This document shows, in pieces, positions 1 through 49,778 of a stretch of DNA of 49,778 nt; positions within the stretch are counted from its first letter, which is position 1, and every line of letters begins with the position of its first letter. Source of the DNA: Roseivivax marinus. GTDB lineage: Bacteria > Pseudomonadota > Alphaproteobacteria > Rhodobacterales > Rhodobacteraceae. A program made the position numbers and the translations under genes. Below the pieces are notes generated by a model. The model was not told the origin of the DNA, made no database searches, and saw nothing but the letters and a program-made list of their open reading frames with translations. Location of the stretch: the NCBI RefSeq assembly GCF_900109705.1, contig NZ_FOAI01000020.1, forward strand, positions 1 through 49,778, given 5' to 3'.

Positions 1-1
1 C

Positions 2-79
2 GCGGTTGCCCGAAAGCTCGTAACCATCGCGAACGCGCTGTGCAGGAACCGTCAGAAATGGGCCGCTCCGGCTACCTGA
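2..79 (+). CDS. IS110-family transposase, C-terminal fragment
   Basis: The window opens inside a reading frame that gives 25 residues and stops with TGA at 77-79. The residues, including ARKLVTIANAL followed by CRNRQKW, resemble the extreme C-terminus of IS110/IS1111-family transposases, where a helix of the type RKLxxxANAL precedes a short basic tail. The catalytic DEDD and serine domains would lie to the left of the window and cannot be checked. The call rests on a short stretch, so the family is likely but not certain. About 160 bases of non-coding sequence follow before the next gene and may contain the right end of the element. Confidence 0.6.
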   Translation, partial: AVARKLVTIANALCRNRQKWAAPAT

Positions 80-240
80 CAGATACAGTTGCTAGTGACC
101 GACAGGGCGACACCCGCCAGAACTTTGGCGTGCCGCGTGAAAACACGTTGCGGCAGCGGCCTCTCGAAATCATGCTCGATCCCGCAGGCGCTATGGAAAG
201 CGCCTCGTCTTGAGATCCCGGGCAACGGGACCGAGCAGCG

Positions 241-876
241 ATGAGGCAACCGATGATCACACAACCCGTCTCCGCGGGCCGCTTCGGCCGGCGACGTTTT
301 CTGGGCACCCTCGGCGCAAGCCTGGCTTTGCCGTTGGTATCCGGATGTGGCTTCCGCAGTTCCGAGCCGCTTCCCCCACCCTCGCGGGCGGGAACGCGCC
401 TAGACGCGGTGTTCCCGCAGGTCGACAGCCATCCTAACATCAGGAACGCGCATACCGGCGAACAGGTCGCCCTTCGCTTCATGGCCAACGGCCGCGAAAG
501 ACGCGGTCCCTTGCACACGCTCGACTGGATCTTCCGGGACTGGCGCGCAGAAGAGGCCGAGGACATCGACCGCCGGATCTACTGGACCCTGGCGGCGCTG
601 ACCAATGAAGCGAAACGGAACGGACATTCCGGCGAGATCACGCTCCTGTCCGGCTTCCGGACCGCGCATACGACGAGAGTCCTACAAAGCCGCAGCTCGG
701 GTGCATCCTCGACGAGCTACCACATGCTGCGACGTGCGGCGGACATCAGGTTCGAAGGTATCCCGCCCGAAGAGATCGCGCGATTGGCCGAATGACTCGA
801 GGTCGGCGGTGTCGGGCGCTACGGCTCTCGGTTCACGCACATCGATTCCGGCCCGATCCGAACCTGGGGAAGCTGA
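241..876 (+). pseudogene. Tat-type DUF882 (YcbK/M15-like) lipoprotein with in-frame stop
   Basis: The frame starts at ATG 241 with a twin-arginine signal (GRRRFLG, residues 18-24) and a lipobox ending in VSGC, so the product would be exported folded and lipid-anchored. The rest matches DUF882/YcbK, a family related to M15 murein carboxypeptidases, including the first metal-binding part (SYHMLRRAADIRF). TGA at 793-795 stops translation after 184 residues. The same frame continues to TGA 874-876 and still encodes the conserved FTHIDSG segment, which carries the second histidine ligand. The stopped product therefore lacks part of its zinc site and is probably inactive. One base change (TGA from CGA) would restore an intact gene, so the lesion is recent or a sequence error. 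It lies directly downstream of IS material. Confidence 0.75.
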
Positions 877-1009
877 TCTTCCGCGGATAACGCACCTTGC
901 CGCCAGCCGCCGGAGAAGTCGGCTTGGATCAGACGGTCGAGACATCTCAGGGTGGCGATCTCTGGCATACGGAACGACCAGAACCGCGCGAGATCTGCAC
1001 TCTGACCTG

Positions 1010-1765
1010 TCACGCAGCCCATGCGGACAGCACCACGTAGCAGATCGTCTCGAACGTCATCAGCACCGCACCGAGCACGTCTCCGGTATACCCACCGAGC
1101 CTACGCCACGCGAGGCGCAGGACCACAGCCAGCCCGGCCATTGAGGCGATCACCATTGCGAAGGAAGACGCGCCGGAACCCGTCGCAAGCAAGAGCAAGA
1201 GACCGGCCACCGCTCCGACCGGGAGAACCGCCACGCTCTGCCCTCCTGCCGAATGGCCGAGCCCGTCGCGCCGGGCGGCTGGCGCGAACTGCATGACCAC
1301 GAGCATCGCTAACCGGCTCGTTACCGTGATCGAGAGTACCTGCACGACGCTCAGAGACGCGTCCATGGACACCAGTGCCGTCGCCTGACAGCCAAGCGCG
1401 AGGATCAGCGCGAGTGCGCCGTAGCTGCCGATCCGGCTGTCGCGCATGATCTCGAGGCAATGCGCCCGGTCGCGCCCGCCGCCGATGCTGTCAGCGAAAT
1501 CGGCAAGCCCGTCGTGATGCAGCGCGCCGGTCACCATCGCGTTCGCCACGAGGAACAGCATCGCGGCCACGGGCTCCGGCAGGCCCGCCCAGAGAGCCCC
1601 TGCGAGGACCAGCCAGCACAGCAGGCCCACCGGCAGGCCGACCAACGGGTAGGCCCATTGCGCCTCAGCGAGGGTCGGGACGGGATCGCGCAGCCGGCCC
1701 GCCGGCAGGCGGGTGAGCAGCATCACCGCCACCTGCGCCTCGGCGATGCGGCGCCGGGCGCTCAT
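1010..1765 (-). CDS. cobS: Adenosylcobinamide-GDP ribazoletransferase (cobalamin synthase)
   Basis: This 251-residue inner-membrane enzyme joins adenosylcobinamide-GDP to alpha-ribazole (or its phosphate), the last assembly step of the B12 nucleotide loop. It is called cobV in Pseudomonas denitrificans nomenclature and is not the chelatase subunit CobS. The N-terminus has the family pattern LLTRLP, followed by GALHHDGLADFADSIGGG with its conserved His and Asp residues, then RDSRIGSYG. Several hydrophobic helices follow, as expected for the family, and the length is normal. ATG at 1765 overlaps the cobT stop in an ATGA, so the two are translationally coupled in a leftward cobU-cobT-cobS operon. 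Confidence 0.95.
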   Translation of the reverse strand: MSARRRIAEAQVAVMLLTRLPAGRLRDPVPTLAEAQWAYPLVGLPVGLLCWLVLAGALWAGLPEPVAAMLFLVANAMVTGALHHDGLADFADSIGGGRDRAHCLEIMRDSRIGSYGALALILALGCQATALVSMDASLSVVQVLSITVTSRLAMLVVMQFAPAARRDGLGHSAGGQSVAVLPVGAVAGLLLLLATGSGASSFAMVIASMAGLAVVLRLAWRRLGGYTGDVLGAVLMTFETICYVVLSAWAA

Positions 1766-2778
1766 GCGCCGCCGATACCCGCTTCCGCGAAGGTGGCCAT
1801 GCCGTCGTGGCACGCGAGCGCGCCGCGCAGGATCGACAGGGCCACCGCCGCGCCGGTGCCCTCGCCCAGCGCCATGCCGAGATCGAGGAGCGGCACTTGG
1901 CCCAGAGCCGCGCAGAGCCGGGCGTGGCCGGGCTCGGCGCTCGCGTGCGACACGAGGCAATGATCGAGAAATGCCGGCGCGGCGGCGTGGAGCGGCGCGA
2001 TCGCGGCAGTGCAGATGAAGCCGTCGATCAGCACCGGGATGCGCGCCGCACGCGCGGCAAAGACCGCCCCGCAGATCGCCGCCTGTTCCCGGCCGCCGAG
2101 CGCCGCCAGGACGTGCAGGCCGATTGCATCGGCGTGCAATGCCCGCCCCTCCTCGACCACCCGCGTCTTCAGCGCCAGCCGGTCCGCGTCGGCGCCGGTG
2201 CCGCGGCCCACCCAATCAGCAGCCGCGCCGCCGAAGCAGGCATGGGCGAGCGCCGCCGCCACGGTGGAATTGCCGATGCCCATCTCGCCGAGAACCACCA
2301 CGTCGGCGGACGGATCGACGGCGCCGGCGCCACGCCGCATCGCCGCGAGGCACTCCGCCTCAGTCATCGCCGGGCCGGTGGTGAAGTCGCGCGTCGGCCG
2401 GTCGAGGTCGAGCGCCACCACCGAGAGCGTCGCCCCGGCGTGACGGCAAAGCTGGTTGATCGCCGCGCCGCCGCGCTCGAAATTGGCGACCATCTGGGCG
2501 GTCACCTCCTGCGGGAAAGGATTTACGCCGCGGTCGCAGATGCCGTGGTTGCCGGCGAAGACGAGGGCCTGAGCGCTGTCGATCCGCGGGCGCGCGCTAC
2601 CTGACCAGCCGGCCATGAACACCGCGAGATCCTCAAGCCGCCCGAGCGACCCGGGCGGTTTGGTCAGCTCGGCCTGGCGGTCGCGTGCGGCGGCGGCGGC
2701 GGCCGCGTCGAAGGCCGGCATGGTCCGCGCCCAGCCGGCAATCGAGTACAGGTCATCGAACGCGGGATAGTCGCTCAT
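1762..2778 (-). CDS. cobT: Nicotinate-nucleotide--dimethylbenzimidazole phosphoribosyltransferase
   Basis: This 338-residue cytosolic enzyme transfers ribose phosphate from nicotinate mononucleotide to dimethylbenzimidazole, giving alpha-ribazole phosphate for the lower loop of B12. It is cobU in P. denitrificans nomenclature. Family hallmarks are KPPGSLGRLEDLA near residue 40, VFAGNHG, the GEMGIGNST segment, and the C-terminal DLGMALGEGTGAA containing the catalytic glutamate. Length is typical. The start at 2778 overlaps the cobU stop by four bases and its own stop overlaps cobS by four. No dimethylbenzimidazole synthase (bluB) is in the window, so the base must come from elsewhere. Confidence 0.95.
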   Translation of the reverse strand: MSDYPAFDDLYSIAGWARTMPAFDAAAAAAARDRQAELTKPPGSLGRLEDLAVFMAGWSGSARPRIDSAQALVFAGNHGICDRGVNPFPQEVTAQMVANFERGGAAINQLCRHAGATLSVVALDLDRPTRDFTTGPAMTEAECLAAMRRGAGAVDPSADVVVLGEMGIGNSTVAAALAHACFGGAAADWVGRGTGADADRLALKTRVVEEGRALHADAIGLHVLAALGGREQAAICGAVFAARAARIPVLIDGFICTAAIAPLHAAAPAFLDHCLVSHASAEPGHARLCAALGQVPLLDLGMALGEGTGAAVALSILRGALACHDGMATFAEAGIGGA

Positions 2779-3287
2779 CGGGGTTTCACCTTGATCGGGT
2801 AGCCGGCGACGCAGAGCTGGACCTCGTCGCAGACCGCCGCGACGCGCTGGTTCAGAAGGCCCGCCGCGTCGCGGTAGCGACGGGCGAGCGCGTTTTCCGG
2901 GACGATGCCGGCCCCGACCTCGTTGGTGACTATGACGAGCGAGGCGCGCTGCGCGGCGATCGTCTCTGCAAGCTCCTGCGCCGCAGGCTCCCAGTCGCAG
3001 TCCGTGAGGATGAGGTTCGAGAGCCACAGCGTCAGGCAATCGACGAGCCGCGGCACATCGCCGTCGCTGTTGCGCAGGGCCCCGGCGAGATCGAGCGGCG
3101 CCGAGATCGTCCGCCATTCGGGGCCGCGCCGCGCCTGGTGACGCGCGATCCGCTCGGCCATCTCGGGATCCTGTGCCTCGGCCGTGGCGATGTAGACGGC
3201 CTTCGACCCCATGGCGAGGGTGGCCGTCTCGGCAAAGGCGCTCTTGCCCGACCGCGCGCCACCGGTGATGAGGATCGACTTTCCCAT
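2775..3287 (-). CDS. cobU: Bifunctional adenosylcobinamide kinase / guanylyltransferase
   Basis: This 170-residue enzyme phosphorylates adenosylcobinamide and adds GMP, activating it for CobS (cobP in P. denitrificans). The P-loop GGARSGKS lies at residues 9-16, and the later VDCLTLWLSNL and TNEVGAGIVP segments are diagnostic. ATG at 3287 is chosen because it places the P-loop at the family's normal distance from the N-terminus; upstream in-frame sequence is unlike the family. It is the first gene of the leftward cobU-cobT-cobS operon. It diverges from the CobC-like phosphatase gene with only 49 bases between start codons, so the promoters must be very close or overlapping. Confidence 0.95.
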   Translation of the reverse strand: MGKSILITGGARSGKSAFAETATLAMGSKAVYIATAEAQDPEMAERIARHQARRGPEWRTISAPLDLAGALRNSDGDVPRLVDCLTLWLSNLILTDCDWEPAAQELAETIAAQRASLVIVTNEVGAGIVPENALARRYRDAAGLLNQRVAAVCDEVQLCVAGYPIKVKPR

Positions 3288-3336
3288 GACGCCGTGACAA
3301 AGCAGAAAGTCGTTCCGGGGAAAAGACCTGACCGAT

Positions 3337-3921
3337 ATGCGACCCGCGCCAGGAGACCTACTGATAATCCGCCACGCGCCGGCCGACCATGGCGGGCGGC
3401 TGTGCGGGCGCACGGACGTCCCCGCGATCCTGCCCGACGCCGCTTCGCTCGCCGGACTGGCCGAGTTCCTCGCGGGCAGCGCCATGATAGCGAGCCCCGC
3501 CGCGCGGTGCCTGGCGACGGCCCGTGCGCTATCGGCCGACGGCGGGATCGAGACCGAAGAGCGCCTCTGGGAGCAGGACTTCGGCCGCTTCGACGGACAG
3601 AGCTTCGTGGACCTGCCTGACCTTGGCGAGATGACCCGAGAGGCCCTCGCTTCGCATCGTTGGCCCGGGGGCGAGAGCTTCGAGGACATGGCCGGGCGTC
3701 TTGACCCGGCACTGACGGCGCTCATCGTAGTGGCGCAGGCGCGTCCGGTGGCGGTCGTGGCCCATGCCGGCACGGTCCGTGCGGCGCTCGGGCGCGCGCT
3801 CGGGGCACCCTCCCGCGGTCTCGCCTTCGACATCGCGCCGCTCTCGGTGACCCGGTTCCGGTGTTACGCGGGCGGGCTGGCGATCCTCGGCGTCGGACTG
3901 CCGCCCTCGGCCTTCGCATGA
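3337..3921 (+). CDS. cobC: Histidine phosphatase family protein, probable alpha-ribazole phosphatase (CobC-like)
   Basis: A 194-residue protein of the phosphoglycerate-mutase-like histidine phosphatases. The nucleophile motif is IIRHAPA near residue 11, written RHA rather than the usual RHG. The second histidine lies in VVAHAGTVR near residue 147. Salmonella CobC removes the 5'-phosphate of alpha-ribazole phosphate or of cobalamin phosphate, and the position beside cobU/cobT/cobS supports that role. The family is broad, so the substrate is inferred from context. The stop overlaps the next gene's ATG in an ATGA, coupling it to the GHMP kinase. This is not the P. denitrificans cobC, which is the threonine-phosphate decarboxylase at 5660. 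Confidence 0.8.
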   Translation: MRPAPGDLLIIRHAPADHGGRLCGRTDVPAILPDAASLAGLAEFLAGSAMIASPAARCLATARALSADGGIETEERLWEQDFGRFDGQSFVDLPDLGEMTREALASHRWPGGESFEDMAGRLDPALTALIVVAQARPVAVVAHAGTVRAALGRALGAPSRGLAFDIAPLSVTRFRCYAGGLAILGVGLPPSAFA

Positions 3922-4706
3922 TCCGTGTGGCGGGTCATTTCGGGGAGTGGTTGCAGGGGCGCCTCGGAGCCGACGGCCCGGTGGCGCTGGTCACCATGGC
4001 CTGCCCGGCGCTGTCGGTGCGGCTCGAGCGGATCGGCGACGGGTCGTTTTCTCTCGAGCAGAGCACGCGCATCCTCGCCCCGTCGCACCTCGCATGCCTC
4101 TGGCGACAGTCCAAGCGACCGGAGGGGCGCTTCCGGCTGAGAGCCGACATGCCGCCGGGTGGTGGGGCCGGTGCCTCGACCGCCGCACTTATCGCACTCA
4201 CCCGGGCCGCCGGCATGCCCAAGTCCGGGATCGCCGCGCTCTGCCTCTCCGTCGAAGGCGCGACAGATCCGCTGATGCTCGAGGCACCCGACGCGGTGCT
4301 CTGGGCCTCACGCGAGGCGCGGGCACTGGAGGCGCTGCCGCCACCGCCCCGGGCACGGATCGTCGGCGGGTTCTTCGGCCCGCCCTGCCCGACCGATGCG
4401 GCCGACCACGACTTTCCAGACATCTCGGACCTCATGAAAGACTGGCGGACCGCTCCAAACCTCGTCGCCGCGGCGCGCCTCGCCAGCGTCTCCGCACAGC
4501 GCTGCACGGCGCTGAGGGGGCCCGCGGACGATCCGATGCCCGAGCTCGCCGCAACGACCGGCGCGCTTGGGCACGTCCGGGCGCATACGGGTTCGGCCCG
4601 CGGCCTGGTCTTCGCGCCCGGATCGGACACGAGGGCGGCGGAGCACGCGATGGCCGAGGCCGGCGCAACCGGGCTCGTGACCTTCGAGACCGGGGGCCGG
4701 CCGTGA
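3918..4706 (+). CDS. GHMP kinase, probable L-threonine kinase (PduX-like)
   Basis: This 262-residue protein carries the GHMP-kinase ATP loop PPGGGAGASTAAL at about residues 78-90 and the N-terminal FGEWLQG segment seen in PduX-type kinases. PduX makes L-threonine O-3-phosphate, the substrate of CobD, which yields the aminopropanol linker of B12. Position between the CobC-like phosphatase and cbiB/cobD fits exactly this step. It is linked to its neighbours by ATGA (start) and GTGA (stop) overlaps. Assignment to threonine is inferred from gene order and overall resemblance; other GHMP substrates are not excluded. Confidence 0.8.
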   Translation: MIRVAGHFGEWLQGRLGADGPVALVTMACPALSVRLERIGDGSFSLEQSTRILAPSHLACLWRQSKRPEGRFRLRADMPPGGGAGASTAALIALTRAAGMPKSGIAALCLSVEGATDPLMLEAPDAVLWASREARALEALPPPPRARIVGGFFGPPCPTDAADHDFPDISDLMKDWRTAPNLVAAARLASVSAQRCTALRGPADDPMPELAATTGALGHVRAHTGSARGLVFAPGSDTRAAEHAMAEAGATGLVTFETGGRP

Positions 4707-5644
4707 GCTTCGCCGCGATGATGTTCCTCGGGGCCCTCGTCGACGCGGCGCTCGGCTGGCCCGACCGGCTTCATTCGCGCATCGGTCACCCGGTGACCTG
4801 GATCGGCGCGCTGATCGCCTCGCTGGACCGGCGCCTGAACGATGACGCCGGCACCGGACGGTGCCGCAGGATCGCCGGCGCCGCGACCGTGGCGCTTGTC
4901 CTGATCGTCGTCGCCACGCCCGCCACCCTCGTTCAGGCCGCCCTGCCCGCCGGACCGCTTGGGCTCGTCCTCGGCGGTGTACTCGCCTGGCCGTTCCTCG
5001 CAATCCGGTCGATGCACGATCACGTCGCCTCGGTGGCCCGCCCGCTCGCTGCCGGCGATCTCGAGGCCGCGCGCCGCGCGGTGGCGATGATCGTCGGGCG
5101 CGACCCCGCCCGGCTCGACGGCGCCGGCATCGCCCGCGCCACGATCGAGAGCCTCGCCGAGAACACCTCGGACGGCATCGTCGCGCCGCTCTTCTGGGGG
5201 GTAATCGGCGGGCTGCCGGGCCTCGCGCTCTACAAGGCGATCAACACGATGGACTCGATGATCGGTCACCGGACGCCGCGGCACGAGGCGTTCGGATGGG
5301 CGGCGGCGCGGCTCGACGACCTCGTGAACCTGGTGCCGGCGCGGCTGACCGGCGCGGTCTTCGCTCTCGCCTCGCTGCGGCCGCATATCGCGCTGCCGGT
5401 GATGTGGCGCGATGCCGGGCAGCACCGCTCGCCCAACGCCGGCTGGCCCGAGGCGGCGATGGCCGGCGCGCTCGGTGTGCGTCTTTCCGGCCCGCGCGTC
5501 TATGGCGCGCGGATCGCCGACGAGCCCTTCGTCAATGACGGCGGCGCCGATCCGGACGCGGCCGACATCGCACGGGGCCTTGCGCTCTACCGCCGGGCGA
5601 TGGTCTGTCTGGCGGCGCTTCTCGCCGGCCTCGCGCTGGCCTGA
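4703..5644 (+). CDS. cbiB: Adenosylcobinamide-phosphate synthase
   Basis: This 313-residue integral membrane protein attaches (R)-1-amino-2-propanol or its phosphate to adenosylcobyric acid (cobD in P. denitrificans). Family signatures are ALGWPDRLHSRIGHPVTWIG near the N-terminus, the central ESLAENTSDGIVAPLFW, and YKAINTMDSMIGH. Several hydrophobic helices fit its membrane location. The start is GTG at 4703, overlapping the kinase stop as GTGA; the next in-frame ATG would remove family-conserved sequence. Length is normal. It works directly downstream of the CobD product made by the next gene. Confidence 0.95.
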   Translation: MSFAAMMFLGALVDAALGWPDRLHSRIGHPVTWIGALIASLDRRLNDDAGTGRCRRIAGAATVALVLIVVATPATLVQAALPAGPLGLVLGGVLAWPFLAIRSMHDHVASVARPLAAGDLEAARRAVAMIVGRDPARLDGAGIARATIESLAENTSDGIVAPLFWGVIGGLPGLALYKAINTMDSMIGHRTPRHEAFGWAAARLDDLVNLVPARLTGAVFALASLRPHIALPVMWRDAGQHRSPNAGWPEAAMAGALGVRLSGPRVYGARIADEPFVNDGGADPDAADIARGLALYRRAMVCLAALLAGLALA

Positions 5645-5659
5645 CCCCGGGGGGACGGG

Positions 5660-6637
5660 ATGACACGCGATCATGGCGGCGACACGGATGCCGCGGCGGC
5701 GCGCTACGGCAGCGGCGACTGGCTCGACCTCTCGACCGGGATCAACGCGCGCCCCTACCCGATGCCGGACCTGTTCGCGCACGTTCTGAACGCGCTGCCG
5801 ACCGCCGCGGAGATCGCGGCGCTCGAGGCCGCGGCCCGGCAGGCCTACGGCGCGACGGTCACCCCCGTGGCGCTCGCCGGCGCGCAGGTCGGGATCCAGC
5901 TCGTGCCGCGGCTCGCCGATACCGGCAGCGCCCGCGTCCTCGGGCCGACCTACAACGAACACGCCGGCGCGCTCGCGACCGCCGGCTGGCAGGTCGCGGA
6001 GGTCGCCGGGATCGACGCCCTTGCCGGTGCCGACATCGCCGTCGTGGTGAACCCGAACAACCCCGACGGCCGGCGGCACGACCCGGCCACGCTGCGCGCC
6101 CTCTCGGCGCGCGTGGGTCTCCTGGTGGTCGACGAAAGCTTCGCCGATCCCACGCCCGAGCTGTCGCTCGCCGGATCGCTCGGCGCGGCCGACGCCCGGC
6201 TGCTGGTTCTGCGCTCCTTCGGCAAGTTCTACGGTCTCGCCGGCCTGCGGCTCGGATTCGTGCTGGCGGGCGACGAGCTGTCGGCGCGGCTTCGCAGCCT
6301 TGCCGGTCCGTGGGCGGTCAGCGGCCCGGCCATCGCGGCCGGCCGAGCGGCGCTGGCGGACGACGCCTGGCGCGCGGAAACCGTGGACCGGCTGCACCGC
6401 GATGCCGCGCGGCTCGATGCCTTGGCGGCCGGAGCCGGCTGGGATCTCGTCGGCGGGGCGGCGCTCTTCCGTACCTACCGGGTCGCGGAGGCCGCCGCGG
6501 TACAGGACGCACTGGCACGGCACCGGATCTGGACCCGGATCTTCCCCTACGCGCCGCACTGGATCCGGCTGGGCCTGCCCTCATCCGAGCCCGACTGGTC
6601 CCGCCTGCGCGCCGCCCTCACCGGCGAGGCCGCCTAG
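5660..6637 (+). CDS. cobD: Threonine-phosphate decarboxylase
   Basis: A 325-residue PLP-dependent enzyme of the class I/II aminotransferase fold. It decarboxylates L-threonine phosphate to aminopropanol phosphate for the B12 linker (cobC in P. denitrificans). The opening [13 protein letters not shown] and [12 protein letters not shown] segments are typical. [10 protein letters not shown] is the PLP-site loop, and [16 protein letters not shown] near residue 190 contains the Schiff-base lysine and the phosphate-binding arginine. It follows cbiB after 15 bases with a GGGGGACGGG ribosome site. It converges on cobQ with a four-base overlap of the 3' ends. Confidence 0.94.
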
Positions 6638-8079
6638 CGCGCCGCGGCGAACAGCCCGGTCACGTCGAGATGCGCCTCGACGTGGTCGGCCAGCGCGTCG
6701 AGTGCCGCCTCTACGCCCGCATCGTAAAACAGCCCGGACGCTGCGCCGAAGGTCGACAGCCACGCCGCGCGGAAGCCGTCGTCGCGGAACATGCCGTGCA
6801 GGTAGCTGCCCGCGATGCGACCGTCTTCGCTGATCGCGCCCTCGGGCGCCTGCGCCACCCGCGCGAAGGGCCGCGCCCGGTCGGGGCCGTCGGTGCGCCC
6901 GATATGGATCTCGTAGCCGCGGAACCCCGCGCCGCTCGGCACGTGGCGGGCCGAGACCTCGGTCAGCGTCTTGTCCGCCCGCATCACCGTCTCGACGTCG
7001 AGAAGCCCGAGCCCCGGGTCGGTTCCGGGCGCGCCCTCGAGACCCTCGGGGTCCGCGATGCTCTGGCCGAGCATCTGGTAGCCGCCGCAGATTCCGAGGA
7101 CCTGGCCGCCCCGGCGCACGTGCGCGGCGAGGTCGATGTCCCACCCCTGCGCGCGCAAGAAGGCAAGGTCGCCGCGAGTGGACTTGCTGCCAGGCAGGAT
7201 CACCACGTCGGCGTCGCCCGGCACCGCCCGACCCGGCGCCAGCATGGTTAACCGCACGCCCGGCTCCTGCGCGAGCGGATCGAGATCGTCGAAATTTGCG
7301 ATCCGCGACAGCTGCAGGCAGACGACGTGCAGCCCCGCCTCGCGATACGGCGCAGCGACGTCGAGCGCATCCTCCGCGGGTAGACGCCAGGCGTCTGGGA
7401 ACCACGGCAGTACGCCAAAGCCGGGCCAACCGGTGCAATCCTCGATGGTCCGGTAACCGTCGTCGAAGAGGCTCGGATCGCCGCGGAACTTGTTGATGAC
7501 GAAGCCCGCGACACGCTCGGCATCCGCCGGCGCCATGACCGCACGGGTGCCGACGAGCTGCGCGATCACGCCACCGCGGTCGATGTCGCCGGCCAGGATC
7601 ACCGGCACCTCCGCCGCCGTCGCGAAGCCCATGTTGGCGATGTCGCCGGCCCGGAGGTTCACCTCGGCCGGGCTGCCGGCGCCCTCGACGATGACGAGGT
7701 CATGGGCGGCGCGCAGGCGCCGGTAGCTCTCGAGCACGTGGTCCAGAAGGCGCGGCTTCAGCCGCGCGTAGTCCCGCGCCCGCGTCGAGGTAAGGCGCCG
7801 CCCCTGCACGATCACCTGCGCGCCGGTATCGGTTTCGGGCTTCAGCAGCACCGGGTTCATGTCGGTGACCGGCGCCAGACCGCAAGCCAGCGCCTGCAGC
7901 GCCTGCGCGCGCCCGATCTCTCCGCCGTCGGCGGTCACCGCAGCGTTGTTGGACATGTTCTGCGGCTTGAACGGCGCCACGCCGAGGCCGCGCCGGCGCG
8001 CCGCGCGGCAGAGACCCGCGACCAGCATCGACTTGCCGACATTCGAGCCGGTGCCCTGGATCATCAACGCCGCCGGCAT
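6634..8079 (-). CDS. cobQ: Cobyric acid synthase
   Basis: This 481-residue enzyme amidates adenosylcobyrinic acid a,c-diamide at four positions using glutamine and ATP. The N-terminal dethiobiotin-synthetase-like domain has the loop GTGSNVGKS at residues 9-17 and the family segment [12 protein letters not shown]. The C-terminal class I glutaminase domain has its nucleophile cysteine in [10 protein letters not shown] near residue 330 and the histidine in SYLHGMF near 425. Length is normal. It is read leftward downstream of cobO with 47 bases between, probably on the same transcript. Its 3' end overlaps cobD on the other strand by four bases. Confidence 0.95.
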
Positions 8080-8126
8080 CCGAGCGCGTCAGCCCCGGTC
8101 CGAACTTGCGAAAGCACGAGGCACGA

Positions 8127-8735
8127 TCAGAACTCCACCCCCGCCTGCGCCTTCACGCCGTCGCGGAACGGGTGCTTGACCAGCGTCATCTCGGTCACCA
8201 GGTCGGCGGCCTCGATCAGCTCGGGCTTGGCGTTGCGCCCGGTGAGCACGACGTGGGTCATCTCGGGCTTCTCGTGCAACAGGAACTCCACCACCTCGTC
8301 GATGTCGATGTAATCGTAGCGCAGCGCGATGTTGATTTCGTCGAGCAGCACGAAGCGGATCGCCGGGTCGCGGATCTGCTCCTTGGCGATCTCCCAGCCG
8401 CGGCGTGCGGCAGCAACGTCACGCTCTCGGTCCTGCACCTCCCAGGTGAAGCCTTCGCCCGACACGAAGAACCGGCATTCGTCCGGGAAGCGCTCGCGCA
8501 GGAAGGACTTCTCGCCGGTGTCCCAGGTGCCCTTTATGAACTGCACCACGGCGCAGGGCATACCATGGGCGATGCAGCGCATGATCATCCCGAAGGCCGA
8601 GGACGACTTGCCCTTGCCCTTGCCGGTATGGACCACGACAAGGCCTTTTTCCTCGGTCTTGGTGGCCATCATCCGGTCGCGGACCTCCTTGATCCGCTTC
8701 ATCTTTTCGTTGTGGCGGGCGGTGAGGTCATCCAC
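8127..8735 (-). CDS. cobO: Cob(I)alamin/cob(I)yrinic acid a,c-diamide adenosyltransferase
   Basis: This 202-residue CobA/CobO-type enzyme transfers the adenosyl group from ATP to cob(I)alamin or cob(I)yrinic acid diamide. The P-loop HTGKGKGKSS is at about residues 36-45, preceded by the typical ARHNEKMKRIKE helix. VVQFIKGTWDTGE and LLDEINIALRYDY are family signatures. The start is GTG at 8735, chosen because CAGGAG stands eight bases upstream and the protein then begins at the family's usual place. An ATG about 20 codons downstream (before the P-loop) is possible but less likely. It diverges from the riboswitch-controlled DUF1636-cobW-cobN operon. Confidence 0.94.
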   Translation of the reverse strand: MDDLTARHNEKMKRIKEVRDRMMATKTEEKGLVVVHTGKGKGKSSSAFGMIMRCIAHGMPCAVVQFIKGTWDTGEKSFLRERFPDECRFFVSGEGFTWEVQDRERDVAAARRGWEIAKEQIRDPAIRFVLLDEINIALRYDYIDIDEVVEFLLHEKPEMTHVVLTGRNAKPELIEAADLVTEMTLVKHPFRDGVKAQAGVEF

Positions 8736-8790
8736 GGCGTCGGTCTCCTGGCACTTGACAAGATCGGCGTCACGCGCGCATGTCAGCCCA

Positions 8791-8985
8791 TGCTGGTGCC
8801 CGTGTAAACGGGTGAAAATGGGAATGCGTAACCCCGGGCCTCCCGGGTCAGGCGCAGCCGCCCCCGCGACCGTAACCGGAGAGGTCGCCCATAGGTCACT
8901 GGCCCGCATCGGGCCGGGAAGGCCGGGCAACCGCAGGATCGCCGCAACGCGATTCCAGATCCGCAAGCCGGGAGACCTGCCAGCA
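8791..8985 (+). promoter_or_regulatory. Cobalamin (B12) riboswitch ahead of the main cob operon
   Basis: All conserved blocks of the Cobalamin RNA family are visible in order: GGTGAAAATGGGAATGCG (8811-8828), GCCGCCCCCGCGACCGTAA (8857-8875), a CACTGG block (8898-8903) with CCGGGAAGGC, and the B12 box AGCCGGGAGACCTGCC (8966-8981). Just downstream ACCGGA (8998-9003) can pair with TCCGGT (9012-9017), a candidate expression-platform hairpin. The next start codon is GTG 9114. Adenosylcobalamin binding should shut off the DUF1636-cobW-cobN-cobG operon. Whether control is by termination or ribosome access cannot be decided from the sequence. Confidence 0.95.
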
Positions 8986-9113
8986 CGAGACGACGAAACC
9001 GGACGGGGTGCTCCGGTGTCGGGAGGCCTGTGGTCCGCGCCCCGATGCGATGCGTGGAATCCGTAAAACCGCCCGCCATCTGACCCGCGTCCCGCCATGG
9101 GAGTGGGACCGAC

Positions 9114-9515
9114 GTGACCGAAACCGACGAGGCGCAACCGGCGGAGCTGCTGGTTTGCATCAAGTGCCGCCGTGGCATGGAAATCCCCGAGGACGATCGC
9201 CGTCCGGGGGCACGGCTTTACGACAACCTGGCCGCCTGCTCGCGCCCCGAAGGCGTGACCGTCACGCCGGTGGAATGCCTGCAGAACTGCGACCATGGCT
9301 GTACCGTGGCTCTGCGCGGGCCCGGCCGCTGGACATACGTCTACGGCCGCCTGCACGAGGCAGAGGACGTCGAGACGCTGCTCGACGGCGCCGAGCGCTA
9401 CCGCGCTACCTCGGACGGTCTCATTCCCTGGCGCCAGCGCCCCGAGCACTTCAAGCGCAACTGCATCGCCCGCGTCCCGCCCCTCGCCCGCGTCACGGAG
9501 GCCTCCAATGGCTGA
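9114..9515 (+). CDS. DUF1636 family Cys-rich protein, first copy
   Basis: A 133-residue protein with cysteines at 15, 18, 42, 55, 59 and 63, including CIKC and a CLQNC segment followed by a further cysteine. This is the DUF1636 pattern, a thioredoxin-like ferredoxin or metal-binding fold. It is the first gene after the B12 riboswitch and overlaps cobW by eight bases. The operon position suggests a role in cobalt delivery or as an electron carrier for CobG or cobalt reduction, but no function is established from sequence. The GTG start at 9114 directly precedes the recognisable domain. A shorter relative lies at the far end of the same operon (23073-23393). Confidence 0.85.
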   Translation: MTETDEAQPAELLVCIKCRRGMEIPEDDRRPGARLYDNLAACSRPEGVTVTPVECLQNCDHGCTVALRGPGRWTYVYGRLHEAEDVETLLDGAERYRATSDGLIPWRQRPEHFKRNCIARVPPLARVTEASNG

Positions 9516-10563
9516 TCTCGAGAAACTTCCCGTCACCGTCGTCACCGGCTTTCTCGGCTCTGGCAAGACGACGCTGATCTCGCACCTGATGCGCAACCCC
9601 GGCGGCAAGCGGCTCGCGGTTGTAGTGAACGAGTTCGGCGACGTCGGCGTCGACGGCGAGATCCTCAAGGGCTGCGCGATCCCCGAATGCCCGGCCGAAA
9701 ACGTGCTTGAGCTCGCCAACGGATGCATCTGCTGCACGGTGGCCGACGATTTCATCCCGACTATCGAGGCGCTGCTGAAGCTCGACCCGCGGCCGGAGCA
9801 TATCCTGATCGAAACCTCCGGCCTGGCGCTGCCGAAACCGCTTCTGAAGGCTTTCGACTGGCCCGACATCCGCTCGAAGATCACCGTCGACGGGGTGATC
9901 GCGTTGGCCGACGCCGAGGCCGTGGCTGCCGGCCGCTTCGCGCCGGACGTCGCCCGCGTGGACGCCCAGCGGCTCGCCGACGACAGCATCGACCACGAGA
10001 CCCCGCTTTCCGAGGTGTTCGAGGACCAGATCGCTTGCGCCGACATCGTGCTACTGACCAAGCCCGACCTCGCCGGCCCCGAGGGCGTCGCGAAGGCGCG
10101 CGAGGTGATTGCCGCCGAGGCGCCGCGCCCGCTGCCGGTGGTCGAGGTCGCCGAGGGCGCGATCGACCCGCGCGTGATCCTCGGCCTCGGCGCCGCCGCC
10201 GAGGACGACATGGACGCCCGGCCCTCGCACCACGACACACCACACGATCACGATCACGACGACTTCGAGAGCGTCGTGATCGACCTCCCCGAACTGGCCG
10301 AGCCCGCCGCGCTGGTGTCCCGCATCGAGGCGCTGGCGCGGGCGCGCAACATCCTGCGGGTCAAGGGCTACGCCGCGGTGACCGGCAAGCCGATGCGCCT
10401 CCTCGTGCAGGCGGTGGGCGCCCGGGTGCGGTACCAGTACGACCGGCCGTGGCGCCCGGACGAGGCGCGGCAGGGACGGCTCGTGGTCATCGCCGAGCAC
10501 GACGACATCGACGAGGCGGCGATCCGCGACGCGCTGACCGAGACGCGGCAGGCGGCCGAGTAG
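9508..10563 (+). CDS. cobW: Cobalamin biosynthesis metallochaperone GTPase CobW
   Basis: This 351-residue G3E-family GTPase is thought to deliver Co(II) to the cobaltochelatase. The P-loop GFLGSGKTT starts at residue 14, the metal-binding GCICC at residues 72-76, and the guanine-specificity motif TKPD near residue 180. A His/Asp-rich loop (HHDTPHDHDHDD) near residue 240 is probably an additional metal-binding segment, followed by the CobW C-terminal domain. The start at 9508 lies eight bases inside the upstream DUF1636 gene. It stands immediately before cobN, the large chelatase subunit, which fits its role. Confidence 0.95.
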   Translation: MADLEKLPVTVVTGFLGSGKTTLISHLMRNPGGKRLAVVVNEFGDVGVDGEILKGCAIPECPAENVLELANGCICCTVADDFIPTIEALLKLDPRPEHILIETSGLALPKPLLKAFDWPDIRSKITVDGVIALADAEAVAAGRFAPDVARVDAQRLADDSIDHETPLSEVFEDQIACADIVLLTKPDLAGPEGVAKAREVIAAEAPRPLPVVEVAEGAIDPRVILGLGAAAEDDMDARPSHHDTPHDHDHDDFESVVIDLPELAEPAALVSRIEALARARNILRVKGYAAVTGKPMRLLVQAVGARVRYQYDRPWRPDEARQGRLVVIAEHDDIDEAAIRDALTETRQAAE

Positions 10564-10568
10564 GCGCA

Positions 10569-13500
10569 ATGCACGTCGTCTTCCGCGAAAGCCACGGGCT
10601 CGAGGAGAGCGAGACGCCCACCGATCTCGGGCAGACGCCCGGCGATCTCGTGGTGCTGTCATTCTCGGACAGCGACCTCGGGGCCTTCGCGGCGGGATGG
10701 GAGCGCGGCGGCGGTCGTGAAGGGCAGATGCCGACGCTGCGCCTCGCCAACCTCGCTGCGCTGAAGCACCCGCTGTCGGTGGACACCTACGTCGAGCAGA
10801 CCCTCGAGGGCGCCAAGGGCATCCTGATCCGCCTGATCGGCGGCACGCCCTACTGGGCCTACGGGCTGCAGCAGGTCGAGGCGCTGGCCCGGGCGCGCGG
10901 CCTGGCGCTCGCGGTGCTGCCGGCGGACGGCCGGCCCGACGCGCGGCTCGACGCGGTCTCGACGGTGCCGGTCTCGACACTGCGGCGGCTGGCGCACCTT
11001 TGCGACACCGGCGGCGCGGTCGCGGCGCAGGCGGCACTGGCGCAGATGGCGCTCGCCGCCGGGCTGTACGCGGGGCCGGTGCCCGGGTCCAAGGCCCTAC
11101 CTTCCGTCGGGGCCTGGACGCCGCGCGACGGAGTTTGCTGCCCGATCCTCGCGCACGCGGCCGAGGCCGGAAGGGGGCTGTCCGCTCCCCGCGCCGGCGG
11201 CGCTCCCCCCTCGGATATATCGATCCGTAAGAAGCCGCTGGCGCTGGTGATCTTTTACCGCTCCTACCTCTTGTCCGCCGATCTCGGGCCCGTCGAGGCA
11301 TTGTTCGCGGCGCTCGAGGCGCGCGGGTTCCGGGCGCTGGGACTGTTCTTGCCCTCGCTGAAGGCGGCGGAGGCCGGGACGTGGCTGGCGGGCCAGGTCG
11401 CGCGGCTGGGCCCCGCAGCGATCGTGAACGCCACAGCGTTCTCGGGGCGCAGCGACGGCGGCGCCTCGCCTCTCGACGCTGGCGACGTGCCGGTGTTCCA
11501 GGTGGCGCTCGCAACTTCCGGCCGCGCCGCCTGGGCGGAGGCCGAGCGCGGCCTGTCGCCCGCCGACCTCGCGATGCACGTGGTGCTGCCCGAGGTCGAC
11601 GGTCGGCTCTTCGGAGGCGTGGTGTCGTTCAAGGAACCGGCGGCCCGCGATCCGGAGCTTCAGTTCGCGCGACACGTCCATCGCGCGGATGCCGACCGCG
11701 TCGGCGCGGTTGCCGACCGGGTCGCGGGGTGGACACGCCTCGCCGCCGCGCCGGCCGGCGAGCGGCGGATCGCGCTGGTGCTGTCGACCTACCCGGGCCG
11801 CGAGTGGAATCTCGCCCACGCGATGGGACTCGACGCGCTGGCCTCGGCCGAGGCGATCCTCGCCGACCTGCGCGGCTCCGGCTACGACGCGCCGGCCGGC
11901 GCGCCGCTGGCCGGCAGCCTCGGGAGCGCGCGGATCACCTGGCCGCTCGCGGCCTACGAGGCCGCGCTCGCCACGCTACCGGAGACGCTGCGGACCGCCC
12001 TCTACACGGCATGGGGACCGCCCGAGACCGACCCGCAGATCGGCCCCGAGGGGATCCATTTCGCCGCGCTGGAACGCGGCGCCACGACGGTTGCGCTGCA
12101 GCCGGAGCGCGGCACGCCGGAGACCCGCGGCGACGATTACCACGACCTCGCGCGCGTGCCGCGGCATGCCTATGTGGCGTTCTACCTTTGGCTCCGCACG
12201 CAGGCCGACGCGATGATTCACGTCGGCGCGCACGGCACGCTCGAATGGCTGCCGGGCAAGTCGGTGGCGCTCTCCTCCGAGTGCTGGCCCGAGGCGCTGA
12301 CCGGCGCCCTGCCGGTGGTCTATCCGTTCATCGTCAACGACCCCGGCGAGGCGGCGCAGGCCAAGCGGCGCATCGGCGCGGTCACGCTCGGCCACGTCCC
12401 GCCACCGATGCGTGCCGCGGGCACACCCGACCGGCTGGTGCGGCTCGAGGCGCTGCTCGACGAATTCTCGAACGCCGACGGTCTCGACCCGAAGCGCCGC
12501 GGGCGGCTGATCGAGGACATCCGCGGCGAGGCGCAGGCGCTCGGCGTCGAGGACGACCTCGGGATCGACGCGGCGTCCTGCCCGGCCGAGGCGGTCACCC
12601 GGATCGACCGTTTCGTCTGCGACGTGAAGGAAAGCCAGTTCGGCGACGGCCTGCACGTCTGGGGCCGCGCACCGGAGGGCACGGCCCCGTTCGACACGGC
12701 GGGCGCCGCTGACGCAGAGCGTCGCGCTCTGCTCGAAGCGCTCGACGGCCGGCGCATCCCCGCCGGCCCGTCCGGCTCGCCCTACCGGGGCCGCACCGAC
12801 GTGTTGCCGACCGGGCGCAACCTCTACACCACCGACCCGTGCAGCGTGCCCACCCGGGCCGCCTACGCGCAGGGCGCGCGGCTCGCCGACGAGCTCGTGC
12901 GGCGGCACCTGCAGGACGAGGGCGAATGGCCGCGCGGGTTGATCGTGGATCTCTGGGGATCGGCCACGATGCGGACCGCCGGCGAGGAGTTTGCCATGGC
13001 CCTCGCGCTCCTTGGCGTGCGCCCGGTCTGGGATGCGGGCTCCGAGCGGGTGTCGGGGATCGAGGTTCTGCCGATCGCCGAGCTCGACCGCCCCCGGATC
13101 GACGTCACCCTTCGCATCTCGGGCCTCTTCCGCGACGTGTTCCCGACCCTCTCGGCGCTCTTTCAGCAGGCGGTCCGGGCGCTCGCGGCGCGCGACGAGG
13201 CGGGCGACTGGAACCCCTATGCCGGCGGCGAGACCGCCCGGGTCTACGGCCCCGCGCCGGGCCACTTCGGCCTCGGCATGGGCGCCACGCTCGAGACCTA
13301 TTCCGACGACGGCCGCCGGGCCGCCGGCGAGGCCTGGCTCGCCGCGTCGTCCTGGGCCTTCGACGGTGACCGCGCAGCGCCGGACCGAGCCGGGCTCGCG
13401 GCGCGCGTCGCCGCCGCGGACGGCTTCGTCCACGCGCAGGACCTGCCCGAGACCGACCTTCTTCTCGCCGAGGACTACGCCAGCCACGAGGCCGGCTTCG

Positions 13501-13919
13501 CCGCCGCGCAGGGCGTAACAGGCGGCCGCGCGCGGCTCTGGCACCTCGACAACACCGATCCGTCCCGGCCGCGCGCCCGCGCGCTGACCGAGGAGATCGC
13601 CCGCGTCGTGCAGGCCCGCGCCGCGCATCCCGGGTGGATCGCCGGCATGCGCCGGCACGGCTTCCGCGGCGCCGCCGAGATCGCCGCGACGCTCGAGAAC
13701 ATGGCGGCCTTCGCCCACCTCGCGGACGTGGTGCCGGCGCGGCTCTTCGACCTCTTCCACGAGGCGACGCTCGGCGATGCGGAGGTCACCTCGTTCATGG
13801 CGAGCGCCAATCCCGGCGCCCTTCAGGCGATGCGCGACCGGTTCGCGGCGCTGCACGAGGCCGGGCTCTGGCGCTCGCGCCGCAACTCGATCCTCGCAAG
13901 CCTCGGAGCGGTGCAATGA
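10569..13919 (+). CDS. cobN: Cobaltochelatase subunit CobN
   Basis: The large, catalytic subunit (1116 residues) of the ATP-dependent aerobic cobaltochelatase, which inserts Co2+ into hydrogenobyrinic acid a,c-diamide. It is related to the magnesium chelatase subunit BchH/ChlH. Recognisable segments are GGTPYWAYGLQQVEALARA near residue 95, HVGAHGTLEWLPGKS near 550, DLWGSATMRTAGEE near 800 and the C-terminal LFDLFHEATLGD. Length is within the family's range, slightly short. ATG follows the cobW stop by five bases, and its stop overlaps cobG as ATGA. The AAA+ partner subunits (CobS and CobT of P. denitrificans) are not in the window and must be encoded elsewhere. Confidence 0.95.
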   Translation: MHVVFRESHGLEESETPTDLGQTPGDLVVLSFSDSDLGAFAAGWERGGGREGQMPTLRLANLAALKHPLSVDTYVEQTLEGAKGILIRLIGGTPYWAYGLQQVEALARARGLALAVLPADGRPDARLDAVSTVPVSTLRRLAHLCDTGGAVAAQAALAQMALAAGLYAGPVPGSKALPSVGAWTPRDGVCCPILAHAAEAGRGLSAPRAGGAPPSDISIRKKPLALVIFYRSYLLSADLGPVEALFAALEARGFRALGLFLPSLKAAEAGTWLAGQVARLGPAAIVNATAFSGRSDGGASPLDAGDVPVFQVALATSGRAAWAEAERGLSPADLAMHVVLPEVDGRLFGGVVSFKEPAARDPELQFARHVHRADADRVGAVADRVAGWTRLAAAPAGERRIALVLSTYPGREWNLAHAMGLDALASAEAILADLRGSGYDAPAGAPLAGSLGSARITWPLAAYEAALATLPETLRTALYTAWGPPETDPQIGPEGIHFAALERGATTVALQPERGTPETRGDDYHDLARVPRHAYVAFYLWLRTQADAMIHVGAHGTLEWLPGKSVALSSECWPEALTGALPVVYPFIVNDPGEAAQAKRRIGAVTLGHVPPPMRAAGTPDRLVRLEALLDEFSNADGLDPKRRGRLIEDIRGEAQALGVEDDLGIDAASCPAEAVTRIDRFVCDVKESQFGDGLHVWGRAPEGTAPFDTAGAADAERRALLEALDGRRIPAGPSGSPYRGRTDVLPTGRNLYTTDPCSVPTRAAYAQGARLADELVRRHLQDEGEWPRGLIVDLWGSATMRTAGEEFAMALALLGVRPVWDAGSERVSGIEVLPIAELDRPRIDVTLRISGLFRDVFPTLSALFQQAVRALAARDEAGDWNPYAGGETARVYGPAPGHFGLGMGATLETYSDDGRRAAGEAWLAASSWAFDGDRAAPDRAGLAARVAAADGFVHAQDLPETDLLLAEDYASHEAGFAAAQGVTGGRARLWHLDNTDPSRPRARALTEEIARVVQARAAHPGWIAGMRRHGFRGAAEIAATLENMAAFAHLADVVPARLFDLFHEATLGDAEVTSFMASANPGALQAMRDRFAALHEAGLWRSRRNSILASLGAVQ

Positions 13920-15088
13920 GCCGGCCGGTGGTGAAGGGCTGGTGCCCTGGCGCCCATCGGCCGATGCGCTCCGGCGACGGGCTGGTGGTGCGCGTTCGGC
14001 CGTGGCTCGGCGCACTGTCGGCGGATCAAGCGCGCGGCCTGGCGGAACTCGCGGCGCGCTTCGGCAACGGCGCGATCGACGTTACCGGCCGTGCCAACCT
14101 GCAGATCCGCGGGGTGCAGGACGCGCGCTTTCCGGAACTGCTCGAGGGTCTCGACGCGCTCGGCCTTCTCGACCCGGACGACAGCAGCGAGGCCCGGCGC
14201 AACATCGTGCTCGACCCTTTCCGGCCCATGGAGCATCCGCACGACCGCATCGCTGCGACGCTGGGCGAGGCGCTGCGGCACGCGGAGTTCGCCGGCCTGC
14301 CTGCGAAGTTCGGCTTCGTGCTGGACACTGTCGGCCCTGTCCGTCGCCTTGCCGGGGTCAGCGGCGATATCCGGCTGGAAAGCGGCCCGGGCGGTGCGCT
14401 GGTCCGTGCCGACGGCGCACCGACCGGGCGACGGGTCCGTGACCCCGAGGAGGCGTTACGGGTCGCGCTCGACCTTGCCCGCTGGTTCCTCGCCTCCGGT
14501 GGCGTCGGCGCGGACGGTCGCGGTCGCATGGCGCGGCACCTAGCCGGCAGCCATCGGCTGCCCGCGAAGTTGACCGGATCGCACCTACCCTCGCCGGCCG
14601 AGCCACGACCTTCGCCCGGCGCCAACGCCCGCGGCCTGACCGTCGGCGCGGCCTTCGGCCAATTCACCACGGTGCAGCTGCGACAACTCGCCGATGCGTT
14701 GCCGCCCGGCGCCGAGCTGCGCGTCACGCCGTTTGGGCTGCTGCATCTCACCGCCGCGCCGGCCGCCGACGCTCTCGCAGGCTCCGGGCTGATCGCGACG
14801 CCCGGCAATCCGCTGCTCCGGGTCGCCGCCTGCGTCGGCGCGCCGCTCTGCCCGCAGGCCGAGGCCGAGACGCGCGAGACCGCCCTCCGCCTCGCTGCAC
14901 GCCTGCCCGCCGGTATCCGCGCCCATGTCTCCGGCTGCGCCAAGGGCTGCGCATGCCCGCGCGCCTCGGAGCTGACGCTCATTGGGCGCGACGGCCGCTT
15001 CGACCTCGTGCGCCACGGCGCGCCCTGGGACATCACGGAGCGCCGCGGCCTGACGCCCGCCGACCTCGATCACATTTTCGGACCCTGA
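13916..15088 (+). CDS. cobG: Precorrin-3B synthase
   Basis: This 390-residue oxygen-dependent monooxygenase converts precorrin-3A to precorrin-3B, the step that defines the aerobic pathway. It belongs to the nitrite/sulfite reductase-like ferredoxin-fold family. The [4Fe-4S] cysteines are visible as C306-x5-C312 and C341-x3-C345. The N-terminal half has the repeated ferredoxin-like domain with DVTGRANLQIRGV. The start overlaps the cobN stop as ATGA, and cobH follows after one base. Its presence, with cobF and cobN, excludes the anaerobic cobalt-first route. Confidence 0.94.
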   Translation: MSRPVVKGWCPGAHRPMRSGDGLVVRVRPWLGALSADQARGLAELAARFGNGAIDVTGRANLQIRGVQDARFPELLEGLDALGLLDPDDSSEARRNIVLDPFRPMEHPHDRIAATLGEALRHAEFAGLPAKFGFVLDTVGPVRRLAGVSGDIRLESGPGGALVRADGAPTGRRVRDPEEALRVALDLARWFLASGGVGADGRGRMARHLAGSHRLPAKLTGSHLPSPAEPRPSPGANARGLTVGAAFGQFTTVQLRQLADALPPGAELRVTPFGLLHLTAAPAADALAGSGLIATPGNPLLRVAACVGAPLCPQAEAETRETALRLAARLPAGIRAHVSGCAKGCACPRASELTLIGRDGRFDLVRHGAPWDITERRGLTPADLDHIFGP

Positions 15089-15089
15089 C

Positions 15090-15719
15090 ATGCCCTACAG
15101 CTACGAAACCGACGGCGCGGCAATCTACGCCGAGAGCTTCGCCACGATCCGGGCGGAGGCCGAGCTCGCGCCCTTCGACGCTGACGCCGAGCCTGTGGCC
15201 GTGCGGATGATCCACGCCGCAGGCCTCGTCGGCCTCGAGCGCGACATCCGCATCGCGCCCGGCATGATCGCCCGCGCCCGCGCCGCGCTCGGCGCCGGCG
15301 CGCCGATCCTTTGCGACGCGCGCATGGTGAGCGAAGGCATCACCCGGCCGCGGCTGCCCGCGAACAACGAGGTCGTCTGCACCCTGCACGAGCCAAGGGT
15401 TCCGGAATTTGCGGCGGACCTGAAGACCACGCGCTCGGCGGCGGCGCTGGAGCTGTGGCGGCCGAAGCTCGGCGGGGCCGTGGTAGCGATCGGCAACGCA
15501 CCGACTGCGCTCTTCCACCTGCTCGAGATGCTCGAGGACCCCGATTGCCCGCGCCCGGCGGCGATCATCGGGTGCCCGGTCGGATTCGTCGGCGCGGCGG
15601 AATCCAAGGAGGCGCTCTGGGAGACGCAGCCCGCACCGTCGCTGATCGTCCGCGGACGGCTCGGTGGCAGCGCCATCACCGTAGCTGCGGTCAACGCCAT
15701 CGCGAGCCGCGCGGAATGA
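15090..15719 (+). CDS. cobH: Precorrin-8X methylmutase
   Basis: This 209-residue enzyme moves the C-11 methyl group to C-12, turning precorrin-8X into hydrogenobyrinic acid. Family features are ESFATIRAEA with the catalytic-site neighbourhood, RMIHAAGLVGLE containing the active-site histidine, and the GCPVGFVGAAESKE segment. Length is normal for CobH/CbiC. The gene is packed one base after cobG and its stop overlaps the cobI start by four bases (ATGA). Confidence 0.95.
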   Translation: MPYSYETDGAAIYAESFATIRAEAELAPFDADAEPVAVRMIHAAGLVGLERDIRIAPGMIARARAALGAGAPILCDARMVSEGITRPRLPANNEVVCTLHEPRVPEFAADLKTTRSAAALELWRPKLGGAVVAIGNAPTALFHLLEMLEDPDCPRPAAIIGCPVGFVGAAESKEALWETQPAPSLIVRGRLGGSAITVAAVNAIASRAE

Positions 15720-16450
15720 CCAGCGGGATCGGCACCATACACGGCGTCGGCCTCGGACCGGGCGATCCGGACCTGATGAGCGTCAGAGCCGACCGCCTGG
15801 TGCGGAGCGCCCGGAACGTCGCCTTCTTCCGCAAGGCCGGGCGTCCGGGACGGGCGCGGACCATCATCCAGGGTATGCTGTCGGAGGACGTCCGCGAGAT
15901 TGCGATGGAATACCCCGTCACCACCGAGATCCCGCTCGCCGATCCGCGCTACAACGCATGCCTGTCGTCGTTCTACGCCGCGCAGACCGAGCGCCTGCGC
16001 GCGCTCGCGGAGAGCGGTGAGGACGTCGTGGTGCTCTGCGAGGGCGACCCGTTTTTCTACGGATCGTTCATGCACTTGCACGACCGGCTCATGGATCACG
16101 TGCCGGTCGAGGTCGTGCCGGCGATCACCGGCATGTCGGCAGCCTGGACCGCCACCGGCCGGCCGATGACCTGGGGCGACGACGTGCTGAGCATCGTCAT
16201 GGGCACCCTGCCCGAGGCCGAGCTCGCGCGCGCCATGCTGAATGCCGATGCGCTGGTGGTGATGAAGGTCGGCCGCAACCTGCCAAAGATCCGCTCCGCG
16301 CTGGCGCAGGCCGGCCGCGCCGACCGGGCGGTCCTCGTGCAGTACGCCAGCATGGAAGGGCAGAAAGTCACGCCGCTAACCGCGGTCGAGGACGGGCCCG
16401 CACCCTATTTCTCCATCGTCATCGTGCATGGCGAAGGCCGGCGGCCATGA
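15716..16450 (+). CDS. cobI: Precorrin-2 C20-methyltransferase
   Basis: This 244-residue SAM-dependent tetrapyrrole methylase acts on precorrin-2 to give precorrin-3A. It has the class III methylase pattern: GVGLGPGDPDLMSVRA at the N-terminus, CEGDPFFYGSF near residue 105, and EVVPAITGMSAAW near 135. The segment VMKVGRNL follows as in CobI/CbiL. Start and stop overlap cobH and cobJ respectively by four bases, so it is part of one tightly coupled operon. Confidence 0.95.
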   Translation: MTSGIGTIHGVGLGPGDPDLMSVRADRLVRSARNVAFFRKAGRPGRARTIIQGMLSEDVREIAMEYPVTTEIPLADPRYNACLSSFYAAQTERLRALAESGEDVVVLCEGDPFFYGSFMHLHDRLMDHVPVEVVPAITGMSAAWTATGRPMTWGDDVLSIVMGTLPEAELARAMLNADALVVMKVGRNLPKIRSALAQAGRADRAVLVQYASMEGQKVTPLTAVEDGPAPYFSIVIVHGEGRRP

Positions 16451-17199
16451 GCGGCCGGGTGATCATTGCGGGGCTCGGTCCCGGCTCCGAGGCGCTCGTC
16501 ACCCCGGAGGTGAGCGCGGCGCTCGCCGAGGCGACGGACGTGGTCGGCTACATCCCCTATGTCCGGCGAATCGCGCCCCGTCCGGGCCTGACCCGTCACG
16601 AAAGCGACAACCGGGCCGAGATCGACCGGGCGCGGCACGCCCTGGCTCTCGCCGTCGCGGGCAGAAGGGTCGTGGTGGTCAGCTCCGGCGATCCGGGCGT
16701 CTTTGCCATGGCCTCGGCGGTTTTCGAGGCCGTGGAGCACGGCACGCCCGCATGGCGCGAGCTCGACATCCGCGTGCTGCCGGGGATCACCGCGATGCTG
16801 GCGGCGGCGGCCCGCGCAGGAGCGCCGCTCGGGCACGATTTCTGCGCCATCAACCTCAGCGACAATCTCAAGCCCTGGGCGCTGATCGAAAAGCGCCTGA
16901 GGCTCGCCTGCGAGGCCGACTTCGCCATGGCTTTCTACAACCCGCGCTCGGCGTCCCGACCGGAGGGGTTCGCCCGGACGCTGGACGTGCTGAGTGAATG
17001 CTGCGCGCCGGACCGGGTGATCGTCTTCGCCCGCGCGGTGTCGACGCCAGAGGAAAAGATCGACGTGCAGGCCCTGTCCGACGCGACGCCCGAGATGGCC
17101 GACATGCGGACCGTTGTCCTGGTGGGATCGAGCGCGACGCGGCTGATCCGCCGAACCGGCGCTCCCTTCGTCTACACTCCGAGATCGGTGCCTGCATGA
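16447..17199 (+). CDS. cobJ: Precorrin-3B C17-methyltransferase
   Basis: This 250-residue tetrapyrrole methylase methylates C-17 with ring contraction, giving precorrin-4. Motifs are IAGLGPGSEALVTPEV at the N-terminus, DVVGYIPYVRRI, VSSGDPGVFAMAS near residue 78, and LPGITAMLAAAA near 113. FAMAFYNPRS is typical for CobJ/CbiH. The start overlaps cobI by four bases. The last 28 bases overlap the 3' end of the oppositely oriented cobK, so the rightward transcript runs antisense through cobK before reaching cobL. Confidence 0.95.
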   Translation: MSGRVIIAGLGPGSEALVTPEVSAALAEATDVVGYIPYVRRIAPRPGLTRHESDNRAEIDRARHALALAVAGRRVVVVSSGDPGVFAMASAVFEAVEHGTPAWRELDIRVLPGITAMLAAAARAGAPLGHDFCAINLSDNLKPWALIEKRLRLACEADFAMAFYNPRSASRPEGFARTLDVLSECCAPDRVIVFARAVSTPEEKIDVQALSDATPEMADMRTVVLVGSSATRLIRRTGAPFVYTPRSVPA

Positions 17200-17927
17200 G
17201 CCACCCAGTCGAGCGCGCCCGCGACGTCATGCACCTCGGCCCGGCCGGGCTGCGGCGGCCGGTCGATCATGATGACCGGAAGCCCGATCGCGCGGGCCGC
17301 GGCGATCTTTGCGTAGGCCCCGGTCCCGCCGGCATCCTTGGACACGACGAGCTCGATCCCGTGGGCCTCCATCAGCTCCCGGTCGCGCGCCGGGTCGAAC
17401 GGTCCGCGGTCGACCACGACCTCGTGCCGGGGGAACGGCGGCGGTTCCCGCGGCGGATCGACGAGACGCAGCAAGTAGTGGTGCTGTGGCAGGCCGGCGA
17501 ACTCGGCGAGGTGCATGCGTCCGATCGCCAGCATGACCGAAACCGGCGCGCGATCGAGCGCCGCCACCGCGCCGGAGATGTCCGGAACCCGTGTCCAGTC
17601 ATCGCCCGGCACCTCGTCCCAGGCCGGCCGGGTCAGCGCCACCAGCGGCACGCCCTCGGCCGCGCAGGCGGCAACCGCGTTGCGGCTCATCTGCGCGGCG
17701 AAGGGGTGGGTGGCGTCGACGACGTGGGTGATCGCCTGACCCCGCAGGTAGGCGCGCAGGCCCTCGACGCCGCCGAAACCGCCGACCCGCCGCGGCAGCG
17801 GCTGGCGCAGCGGGCGGGCCACTCGGCCGGCGAAGGACACGGTCCCGGCCAAGCCCGCGTCGGCCGCGGCACGGGCAAAGGCGGTCGCCTCGCTGGTGCC
17901 GGCGAGAACGAGGAGGTTGGCGCACAT
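17172..17927 (-). CDS. cobK: Precorrin-6A reductase
   Basis: This 251-residue NADPH-dependent reductase converts precorrin-6A to precorrin-6B. Family features are LVLAGTSEATAFARA at the N-terminus, DATHPFAAQMSRNA near residue 73, the SKDAGGTGAYAKIAAA segment near 215 and VIMIDRPP. It is the only gene on the minus strand within the rightward cob operon. Its 3' end overlaps cobJ by 28 bases, and its ATG (17927-17925) shares two bases with the cobL ATG on the other strand. Its promoter must therefore lie inside the cobL coding sequence. No strong ribosome site is seen upstream. Confidence 0.93.
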   Translation of the reverse strand: MCANLLVLAGTSEATAFARAAADAGLAGTVSFAGRVARPLRQPLPRRVGGFGGVEGLRAYLRGQAITHVVDATHPFAAQMSRNAVAACAAEGVPLVALTRPAWDEVPGDDWTRVPDISGAVAALDRAPVSVMLAIGRMHLAEFAGLPQHHYLLRLVDPPREPPPFPRHEVVVDRGPFDPARDRELMEAHGIELVVSKDAGGTGAYAKIAAARAIGLPVIMIDRPPQPGRAEVHDVAGALDWVAHAGTDLGV

Positions 17928-19119
17928 GGCTGAGGATCCGTGGCTCACGATCATCGGTCTCGGCGAAGATGGACCGGAGGGCCTCTCGTCTGCAAGCCGC
18001 GCGGCGCTGGAGACCGCGGAGGTGGTGATCGGCCCCCCGAGGCACCTGGCGCTCCTGCCCGGCACCAACGCCGAGCGGATCGACTGGCCGGTGCCCTTCG
18101 CCGACGGGCTCGACCTGCTCGAGAAGTGCCGCGGGCGGCCGACCGTAGCGCTGGCGTCAGGCGATCCGTTCTGGTTCGGCGCCGGCCGTGTCATCGCCGC
18201 CCGGCTAGAGCGGTCCGAGTGGCACGCCTTGCCGGGCGTGTCGACCTTCGCTCGCGCCGCCGCGCGGATGGGCTGGGGGCTGGAACGCACGACCTGCCTC
18301 GGGCTGCACGCCGCGCCGCTCGGCCGGCTGCGGCCGCATCTCGCCACCGGCGCGCGGCTGATCGTGCTGTTGCGCGACGGCGCCGCGGTGGGCGAACTGG
18401 CACGCTACCTTCGCGAGCAGGGTTTCGGTGGCACCCGCATGGCCGTGCTCGAGGCGCTCGGCGGCCCGCGTGAGCGGCGCACGAACGCCCGCGCCGACGC
18501 GCTCGAGGGCACCTTCCATCATCCGCTCTGCGTGGCGCTCGAGGTCTCGAGCGGTCCCGGCCTCGCCTGCGTACCCGGGCGCGAAGACGACGTCTTCGAC
18601 AATGACGGACAGATCACCAAGCGGCCGATCCGGGCGCTGACTCTCTCGGCGCTCGCGCCTCGGCCGGGCGAGCGGCTGTGGGACATCGGCGGCGGCTCGG
18701 GCTCGGTCGCCATAGAATGGCTGCTCGCGCACGCAGCGAACGACGCAGTCTCGTTGGAGGCCCGCCCCGACCGCGCCGAGCGTATCGGGCGCAACGCCGC
18801 GGCGCTCGGCGCCGACCGGCTGCAGGTCGTGCAGGGGCGCGCGCCGGAGGCGCTCGCGGGCCTGCCGCGCCCAGATGCGGTCTTCGTCGGCGGCGGCCTG
18901 TCCCGGACGCTGCTCGACGACCTCGCCGAGCGCCTCGCTCCGGGAACCCGCCTCGTCGCCAATGCAGTCACCCTCGAGTCCGAGGCGCTCCTGACCGCCT
19001 GGCACGGCGCGCGGGGCGGCGAGCTGATGCGGGTCGAGCTGTCCCGGGCCGCACCGCTTGGACCCCGCCGGGGCTGGCAGGCCGCCTACCCCGTTGTGCA
19101 GTATCGGGGAACGCTGTGA
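17926..19119 (+). CDS. cobL: Precorrin-6Y C5,15-methyltransferase (decarboxylating)
   Basis: This 397-residue bifunctional enzyme methylates C-5 and C-15 and decarboxylates the acetate side chain, making precorrin-8X. The N-terminal half is a CbiE-type tetrapyrrole methylase (IIGLGEDGPEGLS; LASGDPFWFG near residue 75). The C-terminal half from about residue 215 is a CbiT-type Rossmann methylase with SAM motif DIGGGSGSVAIEW. ATG 17926 is supported by AGGAGG at 17911-17916, nine bases upstream, which lies within the beginning of cobK on the other strand. The stop overlaps cobE as GTGA. Confidence 0.95.
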   Translation: MAEDPWLTIIGLGEDGPEGLSSASRAALETAEVVIGPPRHLALLPGTNAERIDWPVPFADGLDLLEKCRGRPTVALASGDPFWFGAGRVIAARLERSEWHALPGVSTFARAAARMGWGLERTTCLGLHAAPLGRLRPHLATGARLIVLLRDGAAVGELARYLREQGFGGTRMAVLEALGGPRERRTNARADALEGTFHHPLCVALEVSSGPGLACVPGREDDVFDNDGQITKRPIRALTLSALAPRPGERLWDIGGGSGSVAIEWLLAHAANDAVSLEARPDRAERIGRNAAALGADRLQVVQGRAPEALAGLPRPDAVFVGGGLSRTLLDDLAERLAPGTRLVANAVTLESEALLTAWHGARGGELMRVELSRAAPLGPRRGWQAAYPVVQYRGTL

Positions 19120-19484
19120 TCGTGGCAGGCTTCGGATTTCGCGAATGTGCGACCCATGACAGTCTCGCCGACGCGCTTCGGCAGGCCTGGGCGGCGCCCA
19201 CGGTCGCCTGGTTCGCCACGGCCGAGGACAAGGCCGATCACCCCGCGCTGGTAGCGCTCGCGGCCGAGCGCGGGGTTCCGATCCGCGCCATCCCGGCTGC
19301 GAATCTCGAAGCGCAGGACACCAAGACGCACTCGGCCCGATCGCTCGCGGCCCGGCGCTCCGGCAGCGTCGCGGAGGCGGCGGCGCTCGCCTCGCTCGGC
19401 GCCGGCGCGCGGCTGATCGCGCCGCGCGTGATCTCGGGCGACGGCTGCGCGACCTGCGCGCTGGCATGGAAGGACACGAAATGA
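19116..19484 (+). CDS. cobE: CobE, cobalamin biosynthesis protein (CbiG C-terminal-like)
   Basis: A 122-residue protein equivalent to the C-terminal domain of CbiG. CobE is required for aerobic B12 synthesis, but its exact step is not settled. Typical features are [18 protein letters not shown] at the N-terminus and [14 protein letters not shown] near the C-terminus. GTG 19116 is used, overlapping the cobL stop as GTGA; no ATG lies before the conserved N-terminus. Its stop overlaps the cobM ATG. As usual for the aerobic pathway, no CbiG N-terminal lactonase domain is attached. Confidence 0.9.
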
Positions 19485-20302
19485 CCGTTCACTTCATCGG
19501 CGCCGGGCCCGGCGCGCCGGACCTCCTGACGCTTCGGGGGCGCGATCTCATCGCCGCCTGCCCGGTCTGCCTGTTCGCCGGCTCGCTGGTGCCGCCGGCG
19601 GTCCTGGAGCACTGTCCCGAGGGCGCCCGCGTGGTGAACACCGCGTCGATGGACCTCAACGGCATCATCGCCGAAATCGAGGCGGCCGAGGCGCGCGGGC
19701 AGGACGTGGCGCGGCTCCATTCCGGCGACCTGTCGGTCTGGTCGGCCATGGGCGAACAACTCCGGCGGCTCGACGCGCTCGGCATTGCCTACACCGTCAC
19801 GCCGGGGGTGCCGGCGTTCGCGGCGGCGGCGGCGGCCCTCGGGGCGGAGCTGACGCTGCCCGAGGTCGCGCAGTCGGTCGTCCTGACCCGCACCCCCGGC
19901 CGCGCCTCATCCATGCCCGAGACCGAGAGCCTCGCGGTCTTCGCCGCAACCGGTGCGACCTTGACGATCCACCTGTCGGTGCAGAACCTCGCCGCGGTCG
20001 TGGCCACGCTGACGCCGCACTATGGCGCCGACTGCCCGGCGGCCGTGGTCTACCGGGCGAGCTGGCCCGACGAACAGGTCATCCGAGCGCCCCTCGCCGA
20101 GCTACCCGAAACGGTCGGCGCGGACATCACCCGCACCGCTCTGATCCTCGTCGGACGGACGCTCGGCGCCGGCGACTTTGCCGAAAGCCGCCTCTATGCC
20201 GCCGACTACGACCGGCGCTACCGTCCGCAATCTGCGGAGAGCCCCTGGGCGGGCTGGACGGACGACACCGGCTCGGCCGGCGGCCAGGGAGGTGCGGCAT
20301 GA
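19481..20302 (+). CDS. cobM: Precorrin-4 C11-methyltransferase
   Basis: This 273-residue tetrapyrrole methylase makes precorrin-5 from precorrin-4. Signature segments are [16 protein letters not shown] at the N-terminus, [16 protein letters not shown] near residue 78 and [13 protein letters not shown] near 110. ATG 19481 is preferred over the in-frame ATG at 19466 because it has AAGGA seven bases upstream and forms the operon's usual ATGA overlap with cobE. The stop overlaps the cobB start by four bases. Confidence 0.95.
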
Positions 20303-21627
20303 CCGACTGGCCTCCCGGCCTCCTCATCTCGGCGCCGGCCTCGGGTACCGGCAAGACCACGGTGATGCTCGGGCTGCTGCGCGCGCTGGCCGAGGACGGC
20401 CTCGAAGTGCAGCCGTTCAAGTCCGGGCCGGACTACATCGACCCGGCGTTCCACCGAGCGGCTTCCGGGCGGGCGTCGTTCAACCTCGACACCTGGGCGA
20501 TGGACGGCGCGCTTCTGGACGCCGTCGCCGCACGCGCCGACGGCGCCGACCTGTGCATCGGTGAGGGTTCCATGGGGCTCTACGACGGAGTGGCGACCGA
20601 GGGCCTGTCGGGCTTCGGCTCGAGCGCCGAGACCGCTGCGCGCATGGGCTGGCCGGTGGTGCTGGTCCTCGATGTCGGCGGGCAGGCGCAATCGGCGGCG
20701 GCGACGGCGCTCGGTTTCGCCTCCTACCGCCCGGACCTGCCGTTCGCAGGCGTCATTCTCAACCGCGTGGCAAGCCCCCGGCACGAGCGCCTCACCCGCC
20801 TCGGGATGGAGCGCGCCGGTCTGCCGGTGCTCGGCGTGCTGCCACGCCGCGGCGACCTGACCCTGCCCGAGCGGCACCTCGGCCTCATCCAGGCGGTCGA
20901 ACATCCCGATCTCGAGACCGCTATTGCCGGCTACGCCAGCTTTCTGCGCGCGCATGTAGACCTCGGCGCGATCCGGGACGCGGCCGGCGGCGGCGCGGCG
21001 CATGGCGCCCGCGACCTGCCGCCGCCGCCAGCGCGGCGGATCGCGCTGGCGCAGGATGCCGCGTTCTCGTTCACCTATCCGCACATCCTCGATGCCTGGC
21101 GCGCCGCCGGCGCCGAGATCCTGCCGTTCTCACCGCTCGCCGACGAGGCGCCGGCACCGGACGCCGATCTCGTCTGGCTGCCCGGCGGCTACCCCGAGTT
21201 GCACGCGGGCACGATCGCCGCGGCGCAGCGCTTCCTGATCGGCCTGCGTCGCCACGCCGAGACCCGGCCGGTCCACGGCGAATGCGGCGGCTACATGGCG
21301 CTCGGCGAGGCACTGATCGACAAGGAGGGCACGCGCCACGCGATGGCGGGGCTTCTCGGCCTCGTGACCTCCTACGAAAAGCGCAAGTTCCACCTCGGCT
21401 ACCGGCGCGCGGTGCTCGAGGTGCCGATGCCGGGCCTCGGCGCCGGGGCGGCCTTGCGCGGGCACGAGTTCCACTACTCGACCATCCTCGAGCAGCCCGA
21501 CGCCCCGCTCGCCCGCGTCGCCAATGCCGACGGCGAGCCGGTGCCTGAGACCGGCTCGCGGCGCGGCACCGTCACCGGCACGTTTTTCCACCTGATCTCG
21601 ACGGAGGGCGCATGGCGGGCCTCGTGA
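20299..21627 (+). CDS. cobB: Cobyrinate (hydrogenobyrinate) a,c-diamide synthase
   Basis: This 442-residue glutamine-dependent amidotransferase forms the a- and c-amides, making the substrate for CobN. The N-terminal ATPase domain has [11 protein letters not shown] near residue 13 and [11 protein letters not shown] near 40. The C-terminal glutaminase domain has the cysteine in [13 protein letters not shown] near residue 330 and ends with GHEFHYS and GTFFHL. A GGGAGGT ribosome site precedes the ATG. The last 16 bases overlap cobA. Confidence 0.95.
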
Positions 21628-22343
21628 GTTTCGTCGGCAGCGGGCCGGGCGACCCCGAGCTCCTCACGCTCAAGGCAGTCGACCGCCTACAGCGCGCCGA
21701 CGCGGTCCTCTTCGACGACCTGTCCTCGGGACCGATCCTGAGCCACGCCCGCCCCGGCGCGGACCTCGTCGGGGTCGGCAAGCGGGCCGGCCGGCCGTCG
21801 CCGCGTCAGCATCACGTCTCGCGACTGCTCGTCGACTACGCGCGGGGCGGGGGTCGGATCGTACGGCTGAAATCCGGCGATGCCGGGATCTTCGGACGGC
21901 TGGAGGAGGAACTGACGGCACTCCGGGCCGAGGGAATCGCGCACGAGATCGTGCCCGGTGTGCCGTCGGCCTGCGCCGCAGCGGCGGCGGCTGGTCTGCC
22001 ACTGACGCGCCGGCTGACTGCGCGGCGGGTCCAGTTCGTCACCGGCCACGACGTCACCGGCGAGCTGCCCGAGGAGATGAACCTCGCCGCTCTCGCCGAC
22101 CCGGCCGCCTGCACCGTGGTCTACATGGGCAAGCGGACCTTCCCGAGGCTCGCAGCGCTCCTCATGTCGCACGGTCTGCCCGGCGCGACGCCGGCGCTTC
22201 TGGCCGAGGGCGTGACGACTGTCGGAGAGGCCCTGACCCGGTCGACCGTGGCGCGGCTCGCCGAGCGGTTGGCGGACACCCGCAGCGAACTGCCGGCGCT
22301 GATCCTCTATGGTGCGCTCGCCGACGAGGCCGGGCATGGGTGA
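21612..22343 (+). CDS. cobA: Uroporphyrinogen-III C-methyltransferase
   Basis: This 243-residue SUMT enzyme adds two methyl groups at C-2 and C-7 of uroporphyrinogen III, giving precorrin-2, the entry point of the pathway. Motifs are VGSGPGDPELLTLKA near the N-terminus, ADAVLFDDLSS, RLKSGDAGIFGR near residue 83, and EIVPGVPSACAAAA near 113. It is a free-standing methylase without CysG dehydrogenase/ferrochelatase domains, which fits dedication to B12 rather than siroheme. It overlaps cobB by 16 bases and cobF by eight. Confidence 0.94.
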   Translation: MAGLVSFVGSGPGDPELLTLKAVDRLQRADAVLFDDLSSGPILSHARPGADLVGVGKRAGRPSPRQHHVSRLLVDYARGGGRIVRLKSGDAGIFGRLEEELTALRAEGIAHEIVPGVPSACAAAAAAGLPLTRRLTARRVQFVTGHDVTGELPEEMNLAALADPAACTVVYMGKRTFPRLAALLMSHGLPGATPALLAEGVTTVGEALTRSTVARLAERLADTRSELPALILYGALADEAGHG

Positions 22344-23076
22344 CCTCTGGCTGATCGGCATCGGCACCGGCAACCCCGACCACGTGACGCTCGAGGGACG
22401 GCGCGCGCTGCGCGACGCCGCGCTCGTCCTGGTTCCGCGCAAGACCAAAGGAAAGGACGACCTCGCCGAGCTGCGCCACGCGATCCTTGCAGGCGCCGGG
22501 GCGACCGCCGAAGTCGTCGAATTCGACATGCCGGTGCGAGACGAGAGCCTGCCCTACGCCGCTCGCGTGCATCGCTGGCACGACGAGATCGCCCGCCGCT
22601 GGTCCGCGGCCATCGCGCGCGCCGGCGTCTCCGGCCCGGTGGCGCTGCTCGTCTGGGGCGATCCGGGCCTCTACGACAGCACGCTCCGGATCGCGGACCG
22701 CCTGTCGCCGGCGCCGCGGGTGCGGGTCGTTCCGGGCATCACCGCGCTGCAGGCGCTGACCGCGGCCCACGCGATCCCGTTCAACACGGTCAACGGCGCG
22801 GTCACGGTGACCACCGGCCGAAGCCTGCGCGACCACGGCTGGCCCGAGCCGGCCGAGAGCGTCGCAGTGATGCTCGACGGAGCCTGCAGCTTCCGCGCCC
22901 TGTCGCCCGTGGGACTGACGATCTGGTGGGGCGCGTTTCTCGGCATGGACAACCAGATGCTCGAGGCCGGCTCCCTCGCCGAAGCCGGCCCGAGGATCGT
23001 CGAGACCCGCGCCGCGGCGCGCGCCCGGCACGGCTGGATCATGGACACCTATTTGCTGCGGCGGGCCCAGGAGTGA
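22336..23076 (+). CDS. cobF: Precorrin-6A synthase (deacetylating)
   Basis: This 246-residue tetrapyrrole methylase methylates C-1 of precorrin-5 and releases acetate, a step found only in the aerobic route. The N-terminus (LIGIGTGNPDHVTLEG) and LVWGDPGLYDSTLRI near residue 103 are typical. VVPGITALQALTAAHAIPFN and the C-terminal WWGAFLGMDNQ distinguish CobF from other methylases. It overlaps cobA by eight bases, and its stop is shared with the next start as GTGA. Confidence 0.95.
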   Translation: MGDLWLIGIGTGNPDHVTLEGRRALRDAALVLVPRKTKGKDDLAELRHAILAGAGATAEVVEFDMPVRDESLPYAARVHRWHDEIARRWSAAIARAGVSGPVALLVWGDPGLYDSTLRIADRLSPAPRVRVVPGITALQALTAAHAIPFNTVNGAVTVTTGRSLRDHGWPEPAESVAVMLDGACSFRALSPVGLTIWWGAFLGMDNQMLEAGSLAEAGPRIVETRAAARARHGWIMDTYLLRRAQE

Positions 23077-23393
23077 CCGCGCGGCTGCACCTCTGCGCCT
23101 CCTGCGAGGGCTCGGACCTGCCCGCTTTGCGCGCGGCGCTCGAGGTCTCCGGCCTCGACGTGGCGCTGCGCTCGGAACGCTGCCTGAACGGCTGCGCCGC
23201 GCCGGTCTCCATGGCGCTGCAGGCGCCGGGCCGGGCGACATATTTCTTCGCCGGTATCGACCCCGCCGGGGACGCTGCCGACATCGTCGCGACCGTCCGC
23301 CTCTACCTCACCGCGCCGGCGGGATGGATCGAGGACGCGCGCGGCTGCGGCCGGGTGCGCTTCTGCCTGAAGGGGCGCGTGCCGGCGCTCTAG
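23073..23393 (+). CDS. DUF1636 family Cys-rich protein, second copy
   Basis: A 106-residue protein with cysteine pairs C8/C11 (CASC) and C37/C41 (CLNGC), the same arrangement as in the first DUF1636 protein at 9114 but without its extra cysteines or C-terminal extension. Two more cysteines lie near the C-terminus. It is the last gene of the cob operon, starting at GTG in a GTGA overlap with cobF after a CAGGA ribosome site. Its TAG stop overlaps the TAG of the convergent gene in the palindrome CTAG. A metal or iron-sulfur role is suggested by the cysteines and the operon; no reaction is known. Confidence 0.85.
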   Translation: MTARLHLCASCEGSDLPALRAALEVSGLDVALRSERCLNGCAAPVSMALQAPGRATYFFAGIDPAGDAADIVATVRLYLTAPAGWIEDARGCGRVRFCLKGRVPAL

Positions 23394-23887
23394 TTGGCGA
23401 CCGTCACCACCTGCTCGACCGGTACGTCGCCGACCGCCAGCGGCCGGTGATCGTTGGCGTTGAGAGTAACGCGCAGCTCCACGTCTCCCGCCGGCAGCTC
23501 GGCGAGGTGGGTCCAGGCCCCGTAGATCCGGGCGCGTTTCTGGCCGTTGACGTATAGATGTGCGTGGCCCTCGCCGAGCACGTGGGCGCCGCTCGCGCTG
23601 AGCGGAGCGAAGGCGAAGCCGGTGGTCGCCAGGTGCAGGTTCCAGCCGGACGCGGGGTCCGGTTCGACCGAGACGTCGAGCGTCGGCGCCTGTGCATCGC
23701 TGGGCAGCGACAGCTGCGTGGCGTGGTCGTGGCGCTCCGCCATGCTCGTCTGGTGGCCGGCCACGTGGTGGGCCGGGTCGCCGTGATCGTGGCCGTCGAG
23801 CGTGATGCCGTTGGCGGCGGCGACAGTGAAGCCGAGGCCGCCGCCAAACATCAGCCCGATCAGCAGGAGTGGAATGGACCGATCCAT
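23390..23887 (-). CDS. His-rich exported protein of the CbtAB operon
   Basis: A 165-residue protein I do not assign to a named family. Residues 5-25 form a signal peptide or membrane anchor. A histidine/aspartate-rich stretch (GHDHGDPAHHVAGH and AERHDHA, residues 31-57) follows, then a beta-rich domain of about 100 residues with HAHLYVNGQKRARIYG. GGAGA precedes the ATG. It is the third gene after a B12 riboswitch, 65 bases behind cbtA. The context and His-rich segment suggest it binds cobalt in the periplasm and works with CbtAB. A general metal or copper role is also possible. Confidence 0.75.
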   Translation of the reverse strand: MDRSIPLLLIGLMFGGGLGFTVAAANGITLDGHDHGDPAHHVAGHQTSMAERHDHATQLSLPSDAQAPTLDVSVEPDPASGWNLHLATTGFAFAPLSASGAHVLGEGHAHLYVNGQKRARIYGAWTHLAELPAGDVELRVTLNANDHRPLAVGDVPVEQVVTVAN

Positions 23888-23952
23888 AATGTGTCTCCGC
23901 GGTGCGGGCCACTGGGCGGCGGCGCCGCCCGGTGACCCGCATATTTCAGCTG

Positions 23953-24657
23953 TCAGGCAGGCTGTGCCGCGGCGTCCCGCCCCGCGGTCTCGCGGGCCCA
24001 GAAGTGGCCGGCGAAACCGCCCAGCATGACCCAGGCCGCCATGCCGACGCCGAAGGCCCGCGCCGCGAAGAGCGCGCCGATTTCGGTCGGAACCGGGCCG
24101 GTGAAGACCTCGGGCTCCGGCGCGCCGACCAGGTGCGGCGCGGCAAGCAGCACCACGGCTGGCCCCCAGGCCGCCCAGCCGCGCCCGAAGGCGACCAGCC
24201 AGAGCGCCACCGCGGCGGCCAGAACCGTGGCGAACCACCAGACCTGCCGAAGTCCAACGTCGGCCGCGGCCACGCCGGGCACCTCCGGCGCCAGCGTGAA
24301 GCCCGGCGCGAAATGCACGACGATGAAGCCGCAGAGGCCCCAGATCAGGCCGGTGCGCGCGCCTATCCGGGCGCCACGCTCCTGTGCGAGCGCCATCAGC
24401 GGCACGAGGATCAGCGCGTAACCGGAGTAGATCATCATGGTGAAGACGATGCTCAGACCGTCGCGGACCGGGCTCAAACCGCCGAGATCCTGCTCCGCCG
24501 GCACGGTGGAGTCACCGCCGAAATGGACGAGTTCACCGCCCTCGTAGAGTTCCGCGTGCAGCAGAACTGGTTGCACGAACACGAGCTGCAGGAGGGCGGC
24601 AATCAGCCCCGCGGCAGCACCAGCGAACAGCGCGCTGGTCAGAATGCGTGTGAACAT
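23953..24657 (-). CDS. cbtA: Cobalt transporter subunit CbtA
   Basis: This 234-residue membrane protein has about five to six hydrophobic helices and begins with a segment typical of CbtA (ALFAGAAAGLIAALLQLVFV) followed by LLHAELYEGGEL. CbtA was predicted to be a cobalt transporter because it is regularly encoded with CbtB under B12 riboswitches. The same arrangement is seen here: riboswitch, cbtB, then cbtA after four bases. The HFAPG motif near residue 115 is conserved in the family. Transport of cobalt is known by genomic inference rather than shown here. Confidence 0.92.
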   Translation of the reverse strand: MFTRILTSALFAGAAAGLIAALLQLVFVQPVLLHAELYEGGELVHFGGDSTVPAEQDLGGLSPVRDGLSIVFTMMIYSGYALILVPLMALAQERGARIGARTGLIWGLCGFIVVHFAPGFTLAPEVPGVAAADVGLRQVWWFATVLAAAVALWLVAFGRGWAAWGPAVVLLAAPHLVGAPEPEVFTGPVPTEIGALFAARAFGVGMAAWVMLGGFAGHFWARETAGRDAAAQPA

Positions 24658-24661
24658 CGGC

Positions 24662-24835
24662 TCAGTGGCAGGGAAAGCCGGTGGCGTGGCGAACGTCGTG
24701 AGCGGCGTCGTGCAGCGTGTCCGCCTGCACGTGGCCGGTCACCACGATCATGCCGAGACCGATCAGCGCGGCGAAGATTCCGGCGCCGAGAAGCCCCGTC
24801 CGCGACGGCGTCGCGGTCGTCGATTGTACGTTCAT
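24662..24835 (-). CDS. cbtB: Cobalt transporter subunit CbtB
   Basis: A 57-residue protein with one transmembrane helix (about residues 14-33) and a C-terminal histidine tail (LHDAAHDVRHATGFPCH) that fits CbtB. The histidines, probably periplasmic, are thought to capture Co2+. AAGGAGT lies six bases before the ATG. It is the first gene after the B12 riboswitch and four bases ahead of cbtA. Confidence 0.93.
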   Translation of the reverse strand: MNVQSTTATPSRTGLLGAGIFAALIGLGMIVVTGHVQADTLHDAAHDVRHATGFPCH

Positions 24836-24879
24836 GTCTTACTCCTTGCCATCTCACCCGAGGGCATTGCGGTTTCTGT

Positions 24880-25055
24880 GACGGCAGGTCTCCTGGCTTG
24901 CGGGTCGTCGCGTCGGGTCGGCCTTCCCGGTTTTCACCAGTGGCGTGTTCGACCCTGCTGTCCGCTCACAGTTGCGGGGGCAGCTGCAGCCTCGGCGCGT
25001 CGCGCCTCACTGCATTCCCTCTTTCCTCCGGCGGGTCACCCACCGGAACCGTTCA
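24880..25055 (-). promoter_or_regulatory. Cobalamin (B12) riboswitch controlling cbtB-cbtA
   Basis: On the minus strand the conserved blocks appear in order: GGTGGGTGACCCGCCGG, AGAGGGAATGCAGTGAGG, CTGCCCCCGCAACTGTGAGCG, GCCACTGG with CCGGGAAGGCC, and the B12 box GCAAGCCAGGAGACCTGCC (24883-24901). The cbtB start follows about 45 bases after the box. High cobalamin should repress cobalt uptake. The 5' boundary is approximate. Confidence 0.95.
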
Positions 25056-25108
25056 CAGGTTCGTCATGGCAGATCGCCCGCGCCGCGGTCAACGATAAAC
25101 CCGGGCGG

Positions 25109-25530
25109 TCACTCCGGCCCGGTGATCCAATCCTCGAAACGGGCCCGCGCCCGGGCCGGCAGGTCCCGCGGCAGGTCGGCCGTCGATGCCTCGGCGTCGC
25201 CCACCTCGATCAGCATGACCATGCCCATGCCGAAATGCGGCGAGCACTTGATGCCGTAGACGCCCTCGGCGTCGAGCGTCACCTCGATCTCTTGGTCGAT
25301 GTTGCCGGTGAAGGGCGCGGCGCCGTCGGGGATCATCCCGTCGATCGTCGCGGCGTTGTGGCCGGGATCGGTTGCCACGAAGCGCACACTGTCGCCGGGG
25401 GCGATGGAGAACCGCGAGGGTACGTACACCATCGCGCCGGCGGTGCCGCGCGTGCGCATCTCGACCGTGTGTATCTCGGCCATCGCCGGGGCAGACGAAA
25501 GCGCGAGGGCGATCATGGCTGTGCGAACCG

Positions 25531-25534
<4 letters not shown>
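25109..25534 (-). CDS. Pseudoazurin (type I copper protein)
   Basis: A 141-residue exported cupredoxin. Residues 1-19 are a signal peptide ending AMA. The copper ligands can be read as H59 (GHN), C97, H100 (CSPH) and M105, with exactly the spacing of mature pseudoazurin (40/78/81/86). Pseudoazurins are periplasmic single-electron carriers, for instance to nitrite or nitrous oxide reductase. The start overlaps the stop of the upstream ABC ATPase in an ATGA, so it is the last gene of a riboswitch-controlled B12 importer operon. That is an unusual partner. No denitrification gene is in the window. Confidence 0.92.
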
Positions 25535-26299
<765 letters not shown>

Positions 26300-26303
<4 letters not shown>

Positions 26304-27352
26304 CGCGCCGCCCTCCCGCGGACGAGAGTCAGCGCGAAGGCCGGCGCGCCGACAAGCTCGGTGATGACCCCGATGCGCAGCACCTGCCCGGGCACCAGGA
26401 CGCGCGACAGGATGTCGGATGCGATCAGGAAGACCGCCCCCGCAAGCGCCGAGGCCGGCACCAGGCGCGCATGCCGGACGCCGACCACGAAGCGCATCGC
26501 GTGCGGGATGACCAACCCGACGAAGCCGATGGAGCCTACCATCGAGACCATCGCTGCGGTCACCAGCGCCGCCAGTCCGATCAACAGCACCTGCACCCGG
26601 CGCACTGCGATTCCGAGCGACGCGGCGCTGTCGGCGCCGAAGGTGAACGCGTCGAGTGCGCGGACGTGCCAGAGACAGGCGCCCAGCCCCAACAGCGCCG
26701 CCGGGACGGCGAGCCAGACGTCCTCCCATCGGACCCCGGAGAGGTTGCCCATCAGCCAGAACATGATTACGCGCGCCTGCTCGGCATTGGCGGACTTAGC
26801 GATTATGAAGGCGGTGAGCGCGTTGAAGAGCTGCGACCCGGCGATGCCTGCCAGCACGATTACGCCCGCAGCCTGAACGCTGGCGCCGCCCCCCGCCGCC
26901 CGTGCCAGCGCGGCGACGAGAAGGAAAGCCAGCGCCGCCCCGGCAAAGGCGCCGGCTGAGAGCGACACGACGCCGGCCCCGACGCCTGCGACCGTCACCA
27001 CGACCGCGCCGGTGGAGGCACCGGCAGAGATCCCGAGCAGGTAGGGGTCCGCCAGCGCGTTGCGCAAAAGCGCCTGCAGCACCACCCCGGAGAGCGCGAG
27101 TCCCGCTCCGCAGCACGCCGCCACCACCGCGCGGCTGACCCGGTAATCCCAGACGATGCCCGCATCGATGCGGCCGACGGTATATTCGGTGCCGAAGAGC
27201 TTGTTGCCCAGCACCTGCAGAACGGTCGCGACCGGGATGCGCGTCTCGCCGATCGCCGCGCCTGCGACGAGCGCAGCGAACAGCACCGGGGGCGCGATCC
27301 ACCCCCAGTGGAGGCGCTGCCGCGCCGCCGGCCATGCCTCGGCCTGCATCAT
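26300..27352 (-). CDS. btuC: ABC transporter permease, BtuC/FecCD family
   Basis: This 350-residue inner-membrane protein has about ten hydrophobic helices and the FecCD/BtuC signatures [33 protein letters not shown] near residue 105, and [15 protein letters not shown] near 270, which faces the ATPase. Under a cobalamin riboswitch the substrate is most likely B12 or cobinamide, although the family also moves ferric siderophores and haem. It overlaps the binding-protein gene upstream and the ATPase gene downstream by four bases each. Confidence 0.88.
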
Positions 27353-28365
27353 GCGCCCAGATCGAAGCCGACGAGCGCCTCGGCCAGGGTCTCGAGTCCA
27401 AAGATAGTGCGCATGGTCGCGCTCATCGCATGGGCGTCCATCACCACGATCCGGCCCTCGCGCACCGCCGTCATCTGGCTCGCCACCGGGTCATTGCGAA
27501 GGAACTCCAGTTTCTTCTCAATGTCGTCCGCGGGAAAGCGGCGGCGGTCCATCTTGGCGATGACCAGCACCGTCGGGTCGGCTCGAGCGATGGTCTCCCA
27601 GCCCACGGTCGGCCATTCCTCGTCCGAGTCGACGACATTCTGGATCCCGAGCTTCGACATCATGTAGCCCGGCGCGCCCTTCTGCCCGGCCATGTAGGGG
27701 TCGATCTCGAGGTCGGCCGAGGAGAACCAGAATGCCGCCGAAATTCCCTCTGGTAGTTCGAGCGCCTCGGCCTGCGCGATGGCCTCCGCCTCGCGGCCCT
27801 GCAACTGGCTGACCAGGTTCTCGCCGGCGCTCTGAACATCGAAGATCTCCGCCAGCTCGCGGATGCCCTTGTAGATCGACCCAGTTGCGAACGCCGAGGT
27901 CCGGGTGCCGTCGCCACCGGTCGTGTTGTCCTTGGTGTCGCAATCGGCGGGCAGGACGTAGGTCGGAATGCCGAGATCGTGGAACTGGTCACGCGTGCCG
28001 ACGATGCCGTTTGGGCCGACATGCCATTCGTACTGAACTGCGACGAGGCCCGGCGCCTTGTTCGCAACGCTCTCGAAGCTCGGGTCGTTGTCGGCGAGGC
28101 GCTCGATGTCCGCGTTGACCTCCTCGAACTGCGGCAGCACCGGATTGAACCAGACCGACGTGCCCGCGACCCTCTCGGCAAGTCCGAGCGCGTAAAGGAT
28201 CTCGGTCGCCGACTGACCGACCGTGACGGCGCTGTCGGGCGCCGCGTCGAAGCCGACGGTCTGGCCGCAGTTCTCGATCTCGAGCGGGTAATCGGTGGAT
28301 TGTGCGTGGGCGGGAAGGCCCGCGAAAGCGATCAGCGCCGCAGGCGCGGCGAAGCGAGTGAACAT
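27349..28365 (-). CDS. btuF: ABC transporter substrate-binding protein, probable B12 binding (BtuF-like)
   Basis: A 338-residue periplasmic protein with a signal peptide (about residues 1-22, ending AHA) and the two-lobed FepB/BtuF-type binding fold. SATEILYALGLAERVAGTS near residue 55 and IVVMDAHAMSATMRT near the C-terminus are typical of the family. It is the first gene behind a cobalamin riboswitch, with the start about 165 bases after the B12 box. Ligand identity is inferred from that riboswitch; an iron-chelate specificity cannot be excluded on sequence alone. Its stop overlaps the permease start by four bases. Confidence 0.85.
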   Translation of the reverse strand: MFTRFAAPAALIAFAGLPAHAQSTDYPLEIENCGQTVGFDAAPDSAVTVGQSATEILYALGLAERVAGTSVWFNPVLPQFEEVNADIERLADNDPSFESVANKAPGLVAVQYEWHVGPNGIVGTRDQFHDLGIPTYVLPADCDTKDNTTGGDGTRTSAFATGSIYKGIRELAEIFDVQSAGENLVSQLQGREAEAIAQAEALELPEGISAAFWFSSADLEIDPYMAGQKGAPGYMMSKLGIQNVVDSDEEWPTVGWETIARADPTVLVIAKMDRRRFPADDIEKKLEFLRNDPVASQMTAVREGRIVVMDAHAMSATMRTIFGLETLAEALVGFDLGA

Positions 28366-28529
28366 GACTGTCTCCGGATTGCTGGAATCCGGGCGTTCGG
28401 GCTGTGAGGCGATCTGAATGCGCCGAACGGCAGAGGGCGGCTGTCCACGGAACGCGGATCCGGCGTGCGGTCTGGAACGGTCATCGGCATCCTTCCCCCG
28501 GGCAACCCCGCCCGGTGTTACGGTCTGAC

Positions 28530-28705
28530 GCCGGCAGGTCTCCTGACTGGCGGGTCGTCGCCGATCCGGCCTTCCCGGGCACGGGCCCAGTGGCATGTTC
28601 GGACCGAGGCTCGCCGCCTACAGTTGCGGGGGCAGTTCCGTTTCGCATCCCGCAGGGCGCGGGAGGCGGCGGATTCCCTTTTCATCTCCTCTCGGAGAAC
28701 CGACC
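28530..28705 (-). promoter_or_regulatory. Cobalamin (B12) riboswitch controlling the ABC importer
   Basis: Read on the minus strand: GGTTCTCCGAGAGGAGATG, AAAAGGGAATCCGCC, CTGCCCCCGCAACTGTAGGCG, GCCACTGG with CCCGGGAAGGCC, then the B12 box GCCAGTCAGGAGACCTGCC (28532-28550). It precedes the binding-protein gene, so B12 import is repressed by B12. The 5' end is approximate. About 165 bases lie between the box and the start codon, leaving room for an expression platform. Confidence 0.93.
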
Positions 28706-28706
28706 T

Positions 28707-28734
28707 GGGCAGAGGGCACGAATGCCCCCTGCCC
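28707..28734 (-). terminator. Strong hairpin between the PepSY fragment and the riboswitch
   Basis: GGGCAGAGGGCA (28707-28718) and TGCCCCCTGCCC (28723-28734) form a 12-bp stem with one mismatch and a four-base CGAA loop. It lies about 80 bases after the stop of the PepSY-protein fragment and directly before the riboswitch. It may terminate the upstream transcript. There is no T-tract after it, so an intrinsic terminator is not proven; it could equally be part of the riboswitch leader. Confidence 0.45.
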
Positions 28735-28814
28735 GTAAAGCGGCCGTTCCGGTCCGGGGAGGCCGATTGCGCAGAATTACGGCGGGCCACGTGGTTGCTG
28801 CCCGCCAGAGAGGC

Positions 28815-29372
28815 TCAGGCAGCACGCATCCGGCGCAGGCCGAACAGTGCCAGTTCGATGCAAGCGACGACGACCAGCGATAGCCCGACGAGCGGGAAGA
28901 AGATGCCCGCGGCGACTGCGATAACGAGGATGCCGCGCGGGATTCGCCAGTCCTCCGGAACCGTCGGAGCGCCGAGGCCGCCGGCCGGGCGGCGCTTCCA
29001 CCACATCACCACGGCCGACACCGCCATCAGCACCATCGCCGCGCAGGCGAGCGCCAGCACCACCTGGTTCGCCACGCCGAAGGCCTGCCCCTTGTGGATG
29101 CTGACGCCCCATTCCGCCGCCCGGCCGAGCGCGCCAAGATCGGCGAGCCCCATGTCGAAGAGGATCGCGCCGCTGTACTGGTCGAGGTGGATCACCCGCT
29201 CCTGGCTGATGTCGTCCGGGTAGACCGAGGCGGTGAACACGCCCTCCGGCCCGGACGGCATGGTGAGCGCGTAGCCCGGATGGATGCCCGCGGCCTCGAC
29301 GGTCGTGACCACGGTGTCGATCTGCGCTGGCACTCCTCCGGACGCGCCCGAGTGGCGGCGCGCCGCAAGCAT
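28815..29372 (-). pseudogene. PepSY-associated membrane protein, 5'-truncated
   Basis: The readable 185 residues match the C-terminal part of PepSY-TM proteins (usually well over 350 residues): a PepSY-like soluble segment (GPEGVFTASVYPDD, HLDQYSGAILFDMG), the WGVSIHKGQAFG motif before a helix, and two or three C-terminal membrane helices. The N-terminal helices and first PepSY domain are missing. Homology fades near 29345-29372, where the mobilization module begins only 17 bases upstream of the first ATG. The simplest reading is that the module or a deletion removed the 5' part. PepSY-TM proteins often accompany iron or B12 uptake. Whether the remnant is expressed is unclear. Confidence 0.75.
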
Positions 29373-29389
29373 GTGATACAGTCGTGTCC

Positions 29390-31165
29390 TTACATCTCGG
29401 GGCCCTCCCAGCCGTGGTTCTTAGCGTCGGCGTCCTGTAGAGCGCCCGAGTTCCCCGCAAGTTGTTCACGGGTCAGCCGCTGCCAAGCCGGATCGGGCTC
29501 GCCGGACGAAAACTTAAAGACGACCTCCTCCGCACCGTCTTCGACAACGAGGTATTCCACCGCTTCCCGGCCACGCCGAAAAAAGACGCGTCGCGGTCCT
29601 CCGCAAATTTCTCGCACGAGGCCTAGCGTCACTGCGAGCCAGTCCGCTCGCGAGCTGGCGGCAGGCCGAGCATCTCGATTATGTGGTCGATCCTCGAAGC
29701 CATCTCTGCCTGGGACGCCGCGTGCCGGGCGAGCGCTTCCGTCATGCGTCGTTCCACGGTCTCCAAGTCGTCCAGCGTCGCCGCCCCTGCCAACCTCGGT
29801 GCCGCCTCTCCCATCAAGCGGGTCGCGCTGCTCATCGCGCGCTCGACGCGTGAGAGCTGCTCGATGATGTCGTCCAGGCGGTCCGCCAGGGATCCGTCGG
29901 TCCGGCGTTCGAGGAGCGTTTCGAGAAGCTCGATCAGGCGTTCGATGCGATGGTTGACGTGATTTGCGTCGGATGAGGTCGTCACAGGTATTCTCCAGTT
30001 CGAGTGCGAGGTTTGTCAGGGATTCCGACCCGAGCGCGGTGAACGCCCGGGCCAAAAGGAGGTCGGATAGCGTCGTCACAAGCCGGTTGATCAGGCGACC
30101 GACCAGAGAACGCCGCGCGCCGCCAGACGTCAGCAGCGGCGTCCGGCCGTCGAGTAGCTCTGCAGGATCCGATCGAACAAAGACTGGCAAAGTCCCGCTC
30201 CCTAGGTGGCGATTGAACTCCGCCCGGCGTCTATGCGCTTCGGCGAGCTTGGCCGGAGCCGCGGCGATCTCTTCCTGACGTGCCACCATGGCATCGAAGG
30301 GATCGATCGCATTCTCCGCACCGTCGCCGAGCGCAACGCCACGGAAGGTGACTCGAGGTCCCCGCCCGTCGATCGGCCCGCATGTGATGTCGGTGCGCGA
30401 CTGGCTCGTGACCGCCCAGCCGTAGGGTCCGAGACCCGCGTTGACGCGCGCGACGATGTCGTAGCGAGTGGGGAGACCCGCCGCGGTCGCTTGGCGGCAG
30501 AGCGACCAGGCCCGGTAGCGCGGGTCGCTCTGATCCACACCGACCCTCTCGCCACGCTCGGCCCGCCGCATCAACTCGGCGGCCGCTTTGGCCATCCAAC
30601 TGGGTGGCGTAATATGTCGCCGCCGCATCGGGCAGCGCGGGTCCGCCCAGCCGTAAGTCGCGTTGACGACATCGGTGTAGGCATCCCAGTCGTCCCGGCT
30701 CGCGCGTCCGGGCGGATGAGGATTGATGCTTCTGAGCTGATCCCCGGGAAGTCCGACTGCACGAGGAAGGAGCACGTTGAGCTCGAGACGTCCAAGATGC
30801 GTGTGCGTCGATGCGAGGACCGGCGGTCGTGCGGCGCCCGGCACGCCGGCATAGGCCATCTCGACCAGCAGTCGCAGGGCACCGGAAACAGCGCTTCGTG
30901 ACGCGAAACCCCCTTCATTGAATCTCCGGACATCGAACTCGTCAGCCGAGAAACTCAACACGCAGGACCGATAGCGCGCTCGGAACGGCAGAGCGTCGAT
31001 ATAAGCACCGACTAGAGATGGAGAGCCGAGCAGAATTTCCGGCGCGGGATCCCGCACAGCGATCACCGATCGACCATTAATCTGTTTCCGAACGCGCACG
31101 TCCAAGAAGTAACCGATCGCGCAAGAGGCAGGTCCGCTCTGATATTTTGACCACGTAAGGATCAT
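29390..31165 (-). CDS. mobA: MobA-type relaxase (MOBP, ColE1-like H-E-N motif)
   Basis: The frame is open for 591 residues. The N-terminal relaxase domain shows VLSFSADEF near residue 69, THTHLGRLELN with H121, E128 and N130, and RSINPHPPG near 145. H-x6-E-x-N matches the spacing of the metal-binding HEN triad of ColE1 MbeA, which replaces the usual three histidines. ATG 31165 overlaps the MobC-like stop as ATGA. Good coding character continues to about 29990. Between 29985 and 29632 the frame becomes Arg/Pro/Gly-rich while another frame there looks coding. The last 80 residues (ICGGPRRVFF onward) again look like real protein and could instead start at GTG 29632. The C-terminus is therefore uncertain. 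Confidence 0.75.
   Translation of the reverse strand: MILTWSKYQSGPASCAIGYFLDVRVRKQINGRSVIAVRDPAPEILLGSPSLVGAYIDALPFRARYRSCVLSFSADEFDVRRFNEGGFASRSAVSGALRLLVEMAYAGVPGAARPPVLASTHTHLGRLELNVLLPRAVGLPGDQLRSINPHPPGRASRDDWDAYTDVVNATYGWADPRCPMRRRHITPPSWMAKAAAELMRRAERGERVGVDQSDPRYRAWSLCRQATAAGLPTRYDIVARVNAGLGPYGWAVTSQSRTDITCGPIDGRGPRVTFRGVALGDGAENAIDPFDAMVARQEEIAAAPAKLAEAHRRRAEFNRHLGSGTLPVFVRSDPAELLDGRTPLLTSGGARRSLVGRLINRLVTTLSDLLLARAFTALGSESLTNLALELENTCDDLIRRKSRQPSHRTPDRASRNAPRTPDRRIPGGPPGRHHRAALTRRARDEQRDPLDGRGGTEVGRGGDAGRLGDRGTTHDGSARPARGVPGRDGFEDRPHNRDARPAASSRADWLAVTLGLVREICGGPRRVFFRRGREAVEYLVVEDGAEEVVFKFSSGEPDPAWQRLTREQLAGNSGALQDADAKNHGWEGPEM
29629..29985 (-). CDS. Coiled-coil protein nested in the relaxase frame (MbeB/MbeD-like position)
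   Basis: A 118-residue frame starting at GTG 29985 and lying wholly inside the relaxase frame. Its third codon positions are almost all G or C, unlike the relaxase frame over the same bases, so it is the better coding candidate here. The protein is rich in Leu, Glu and Arg heptads (HRIERLIELLETLLERR; DRLDDIIEQLSRVERAM), predicting a long coiled coil. In ColE1 the accessory mobilization genes mbeB and mbeD lie inside mbeA in another frame, so this could be a functional analogue. Sequence similarity to them is not apparent. Its stop overlaps a possible GTG start as GTGA. Confidence 0.55.
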   Translation of the reverse strand: MTTSSDANHVNHRIERLIELLETLLERRTDGSLADRLDDIIEQLSRVERAMSSATRLMGEAAPRLAGAATLDDLETVERRMTEALARHAASQAEMASRIDHIIEMLGLPPARERTGSQ

Positions 31166-31521
31166 CGACCACCACTCCGTCCTGCACCGCCATCCGCGAC
31201 GGCCGCAGCGATGTCTTCGAGCCACGCGGCGACCCGGTCGAGAGCATCCGCAAGTTGGAGGTGGTCGAGTGCGGCGTCGCGCCCTGCGATGCTGTCCGAG
31301 ATTTCCGTCAAAGTTTGGTAGTATCCAGTCAAGAGACGGATCGTATCGGCGTCGAGATGGCGTGAAGTGTGTTCAGGGCGCGCAAGCGCCGCCTCGACGA
31401 GATACGCCGACATTGAGAGCTTGGCCGCCTCGGCCCTTTCGCGCACGATTTGCCATTCCATTTCGGTCGCGTGAATCCTGCGCGGCTTCGTTGCGCTCTC
31501 ACGATTTCGACGATGTCCCAT
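31162..31521 (-). CDS. mobC: MobC-like mobilization accessory protein
   Basis: A 119-residue basic protein with a ribbon-helix-helix type N-terminal half (RRIHATEMEWQIVRERA followed by LSMSAYLVEAAL), as in MobC/MbeC relaxosome proteins that bind oriT and assist the relaxase. The C-terminal half is helical and acidic. It is immediately upstream of the relaxase gene and overlaps it by ATGA, the standard mobC-mobA order. A candidate oriT hairpin lies 20-60 bases upstream of its start. Confidence 0.75.
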   Translation of the reverse strand: MGHRRNRESATKPRRIHATEMEWQIVRERAEAAKLSMSAYLVEAALARPEHTSRHLDADTIRLLTGYYQTLTEISDSIAGRDAALDHLQLADALDRVAAWLEDIAAAVADGGAGRSGGR

Positions 31522-31541
31522 GCTCCAGCTCCTGTCCTACG

Positions 31542-31578
31542 GGTCCGCCCGAGGGGCCTCGCTCCAGAGCGACGGACC
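31542..31578. other. Candidate oriT inverted repeat upstream of mobC
   Basis: The 351-base gap 31522-31872 has no convincing gene. Near the mobC start it contains GGTCCG (31542-31547) pairing with CGGACC (31573-31578), and inside it TCGCTC (31559-31564) pairing with GAGCGA (31567-31572). Together they make an extended hairpin with an internal bulge. Small mobilizable plasmids carry their nick site beside such a repeat upstream of mobC. No nick consensus was recognised, so this is positional evidence only. In the rest of the gap I see nothing further. Confidence 0.35.
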
Positions 31579-31872
31579 ACCAATCACCGCTCCTCGGATT
31601 ATCGAGAAAGGATGACCTCGCCGGCGAGCTTTACGCGGTGAGGCGATTTCCGCTGCCGTGCTCCCGAACGAAGAGCGGTGGAGCGGATTCTTCATTTTCG
31701 CCAAGCTCTTAAAGACGCCGAATGGTCCGCCCAGCCATGGTGTCGGTCATTGACGGATCACTCGATAATCATGCGATCCGGCGCAACGCATGGCGGCACG
31801 CCATAAAGTATTTCGCGGGAAGTTGATGGGTCAGCGGGACCACAGGACTTGCCTGGTGGCCCCTCATTCGGC

Positions 31873-32151
31873 TCAGACGTCGGACCGCGCGCCCGCAACA
31901 TTCGGGCGGACCGCAGGGCGAGCCCCCTTCGCGCAAACCTTGGCGGCATCAATCTGCTCGCTCATGCTGCCAAGAATGCCGAACACAGACTGCAATGCCT
32001 CCTGCAACGCGCGCCTCCGTTCGACTTCACCCTCAAGGCACTCGCGCTCTGCCGTCTCGAGCGCCTCGATCACCCGGCGGCGGATGTCCTGCAGGGCGAG
32101 CAGCGGCTCATCGGTGGCATCAAGCTCGGCATGGATCGCAGCCACGATCAC
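31873..32151 (-). CDS. Hypothetical helical protein of the mobilization module
   Basis: I do not recognise this 92-residue protein. It begins at GTG 32151, sharing GTGA with the stop of the upstream gene. It is mostly helical with a probable coiled coil (RRRVIEALETAERE, EGEVERRRALQEAL), and has one cysteine in that helix and one near the end. It is co-oriented with the mob genes and 352 bases upstream of mobC, so a plasmid accessory or regulatory role is plausible. Codon use is like a real gene, with G or C in most third positions. Confidence 0.55.
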   Translation of the reverse strand: MIVAAIHAELDATDEPLLALQDIRRRVIEALETAERECLEGEVERRRALQEALQSVFGILGSMSEQIDAAKVCAKGARPAVRPNVAGARSDV

Positions 32152-32360
32152 GGCCTCAAGCGTTTGTTTCGTTGCGCTAGCGGCCGCTGCTCAACGTCGA
32201 TCTTGAGCGACCGCAAGATGCGGGCGAGGCGATCGTTGCCGACAGGCCCATCAAGGACCTCGCGGATCTGCTTGTTCCTGGGCCACTCACCGTGCTTCTT
32301 GCGGGAGGCAAGGATCGCCGTGCGACCTTCGGTGTCGGTCTTGGTCGGCGTCTTGGGCAT
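32148..32360 (-). CDS. Hypothetical small basic protein of the mobilization module
   Basis: A 70-residue lysine/arginine-rich protein starting at ATG 32360 (MPKTPTKTDTEGR). The frame also permits a longer version from 32414, but the extra part is an arginine run without protein character. The segment KKHGEWPRNKQIREVLDG followed by RLARILRSLKID suggests a small helical DNA-binding protein, though no family is assigned. It is coupled to the next gene by GTGA and appears to be the first gene of the module. Confidence 0.5.
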   Translation of the reverse strand: MPKTPTKTDTEGRTAILASRKKHGEWPRNKQIREVLDGPVGNDRLARILRSLKIDVEQRPLAQRNKRLRP

Positions 32361-32511
32361 GTCTCGTCGTCTCCGTTGTCTACCAGTGACGAGATACGCG
32401 CCCAGATTTGGCACTTAAGGGCGGCGGCGAGGTTATCCACATGTCCGTGTCAAAGACCGATCCGAGCATCGACAATTGATGTTCCGCGCGTTGCATCGAC
32501 ACCGATATCCA

Positions 32512-35500
32512 TCAGGCCGCCCCCGCCAGTTCGATCGTGCTGGCGCCGGCGCCGCGGCGCGTGACGCGCACCTGGACCGGGATACGGTCCTTCATCGCTT
32601 CCACGTGGGAAATCACGCCGATCGTGCGGCCCTGCGCCTGGAGCGTCTCGAGGGCGTCCATGGCGATGTCGAGGTCTTCCGCATCGAGTGACCCGAACCC
32701 CTCGTCGATGAAGAGCGTCGCGGCCAGGCCGCCCTGCCCGCCCATCTGCGACAGGGCCAGCGCCAGCGAGAGCGAGACGAGGAAGCGCTCGCCGCCCGAC
32801 AGGGAGCGCGTGGAGCGGACCTCGTCGCCCATGTCGCCATCGACGATGTGCAGCGCCAGGTCCTCGCCACCCTGCATGAGCCGGTAGCGCGGCTTGAGAT
32901 CCGCGAGGTGCAGGTTGGCGCGCTCCACGAGCAGCGAGAGCGTCACGGCCTGGGCGATCTGTGCGAACTTCCCGCCCTGTTTCGAGCCCACGGCCTCGTT
33001 GACCGCGCGCCAGGTGTCGCAGGTCTCCTTTGCCGCCCGGATCTCGGCGTCGAGACCCTTGAGGTGCTCGCGCAGCGCGTCGTCGGCCTTGAGCGCCTGC
33101 GCGATCGCGCCGGTCCGCTCGCGCATCTCGTCGCGGGCCTCCTCGCGCGTCGCCTTGGCGGCACGCAGGTCAGGCTCGGCCTCTTCGGGCAGACCCTTGT
33201 CGAGGCGCTCCTTCAGGTCGCCCTGGCGGGCGGCCAGCGTGGAGACCGCGCCGGTCATCGTCTCGTCGATCGACTTGAGCTTGTCGCGGAGGCGCGTGAC
33301 CTCCGCCGCGCCCTTGCCGAGCAGGACGGCCAGTTCTTCACGGCCGAGCCCGGCCTTTTCGAGCTTGGCATCGAGATCGGCCTTGGCCTCCGTTTGCTCT
33401 GTCCGGGCCGGCACCAGCGCATCGCTCGCCGCCTTGAGGCGAGCGTCGGCGCCGGATTTCAGGCTGCGGGCCTCGGACAGGGCCGTCGCAAGGCGCTCCT
33501 TTTCCTCGGACGCCTTCAGGCGAGCCTCGTTGTGCCGGGTCCGGTGCGTCTCGGTGTCCTCGCCGCCGAGCATCTCCGCCCGCTTGGCCTGCAGCTTGTC
33601 CAGCGCGTCCGTGCGGTCTTTCTCGGCGCGCATGGCGGTATCGAGGTTCGACTGCGCCGACGTGACCGCCGAGCTCGCCGAGGCGATCTTCGGCGCGAGC
33701 TCGCGACGCGTGGCCTCGGCCGTGTCCCGGCGAGAGATCTGCGTGGTCCACCACTGGACGACGCTATCCAGCTTGCCACGCACGCCGACAGGATCCGCAT
33801 CGAGCTTCTCGGGCGTCACGTTGACCGCGGCCAGCGCCGGCGAGATCTCGCGGTCGATGTCGGCGATCCGGCGCACGGCATGGGCCGCCTCCTGGTCTGC
33901 GAGCGAGGCCGCCGATGTCTTCTCCGAGACGATCCGGGCCTGCGCCTCGTGCTTCGGAGCCCGGGTCTCGATCGCCCCGGTATGGGTCTGGACCGCCTTG
34001 CGGGTCTCCTCGAGGGCCGTGCGCAGACGCGCCTGCTCGGCAATCAGCTCAGAGATCTCCGTCCGCCGCGCGGCGAGCTTGCTGGTCAGGGCGGCAAGCG
34101 CCTCCTTGGCGCCGGCCGGGCTCTCAGGAAGCTGGGTCAGGCCGCTCTCTAGCGTCTGGTGCCGCGCCTCGTCGAACGCGCATTCCGCGTCGCCGATGGC
34201 CTTCCCGGCAGTGTCCCGCACCTCGGTGGCCGTCTTGATCGCCAGCGCGGCCGCATCGCGCGCCCGCGCCGCGGCATCAAGATCCCGACGAGCCGTCTCG
34301 AGGGCCCGGCGCTCGGCCTCGAGCTGCTGGCGCATCTCGCGCGCGATGCGGCTCAGGGCGTCGTCGGCCTCCACGGGATGGGTCTTCGATCCGCAGACCG
34401 GGCACGGCGCCTCCGGCTCAAGGGACCGCCGTAGCTCTGCCGCCATGTCGGACGCCGCCGCCTCGGCGCGGTCGACCGGTGCCTGCAGCGCCGCGATCGC
34501 GGCATCCGCGCGGGCGATCTCTTTCTCGGCCTTGCCGTGTGCGTCTGCCGCGGAGCCCTGTTTTGCGGTCTCCTCGGAGATGCGTGTCTCGGCGGTCGTC
34601 TTCCCGGTGGTCTCCTCGTCGTGCGCCCCGGCGGCCCGGGTCATGTCCTTCAGACCCTGTTCGCCCTTCGTCAGCCGGTCCATGCGGGCCTGGGGGTCGT
34701 CCTTCGAGATCTCGTCGAGACTGGACTGCGCTTTCTGCCGTGCGGCCTCCAGCTCGGCGAGCTTGGCGCGATCCGCACCGTCGGCGGTGGTCAGTGTCGC
34801 GCGGCGCTCTTCGGCGTCCGCGGCCTCCTTGCGCGCCCCGATCGCTCTTTTCCGGGCACCGCTTTCTGTCTTCCGTGCCTCGGTGCGCTCATCGAGCAGT
34901 GCCTGGATCTGGGTCCATCGGTCGGCGAGGAGGTGCGCGTCCGGCGCCCGCTTCATCTGTTCAAGCGCGCGTTCGATCGCCTCGGCGGCTGTCTTGTCCT
35001 GACCCTGAAGCTCGTAAAGAGATTTCGCGGCGCTCTCCTGGAGGGTTGCCATCTCGGCGCGGGACCGGCCGGCCGTTTCGGCCTCGCCCTTGGCCGCGAC
35101 GATCAGCTCATCGAGCTTCGTGGCTTCCGTCCATTGCGGCCCGAACGCCTTGAAGACCCGCTCGGCCTCCTCGGCGCCGGTGACGGCCGTCCGGTGCGCC
35201 TCCACGGCTTTCTCGAGGGCCTCGGCCAGCAGGGTCTGTTCGTCTGTCGCAGCCTTTTCCTCGCGCTCGAGATCGCTCACCGCCCGGTCGGCAGACAGGG
35301 CCCGGCCCTGCTCGCTCTTGAGGCCAAGCGCGGTCTCGATCCGCCCAAGCGTAGTGCGATCGTCTTTCGCCGCCTCCACGGCCGCACGTGCGTCGCGCTC
35401 GGCGGCCTCCGCCTTCGCGACACGAGACCGCGCTTCGGTGACGGCCACGTGGACCTGGATCTTCGCCTCGAGGCCGGCGATCTCGGCGAGGGTCGCCGCA

Positions 35501-36243
35501 ATCTGCTTGCCGAGGGTGTCCGCTTCCTCGCGCATGGCCTGGCGGGCCTCGTCGGCCAGCGCGTTCGTCGCCGAGCGCTTCGTCTCGAGCGTGGCGAGCG
35601 CGGCCTTCGCCTCCTCGTGGCGCGCGTAGATGCGCCGTGAGATGTCGCGGTAGATGCCCGTCCCGGTCACCTTCTCGAGGAGCGCGGCGCGCTCGGGGGT
35701 ATTCGCGCGCAGGAAGGCGTCGAAATCGCCCTGCGCCAGCAGAACGGTGCGGCGGAATTCCTCGTAGGCGAGGCCCGTGATCTCCGTCACCCGATCGCGC
35801 ACGGCGTTGATCTGGCTTTCGATGAGCGTGTCGTCATCGACCCGGGTCAGGGCCCGCTCGACGTTCTGCAGCCGCCCCTCGGCCTTGCCGCGGGCGCGCC
35901 GCGCGGTCCAGCTGGCGCGGTAGGTCATCCCGTCGGGCGCCCGGAAGGCGACCTCGGCGAAGCCCTGGGCGGCGCCACGGCGCAGGATGGCGCGCGGATC
36001 GCTCGACTTGATGAATTCCCCGGCGATGTCGGGCACGTCGTCGTTCACGCCCTGGCTCGAGAGCCGTGGGCAGCTGCCGTAGAGCGCCAGGCACAGCGCA
36101 TCGAGGATCGTCGACTTGCCGGCGCCGGTCTTGCCGGTGATCGCGAAGAGACCCGCCGAGCGCAGCGGCTCTTCGGTCAGGTCGATCTCGAACGTGTCGG
36201 CAAGGCTCGCGAGGTTCGCGCCGCGGATGGTCAGGATCTGCAT
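32512..36243 (-). CDS. sbcC: Exonuclease SbcCD, ATPase subunit SbcC
   Basis: A 1243-residue SMC/Rad50-like ATPase. Walker A (GKTGAGKST) is at residues 37-45, followed by the Q-loop region LLAQGDFDAFL near 165. Long coiled coils flank a zinc hook, CPVC at residues 614-617. The C-terminal lobe has LSGGERFLVSLSLALALSQ near 1140 and Walker B LFIDEGFGSLD near 1175. With SbcD it forms the nuclease that cleaves hairpins and protein-blocked DNA ends. The start at 36243 is two bases from the sbcD stop. The intact zinc hook separates it from defence-type SMC ATPases without a hook. Confidence 0.95.
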   Translation of the reverse strand: MQILTIRGANLASLADTFEIDLTEEPLRSAGLFAITGKTGAGKSTILDALCLALYGSCPRLSSQGVNDDVPDIAGEFIKSSDPRAILRRGAAQGFAEVAFRAPDGMTYRASWTARRARGKAEGRLQNVERALTRVDDDTLIESQINAVRDRVTEITGLAYEEFRRTVLLAQGDFDAFLRANTPERAALLEKVTGTGIYRDISRRIYARHEEAKAALATLETKRSATNALADEARQAMREEADTLGKQIAATLAEIAGLEAKIQVHVAVTEARSRVAKAEAAERDARAAVEAAKDDRTTLGRIETALGLKSEQGRALSADRAVSDLEREEKAATDEQTLLAEALEKAVEAHRTAVTGAEEAERVFKAFGPQWTEATKLDELIVAAKGEAETAGRSRAEMATLQESAAKSLYELQGQDKTAAEAIERALEQMKRAPDAHLLADRWTQIQALLDERTEARKTESGARKRAIGARKEAADAEERRATLTTADGADRAKLAELEAARQKAQSSLDEISKDDPQARMDRLTKGEQGLKDMTRAAGAHDEETTGKTTAETRISEETAKQGSAADAHGKAEKEIARADAAIAALQAPVDRAEAAASDMAAELRRSLEPEAPCPVCGSKTHPVEADDALSRIAREMRQQLEAERRALETARRDLDAAARARDAAALAIKTATEVRDTAGKAIGDAECAFDEARHQTLESGLTQLPESPAGAKEALAALTSKLAARRTEISELIAEQARLRTALEETRKAVQTHTGAIETRAPKHEAQARIVSEKTSAASLADQEAAHAVRRIADIDREISPALAAVNVTPEKLDADPVGVRGKLDSVVQWWTTQISRRDTAEATRRELAPKIASASSAVTSAQSNLDTAMRAEKDRTDALDKLQAKRAEMLGGEDTETHRTRHNEARLKASEEKERLATALSEARSLKSGADARLKAASDALVPARTEQTEAKADLDAKLEKAGLGREELAVLLGKGAAEVTRLRDKLKSIDETMTGAVSTLAARQGDLKERLDKGLPEEAEPDLRAAKATREEARDEMRERTGAIAQALKADDALREHLKGLDAEIRAAKETCDTWRAVNEAVGSKQGGKFAQIAQAVTLSLLVERANLHLADLKPRYRLMQGGEDLALHIVDGDMGDEVRSTRSLSGGERFLVSLSLALALSQMGGQGGLAATLFIDEGFGSLDAEDLDIAMDALETLQAQGRTIGVISHVEAMKDRIPVQVRVTRRGAGASTIELAGAA

Positions 36244-36244
36244 G

Positions 36245-37465
36245 TCACTCTCCCACCGAGGCTTCGCGGAACGCGGCGATGTGGCGGTCTTCCGGTGCCG
36301 TGCCGTTGACCTTCTCGAAGGCCGGGCGGAACAGCGCCTCGGGGTTGGTGTCGCCGAGCGATTGCAGCTCGGGCGCCGCATCCTCGTTTGCCGCGTCGCG
36401 CTGCACGCGGATCCCCGCGGGCCGCACCGGCGCCGCGGCGAGCAATTTCTCGGCCTCACCCAGAAGAACCGCCGCGGGCCCGGTCGCCTCCAGGTTCACG
36501 TAGACGAAGGGCTGCAGGCCGCTCGACGTATCGGGATCGAGGTCCAGGTCATCGAGAGCCGCCTTGAACTCCGCGAAGGTCATGGTGCCGCGCTGCGGGA
36601 AGCGCAGCATCTCCGCGGGCCGCGCGATCGGCACATGCGTGTGTGAAATGACGCTCCCCTCGATCTCGAGGACGGTCACGCCGTGGTCGTAGCCGGCCTC
36701 CGCCGCCGAGAGCGGAAAGCACGAGCCCGAGTAGCGGATCCGGCCGCCGAGCGTCTGGTGGCGATGCAGGTGGCCGAGCGCGACGTAGTCGAACGCCTCG
36801 GGAAAAACATCTTCGGGCAGCGCATGCTCGCCGCCGATGAGGATGCGCCGCTCGGCCCCCTCGCTCTCGGTCGCGCCGTGGCAGTGCAGGTGCCCCATGG
36901 CGATGACAGGCAGGTCGCCGGCGGTCTCGCGGGCCCGTGCCGCCATCATCGCGTGAAAGCGGCGCGCCGCCTCGACGATGGGCGAGCCGCGCCCCTCGCC
37001 GGCTGCGAAACTGAGGCCGGGCAGGTCCGGCGCGCGCAGGAACGGGATGGCGCAGACCCAAGCGCGCGGCGCGCCGTCAGGGCCCGGCAGCGGGACCATG
37101 TGCCGGTCGGCCAGGATCTCCTCGCCGTCGCGGCGCACCGTGGCGAAGACATGGACATCGAGGCTTTCGAGAATGGCCGACGGCGCCTCGAGGCGGCCGG
37201 CGGGATCATGGTTGCCGCCGGTGATGACCGTGCGCAGCGTGGGGCGCGCATCCTTGAACCGGCGCAACGCCGAGTAGAGCAGCCGCTGGCTGTCGCCCGA
37301 GGGGTTGATGCCGTCGAAGACATCGCCCGAGACCAGCAGCACGTCGATCTCTTCACGGGTAAGGATGCCGCAGAGCTCGTGGAGCCACACGCGGTGCTCC
37401 TCGTCCCGGGACCAGCCGTTCAGTGTCTGGCCGATATGCCAGTCTGCCGTGTGAAGGATGCGCAT
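36245..37465 (-). CDS. sbcD: Exonuclease SbcCD, nuclease subunit SbcD
   Basis: A 406-residue Mre11-like calcineurin-fold nuclease, partner of SbcC. The metal-binding phosphoesterase motifs are DWHIG (residues 8-12), SGDVFDG, GGNHDPAGR, MGHLHCHG and ALGHLHRHQ. ATG 37465 is chosen because MRILHTADWHIG is the family's standard N-terminus; upstream in-frame sequence is unrelated. sbcC follows directly. The region upstream is the repeat-rich gap that borders the defence island. Confidence 0.95.
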   Translation of the reverse strand: MRILHTADWHIGQTLNGWSRDEEHRVWLHELCGILTREEIDVLLVSGDVFDGINPSGDSQRLLYSALRRFKDARPTLRTVITGGNHDPAGRLEAPSAILESLDVHVFATVRRDGEEILADRHMVPLPGPDGAPRAWVCAIPFLRAPDLPGLSFAAGEGRGSPIVEAARRFHAMMAARARETAGDLPVIAMGHLHCHGATESEGAERRILIGGEHALPEDVFPEAFDYVALGHLHRHQTLGGRIRYSGSCFPLSAAEAGYDHGVTVLEIEGSVISHTHVPIARPAEMLRFPQRGTMTFAEFKAALDDLDLDPDTSSGLQPFVYVNLEATGPAAVLLGEAEKLLAAAPVRPAGIRVQRDAANEDAAPELQSLGDTNPEALFRPAFEKVNGTAPEDRHIAAFREASVGE

Positions 37466-37557
37466 GCTTCTTGATCCCGAGTTATCTTTTACTACAGATC
37501 CGAACGGCCGATAACGAAACGGCGGAGCACCCGAGGGTTCCTTCACCAAAGGCTTGT

Positions 37558-37829
37558 TGTGACGGGATTTGTCACGGAAATCGGCCAGTTTGTCACGCCC
37601 TGTGACACCCGGTGTGACACTATTAACTCACTGAATATTCGAACGAATATCTCTTTCTATCTATCTGTGTCACGGAATAGAGAAATATGTATTCACGTGC
37701 GCGCACCCACGCGCACGCACGCACCTACGCACGCAATACTCATTCGGGCGTGACGCGTGACAAGAAGTAACCAACTGATATATTTCGACATTCGTGTCAC
37801 GGGTTGCTTTTGCTTCGTTGAAGCGTGAC
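37558..37829. repeat. Cluster of GTGAC/GTCAC motifs and a CGCAC-rich tract
   Basis: The gap between sbcD and the XRE-type gene (37466-38016) holds no convincing gene. Within it, GTGAC or its complement GTCAC occurs at 37559, 37571, 37592, 37602, 37614, 37669, 37750, 37757, 37796 and 37825, often extended to TGTGACAC or TGTCACGG, in both orientations and at irregular spacing. Chance would give about one. Between 37697 and 37735 is a run of CGCAC/GCGCAC units with alternating purines and pyrimidines. The cluster could be a binding array for a regulator or a replication protein, or a scar of an integrated element. Confidence 0.65.
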
Positions 37830-38016
37830 GGCCCAAGGTAGACGAAGACCGACTTCTCTCACGGTCCGGTAGGGCGAATGATCATCTTTCCCGCCCCGAC
37901 CTCTCATCGAACCCGTCTGGTTCGCGGGCGCGTGTCACATAGCGACCGATGTCTTGTTGTTCTTGGCTTGCTCAAAGCAGCGGCCCGACCGACCGAGGAT
38001 CGCCGCCTATATGCAC

Positions 38017-38298
38017 CTATCGTTCGCTCGCCTCGAAGCGGACCCTTATCTTCGCTCCGCAGAACTCTGCATAGGTTTTTAACGACCTAAGGCTCGGGAG
38101 TTCTCCCGAAGGGGCTTCAATCGCCAAAACCTCGTCCAGGCTCAGGCCACTCGCTTCAGCCAACTGCTCGACGGTCAACCGGCGGATCTTTCGCACTCGC
38201 CGCGCTTCCAACGCTATTTCGCGCTTGTCTTCATTGAGGATCAGCTGCTCTTCGACGTCCGGGCGCGTTTGCCTGAGGCGATCTCTGATCACGCCCAT
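38017..38298 (-). CDS. XRE-type helix-turn-helix regulator
   Basis: A 93-residue protein with a helix-turn-helix in its middle (RLTVEQLAEASGLSLDEVLAIE) and an acidic/basic N-terminal helix. GGAGG eight bases before ATG 38298 decides the start over an ATG seven codons upstream. It is on the same strand as sngA-sngB-sngC and begins 134 bases after the sngC stop, so it could be an autonomous regulator or part of the system. No toxin partner is seen beside it. It resembles antitoxin-type XRE proteins in size. Confidence 0.7.
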   Translation of the reverse strand: MGVIRDRLRQTRPDVEEQLILNEDKREIALEARRVRKIRRLTVEQLAEASGLSLDEVLAIEAPSGELPSLRSLKTYAEFCGAKIRVRFEASER

Positions 38299-38432
38299 GG
38301 TCATCCCCTCCGAATTCATTGTGACCGGTTCCGGATAATATACTTTCTACTGCGCTTTGTCAGGCTTGGCGATATCGGGCTACTAACTTCCAGGAATCTG
38401 ATGGAGGCATACATTCCGAGGCATTCTGGAAG

Positions 38433-40604
38433 TCACCGCATCAAACGCTCGGCCGTCATCGCGACCCCAGCTAGGTCAAGACGACAAGATCTCGCATCAA
38501 GATCAAGGAGGTCTCGGCTCAAGTAGTGGTGAAACTTCTCGAACATGAGATTGGGCGCTCCCGCCGCGAGGTCGGGCTCGTCCTGATCTAAAATTCTCTT
38601 GAGCGCTTCACACAGTTCGGGCGCGTCCCCCTTGCGCTCCACCGTCAGAAAACCATCGTGCAGTTCGACCTCAAACCCAAGTCCTCTCAGGGCGAGCGCC
38701 AGTGATACCGCCTTGATGGTACCTACCCGGATCGCGAGGATGGAGTTGTCCGGTCCGGTAGAAACGATGCTCGCCTGACCGAAGCCGAGCAGGTGGAAGT
38801 TCCGGCGCGCCTCTTCGAGGAATTCCGAGGCAGTCTTATCGAGGTAATTCGGCATCTGCTCGCCTTCGAAGACATCGAACATGCGCTCTATGACTTTGTC
38901 GTGGATATCTCCAGGATCGCCGCCGAACATGGGCGGGGTTCCTGCCTTGGCCGGCTTGACGACGATCGCTTTCTCGCAGTCGTGTATCTCCTCAACGACC
39001 CACCGACGCCCCGAGAAAATCAGCAGCATGCCGGGGGCCAGGATATTGTCGATCGGTATGGTTCCGAGTTCGCGCCCGTCGCATATAAGGCGGAACTCCT
39101 CAGGGGTCTTGAAGACAGCATAGAAACCGTAATGCTCGACCAGCTTTTCGCCGACACGGCCGAGCAAAAGGCTCCCGTCGTCAGCTTGTTCAATCAGGGC
39201 TGTATCAGCTTCCCCAATTGAGCGCAGAACGTCGAGAAACTGTGCCTGGCTCACGGCGCGAAACGGCCCCTCCCGACAAAGTATGGCGTAAAGGCGGCTT
39301 GCCGAAGCGCCTCCGCGCTCCGCAATCACAGAGAGAATTTGATGGACGAGCGTGGACAGATGGAGCGCTTGCGGTTTTGGCGGTTCGCACCACCCCTCCA
39401 GCAGCAGCTCAATCATGGCGATGGCCCGGACGAGGCCCAGCCGAAGCCGATCCACGAAGCTGCTATCTGACGATAGCGCTGTCTCGACAGCATACTGCCG
39501 CAGGATCGCAGGCTGCCCCTCGCGTCGGCCGGATCGCCCCAAACGCTGGCGAAGGGCAGCGACACTGAACGGCGCGCCGATCTGGGCGACGCAGGTCACA
39601 TCACCGATGTCGATCCCAAGCTCGAGCGTGGACGTGCAGACCGCCGTCGTCGGCTTGCCGGGGTCTTTCAGCCGACGCTCCACAAAATCACGATGGTCCC
39701 GGGACAGGCTCGCATGATGCGGATAAAATTCCTGCGGCATGTGCTCGCGCTCGCAGAGGTCGCGCAATCGGTCGGCATAGATTTCGACCGACTGACGCGC
39801 CCCGGCGAACACCAGATTGTCGGTCCCGCGGAGGTTTGCGAAGAGATGTTCGGCGACCGCGTCCGTTGCTGACCGCGCATCGTCCCCTTCGCCACCAGAC
39901 AAGTATCCCCTGACTTGAAGACGAAGTTCGGACTCGCCGCTATCCCCCTCGATCAGCGTAACCTCGTTCGCGCTATCGGGTCGGAGATACGCTTTGGCGA
40001 GCCCCATATCCCCTAGCGTGGCGGATAGTCCGACACGCCGCACCGGATGACCGATTGAGAGCTCCATGCGCGCTAGGAGCGACCGCAATTGCACACCCCG
40101 CTCAGTATCAAGCACGCTGTGCAATTCGTCGATCACCACCGCACGCAGGCCCCGGAAGAGTCGCCGTATCTCAAGGCCACGGCGAACGAACAGGGCCTCG
40201 AGAGATTCCGGAGTAATCATCAGGGTTCCACCGGGGTTTTTGAGAGCCCGAGCTTTTACCGACTGAGACACATCACCATGCCAAGGCACCACCGGCAATA
40301 TTGCGTCCCGACAGATGTCCTCGAGCCGCGCGGCTTGGTCTGTGATAAGCGCCTTGAGCGGACCGATGTAGAGCAAATCAAAACCCTGACCCTGCGATCG
40401 CGGGCCGTCGAGAACTTCGGAGATCAGCGGCAGAAACGCTGCCTCGGTCTTCCCGCCGGCGGTGGAGGCAGCGATAATCACGTCGCCATCGCCATCAAGG
40501 ATCGCGTGCGTTGCCCGCGCCTGGATGTCTCGCAACTCGCGCCAGCCCTTCGAACGGATCCATTTCTGGACCGGACGCGCGAGCTTGTCGAACGCAGCGC
40601 TCAC
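38433..40604 (-). CDS. sngC: Shango-type defence helicase SngC (DEAD/DEAH, Lhr-like)
   Basis: A 723-residue superfamily 2 helicase. Motif I is ASTAGGKTEAAF (residues 46-57), motif II DELH (159-162), motif III SAT (194-196) and motif VI QRLGRSGRR (353-361). The C-terminal half resembles Lhr-type and other defence-associated helicases (RRWVVEEIHD). Start is GTG 40604, three bases after the sngB stop. With the TerB protein and the P-loop ATPase upstream it matches the three-gene Shango anti-phage system (SngA TerB, SngB ATPase, SngC helicase). The assignment rests on domain content and order, not on a database search. Confidence 0.85.
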   Translation of the reverse strand: MSAAFDKLARPVQKWIRSKGWRELRDIQARATHAILDGDGDVIIAASTAGGKTEAAFLPLISEVLDGPRSQGQGFDLLYIGPLKALITDQAARLEDICRDAILPVVPWHGDVSQSVKARALKNPGGTLMITPESLEALFVRRGLEIRRLFRGLRAVVIDELHSVLDTERGVQLRSLLARMELSIGHPVRRVGLSATLGDMGLAKAYLRPDSANEVTLIEGDSGESELRLQVRGYLSGGEGDDARSATDAVAEHLFANLRGTDNLVFAGARQSVEIYADRLRDLCEREHMPQEFYPHHASLSRDHRDFVERRLKDPGKPTTAVCTSTLELGIDIGDVTCVAQIGAPFSVAALRQRLGRSGRREGQPAILRQYAVETALSSDSSFVDRLRLGLVRAIAMIELLLEGWCEPPKPQALHLSTLVHQILSVIAERGGASASRLYAILCREGPFRAVSQAQFLDVLRSIGEADTALIEQADDGSLLLGRVGEKLVEHYGFYAVFKTPEEFRLICDGRELGTIPIDNILAPGMLLIFSGRRWVVEEIHDCEKAIVVKPAKAGTPPMFGGDPGDIHDKVIERMFDVFEGEQMPNYLDKTASEFLEEARRNFHLLGFGQASIVSTGPDNSILAIRVGTIKAVSLALALRGLGFEVELHDGFLTVERKGDAPELCEALKRILDQDEPDLAAGAPNLMFEKFHHYLSRDLLDLDARSCRLDLAGVAMTAERLMR

Positions 40605-40607
40605 CGA

Positions 40608-41915
40608 TCAGAGCTTGAAACTGACGAGATCGTCGTCACCCGACGGACGCGCTCCAGTATCCTCGTCAACGTCAGTAAGATCGTCTCCGCCGTCCTCGGA
40701 CAACTCGATCCTTTCGATCAGGTCGCTCCATTCGGTGCCCGGGTTCTGCTCCAGTATCGACAGCAGGTTCACGAAGGCCGTTACGGTGTTTCGCGGAGTC
40801 CGAAAATAGGCCTCGCCGATACGGTCCGAACAGTGCGCCATGAAAGCTTCAAGCGCCGCGTCGGACACCGCGTTACCCTCGTTTTGCATGACCGCACGGA
40901 CATTTGCCAGCAATACAAACAAATCTTCGGGTGTCAGGTTCGCGAGGCGGATGACGGGCCCCGAAAGATCGACGAGGCCGTCGCGGGCGAAGGTGTTCTC
41001 CGCCAGTCGAGACTGCAAGGCCTCGTAGCTGTAAAGCCCGCGGCGTGTGTTCATCAGGAACTCGGGCGTTCCGCCCATTAAGAACCCAAGGTTCTGCGCG
41101 CTCCCCTGTAGAACGTCGTTCAGAATACGGAGGATCTGCTCGTAGTTCGCATTGCGAGCCTGTGCCGAGGTCAGCTTGTAGAGATTGACCATCTCGTCAA
41201 GCCCGACCAACAAACCCTTGTAGCCTGCCTCGCAAACAAACGCCGACATCAGCTTAAGGTGATCGTAGACACTGGCATCGTCGATGATCGTCCGAACGCC
41301 GAGCGCCTTGCGTGCATCAGTGCGTGTCGAGAACTCGCCGCGCAGCCAACGTAGCGCGGCCGATTTCAGATCCTCGTCACCGTTCTCATGCCCTTCCCAG
41401 TAGCGCCGGATCACTTCTGCGAACTCGAAACCGCCGGTCAGCTCTTCGAAATGGCCAAGACGTTCACGGATGACCGAGCCGGTCGGGATGTCGCGCGCTT
41501 CTGCATCCCGGTGGGCCTGAGATACGAACCGCTCCACGACACTCGCCAGCGCACCACCGTCCGGCTTGGTCCGCGTCGAGAGGTTGCGCGCCATTTCGGC
41601 GTAAAGCCCGCGCGCCTGCCCGCCGGTCGCGTGAATACGGCGATCTGGCGCAAGATCGGCAAACATCACGATAAGCCCTTTCTCCAGAGCGACGAGCCGG
41701 ATCAAGTTCATGAAGAACGTCTTGCCGGATCCGTATTCGCCAATCACGAACCGGATCGCCGAACCGCCATCCGCGATCCGGTCCATATCCTTGACCAATT
41801 CCTCGATCTCACGCACCCGTCCGACCTGAATGTGACGCAATCCGAGCTTGGGCACGACACCCGCTCGTAGTGCCTGCACGATCGCATCGCGTTCACGCGG
41901 TTTCAGTCTGGACAT
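40608..41915 (-). CDS. sngB: Shango-type defence ATPase SngB (DUF2791, BrxD-like)
   Basis: A 435-residue P-loop ATPase of the DUF2791/BREX BrxC-BrxD-like group. The family opening (RDAIVQALRAGVVPKLGLRHIQVGR) leads to the P-loop GEYGSGKT at residues 59-66, and Walker B is GLLVGLDEMVNLYKL near 230. The C-terminus is acidic. Its start overlaps sngA by 23 bases and its stop is three bases from sngC, so the three are one operon. BREX itself is ruled out because no PglX methyltransferase or PglZ is nearby. Confidence 0.85.
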   Translation of the reverse strand: MSRLKPRERDAIVQALRAGVVPKLGLRHIQVGRVREIEELVKDMDRIADGGSAIRFVIGEYGSGKTFFMNLIRLVALEKGLIVMFADLAPDRRIHATGGQARGLYAEMARNLSTRTKPDGGALASVVERFVSQAHRDAEARDIPTGSVIRERLGHFEELTGGFEFAEVIRRYWEGHENGDEDLKSAALRWLRGEFSTRTDARKALGVRTIIDDASVYDHLKLMSAFVCEAGYKGLLVGLDEMVNLYKLTSAQARNANYEQILRILNDVLQGSAQNLGFLMGGTPEFLMNTRRGLYSYEALQSRLAENTFARDGLVDLSGPVIRLANLTPEDLFVLLANVRAVMQNEGNAVSDAALEAFMAHCSDRIGEAYFRTPRNTVTAFVNLLSILEQNPGTEWSDLIERIELSEDGGDDLTDVDEDTGARPSGDDDLVSFKL

Positions 41916-44436
41916 TCCTGGTCACCCCTCCGAGTTTTTCGTTGATCGCCGCCGAGACATCCGGCGAGACGTCGTATCCGTCGAATTCATCCAGCAACGG
42001 CTCATCATAGGTCTCGAACGACCACTCGTTCACCGCTTCGAGTGCGCCAGCGGGCATTACGCCATGTGTGTTGCAGACTGACTGGAACGCCTCTTCGCTC
42101 CAATGCGCCTGGGACACCAACGTGCGCACCAGCTCGGCGTGTTTCTCATCGAGTCCATCGAACGGATGGTCTGTTGCGAGACCACCGACGGTCTCGCTCT
42201 CTTCGTCCTCAGCGAAGATTTCACCCAGCACCGAGGACACACGTTCTGTGTCCGATCGGATTGCCGCGATACGCGCGCTGTCGAGCGTCCGCGCCTCAGT
42301 GACCGGCTCGTCCGGAATGGCCTCGCCGGGAGCCCCGCTCCTTGGTGGGCGCACAGTCCTAGGCCCATCCGGAACAACGCCTGCATGCAAGTCGGAATAA
42401 GCGAGTCCGGGGTCCATGCCGAGCGCCTTGTAGAGTTTTTCGATCCCGGCCACCTCCTCAGACTGGATCACACCGTCTGCATGCGCCGCGGCGACGATCG
42501 ATGCCCTGAGAGCGGCGAGGTCCTCCTCCGCGGACTCCTTCAGTTTTCGCCTGAGAAGAGCAATGTCGGGCGGCACGGCAAGGAACCAGTCTACATTTGC
42601 CTGAAGCCGGTGCTTTTCCTGTTCGCTCAAGCCCTCGGCGCTTCGGGCCTGCTCCGCCAGCGCCACTCGCTCTGCCTCAGCAATATGTCCATCCGCGTGT
42701 GCCACGAAGGAGGCCAGCGCGAGCTGCATGAGCGCGGAACGGTAGCCCGCCGAGACATCCTCGAGCTTCTCCACCGGCGCTCCGAGATGGAAGAGAACCA
42801 CAGGCTCTTCGGCTTTGGGGGAACGCAAGGCGAAGCGTGGATCCGGTGCCAGGCCGAACCCAAGACGCGCCAGCGCGTCCGCAGCTCCAGTCAAATGCCG
42901 CTTCCCGATCTTGTCCGGTCTGACACCCTCGAGCCGCTTGACGACATCGCCTGCCGTAACGAGACCGCCGGCCGCAACGATCTCCGCCGCCCACGCCTTG
43001 AGGGCATCCATTTCGGCGGCGGGAAACAAAGACCAGAGTTCCAAGGGCAGCAGCGCATGCCCTTCCATGGTGCCACGCCCATCGGGATTTCGACCGAGGA
43101 ATCGGCTATATTTGTCGAGGTCTTCCATCGCTGCCTCGGCGATCTTCTGAGCTTGCTGTATAGGTTGCCGCAAGCCAGACACGTCTGGCACGGGTTTGCC
43201 TCCGAGTTCGGCAGTCACCGTTCCGGTAAACTCGCTGGACGCAGCCCTGTATGTCGCCTTCAAGGTTGCCCGTGGCTTGCGAATTTTCAGCCCTTCTGGA
43301 TGGAGGGCCATGAACTTCAATCTGAAAAGTTCTCTGAATTCCTCGAAGCACCGTGACGCCGGGGTTCGCAATCGGCTCTCTGGATCACACATCAGCCAGC
43401 TTAGAACCCAGTCGGCATCGAGTGGCTCGTCCTCCCGGATCCTGACACCGAGAGCCAGCTTCAGCGAGAACGGCAGCTCCCAAGTCTGGTTCTCAAAAAT
43501 TGGTTCAATCTTGTGGGCTTCGATCACCCCGGCTTGGCCGATTTCGATGAATTCGCCCAGGTATCGCTGAACGGAACGGTTTCCCGGGTATAAACATGCC
43601 AGCCGTCGCGCTTCTTTCACGAGATCCTGCCGCTCGTCCTGCGATGGCTCGTCCATGAAAAACCTACGCTCTAGCCCGTAGAAGTAGAGGAACATGTATC
43701 CAGGATCGTAGGAGGTATCGGAGCGCCCCGAAGCCAGCCAATCGAGATACGTCGCCCGGCAGCGTGGAGGAATCCCGGAGTATCCCGGCCAGTAGGGCAT
43801 ATCGTGACCGGCTTTGTCGGTTCCTGCTCGAGCAACCGGCAACGCAGGATCGATATAGGGGCGCGACTTCTCACCGTAGCCGTAGGTGCTCAGCGCCGGC
43901 GGGGTCCCAACATAGATCATACCGTCTAGGTGCCGCCCCCCAACCTCGACTGTCTCCCCTTTCGGAACCCAGCCCTGACGTCGCGATGCAGACGCGGGGG
44001 CTCGCTGTTGGCCACGGTCGCGCCTGGCGGCGATCTCGCGTGAATGCCGTGCGATTGCCGCGTAATCTTGGCTGAACTCCGACCTGCGATTCGAAGATGG
44101 CCTCTCCGTGGGATCGGTATTGGTTTTGTTTACAGCGCCCCAAGGTGCCGAACTCTCTGGCGGCGCATACTCGTTGGCTCCGCCCTTCAAACCATGCTTT
44201 TCCGACAGAGGCGGAGGCGTCGGAGCACCGGTATGCACCTTATTCGTGCGAGACGCGCGTTTGAGCTTCCTACGCCTCTCAAGGAACCATACTCCAACAG
44301 CAGGAGCGATGAAGGCAACCGCCATCTGCGCACCAGGCGACAATATGTCACCGGCTGCGACGATCCCGATCATGGCTACGACGAATAGCAGCGAATACGA
44401 GATAACCACGCGAAAAACAGCGAGTATATATTTCAT
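41893..44436 (-). CDS. sngA: Shango-type TerB-domain protein SngA
   Basis: An 847-residue protein. Two hydrophobic helices at residues 8-28 and 35-52 suggest an inner-membrane anchor. A basic, Pro/Ser-rich linker follows, then a TerB-N domain (PYIDPALPVA, YWPGYSGIPPRCRATYLDWL, residues about 190-400). TerB-like helical repeats with Asp/Glu metal-type motifs are near 575-680 (FVAHADGHIAEAER; AAHADGVIQSEE), and a TerB-C region lies near 760-820 (SEEAFQSVCNTHG). TerB domains come from tellurite-resistance stress systems and are fused in many defence loci. It is the first gene of the sngABC operon and diverges from the OLD nuclease gene with 145 bases between. Confidence 0.85.
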   Translation of the reverse strand: MKYILAVFRVVISYSLLFVVAMIGIVAAGDILSPGAQMAVAFIAPAVGVWFLERRRKLKRASRTNKVHTGAPTPPPLSEKHGLKGGANEYAPPESSAPWGAVNKTNTDPTERPSSNRRSEFSQDYAAIARHSREIAARRDRGQQRAPASASRRQGWVPKGETVEVGGRHLDGMIYVGTPPALSTYGYGEKSRPYIDPALPVARAGTDKAGHDMPYWPGYSGIPPRCRATYLDWLASGRSDTSYDPGYMFLYFYGLERRFFMDEPSQDERQDLVKEARRLACLYPGNRSVQRYLGEFIEIGQAGVIEAHKIEPIFENQTWELPFSLKLALGVRIREDEPLDADWVLSWLMCDPESRLRTPASRCFEEFRELFRLKFMALHPEGLKIRKPRATLKATYRAASSEFTGTVTAELGGKPVPDVSGLRQPIQQAQKIAEAAMEDLDKYSRFLGRNPDGRGTMEGHALLPLELWSLFPAAEMDALKAWAAEIVAAGGLVTAGDVVKRLEGVRPDKIGKRHLTGAADALARLGFGLAPDPRFALRSPKAEEPVVLFHLGAPVEKLEDVSAGYRSALMQLALASFVAHADGHIAEAERVALAEQARSAEGLSEQEKHRLQANVDWFLAVPPDIALLRRKLKESAEEDLAALRASIVAAAHADGVIQSEEVAGIEKLYKALGMDPGLAYSDLHAGVVPDGPRTVRPPRSGAPGEAIPDEPVTEARTLDSARIAAIRSDTERVSSVLGEIFAEDEESETVGGLATDHPFDGLDEKHAELVRTLVSQAHWSEEAFQSVCNTHGVMPAGALEAVNEWSFETYDEPLLDEFDGYDVSPDVSAAINEKLGGVTRNVQTETA

Positions 44437-44581
44437 TGAATATGTCCGAGCTTGGCCATTGGCTTATTCTGACGACGCGTGGCCGCTCGGGCAACTGCTG
44501 ATGCGTGTGGAGCACACTAGCCCTGCAAACGGTGCGGTTGAAGCACTGTTACACGATCAGGTTGATTATCATGCCTGACTA

Positions 44582-46534
44582 GTGCCTTCTGCACCGCAAA
44601 GACCCTTAACCTCTAGTTCTCTATCGTCGCGTGGTGCAACCTTGCAAATTAAGACAGTAAAAATCGTAAACTTTCGATCGATAGTCGACGAAACCATAGA
44701 TCTCTCTAAATATAACTCGTTTGTCGGCCCAAACGGTGCCGGAAAGTCCACAACACTACATGCATTGAATGTGTTTTTTGGAGAAATAAATAGTTTTTCA
44801 GACGAAGACTTTCACGCAAGAAACACTGAGAAACCCATTAAGATCACGGTCACATTCTGCGATCTAGGTGAAGAAGCCGCAGAAGAATTCAAGCACTACG
44901 CACGAGCAGATCAGCTTATTGTGCATGCTGAAGTTAGTAAAGCCGACGACGGTAGCTTTAAGAGAGTTATTAGGGGGGAGAGACTAATTTTTCCTCCATT
45001 TAGGGAGTATTTTGAGGCCGCAACGGCAAAAGACAGGGGGATCGTATTCAAGAATCTTCGAGAAAGGTATGATGGAATCGACGCGGCAACAAACGATGGA
45101 GATCGCTCTGCGGCGCTTGCTAAATATGAGGGAGAGCTGCCCGAGGATCAAAAAGAGCTGGTTCCTAGCGGCGGCGAATTTTTTGGAATTAGTAAAGGTA
45201 TTCATAAATTTCAGCGCCATTTGTGCTGGGTTTACGTCCCTGCAGTCAAAGACGCGTCCAGCGAATCCGAGGAAGCCAAAACCTCTCACTTGGGAAAGCT
45301 CATTCAGCACACCATAAGAAGCCAGATGAACTACGACGCTGAACTTGAGCGCATCAGAACAGACGCATTAGACGCCTACTCAAAGCTTTTGTCGGACCAA
45401 ACGTCTCACTTGGGAGACTTGCAAGCACGACTGTCGGAGAGATTGCAAGCCGCCGTAATGACAGAGGCAGACCTCAAATTGGACTGGAAGAAGGACGAGA
45501 AGTCTGTTTCTGTGCAGGATCCAATCGCGCAGGTGCTTCTGTCCGAACGTGGATATGTTGATCGAGTTGATAAGTTTGGGCATGGGCTGCAACGATCATT
45601 TTTACTTGTAATCCTTCAAGAGTTAATGGCCGTTGACAATGCAGTAAGCCCAACACTCATCCTCGGCTGCGAAGAGCCAGAACTTTATCAGCATCCGCCC
45701 CAAGCTCGTCACCTTGCAGAGATATTGATGGAATTGGCGGCTGGAGATTCTCAAGTTCTTCTCACCACCCATAGCCCATACTTTATCGATGTTGAGTATT
45801 TCGATGGTATCAAGGTTTTCAGAAATACATCTGGCGTAGCAACCGTTTCATCGTCTTCATTCTCAGAAGTCCTGGACAACTACAATACAGCATTCAAAAA
45901 ACCTCTGCAAAACGAAGATCAAGCGCGCACTAAGCTCGCAATACAAACCCAACCTAAGTTCAATGAGGTATTCTTTGCTGAACGCGTAGTCGTCGTTGAG
46001 GGCGTATCTGATTTGGCCTGCATCGAGGCTTATATGCGGCTATCCGGAAAAAGGTCAGAGTTTCAGAAGTCCGGAGCAACCATCGTTGTTTGCGAGGGAA
46101 AAAGCTCGCTCGCGCTCATGATTCTAATAATGAAGAGCTTCAAAATTCCGTATCACGCTGTCTTTGACTGCGACTCCGAGTATGAGGAAAAATTCGCTGC
46201 CAATCCGGACAAGTTCAGGGAGCCCTATAATGAGCATATTAGGGATAACGACGCGATATTAGAGCTATCGGGGCATGAAAAAATCGGAGGCTTTCCAACC
46301 GAACATATTTTTCTGCCAAATGTAACGGGCTGGCGTTTTAATATTGAGAGGACACTCGAAGCAGAGTTTGGCGAGGACATCGAGGCATGCCTACAATCTG
46401 GCCGTGACGCCGTCGGTAATTTACGGAATTCCAGAAAGCATCCGCTATTCATTGCGGCGTCTATGTCATCTGCGTGGAATAAGGGAAAGACCTTTCCCGT
46501 CCTACAAAAATTGGTAGAACGTATCTTGATCTAG
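44582..46534 (+). CDS. OLD-family ATP-dependent nuclease (AAA plus TOPRIM)
   Basis: A 650-residue protein. The N-terminal ABC-type ATPase begins KIVNFRSIVD with Walker A GPNGAGKST near residue 49, and its second half has EEPELYQHPPQAR and TTHSPYF. The C-terminal TOPRIM nuclease has the glutamate E473 (VVVVEGVSDL) and DxD at D529/D531 (FDCDS). No UvrD-type partner follows, so it is a class 1 OLD rather than Gabija. GTG 44582 is the longest start; homologues usually begin at LQIKTVKIV, which here has TTG 44642, so either is possible. Base composition is clearly more AT-rich than all neighbours, a sign of recent transfer. OLD proteins are linked to phage exclusion. Confidence 0.9.
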   Translation: MPSAPQRPLTSSSLSSRGATLQIKTVKIVNFRSIVDETIDLSKYNSFVGPNGAGKSTTLHALNVFFGEINSFSDEDFHARNTEKPIKITVTFCDLGEEAAEEFKHYARADQLIVHAEVSKADDGSFKRVIRGERLIFPPFREYFEAATAKDRGIVFKNLRERYDGIDAATNDGDRSAALAKYEGELPEDQKELVPSGGEFFGISKGIHKFQRHLCWVYVPAVKDASSESEEAKTSHLGKLIQHTIRSQMNYDAELERIRTDALDAYSKLLSDQTSHLGDLQARLSERLQAAVMTEADLKLDWKKDEKSVSVQDPIAQVLLSERGYVDRVDKFGHGLQRSFLLVILQELMAVDNAVSPTLILGCEEPELYQHPPQARHLAEILMELAAGDSQVLLTTHSPYFIDVEYFDGIKVFRNTSGVATVSSSSFSEVLDNYNTAFKKPLQNEDQARTKLAIQTQPKFNEVFFAERVVVVEGVSDLACIEAYMRLSGKRSEFQKSGATIVVCEGKSSLALMILIMKSFKIPYHAVFDCDSEYEEKFAANPDKFREPYNEHIRDNDAILELSGHEKIGGFPTEHIFLPNVTGWRFNIERTLEAEFGEDIEACLQSGRDAVGNLRNSRKHPLFIAASMSSAWNKGKTFPVLQKLVERILI

Positions 46535-46690
46535 CGCCGAACCACGTAACCGCCTAATCGTCCGAGCCGCAAGCCTCTTCACGTGTCACGCTGCCTAAAA
46601 GTTCTCATGACTGCGGGACCGGTTTCTGAGTCAATTACATACTAGTGATGAGATAAAATTGTCGTTGCACTATGTTCCAGAGGTTGTCCG

Positions 46691-48622
46691 ATGACCGCTA
46701 GCTTCGATATTTGTCCTCATATTTTTGGCATTCTAAATCGTTATGAGCCAACCCACTGCAACGGTCGGCCTGCGATTAAGATCGAGAGGCCATGTTCCGT
46801 CAATATAGAATATATGGAAGAAATAGCGCGAGAACTGCAATCCGATGAGGTGATGGCGCAGCTGGAGTCGGCAGAAGTCGCAACTTTGGCTGTGGTAGCG
46901 GCGAACTGCCTACAACGGTGTGGTGACGATGCAGGTGTATCGATCGGGCTCCAGGCCGTCCTTTCTTCGCGCCCAGGTGAACTCGATGCCGACATCGCAC
47001 TGATTGCGATATCCGATTTCGGGGTTAATCGAGATATCCTCAAGGTCTTTACTGGGATGACGAAGTCCGCTGCCATGATCGACGCAATCATTGAAGCGGC
47101 ATTACTAAAAAAGGCGCCGTTAGCTGGCTGGCTTAACAGATTCGACGTAAATGCCTTGGTGATCCGGGATAAAAATCAGGCTAGGCGCGCACTCCCTGCA
47201 GTAGAGTTCCTGAAAGAGGACCTTGTGCCGACCGTCCTTGTAGCTGCTATGGCTCGCGGCCTCGGTTGGACGCCATGGGTAAAGCTCTTCGCGATTCTAT
47301 ACGATGAGGTCGAACTTGCCCTGGAGGTCAAGTCAACTGTTCCGGCCAGGCGTCAATACGATAATGAAGACACGCTAGCGATGCGGCGGGCGGCATGGGA
47401 GAACATACTGCCCGACACCTCGGTCAGAGAGGTCGCACGGCTTATCCTCGATCTCGGCGGAGCTCTTTCATCCTCAGGTCCCGACGTGCGCGCCGTCTAC
47501 GTCCAGCGTTTGCGCAATGCCATCGGTATTGAGCCCGAACTGCGGCGGGCCGCTTTGGAGGCACTGCTCAGCCGGTGCCCGCCGCAGCAGCACGATCTAG
47601 CGCTCTTCGCGGCGACGCGATTTGTGGAAGCAGATGATGCAACATTCATCGGAGCGCTCATCGACCACCCAGACCGAGAGGTTGGCTACCGGGCAGACAT
47701 GGTGCGCCATGCGGTTTTCGATAAATCTGATGGTGACGAAGTCTGGCCGACTCCGGGTGTCAGCACGATCTCTGGCGGGCTTTTCAGCATCCGACTCAAC
47801 CCAGTTTCGTCGGAACACTCGCACACCTGGATCGGCGACCGTCTCATCGAATTACTCATTGAACAAACAGTGGCCGGTGAGGAAAAAAGGTTCTCGCAGC
47901 AATATCAAGATCACAGCGAGGAGGGCGAGGAAGGACTACTGCGCAGCTTCTTCTCCGACCTCGCTTACCGCCTTCGCGACTTGGGAGACAGCCTGCGGGC
48001 GACGGCGAGGGCTACCGGCTCATCCCGCGTTACAAGCATTGATCTGAACTATCGGCCAGTCGACAAGTCAGAGGAGGGGAAGCCTGGAGTGAGCCCGAGA
48101 GGAGACCTAGCGCCACCCTCATTCTCCGCTGATCTTTGCTTGATCGTCGATCCGTATCTTGAAGGTCGTCCACTCGGCAAGCGGGCCACGCTCGTGCAGG
48201 CGAAGCGACTACGGCGTAAGGACACCACCCGCCCGGAGAAAGGTTTAGCAAGTTCCTTCAGACTGGAGCCCGGGCAGATGTCGGACCTGCTCCGGCAGAC
48301 CGGGTCGTCATTCTATTTGTTCCAGTGCCCGGGGCTGCTCGACAGAGGCATTCCGATAGTCCCAACGCAGCTGGTTGAGGATCTGGCGCGGTTTAACTCT
48401 GGGAGCGCCTCGCAACTTCCAACGGACCTAGTCGGTCCGGCGTCTCGCCCGTTCGCGGAATGGCTCACATATATGGTGCTCGGTTTGCGGACGGGTGACC
48501 CGTTTGCAGAGCTGGTTGCCAAGGCTGAAGGTGCAGACGGACGGCGACCGCGCCCGTTGGCGAGTTTTGGAACTGTTGAGATCGTGGTTCGCGTAAATGA
48601 TATCAAGCCAAGGGACGGCTAA
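46691..48622 (+). CDS. Unknown 643-residue defence-island protein with possible QxK nuclease site
   Basis: I do not recognise this as a named family. Residues about 30-400 are alanine/leucine-rich helices that look like HEAT-type repeats. Residues 405-470 form a charged, probably flexible region. The C-terminal part contains D481 (FSADLCLIVD, also D487) followed by TLVQAKR with Q503-A-K505, the arrangement of Mrr-type PD-(D/E)xK nucleases, and then LLRQTGSSFYLFQCP. A nuclease role is an inference from this pattern. AGAGG nine bases before the ATG supports the start. It follows the OLD nuclease gene by 156 bases on the same strand but has different base composition. Confidence 0.7.
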   Translation: MTASFDICPHIFGILNRYEPTHCNGRPAIKIERPCSVNIEYMEEIARELQSDEVMAQLESAEVATLAVVAANCLQRCGDDAGVSIGLQAVLSSRPGELDADIALIAISDFGVNRDILKVFTGMTKSAAMIDAIIEAALLKKAPLAGWLNRFDVNALVIRDKNQARRALPAVEFLKEDLVPTVLVAAMARGLGWTPWVKLFAILYDEVELALEVKSTVPARRQYDNEDTLAMRRAAWENILPDTSVREVARLILDLGGALSSSGPDVRAVYVQRLRNAIGIEPELRRAALEALLSRCPPQQHDLALFAATRFVEADDATFIGALIDHPDREVGYRADMVRHAVFDKSDGDEVWPTPGVSTISGGLFSIRLNPVSSEHSHTWIGDRLIELLIEQTVAGEEKRFSQQYQDHSEEGEEGLLRSFFSDLAYRLRDLGDSLRATARATGSSRVTSIDLNYRPVDKSEEGKPGVSPRGDLAPPSFSADLCLIVDPYLEGRPLGKRATLVQAKRLRRKDTTRPEKGLASSFRLEPGQMSDLLRQTGSSFYLFQCPGLLDRGIPIVPTQLVEDLARFNSGSASQLPTDLVGPASRPFAEWLTYMVLGLRTGDPFAELVAKAEGADGRRPRPLASFGTVEIVVRVNDIKPRDG

Positions 48623-48712
48623 GGCCTGTCAAAGTCGAGCTTTTCGCCGTTTGCATTGGTGCGATCGGCTAAATTGAAACCGGAAAGCTGCGGAGAGATA
48701 ATTCCTAGCCGA

Positions 48713-48883
48713 TCACCCTTCCCGCCTCTCGAGCCATTCCGCAATCATACGCCGAATCATCTCGGGTCTCGTGGGCACATCCTGCTCGACCCGCCTTGCA
48801 TCGTCTATGGCCTGCAGCATCTCCGCATCTACGCGCACTAGGACCGGCGATGTATCGACTTTCGGTCGGCCTTTAGATTTCAT
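48713..48883 (-). CDS. Ribbon-helix-helix DNA-binding protein
   Basis: A 56-residue CopG/Arc-type protein: a basic start (MKSKGRPK), a beta strand (VLVRVDAEML), then two helices (LQAIDDARRVEQ; RPEMIRRMIAEWLERRE). ATG 48883 is preceded by AAGAGG, which decides against longer forms of the frame. Its start codon sits on one arm of a perfect 9-bp inverted repeat, a likely autoregulatory operator. No toxin gene follows. It diverges from the 168-residue unknown gene. Confidence 0.75.
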   Translation of the reverse strand: MKSKGRPKVDTSPVLVRVDAEMLQAIDDARRVEQDVPTRPEMIRRMIAEWLERREG

Positions 48884-48912
48884 GATATTGACCTCTTGAT
48901 TTTTCAATATCA
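48883..48912. promoter_or_regulatory. Operator-like inverted repeat at the RHH gene start
   Basis: TGATATTGA (48883-48891) and TCAATATCA (48904-48912) are perfect inverted 9-bp arms with a 12-bp spacer. They cover the start codon and ribosome site of the ribbon-helix-helix gene and lie in the divergent region shared with the gene at 48994. RHH proteins commonly bind such repeats to repress themselves. The AT-rich sequence contrasts with the surroundings. Confidence 0.55.
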
Positions 48913-48993
48913 AGATCACATGTAATGCGTGTCGGCGCAAGAGTTGCAGCTCCCGCACCGACACTGACCACTTTGATCTGTTGGGAGATCTCC

Positions 48994-49500
48994 ATGGCTG
49001 CGCACGCCCTTAGCACGACCCCACTTTCGTCCGGAACCTGTTCCGAGAACTTCTTCGGCAATGCTGACGCGCTCGACGCGATCATCGATTATTTGCACGC
49101 GGCCATCGACGCCGAGGCGCTCATCGGCGATCGATTTTTTGATATCGAGCTGAGCCAGTTTGCGCATCAGGCCGCGGATGCTTGGGCTACTTGCGAGACC
49201 GCAACGCTTCGTTTCCTTGTGCGCTCTCATTTAGGAGACGCACATGTGCTCGCTGGAGAACATGTGCTCGACGTGCTCCAGGATCGCGGACTCGATCACG
49301 ATCGCCTGCGCACCGCGCCTGTGTCCCTGATGGACGCGGCCTGCCGTTCGGCCGCGCAGGTGGATCCCGTGAGCCTGGTCCTGACCCGGCAGCTGTCGCA
49401 CCTCGCCTCGCTCCTTCGGGTCATCATCGAGAACAGCGAGGTAGCCCTCGATCCGGATCCGGATCCGGACTTTGATCCGGACGCGCCCTCACACGGCTGA
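48994..49500 (+). CDS. Hypothetical protein with acidic Asp-Pro tail
   Basis: A 168-residue protein of unknown function. It is mostly helical and has no signal peptide. It ends in DPDPDPDFDPD encoded by a run of GATCCG-type units, suggesting expansion of a short repeat. A second internal duplication of 18 bases starts at 49242 and 49260. GGGAGA six bases before ATG 48994 supports this start. The gene diverges from the RHH regulator and may share its operator. Nothing in the sequence suggests an enzyme. Confidence 0.6.
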   Translation: MAAHALSTTPLSSGTCSENFFGNADALDAIIDYLHAAIDAEALIGDRFFDIELSQFAHQAADAWATCETATLRFLVRSHLGDAHVLAGEHVLDVLQDRGLDHDRLRTAPVSLMDAACRSAAQVDPVSLVLTRQLSHLASLLRVIIENSEVALDPDPDPDFDPDAPSHG

Positions 49501-49778
49501 ACCCTTTTCCCGTTCGCATCCAAAGGCCCCGAGCTCAGCTCGCGGCCGCCCCTCACAATCTCTATCTGCTTCGGGAGGCTCCCCATTCGCAGTTTCGTCC
49601 CACATCTCCTGCATCGTTGATGACTCTGAAGTCACTCTGCGCGCCGGGCTCCTGCCCGCCGCGCTGCACGAGGCCGCCGCCCTCGCCGGCTTCGACATCC
49701 TCTCCCGGCTCACGGATCGCAGCCGGCTGCTGATCCGCTGCCGGACCTGCGACACCGTTCTCGTCAAGCGCCGCAGCG
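49472..49778 (+). CDS. Partial hypothetical protein running off the window
   Basis: From about 49600 to the window end one plus-strand frame has clear coding character with G or C at most third positions: VTLRAGLLPAALHEAAA, then DILSRLTDRSRLLIRC and CRTCDTVLVKRR. It carries a CxxC pair of possible zinc-binding type. The frame is open back to 49445, and the only start-like codon before the coding part is TTG 49472, so the true start is uncertain. The C-terminus lies outside the window. No family is assigned. Confidence 0.45.
   Translation, partial: MIRTRPHTAEPFSRSHPKAPSSARGRPSQSLSASGGSPFAVSSHISCIVDDSEVTLRAGLLPAALHEAAALAGFDILSRLTDRSRLLIRCRTCDTVLVKRRS

Follow-up and report, generated by a model that had tools for sequence, protein, structure and literature searches.

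What is encoded by a 643-residue reading frame that matches nothing in the libraries searched and lies between an OLD-type gene and a small regulator gene of Roseivivax marinus? The gene is on contig NZ_FOAI01000020.1 (assembly GCF_900109705.1), in a stretch of 49,778 nucleotides that was analyzed as a whole and that we refer to as the window. A first-pass annotation of this stretch, made from the sequence alone, had suggested a large sensor-plus-nuclease protein acting either as a single-gene defense system or as the partner of the adjoining OLD protein.

The Gene and Its Setting

The gene and the neighboring defense-type genes of the window are as follows.

38433-40604, minus strand: SngC of Shango (PADLOC, 1.1e-269)
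40608-41915, minus strand: SngB of Shango (PADLOC, 1.8e-175)
41893-44436, minus strand: SngA of Shango (PADLOC, 5.1e-94)
44582-46534, plus strand: OLD-type ATPase-TOPRIM protein of 650 aa (AAA_15, OLD-like_TOPRIM), 156 bases upstream of the 643-aa gene
46691-48622, plus strand: 643-aa gene, founding member of the family (full-length relatives, common start, dN/dS)
48713-48964, minus strand: small ribbon-helix-helix protein, downstream (RHH_1 at 5.3e-06, 26.6 bits vs a cut-off of 20.5)

The placement between an OLD-type gene and a small regulator holds, with AAA_15 (7e-39) and OLD-like_TOPRIM (1.4e-13) recognized by Pfam upstream and RHH_1 downstream, and the supposed defense island is borne out by the SngABC genes of Shango, which PADLOC recognizes upstream on the other strand. 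In PADLOC, the OLD-type protein is matched better by Old (2e-56) than by GajA (1.4e-27), and no gene for a GajB-kind helicase stands beside it. Class 1 OLD genes are said, in the accessible part of PMC10568477, to stand alone, away from other defense genes, a rule to which the OLD-type gene beside Shango would be an exception. The GC content steps across the window, from 0.466 in the OLD gene through 0.572 in the 643-aa gene and 0.60-0.61 in the Shango genes to 0.708 in the sbcC-like gene and 0.739 in cobN, and these steps give the picture of an imported, layered island. The rest of the window (10 further ORFs scanned) holds an SbcD/SbcC-like pair and cobalamin-type genes, and no Rfam model matched at its gathering score within positions 44300-49778.

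Judged by comparison with its closest relatives, the 643-aa ORF is a real gene under purifying selection. It is present in a single copy in its own genome (DNA search), and AGAGG lies 7 nt 5' of its ATG. Proteins from Sphingomonas sp. Ant H11 (L002) and from plasmid pEP2 of Sphingobium sp. EP60837 (L003) are 68% and 77% identical to it over nearly the whole length, and its first residue is in register with both in the alignment. Against L003, dN/dS is 0.23 for the whole gene (dN 0.141, dS 0.61); by segment, dN and dS are 0.233 and 0.702 for residues 1-178, 0.145 and 0.449 for residues 179-378, and 0.083 and 0.698 for residues 379-643, with a dN/dS of about 0.12 for these last 265 residues. The segment values indicate that the protein is under selection and that its C-terminal end is the most constrained. 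In the window, the Shango genes are immediately preceded by the SbcC-like and SbcD-like pair (32512-37549, minus strand). In L003, the family member is directly followed by a YhaN/exonuclease pair, and the exonucleases are 26% identical (E 7e-06).

Distribution of the Family

Relatives of the 643-aa protein are found in three phyla, Pseudomonadota, Cyanobacteriota, and Actinomycetota, and are rare in the draws searched. Single-sequence searches of genomes matched 1 of 292 in the order, 1 of 9 in the genus, 1 of 385 in the class, and 2 of 394 in the family, and the genome of the window itself was the true match in each draw. The second match of the family draw (L005, E 6.9e-4) was rejected as spurious; it falls within a probable response-regulator ORF. 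Among plasmids, 2 of 72,556 records matched, and phage records gave either no match or E values of 0.8 and above. A profile of four domains (A2) matched 4 of 398 genomes including that of the window, adding a full-length distant relative in genome G1018 (L009/L012, E 1.3e-33). The matches in G984 and G1087 are C-terminal remnants. With L009 as a bridge, tblastn reached 20 plasmid records, from Klebsiella (8), Streptomyces (3), Enterobacter (2), Raoultella (2), Tolypothrix (2), and Microchaete (1), plus the known Sphingobium and Rhizobium records. Back searches with an Enterobacter (L016) and a Tolypothrix (L018) member returned 18 records each, the same set minus Sphingobium and Rhizobium. These plasmid records are often near-identical, with 11 at ≥99% to L016 and 3 at ≥99% to L018.

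The profile of the later 11-sequence alignment (A6) matched 5 of 398 genomes in the phylum draw, namely that of the window, G1018, G984, G1087, and one holding an outlying protein (L025); in the class of G1018 it matched 3 of 48 genomes, again G1018, G984, and G1087. IMG/VR contigs encode two further relatives (L035 and L036), with 75 and 79% identity to L015 of Enterobacter; the remaining IMG/VR scans gave no relative. L016 had no DNA match (blastn) in 20,395 Escherichia coli records, and a Rhodococcus match (H5, E 2) was dropped, being outside any listed gene.

Several loci hold altered forms of the gene. C-terminal remnants limited to roughly the final 60-85 residues of the domain occur at L007 (6001-6178, Rhizobium sp. 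C104), L010/L013, and L011/L014, and on this basis the family seems to decay readily. In Rhizobium sp. 32-5/1 (L004, 11440-13331), the deposited sequence shifts frame just before the region of D481, which may reflect a broken gene or a sequence error. The outlying relative L025 (952-2280 in genome G1072) is a 442-aa protein that shares the acidic motif and D-x(21)-QAK with the family and has other ends, and is perhaps a sister family. Nothing in PADLOC matched it, no Pfam match passed the cut-off, and its domain as query found no plasmid record.

The supposition that the protein is undescribed agrees with the libraries searched. The 643-aa protein had no match in Pfam, PADLOC-DB, NCBIfam, or PHROGs (E up to 1) and none among PDB sequences (E up to 10). 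Seven relatives gave nothing over the cut-off in Pfam or PADLOC; in PADLOC-DB 2.0.0 of 2023 they had no true match and one chance match (L018, E 0.11), and the C-terminal domain alone matched nothing in PADLOC (E up to 10). Weak Pfam matches of the relatives, all under the cut-off, were set aside (DUF7740 at 0.04 and 0.033, VapB at 0.06, and NFRKB_winged at 0.18). The accession numbers of six relatives are not mentioned in the literature searched, which included few subscription papers and no supplements, and PMC12839542 does not mention Shango, TerB, Mrr, or QxK.

Domain Architecture and Conserved Residues

Alignments of 10 (A5) and 11 (A6) sequences divide the protein into a variable front part and a conserved C-terminal domain, with the following features.

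46691-47824, plus strand: front part, residues 1-378 (profile comparisons of front parts; model helices of very low confidence)
47825-48619, plus strand: conserved C-terminal domain, residues 379-643, from T379-W380 (alignments A5 and A6; BLAST links between groups)
47927-47932, plus strand: E413-E414, candidate acidic motif I (10/10 covering rows)
48071-48073, plus strand: E461, acidic residue of a K/R-x-E stretch (10/10 covering rows)
48131-48133, plus strand: D481, candidate metal-binding aspartate, motif II (11/11 rows; constant distance to QxK)
48197-48205, plus strand: Q503-A504-K505, QxK, motif III (Q and K in 11/11 rows)
48275-48277, plus strand: Q529, glutamine after the QxK stretch (11/11 rows)

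The residues D481, D487, and Q503-A-K505 lie where the first-pass annotation had put them. Of these four named residues, D481, Q503, and K505 are invariant in the 11 rows of A6, whereas D487 is variable (D in seven rows, R in three, and E in one); position 504 is occupied by A, V, or C. D532 is also invariant in the 11 rows of A6, in which the L004 row is a fragment without E413, E414, and E461. The 21 invariant columns of A5 are T379, W380, D383, E387, F401, E413, E414, R455, E461, D481, Q503, K505, Q529, D532, Y542, P558, G598, G602, A612, G614, and R621. The pairs or single residues E413/E414, E461, and Q529 were absent from the first-pass annotation. The distance from D to Q is 22, that is D-x(21)-QxK, in all 14 motif-holding sequences, L025 included, with a search pattern that allowed 19 to 26; 15 pieces were examined, and the 15th (the N-terminal piece of L004) ends before the motif. 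Together with the dN/dS of about 0.12 over the last 265 residues, this fixed spacing speaks against a chance occurrence of the motif.

In the 12 full-length members, the common C-terminal domain begins at T-W-x-x-D and spans 233-265 residues behind a front part of 85-524 residues; the domain of L002, as read by eye, has 292 residues in the L002 frame. By BLAST, each group of domains is linked to others at about 22-35% identity, that of the window being 34% identical to L012, 28% to L016, and 22% to L018. The link between the window and the three Streptomyces domains runs only via other members (e.g., L002 to L019, 26%). Among the front parts, those of L012 and the Enterobacter group have a common stretch (probability 92), and nine other profile comparisons between groups reached a probability of 10.5 or less, which suggests that front parts are mostly unrelated in sequence between groups. 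The large two-part protein that was first proposed is supported, its front part being variable and its C-terminal domain conserved. The front part of the 643-aa protein (residues 1-378) is presumed to be a sensor or oligomerization part. The long helical N-terminal region with repeats is plausible, in that the very-low-confidence model has helices there and the region is perhaps helical; Pfam recognized no repeat family.

PD-(D/E)XK enzymes with a QxK have, in order, an acidic helix residue, D, QxK, and then Q. In the family, an acidic pair, D, QxK, and then Q follow one another in members of three phyla, which suggests a signature of the PD-(D/E)XK type, and the nuclease-type D...QxK site proposed at the outset gains from the invariance of D481, Q503, and K505 across these phyla and from the constant spacing.

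Fold Prediction and Comparison with Known Nucleases

Structure prediction, which the first-pass annotation had named beforehand as a test, returned a mean pLDDT of about 39 in both models, too low for either to be used. The full-length AlphaFold model (the window protein and L002, two sequences) has a mean pLDDT of 39.4 and a pTM of 0.25, and the model of residues 371-643 (the window protein, L002, L035, and L036, four sequences) has a mean pLDDT of 38.8 and a pTM of 0.37. In these low-confidence models E413/E414 are on a helix, the QxK is on a strand in neither, and the full-length model has it in a helix. Foldseek with the C-terminal model, itself of low confidence, gave nothing at E ≤ 0.001. 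A profile search of PDB sequences gave three matches (E 0.0041 to 0.35), all to a helical stretch only and the best to a designed protein, and a further PDB sequence search gave one match (E 1.3).

The outlier L025 aligns with the family over 132 columns (probability 94) and is like it in the acidic motif, D-x(21)-QAK, and the Q of Q529, but its front and end differ and D532 is not kept in the alignment. Proteins of the Cap4_nuclease family (PF14130) have a role in defense and, like the family, a Q-x-K motif (QVK in L037 and L038, the latter under the cut-off of that family). The 643-aa protein and seven relatives have no Pfam match to Cap4_nuclease, and hhalign against two Cap4 stretches, a weak test, gave a probability of 0.1. 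To our knowledge, no activity has been measured for any relative. The accessible part of a 2026 report on DefensePredictor (PMC13092281) describes 13 E. coli defense systems with PD-(D/E)XK domains, validated against phage; like the family, with its candidate nuclease domain, they are undescribed proteins or operons with such nucleases. The family is new relative to the libraries searched, and its comparison with these 13 systems is by description, not by sequence.

We consider it probable, with some confidence, that the C-terminal domain is a nuclease, and two rival readings were weighed. Instead of being a nuclease, the domain could bind DNA or nucleotides or have a regulatory role, with the conserved residues serving another function. 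AlphaFold, Foldseek, and the PDB profile search, which provided no fold evidence, are consistent with such a domain, but the conserved residues agree in kind and order with those expected of PD-(D/E)XK enzymes, in a 10-sequence alignment with only 21 invariant columns, and we regard this reading as unlikely. The protein could also be a restriction enzyme of type IV, akin to Mrr, with modified DNA as its substrate. According to the accessible part of PMC12707154, Mrr and MspJI have a PD-QxK motif, and these enzymes share with the family the D...QxK order and a C-terminal nuclease-type domain behind another part. Unlike them, the family has a domain of 233-265 residues with the further invariant residues E413/E414, E461, Q529, and D532. 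Moreover, hmmscan found no match to Mrr_cat (PF04471) in the 643-aa protein, seven relatives, or L025, and the family profile, compared by hhalign with a set of nine Mrr_cat stretches, gave a probability of 0.6 (1.0 or less against six single ones), whereas in a control three strong Mrr_cat stretches found six weaker ones with probabilities of 4 to 96. The alignment of the family with the Mrr_cat set covered 14 columns around the QxK and placed the QAK of one stretch (L026) one column off that of the family. Profile comparison thus does not place the family in Mrr_cat, and Pfam recognized no winged-helix or SRA reader domain in the 643-aa protein. The hhalign negatives are weak evidence and blind to a more distant relation because Mrr_cat against Cap4 fails equally (0.2). 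On balance, the Mrr-like reading is quite unlikely, and the assignment to the Mrr type is not retained.

Gene Neighborhoods of Relatives

The neighborhoods of relatives were compared at 13 loci (the window, L002, L003, L004, L012, L015-L020, L035, and L036; one per near-identical plasmid set), excluding the remnants L007, L013, and L014 and the outlier L025. At 7 of the 13, as a raw count, a gene matching PADLOC lies within about 10 kb, in agreement with the defense neighborhood first proposed. The seven loci and their defense genes are as follows.

Window: Shango, OLD
L002: GajA
L003: GajA and GajB
L015: PD-Lambda-4, PD-T4-5, LmuA/LmuB (Lamassu)
L016: HamB (Hachiman)
L018: HmaB, HmaC (Hma)
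L020: PDC-S28

No defense gene was shown near L004, L012, L017, and L019, where the neighbors of L004 and L017 lie outside the scan, L019 had one scanned neighbor without a match, and L012 is a 4.2-kb contig. The annotated neighbors of L004 include an ATPase, a UvrD-type helicase, and a PD-(D/E)XK protein. L035 and L036 were read as prophage by their ORF content rather than by a PADLOC scan. In L035 (6879-8999), the member stands between replication and lysis-type ORFs on a contig with integrase, replication, and lysozyme-like ORFs, and in L036 (870-3113) it stands beyond tail genes on a contig with tail and UmuDC-like ORFs. Such positions are typical places for prophage accessory genes. The family appears to be mobile, as its gene in the window has a GC content below that of the sbcC-like and cobN genes and relatives are on plasmids and prophage-like contigs.

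The neighbors differ by locus, with Gabija and AbiGi common to L002 and L003 only, and we therefore favor a stand-alone unit over two arrangements in which the 643-aa protein would need a second gene. A two-gene unit with an AbiGi-type protein, whose other half has been lost from the window, is suggested by an AbiGi gene (PF10899, 4.3e-10 for the L003 protein) that lies 9 bases upstream of the member in L003 and, in L002, 182 bases upstream; however, AbiGi is limited to these two close relatives, from Sphingobium and Sphingomonas. By tblastn the window has none (best E 0.13), and the remaining 14 of the 16 loci searched have none either. We consider such a unit very improbable. The adjoining OLD protein, of which the 643-aa protein could be the effector or partner in a two-gene defense system, is encoded on the same strand 156 bases away, with no promoter-like or terminator-like site between the two genes in a consensus scan, and the accessible part of PMC10568477 names OLD partners elsewhere, GajB in Gabija and a reverse transcriptase in retrons. 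Against this pairing, the OLD protein of the window has only weak tblastn matches (23-24%) at 16 other loci, to the GajA of L002 and L003, the order is reversed in L002, where GajA comes after the family gene, and the GC contents are unlike (0.466 vs 0.572). The OLD protein is thus not a fixed partner at the loci compared, and the partnership first proposed is the least probable of the readings weighed here. The AbiGi-type genes of L003 (11383-11991, annotated as an antitoxin) and L002 (9174-9818) stand directly before the family member, and a toxin-like partner is not evident.

Proposed Function and Significance

Our preferred reading, which we hold to be somewhat better than an even prospect, is that the 643-aa gene encodes a single-gene defense nuclease of a new family; our confidence in what such a nuclease cuts is lower than in its being one. 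The C-terminal domain would take a PD-(D/E)XK fold, with E413/E414 and D481 as ligands of a divalent metal and with Q503 and K505 completing the QxK site; the protein would cut DNA. The front part may sense an infection cue or control assembly and then release the nuclease, and the freed nuclease might cut phage DNA or, as abortive infection, host DNA. The target would be a phage or plasmid, making this an anti-phage (or anti-plasmid) single protein. The protein is predicted to work alone, with OLD, Shango, Gabija, AbiGi, Hachiman, Lamassu, and Hma being co-residents of its islands and not its subunits.

More broadly, we propose, at slightly less than even confidence, an unnamed modular family of single-gene immune nucleases in at least three phyla, in which one domain (TWxxD, E-E, K/R-x-E, D-x(21)-QxK, and Q-x-x-D) would be joined to unrelated front parts and carried by plasmids and prophages, and which in Tolypothrix is encoded directly behind the Hma ATPase gene, possibly as a nuclease for Hma. 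If this is true, the immune repertoire gains a family missed by current detection libraries (PADLOC, NCBIfam, Pfam, and PHROGs), with one conserved cutter on unrelated front parts, and it follows from one cutter with differing front parts that sensing by the front parts is testable by comparison of groups. Members occur in Enterobacteriaceae and on prophage-like contigs, for which hosts and phages are at hand, making a test easy.

The Tolypothrix locus (L018, 5683-10777, Tolypothrix sp. PCC 7601) has the family member 142 bases behind HmaC on the same strand. Hma is described in the accessible part of PMC8565338 as a three-gene candidate system of a helicase, a methyltransferase, and an ATPase. 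The family member may have joined this Hma locus as a further component, and it could supply a nuclease that is not named in the described trio. Genes for XisH, XisI, and Uma2 lie between HmaB and HmaC at this locus.
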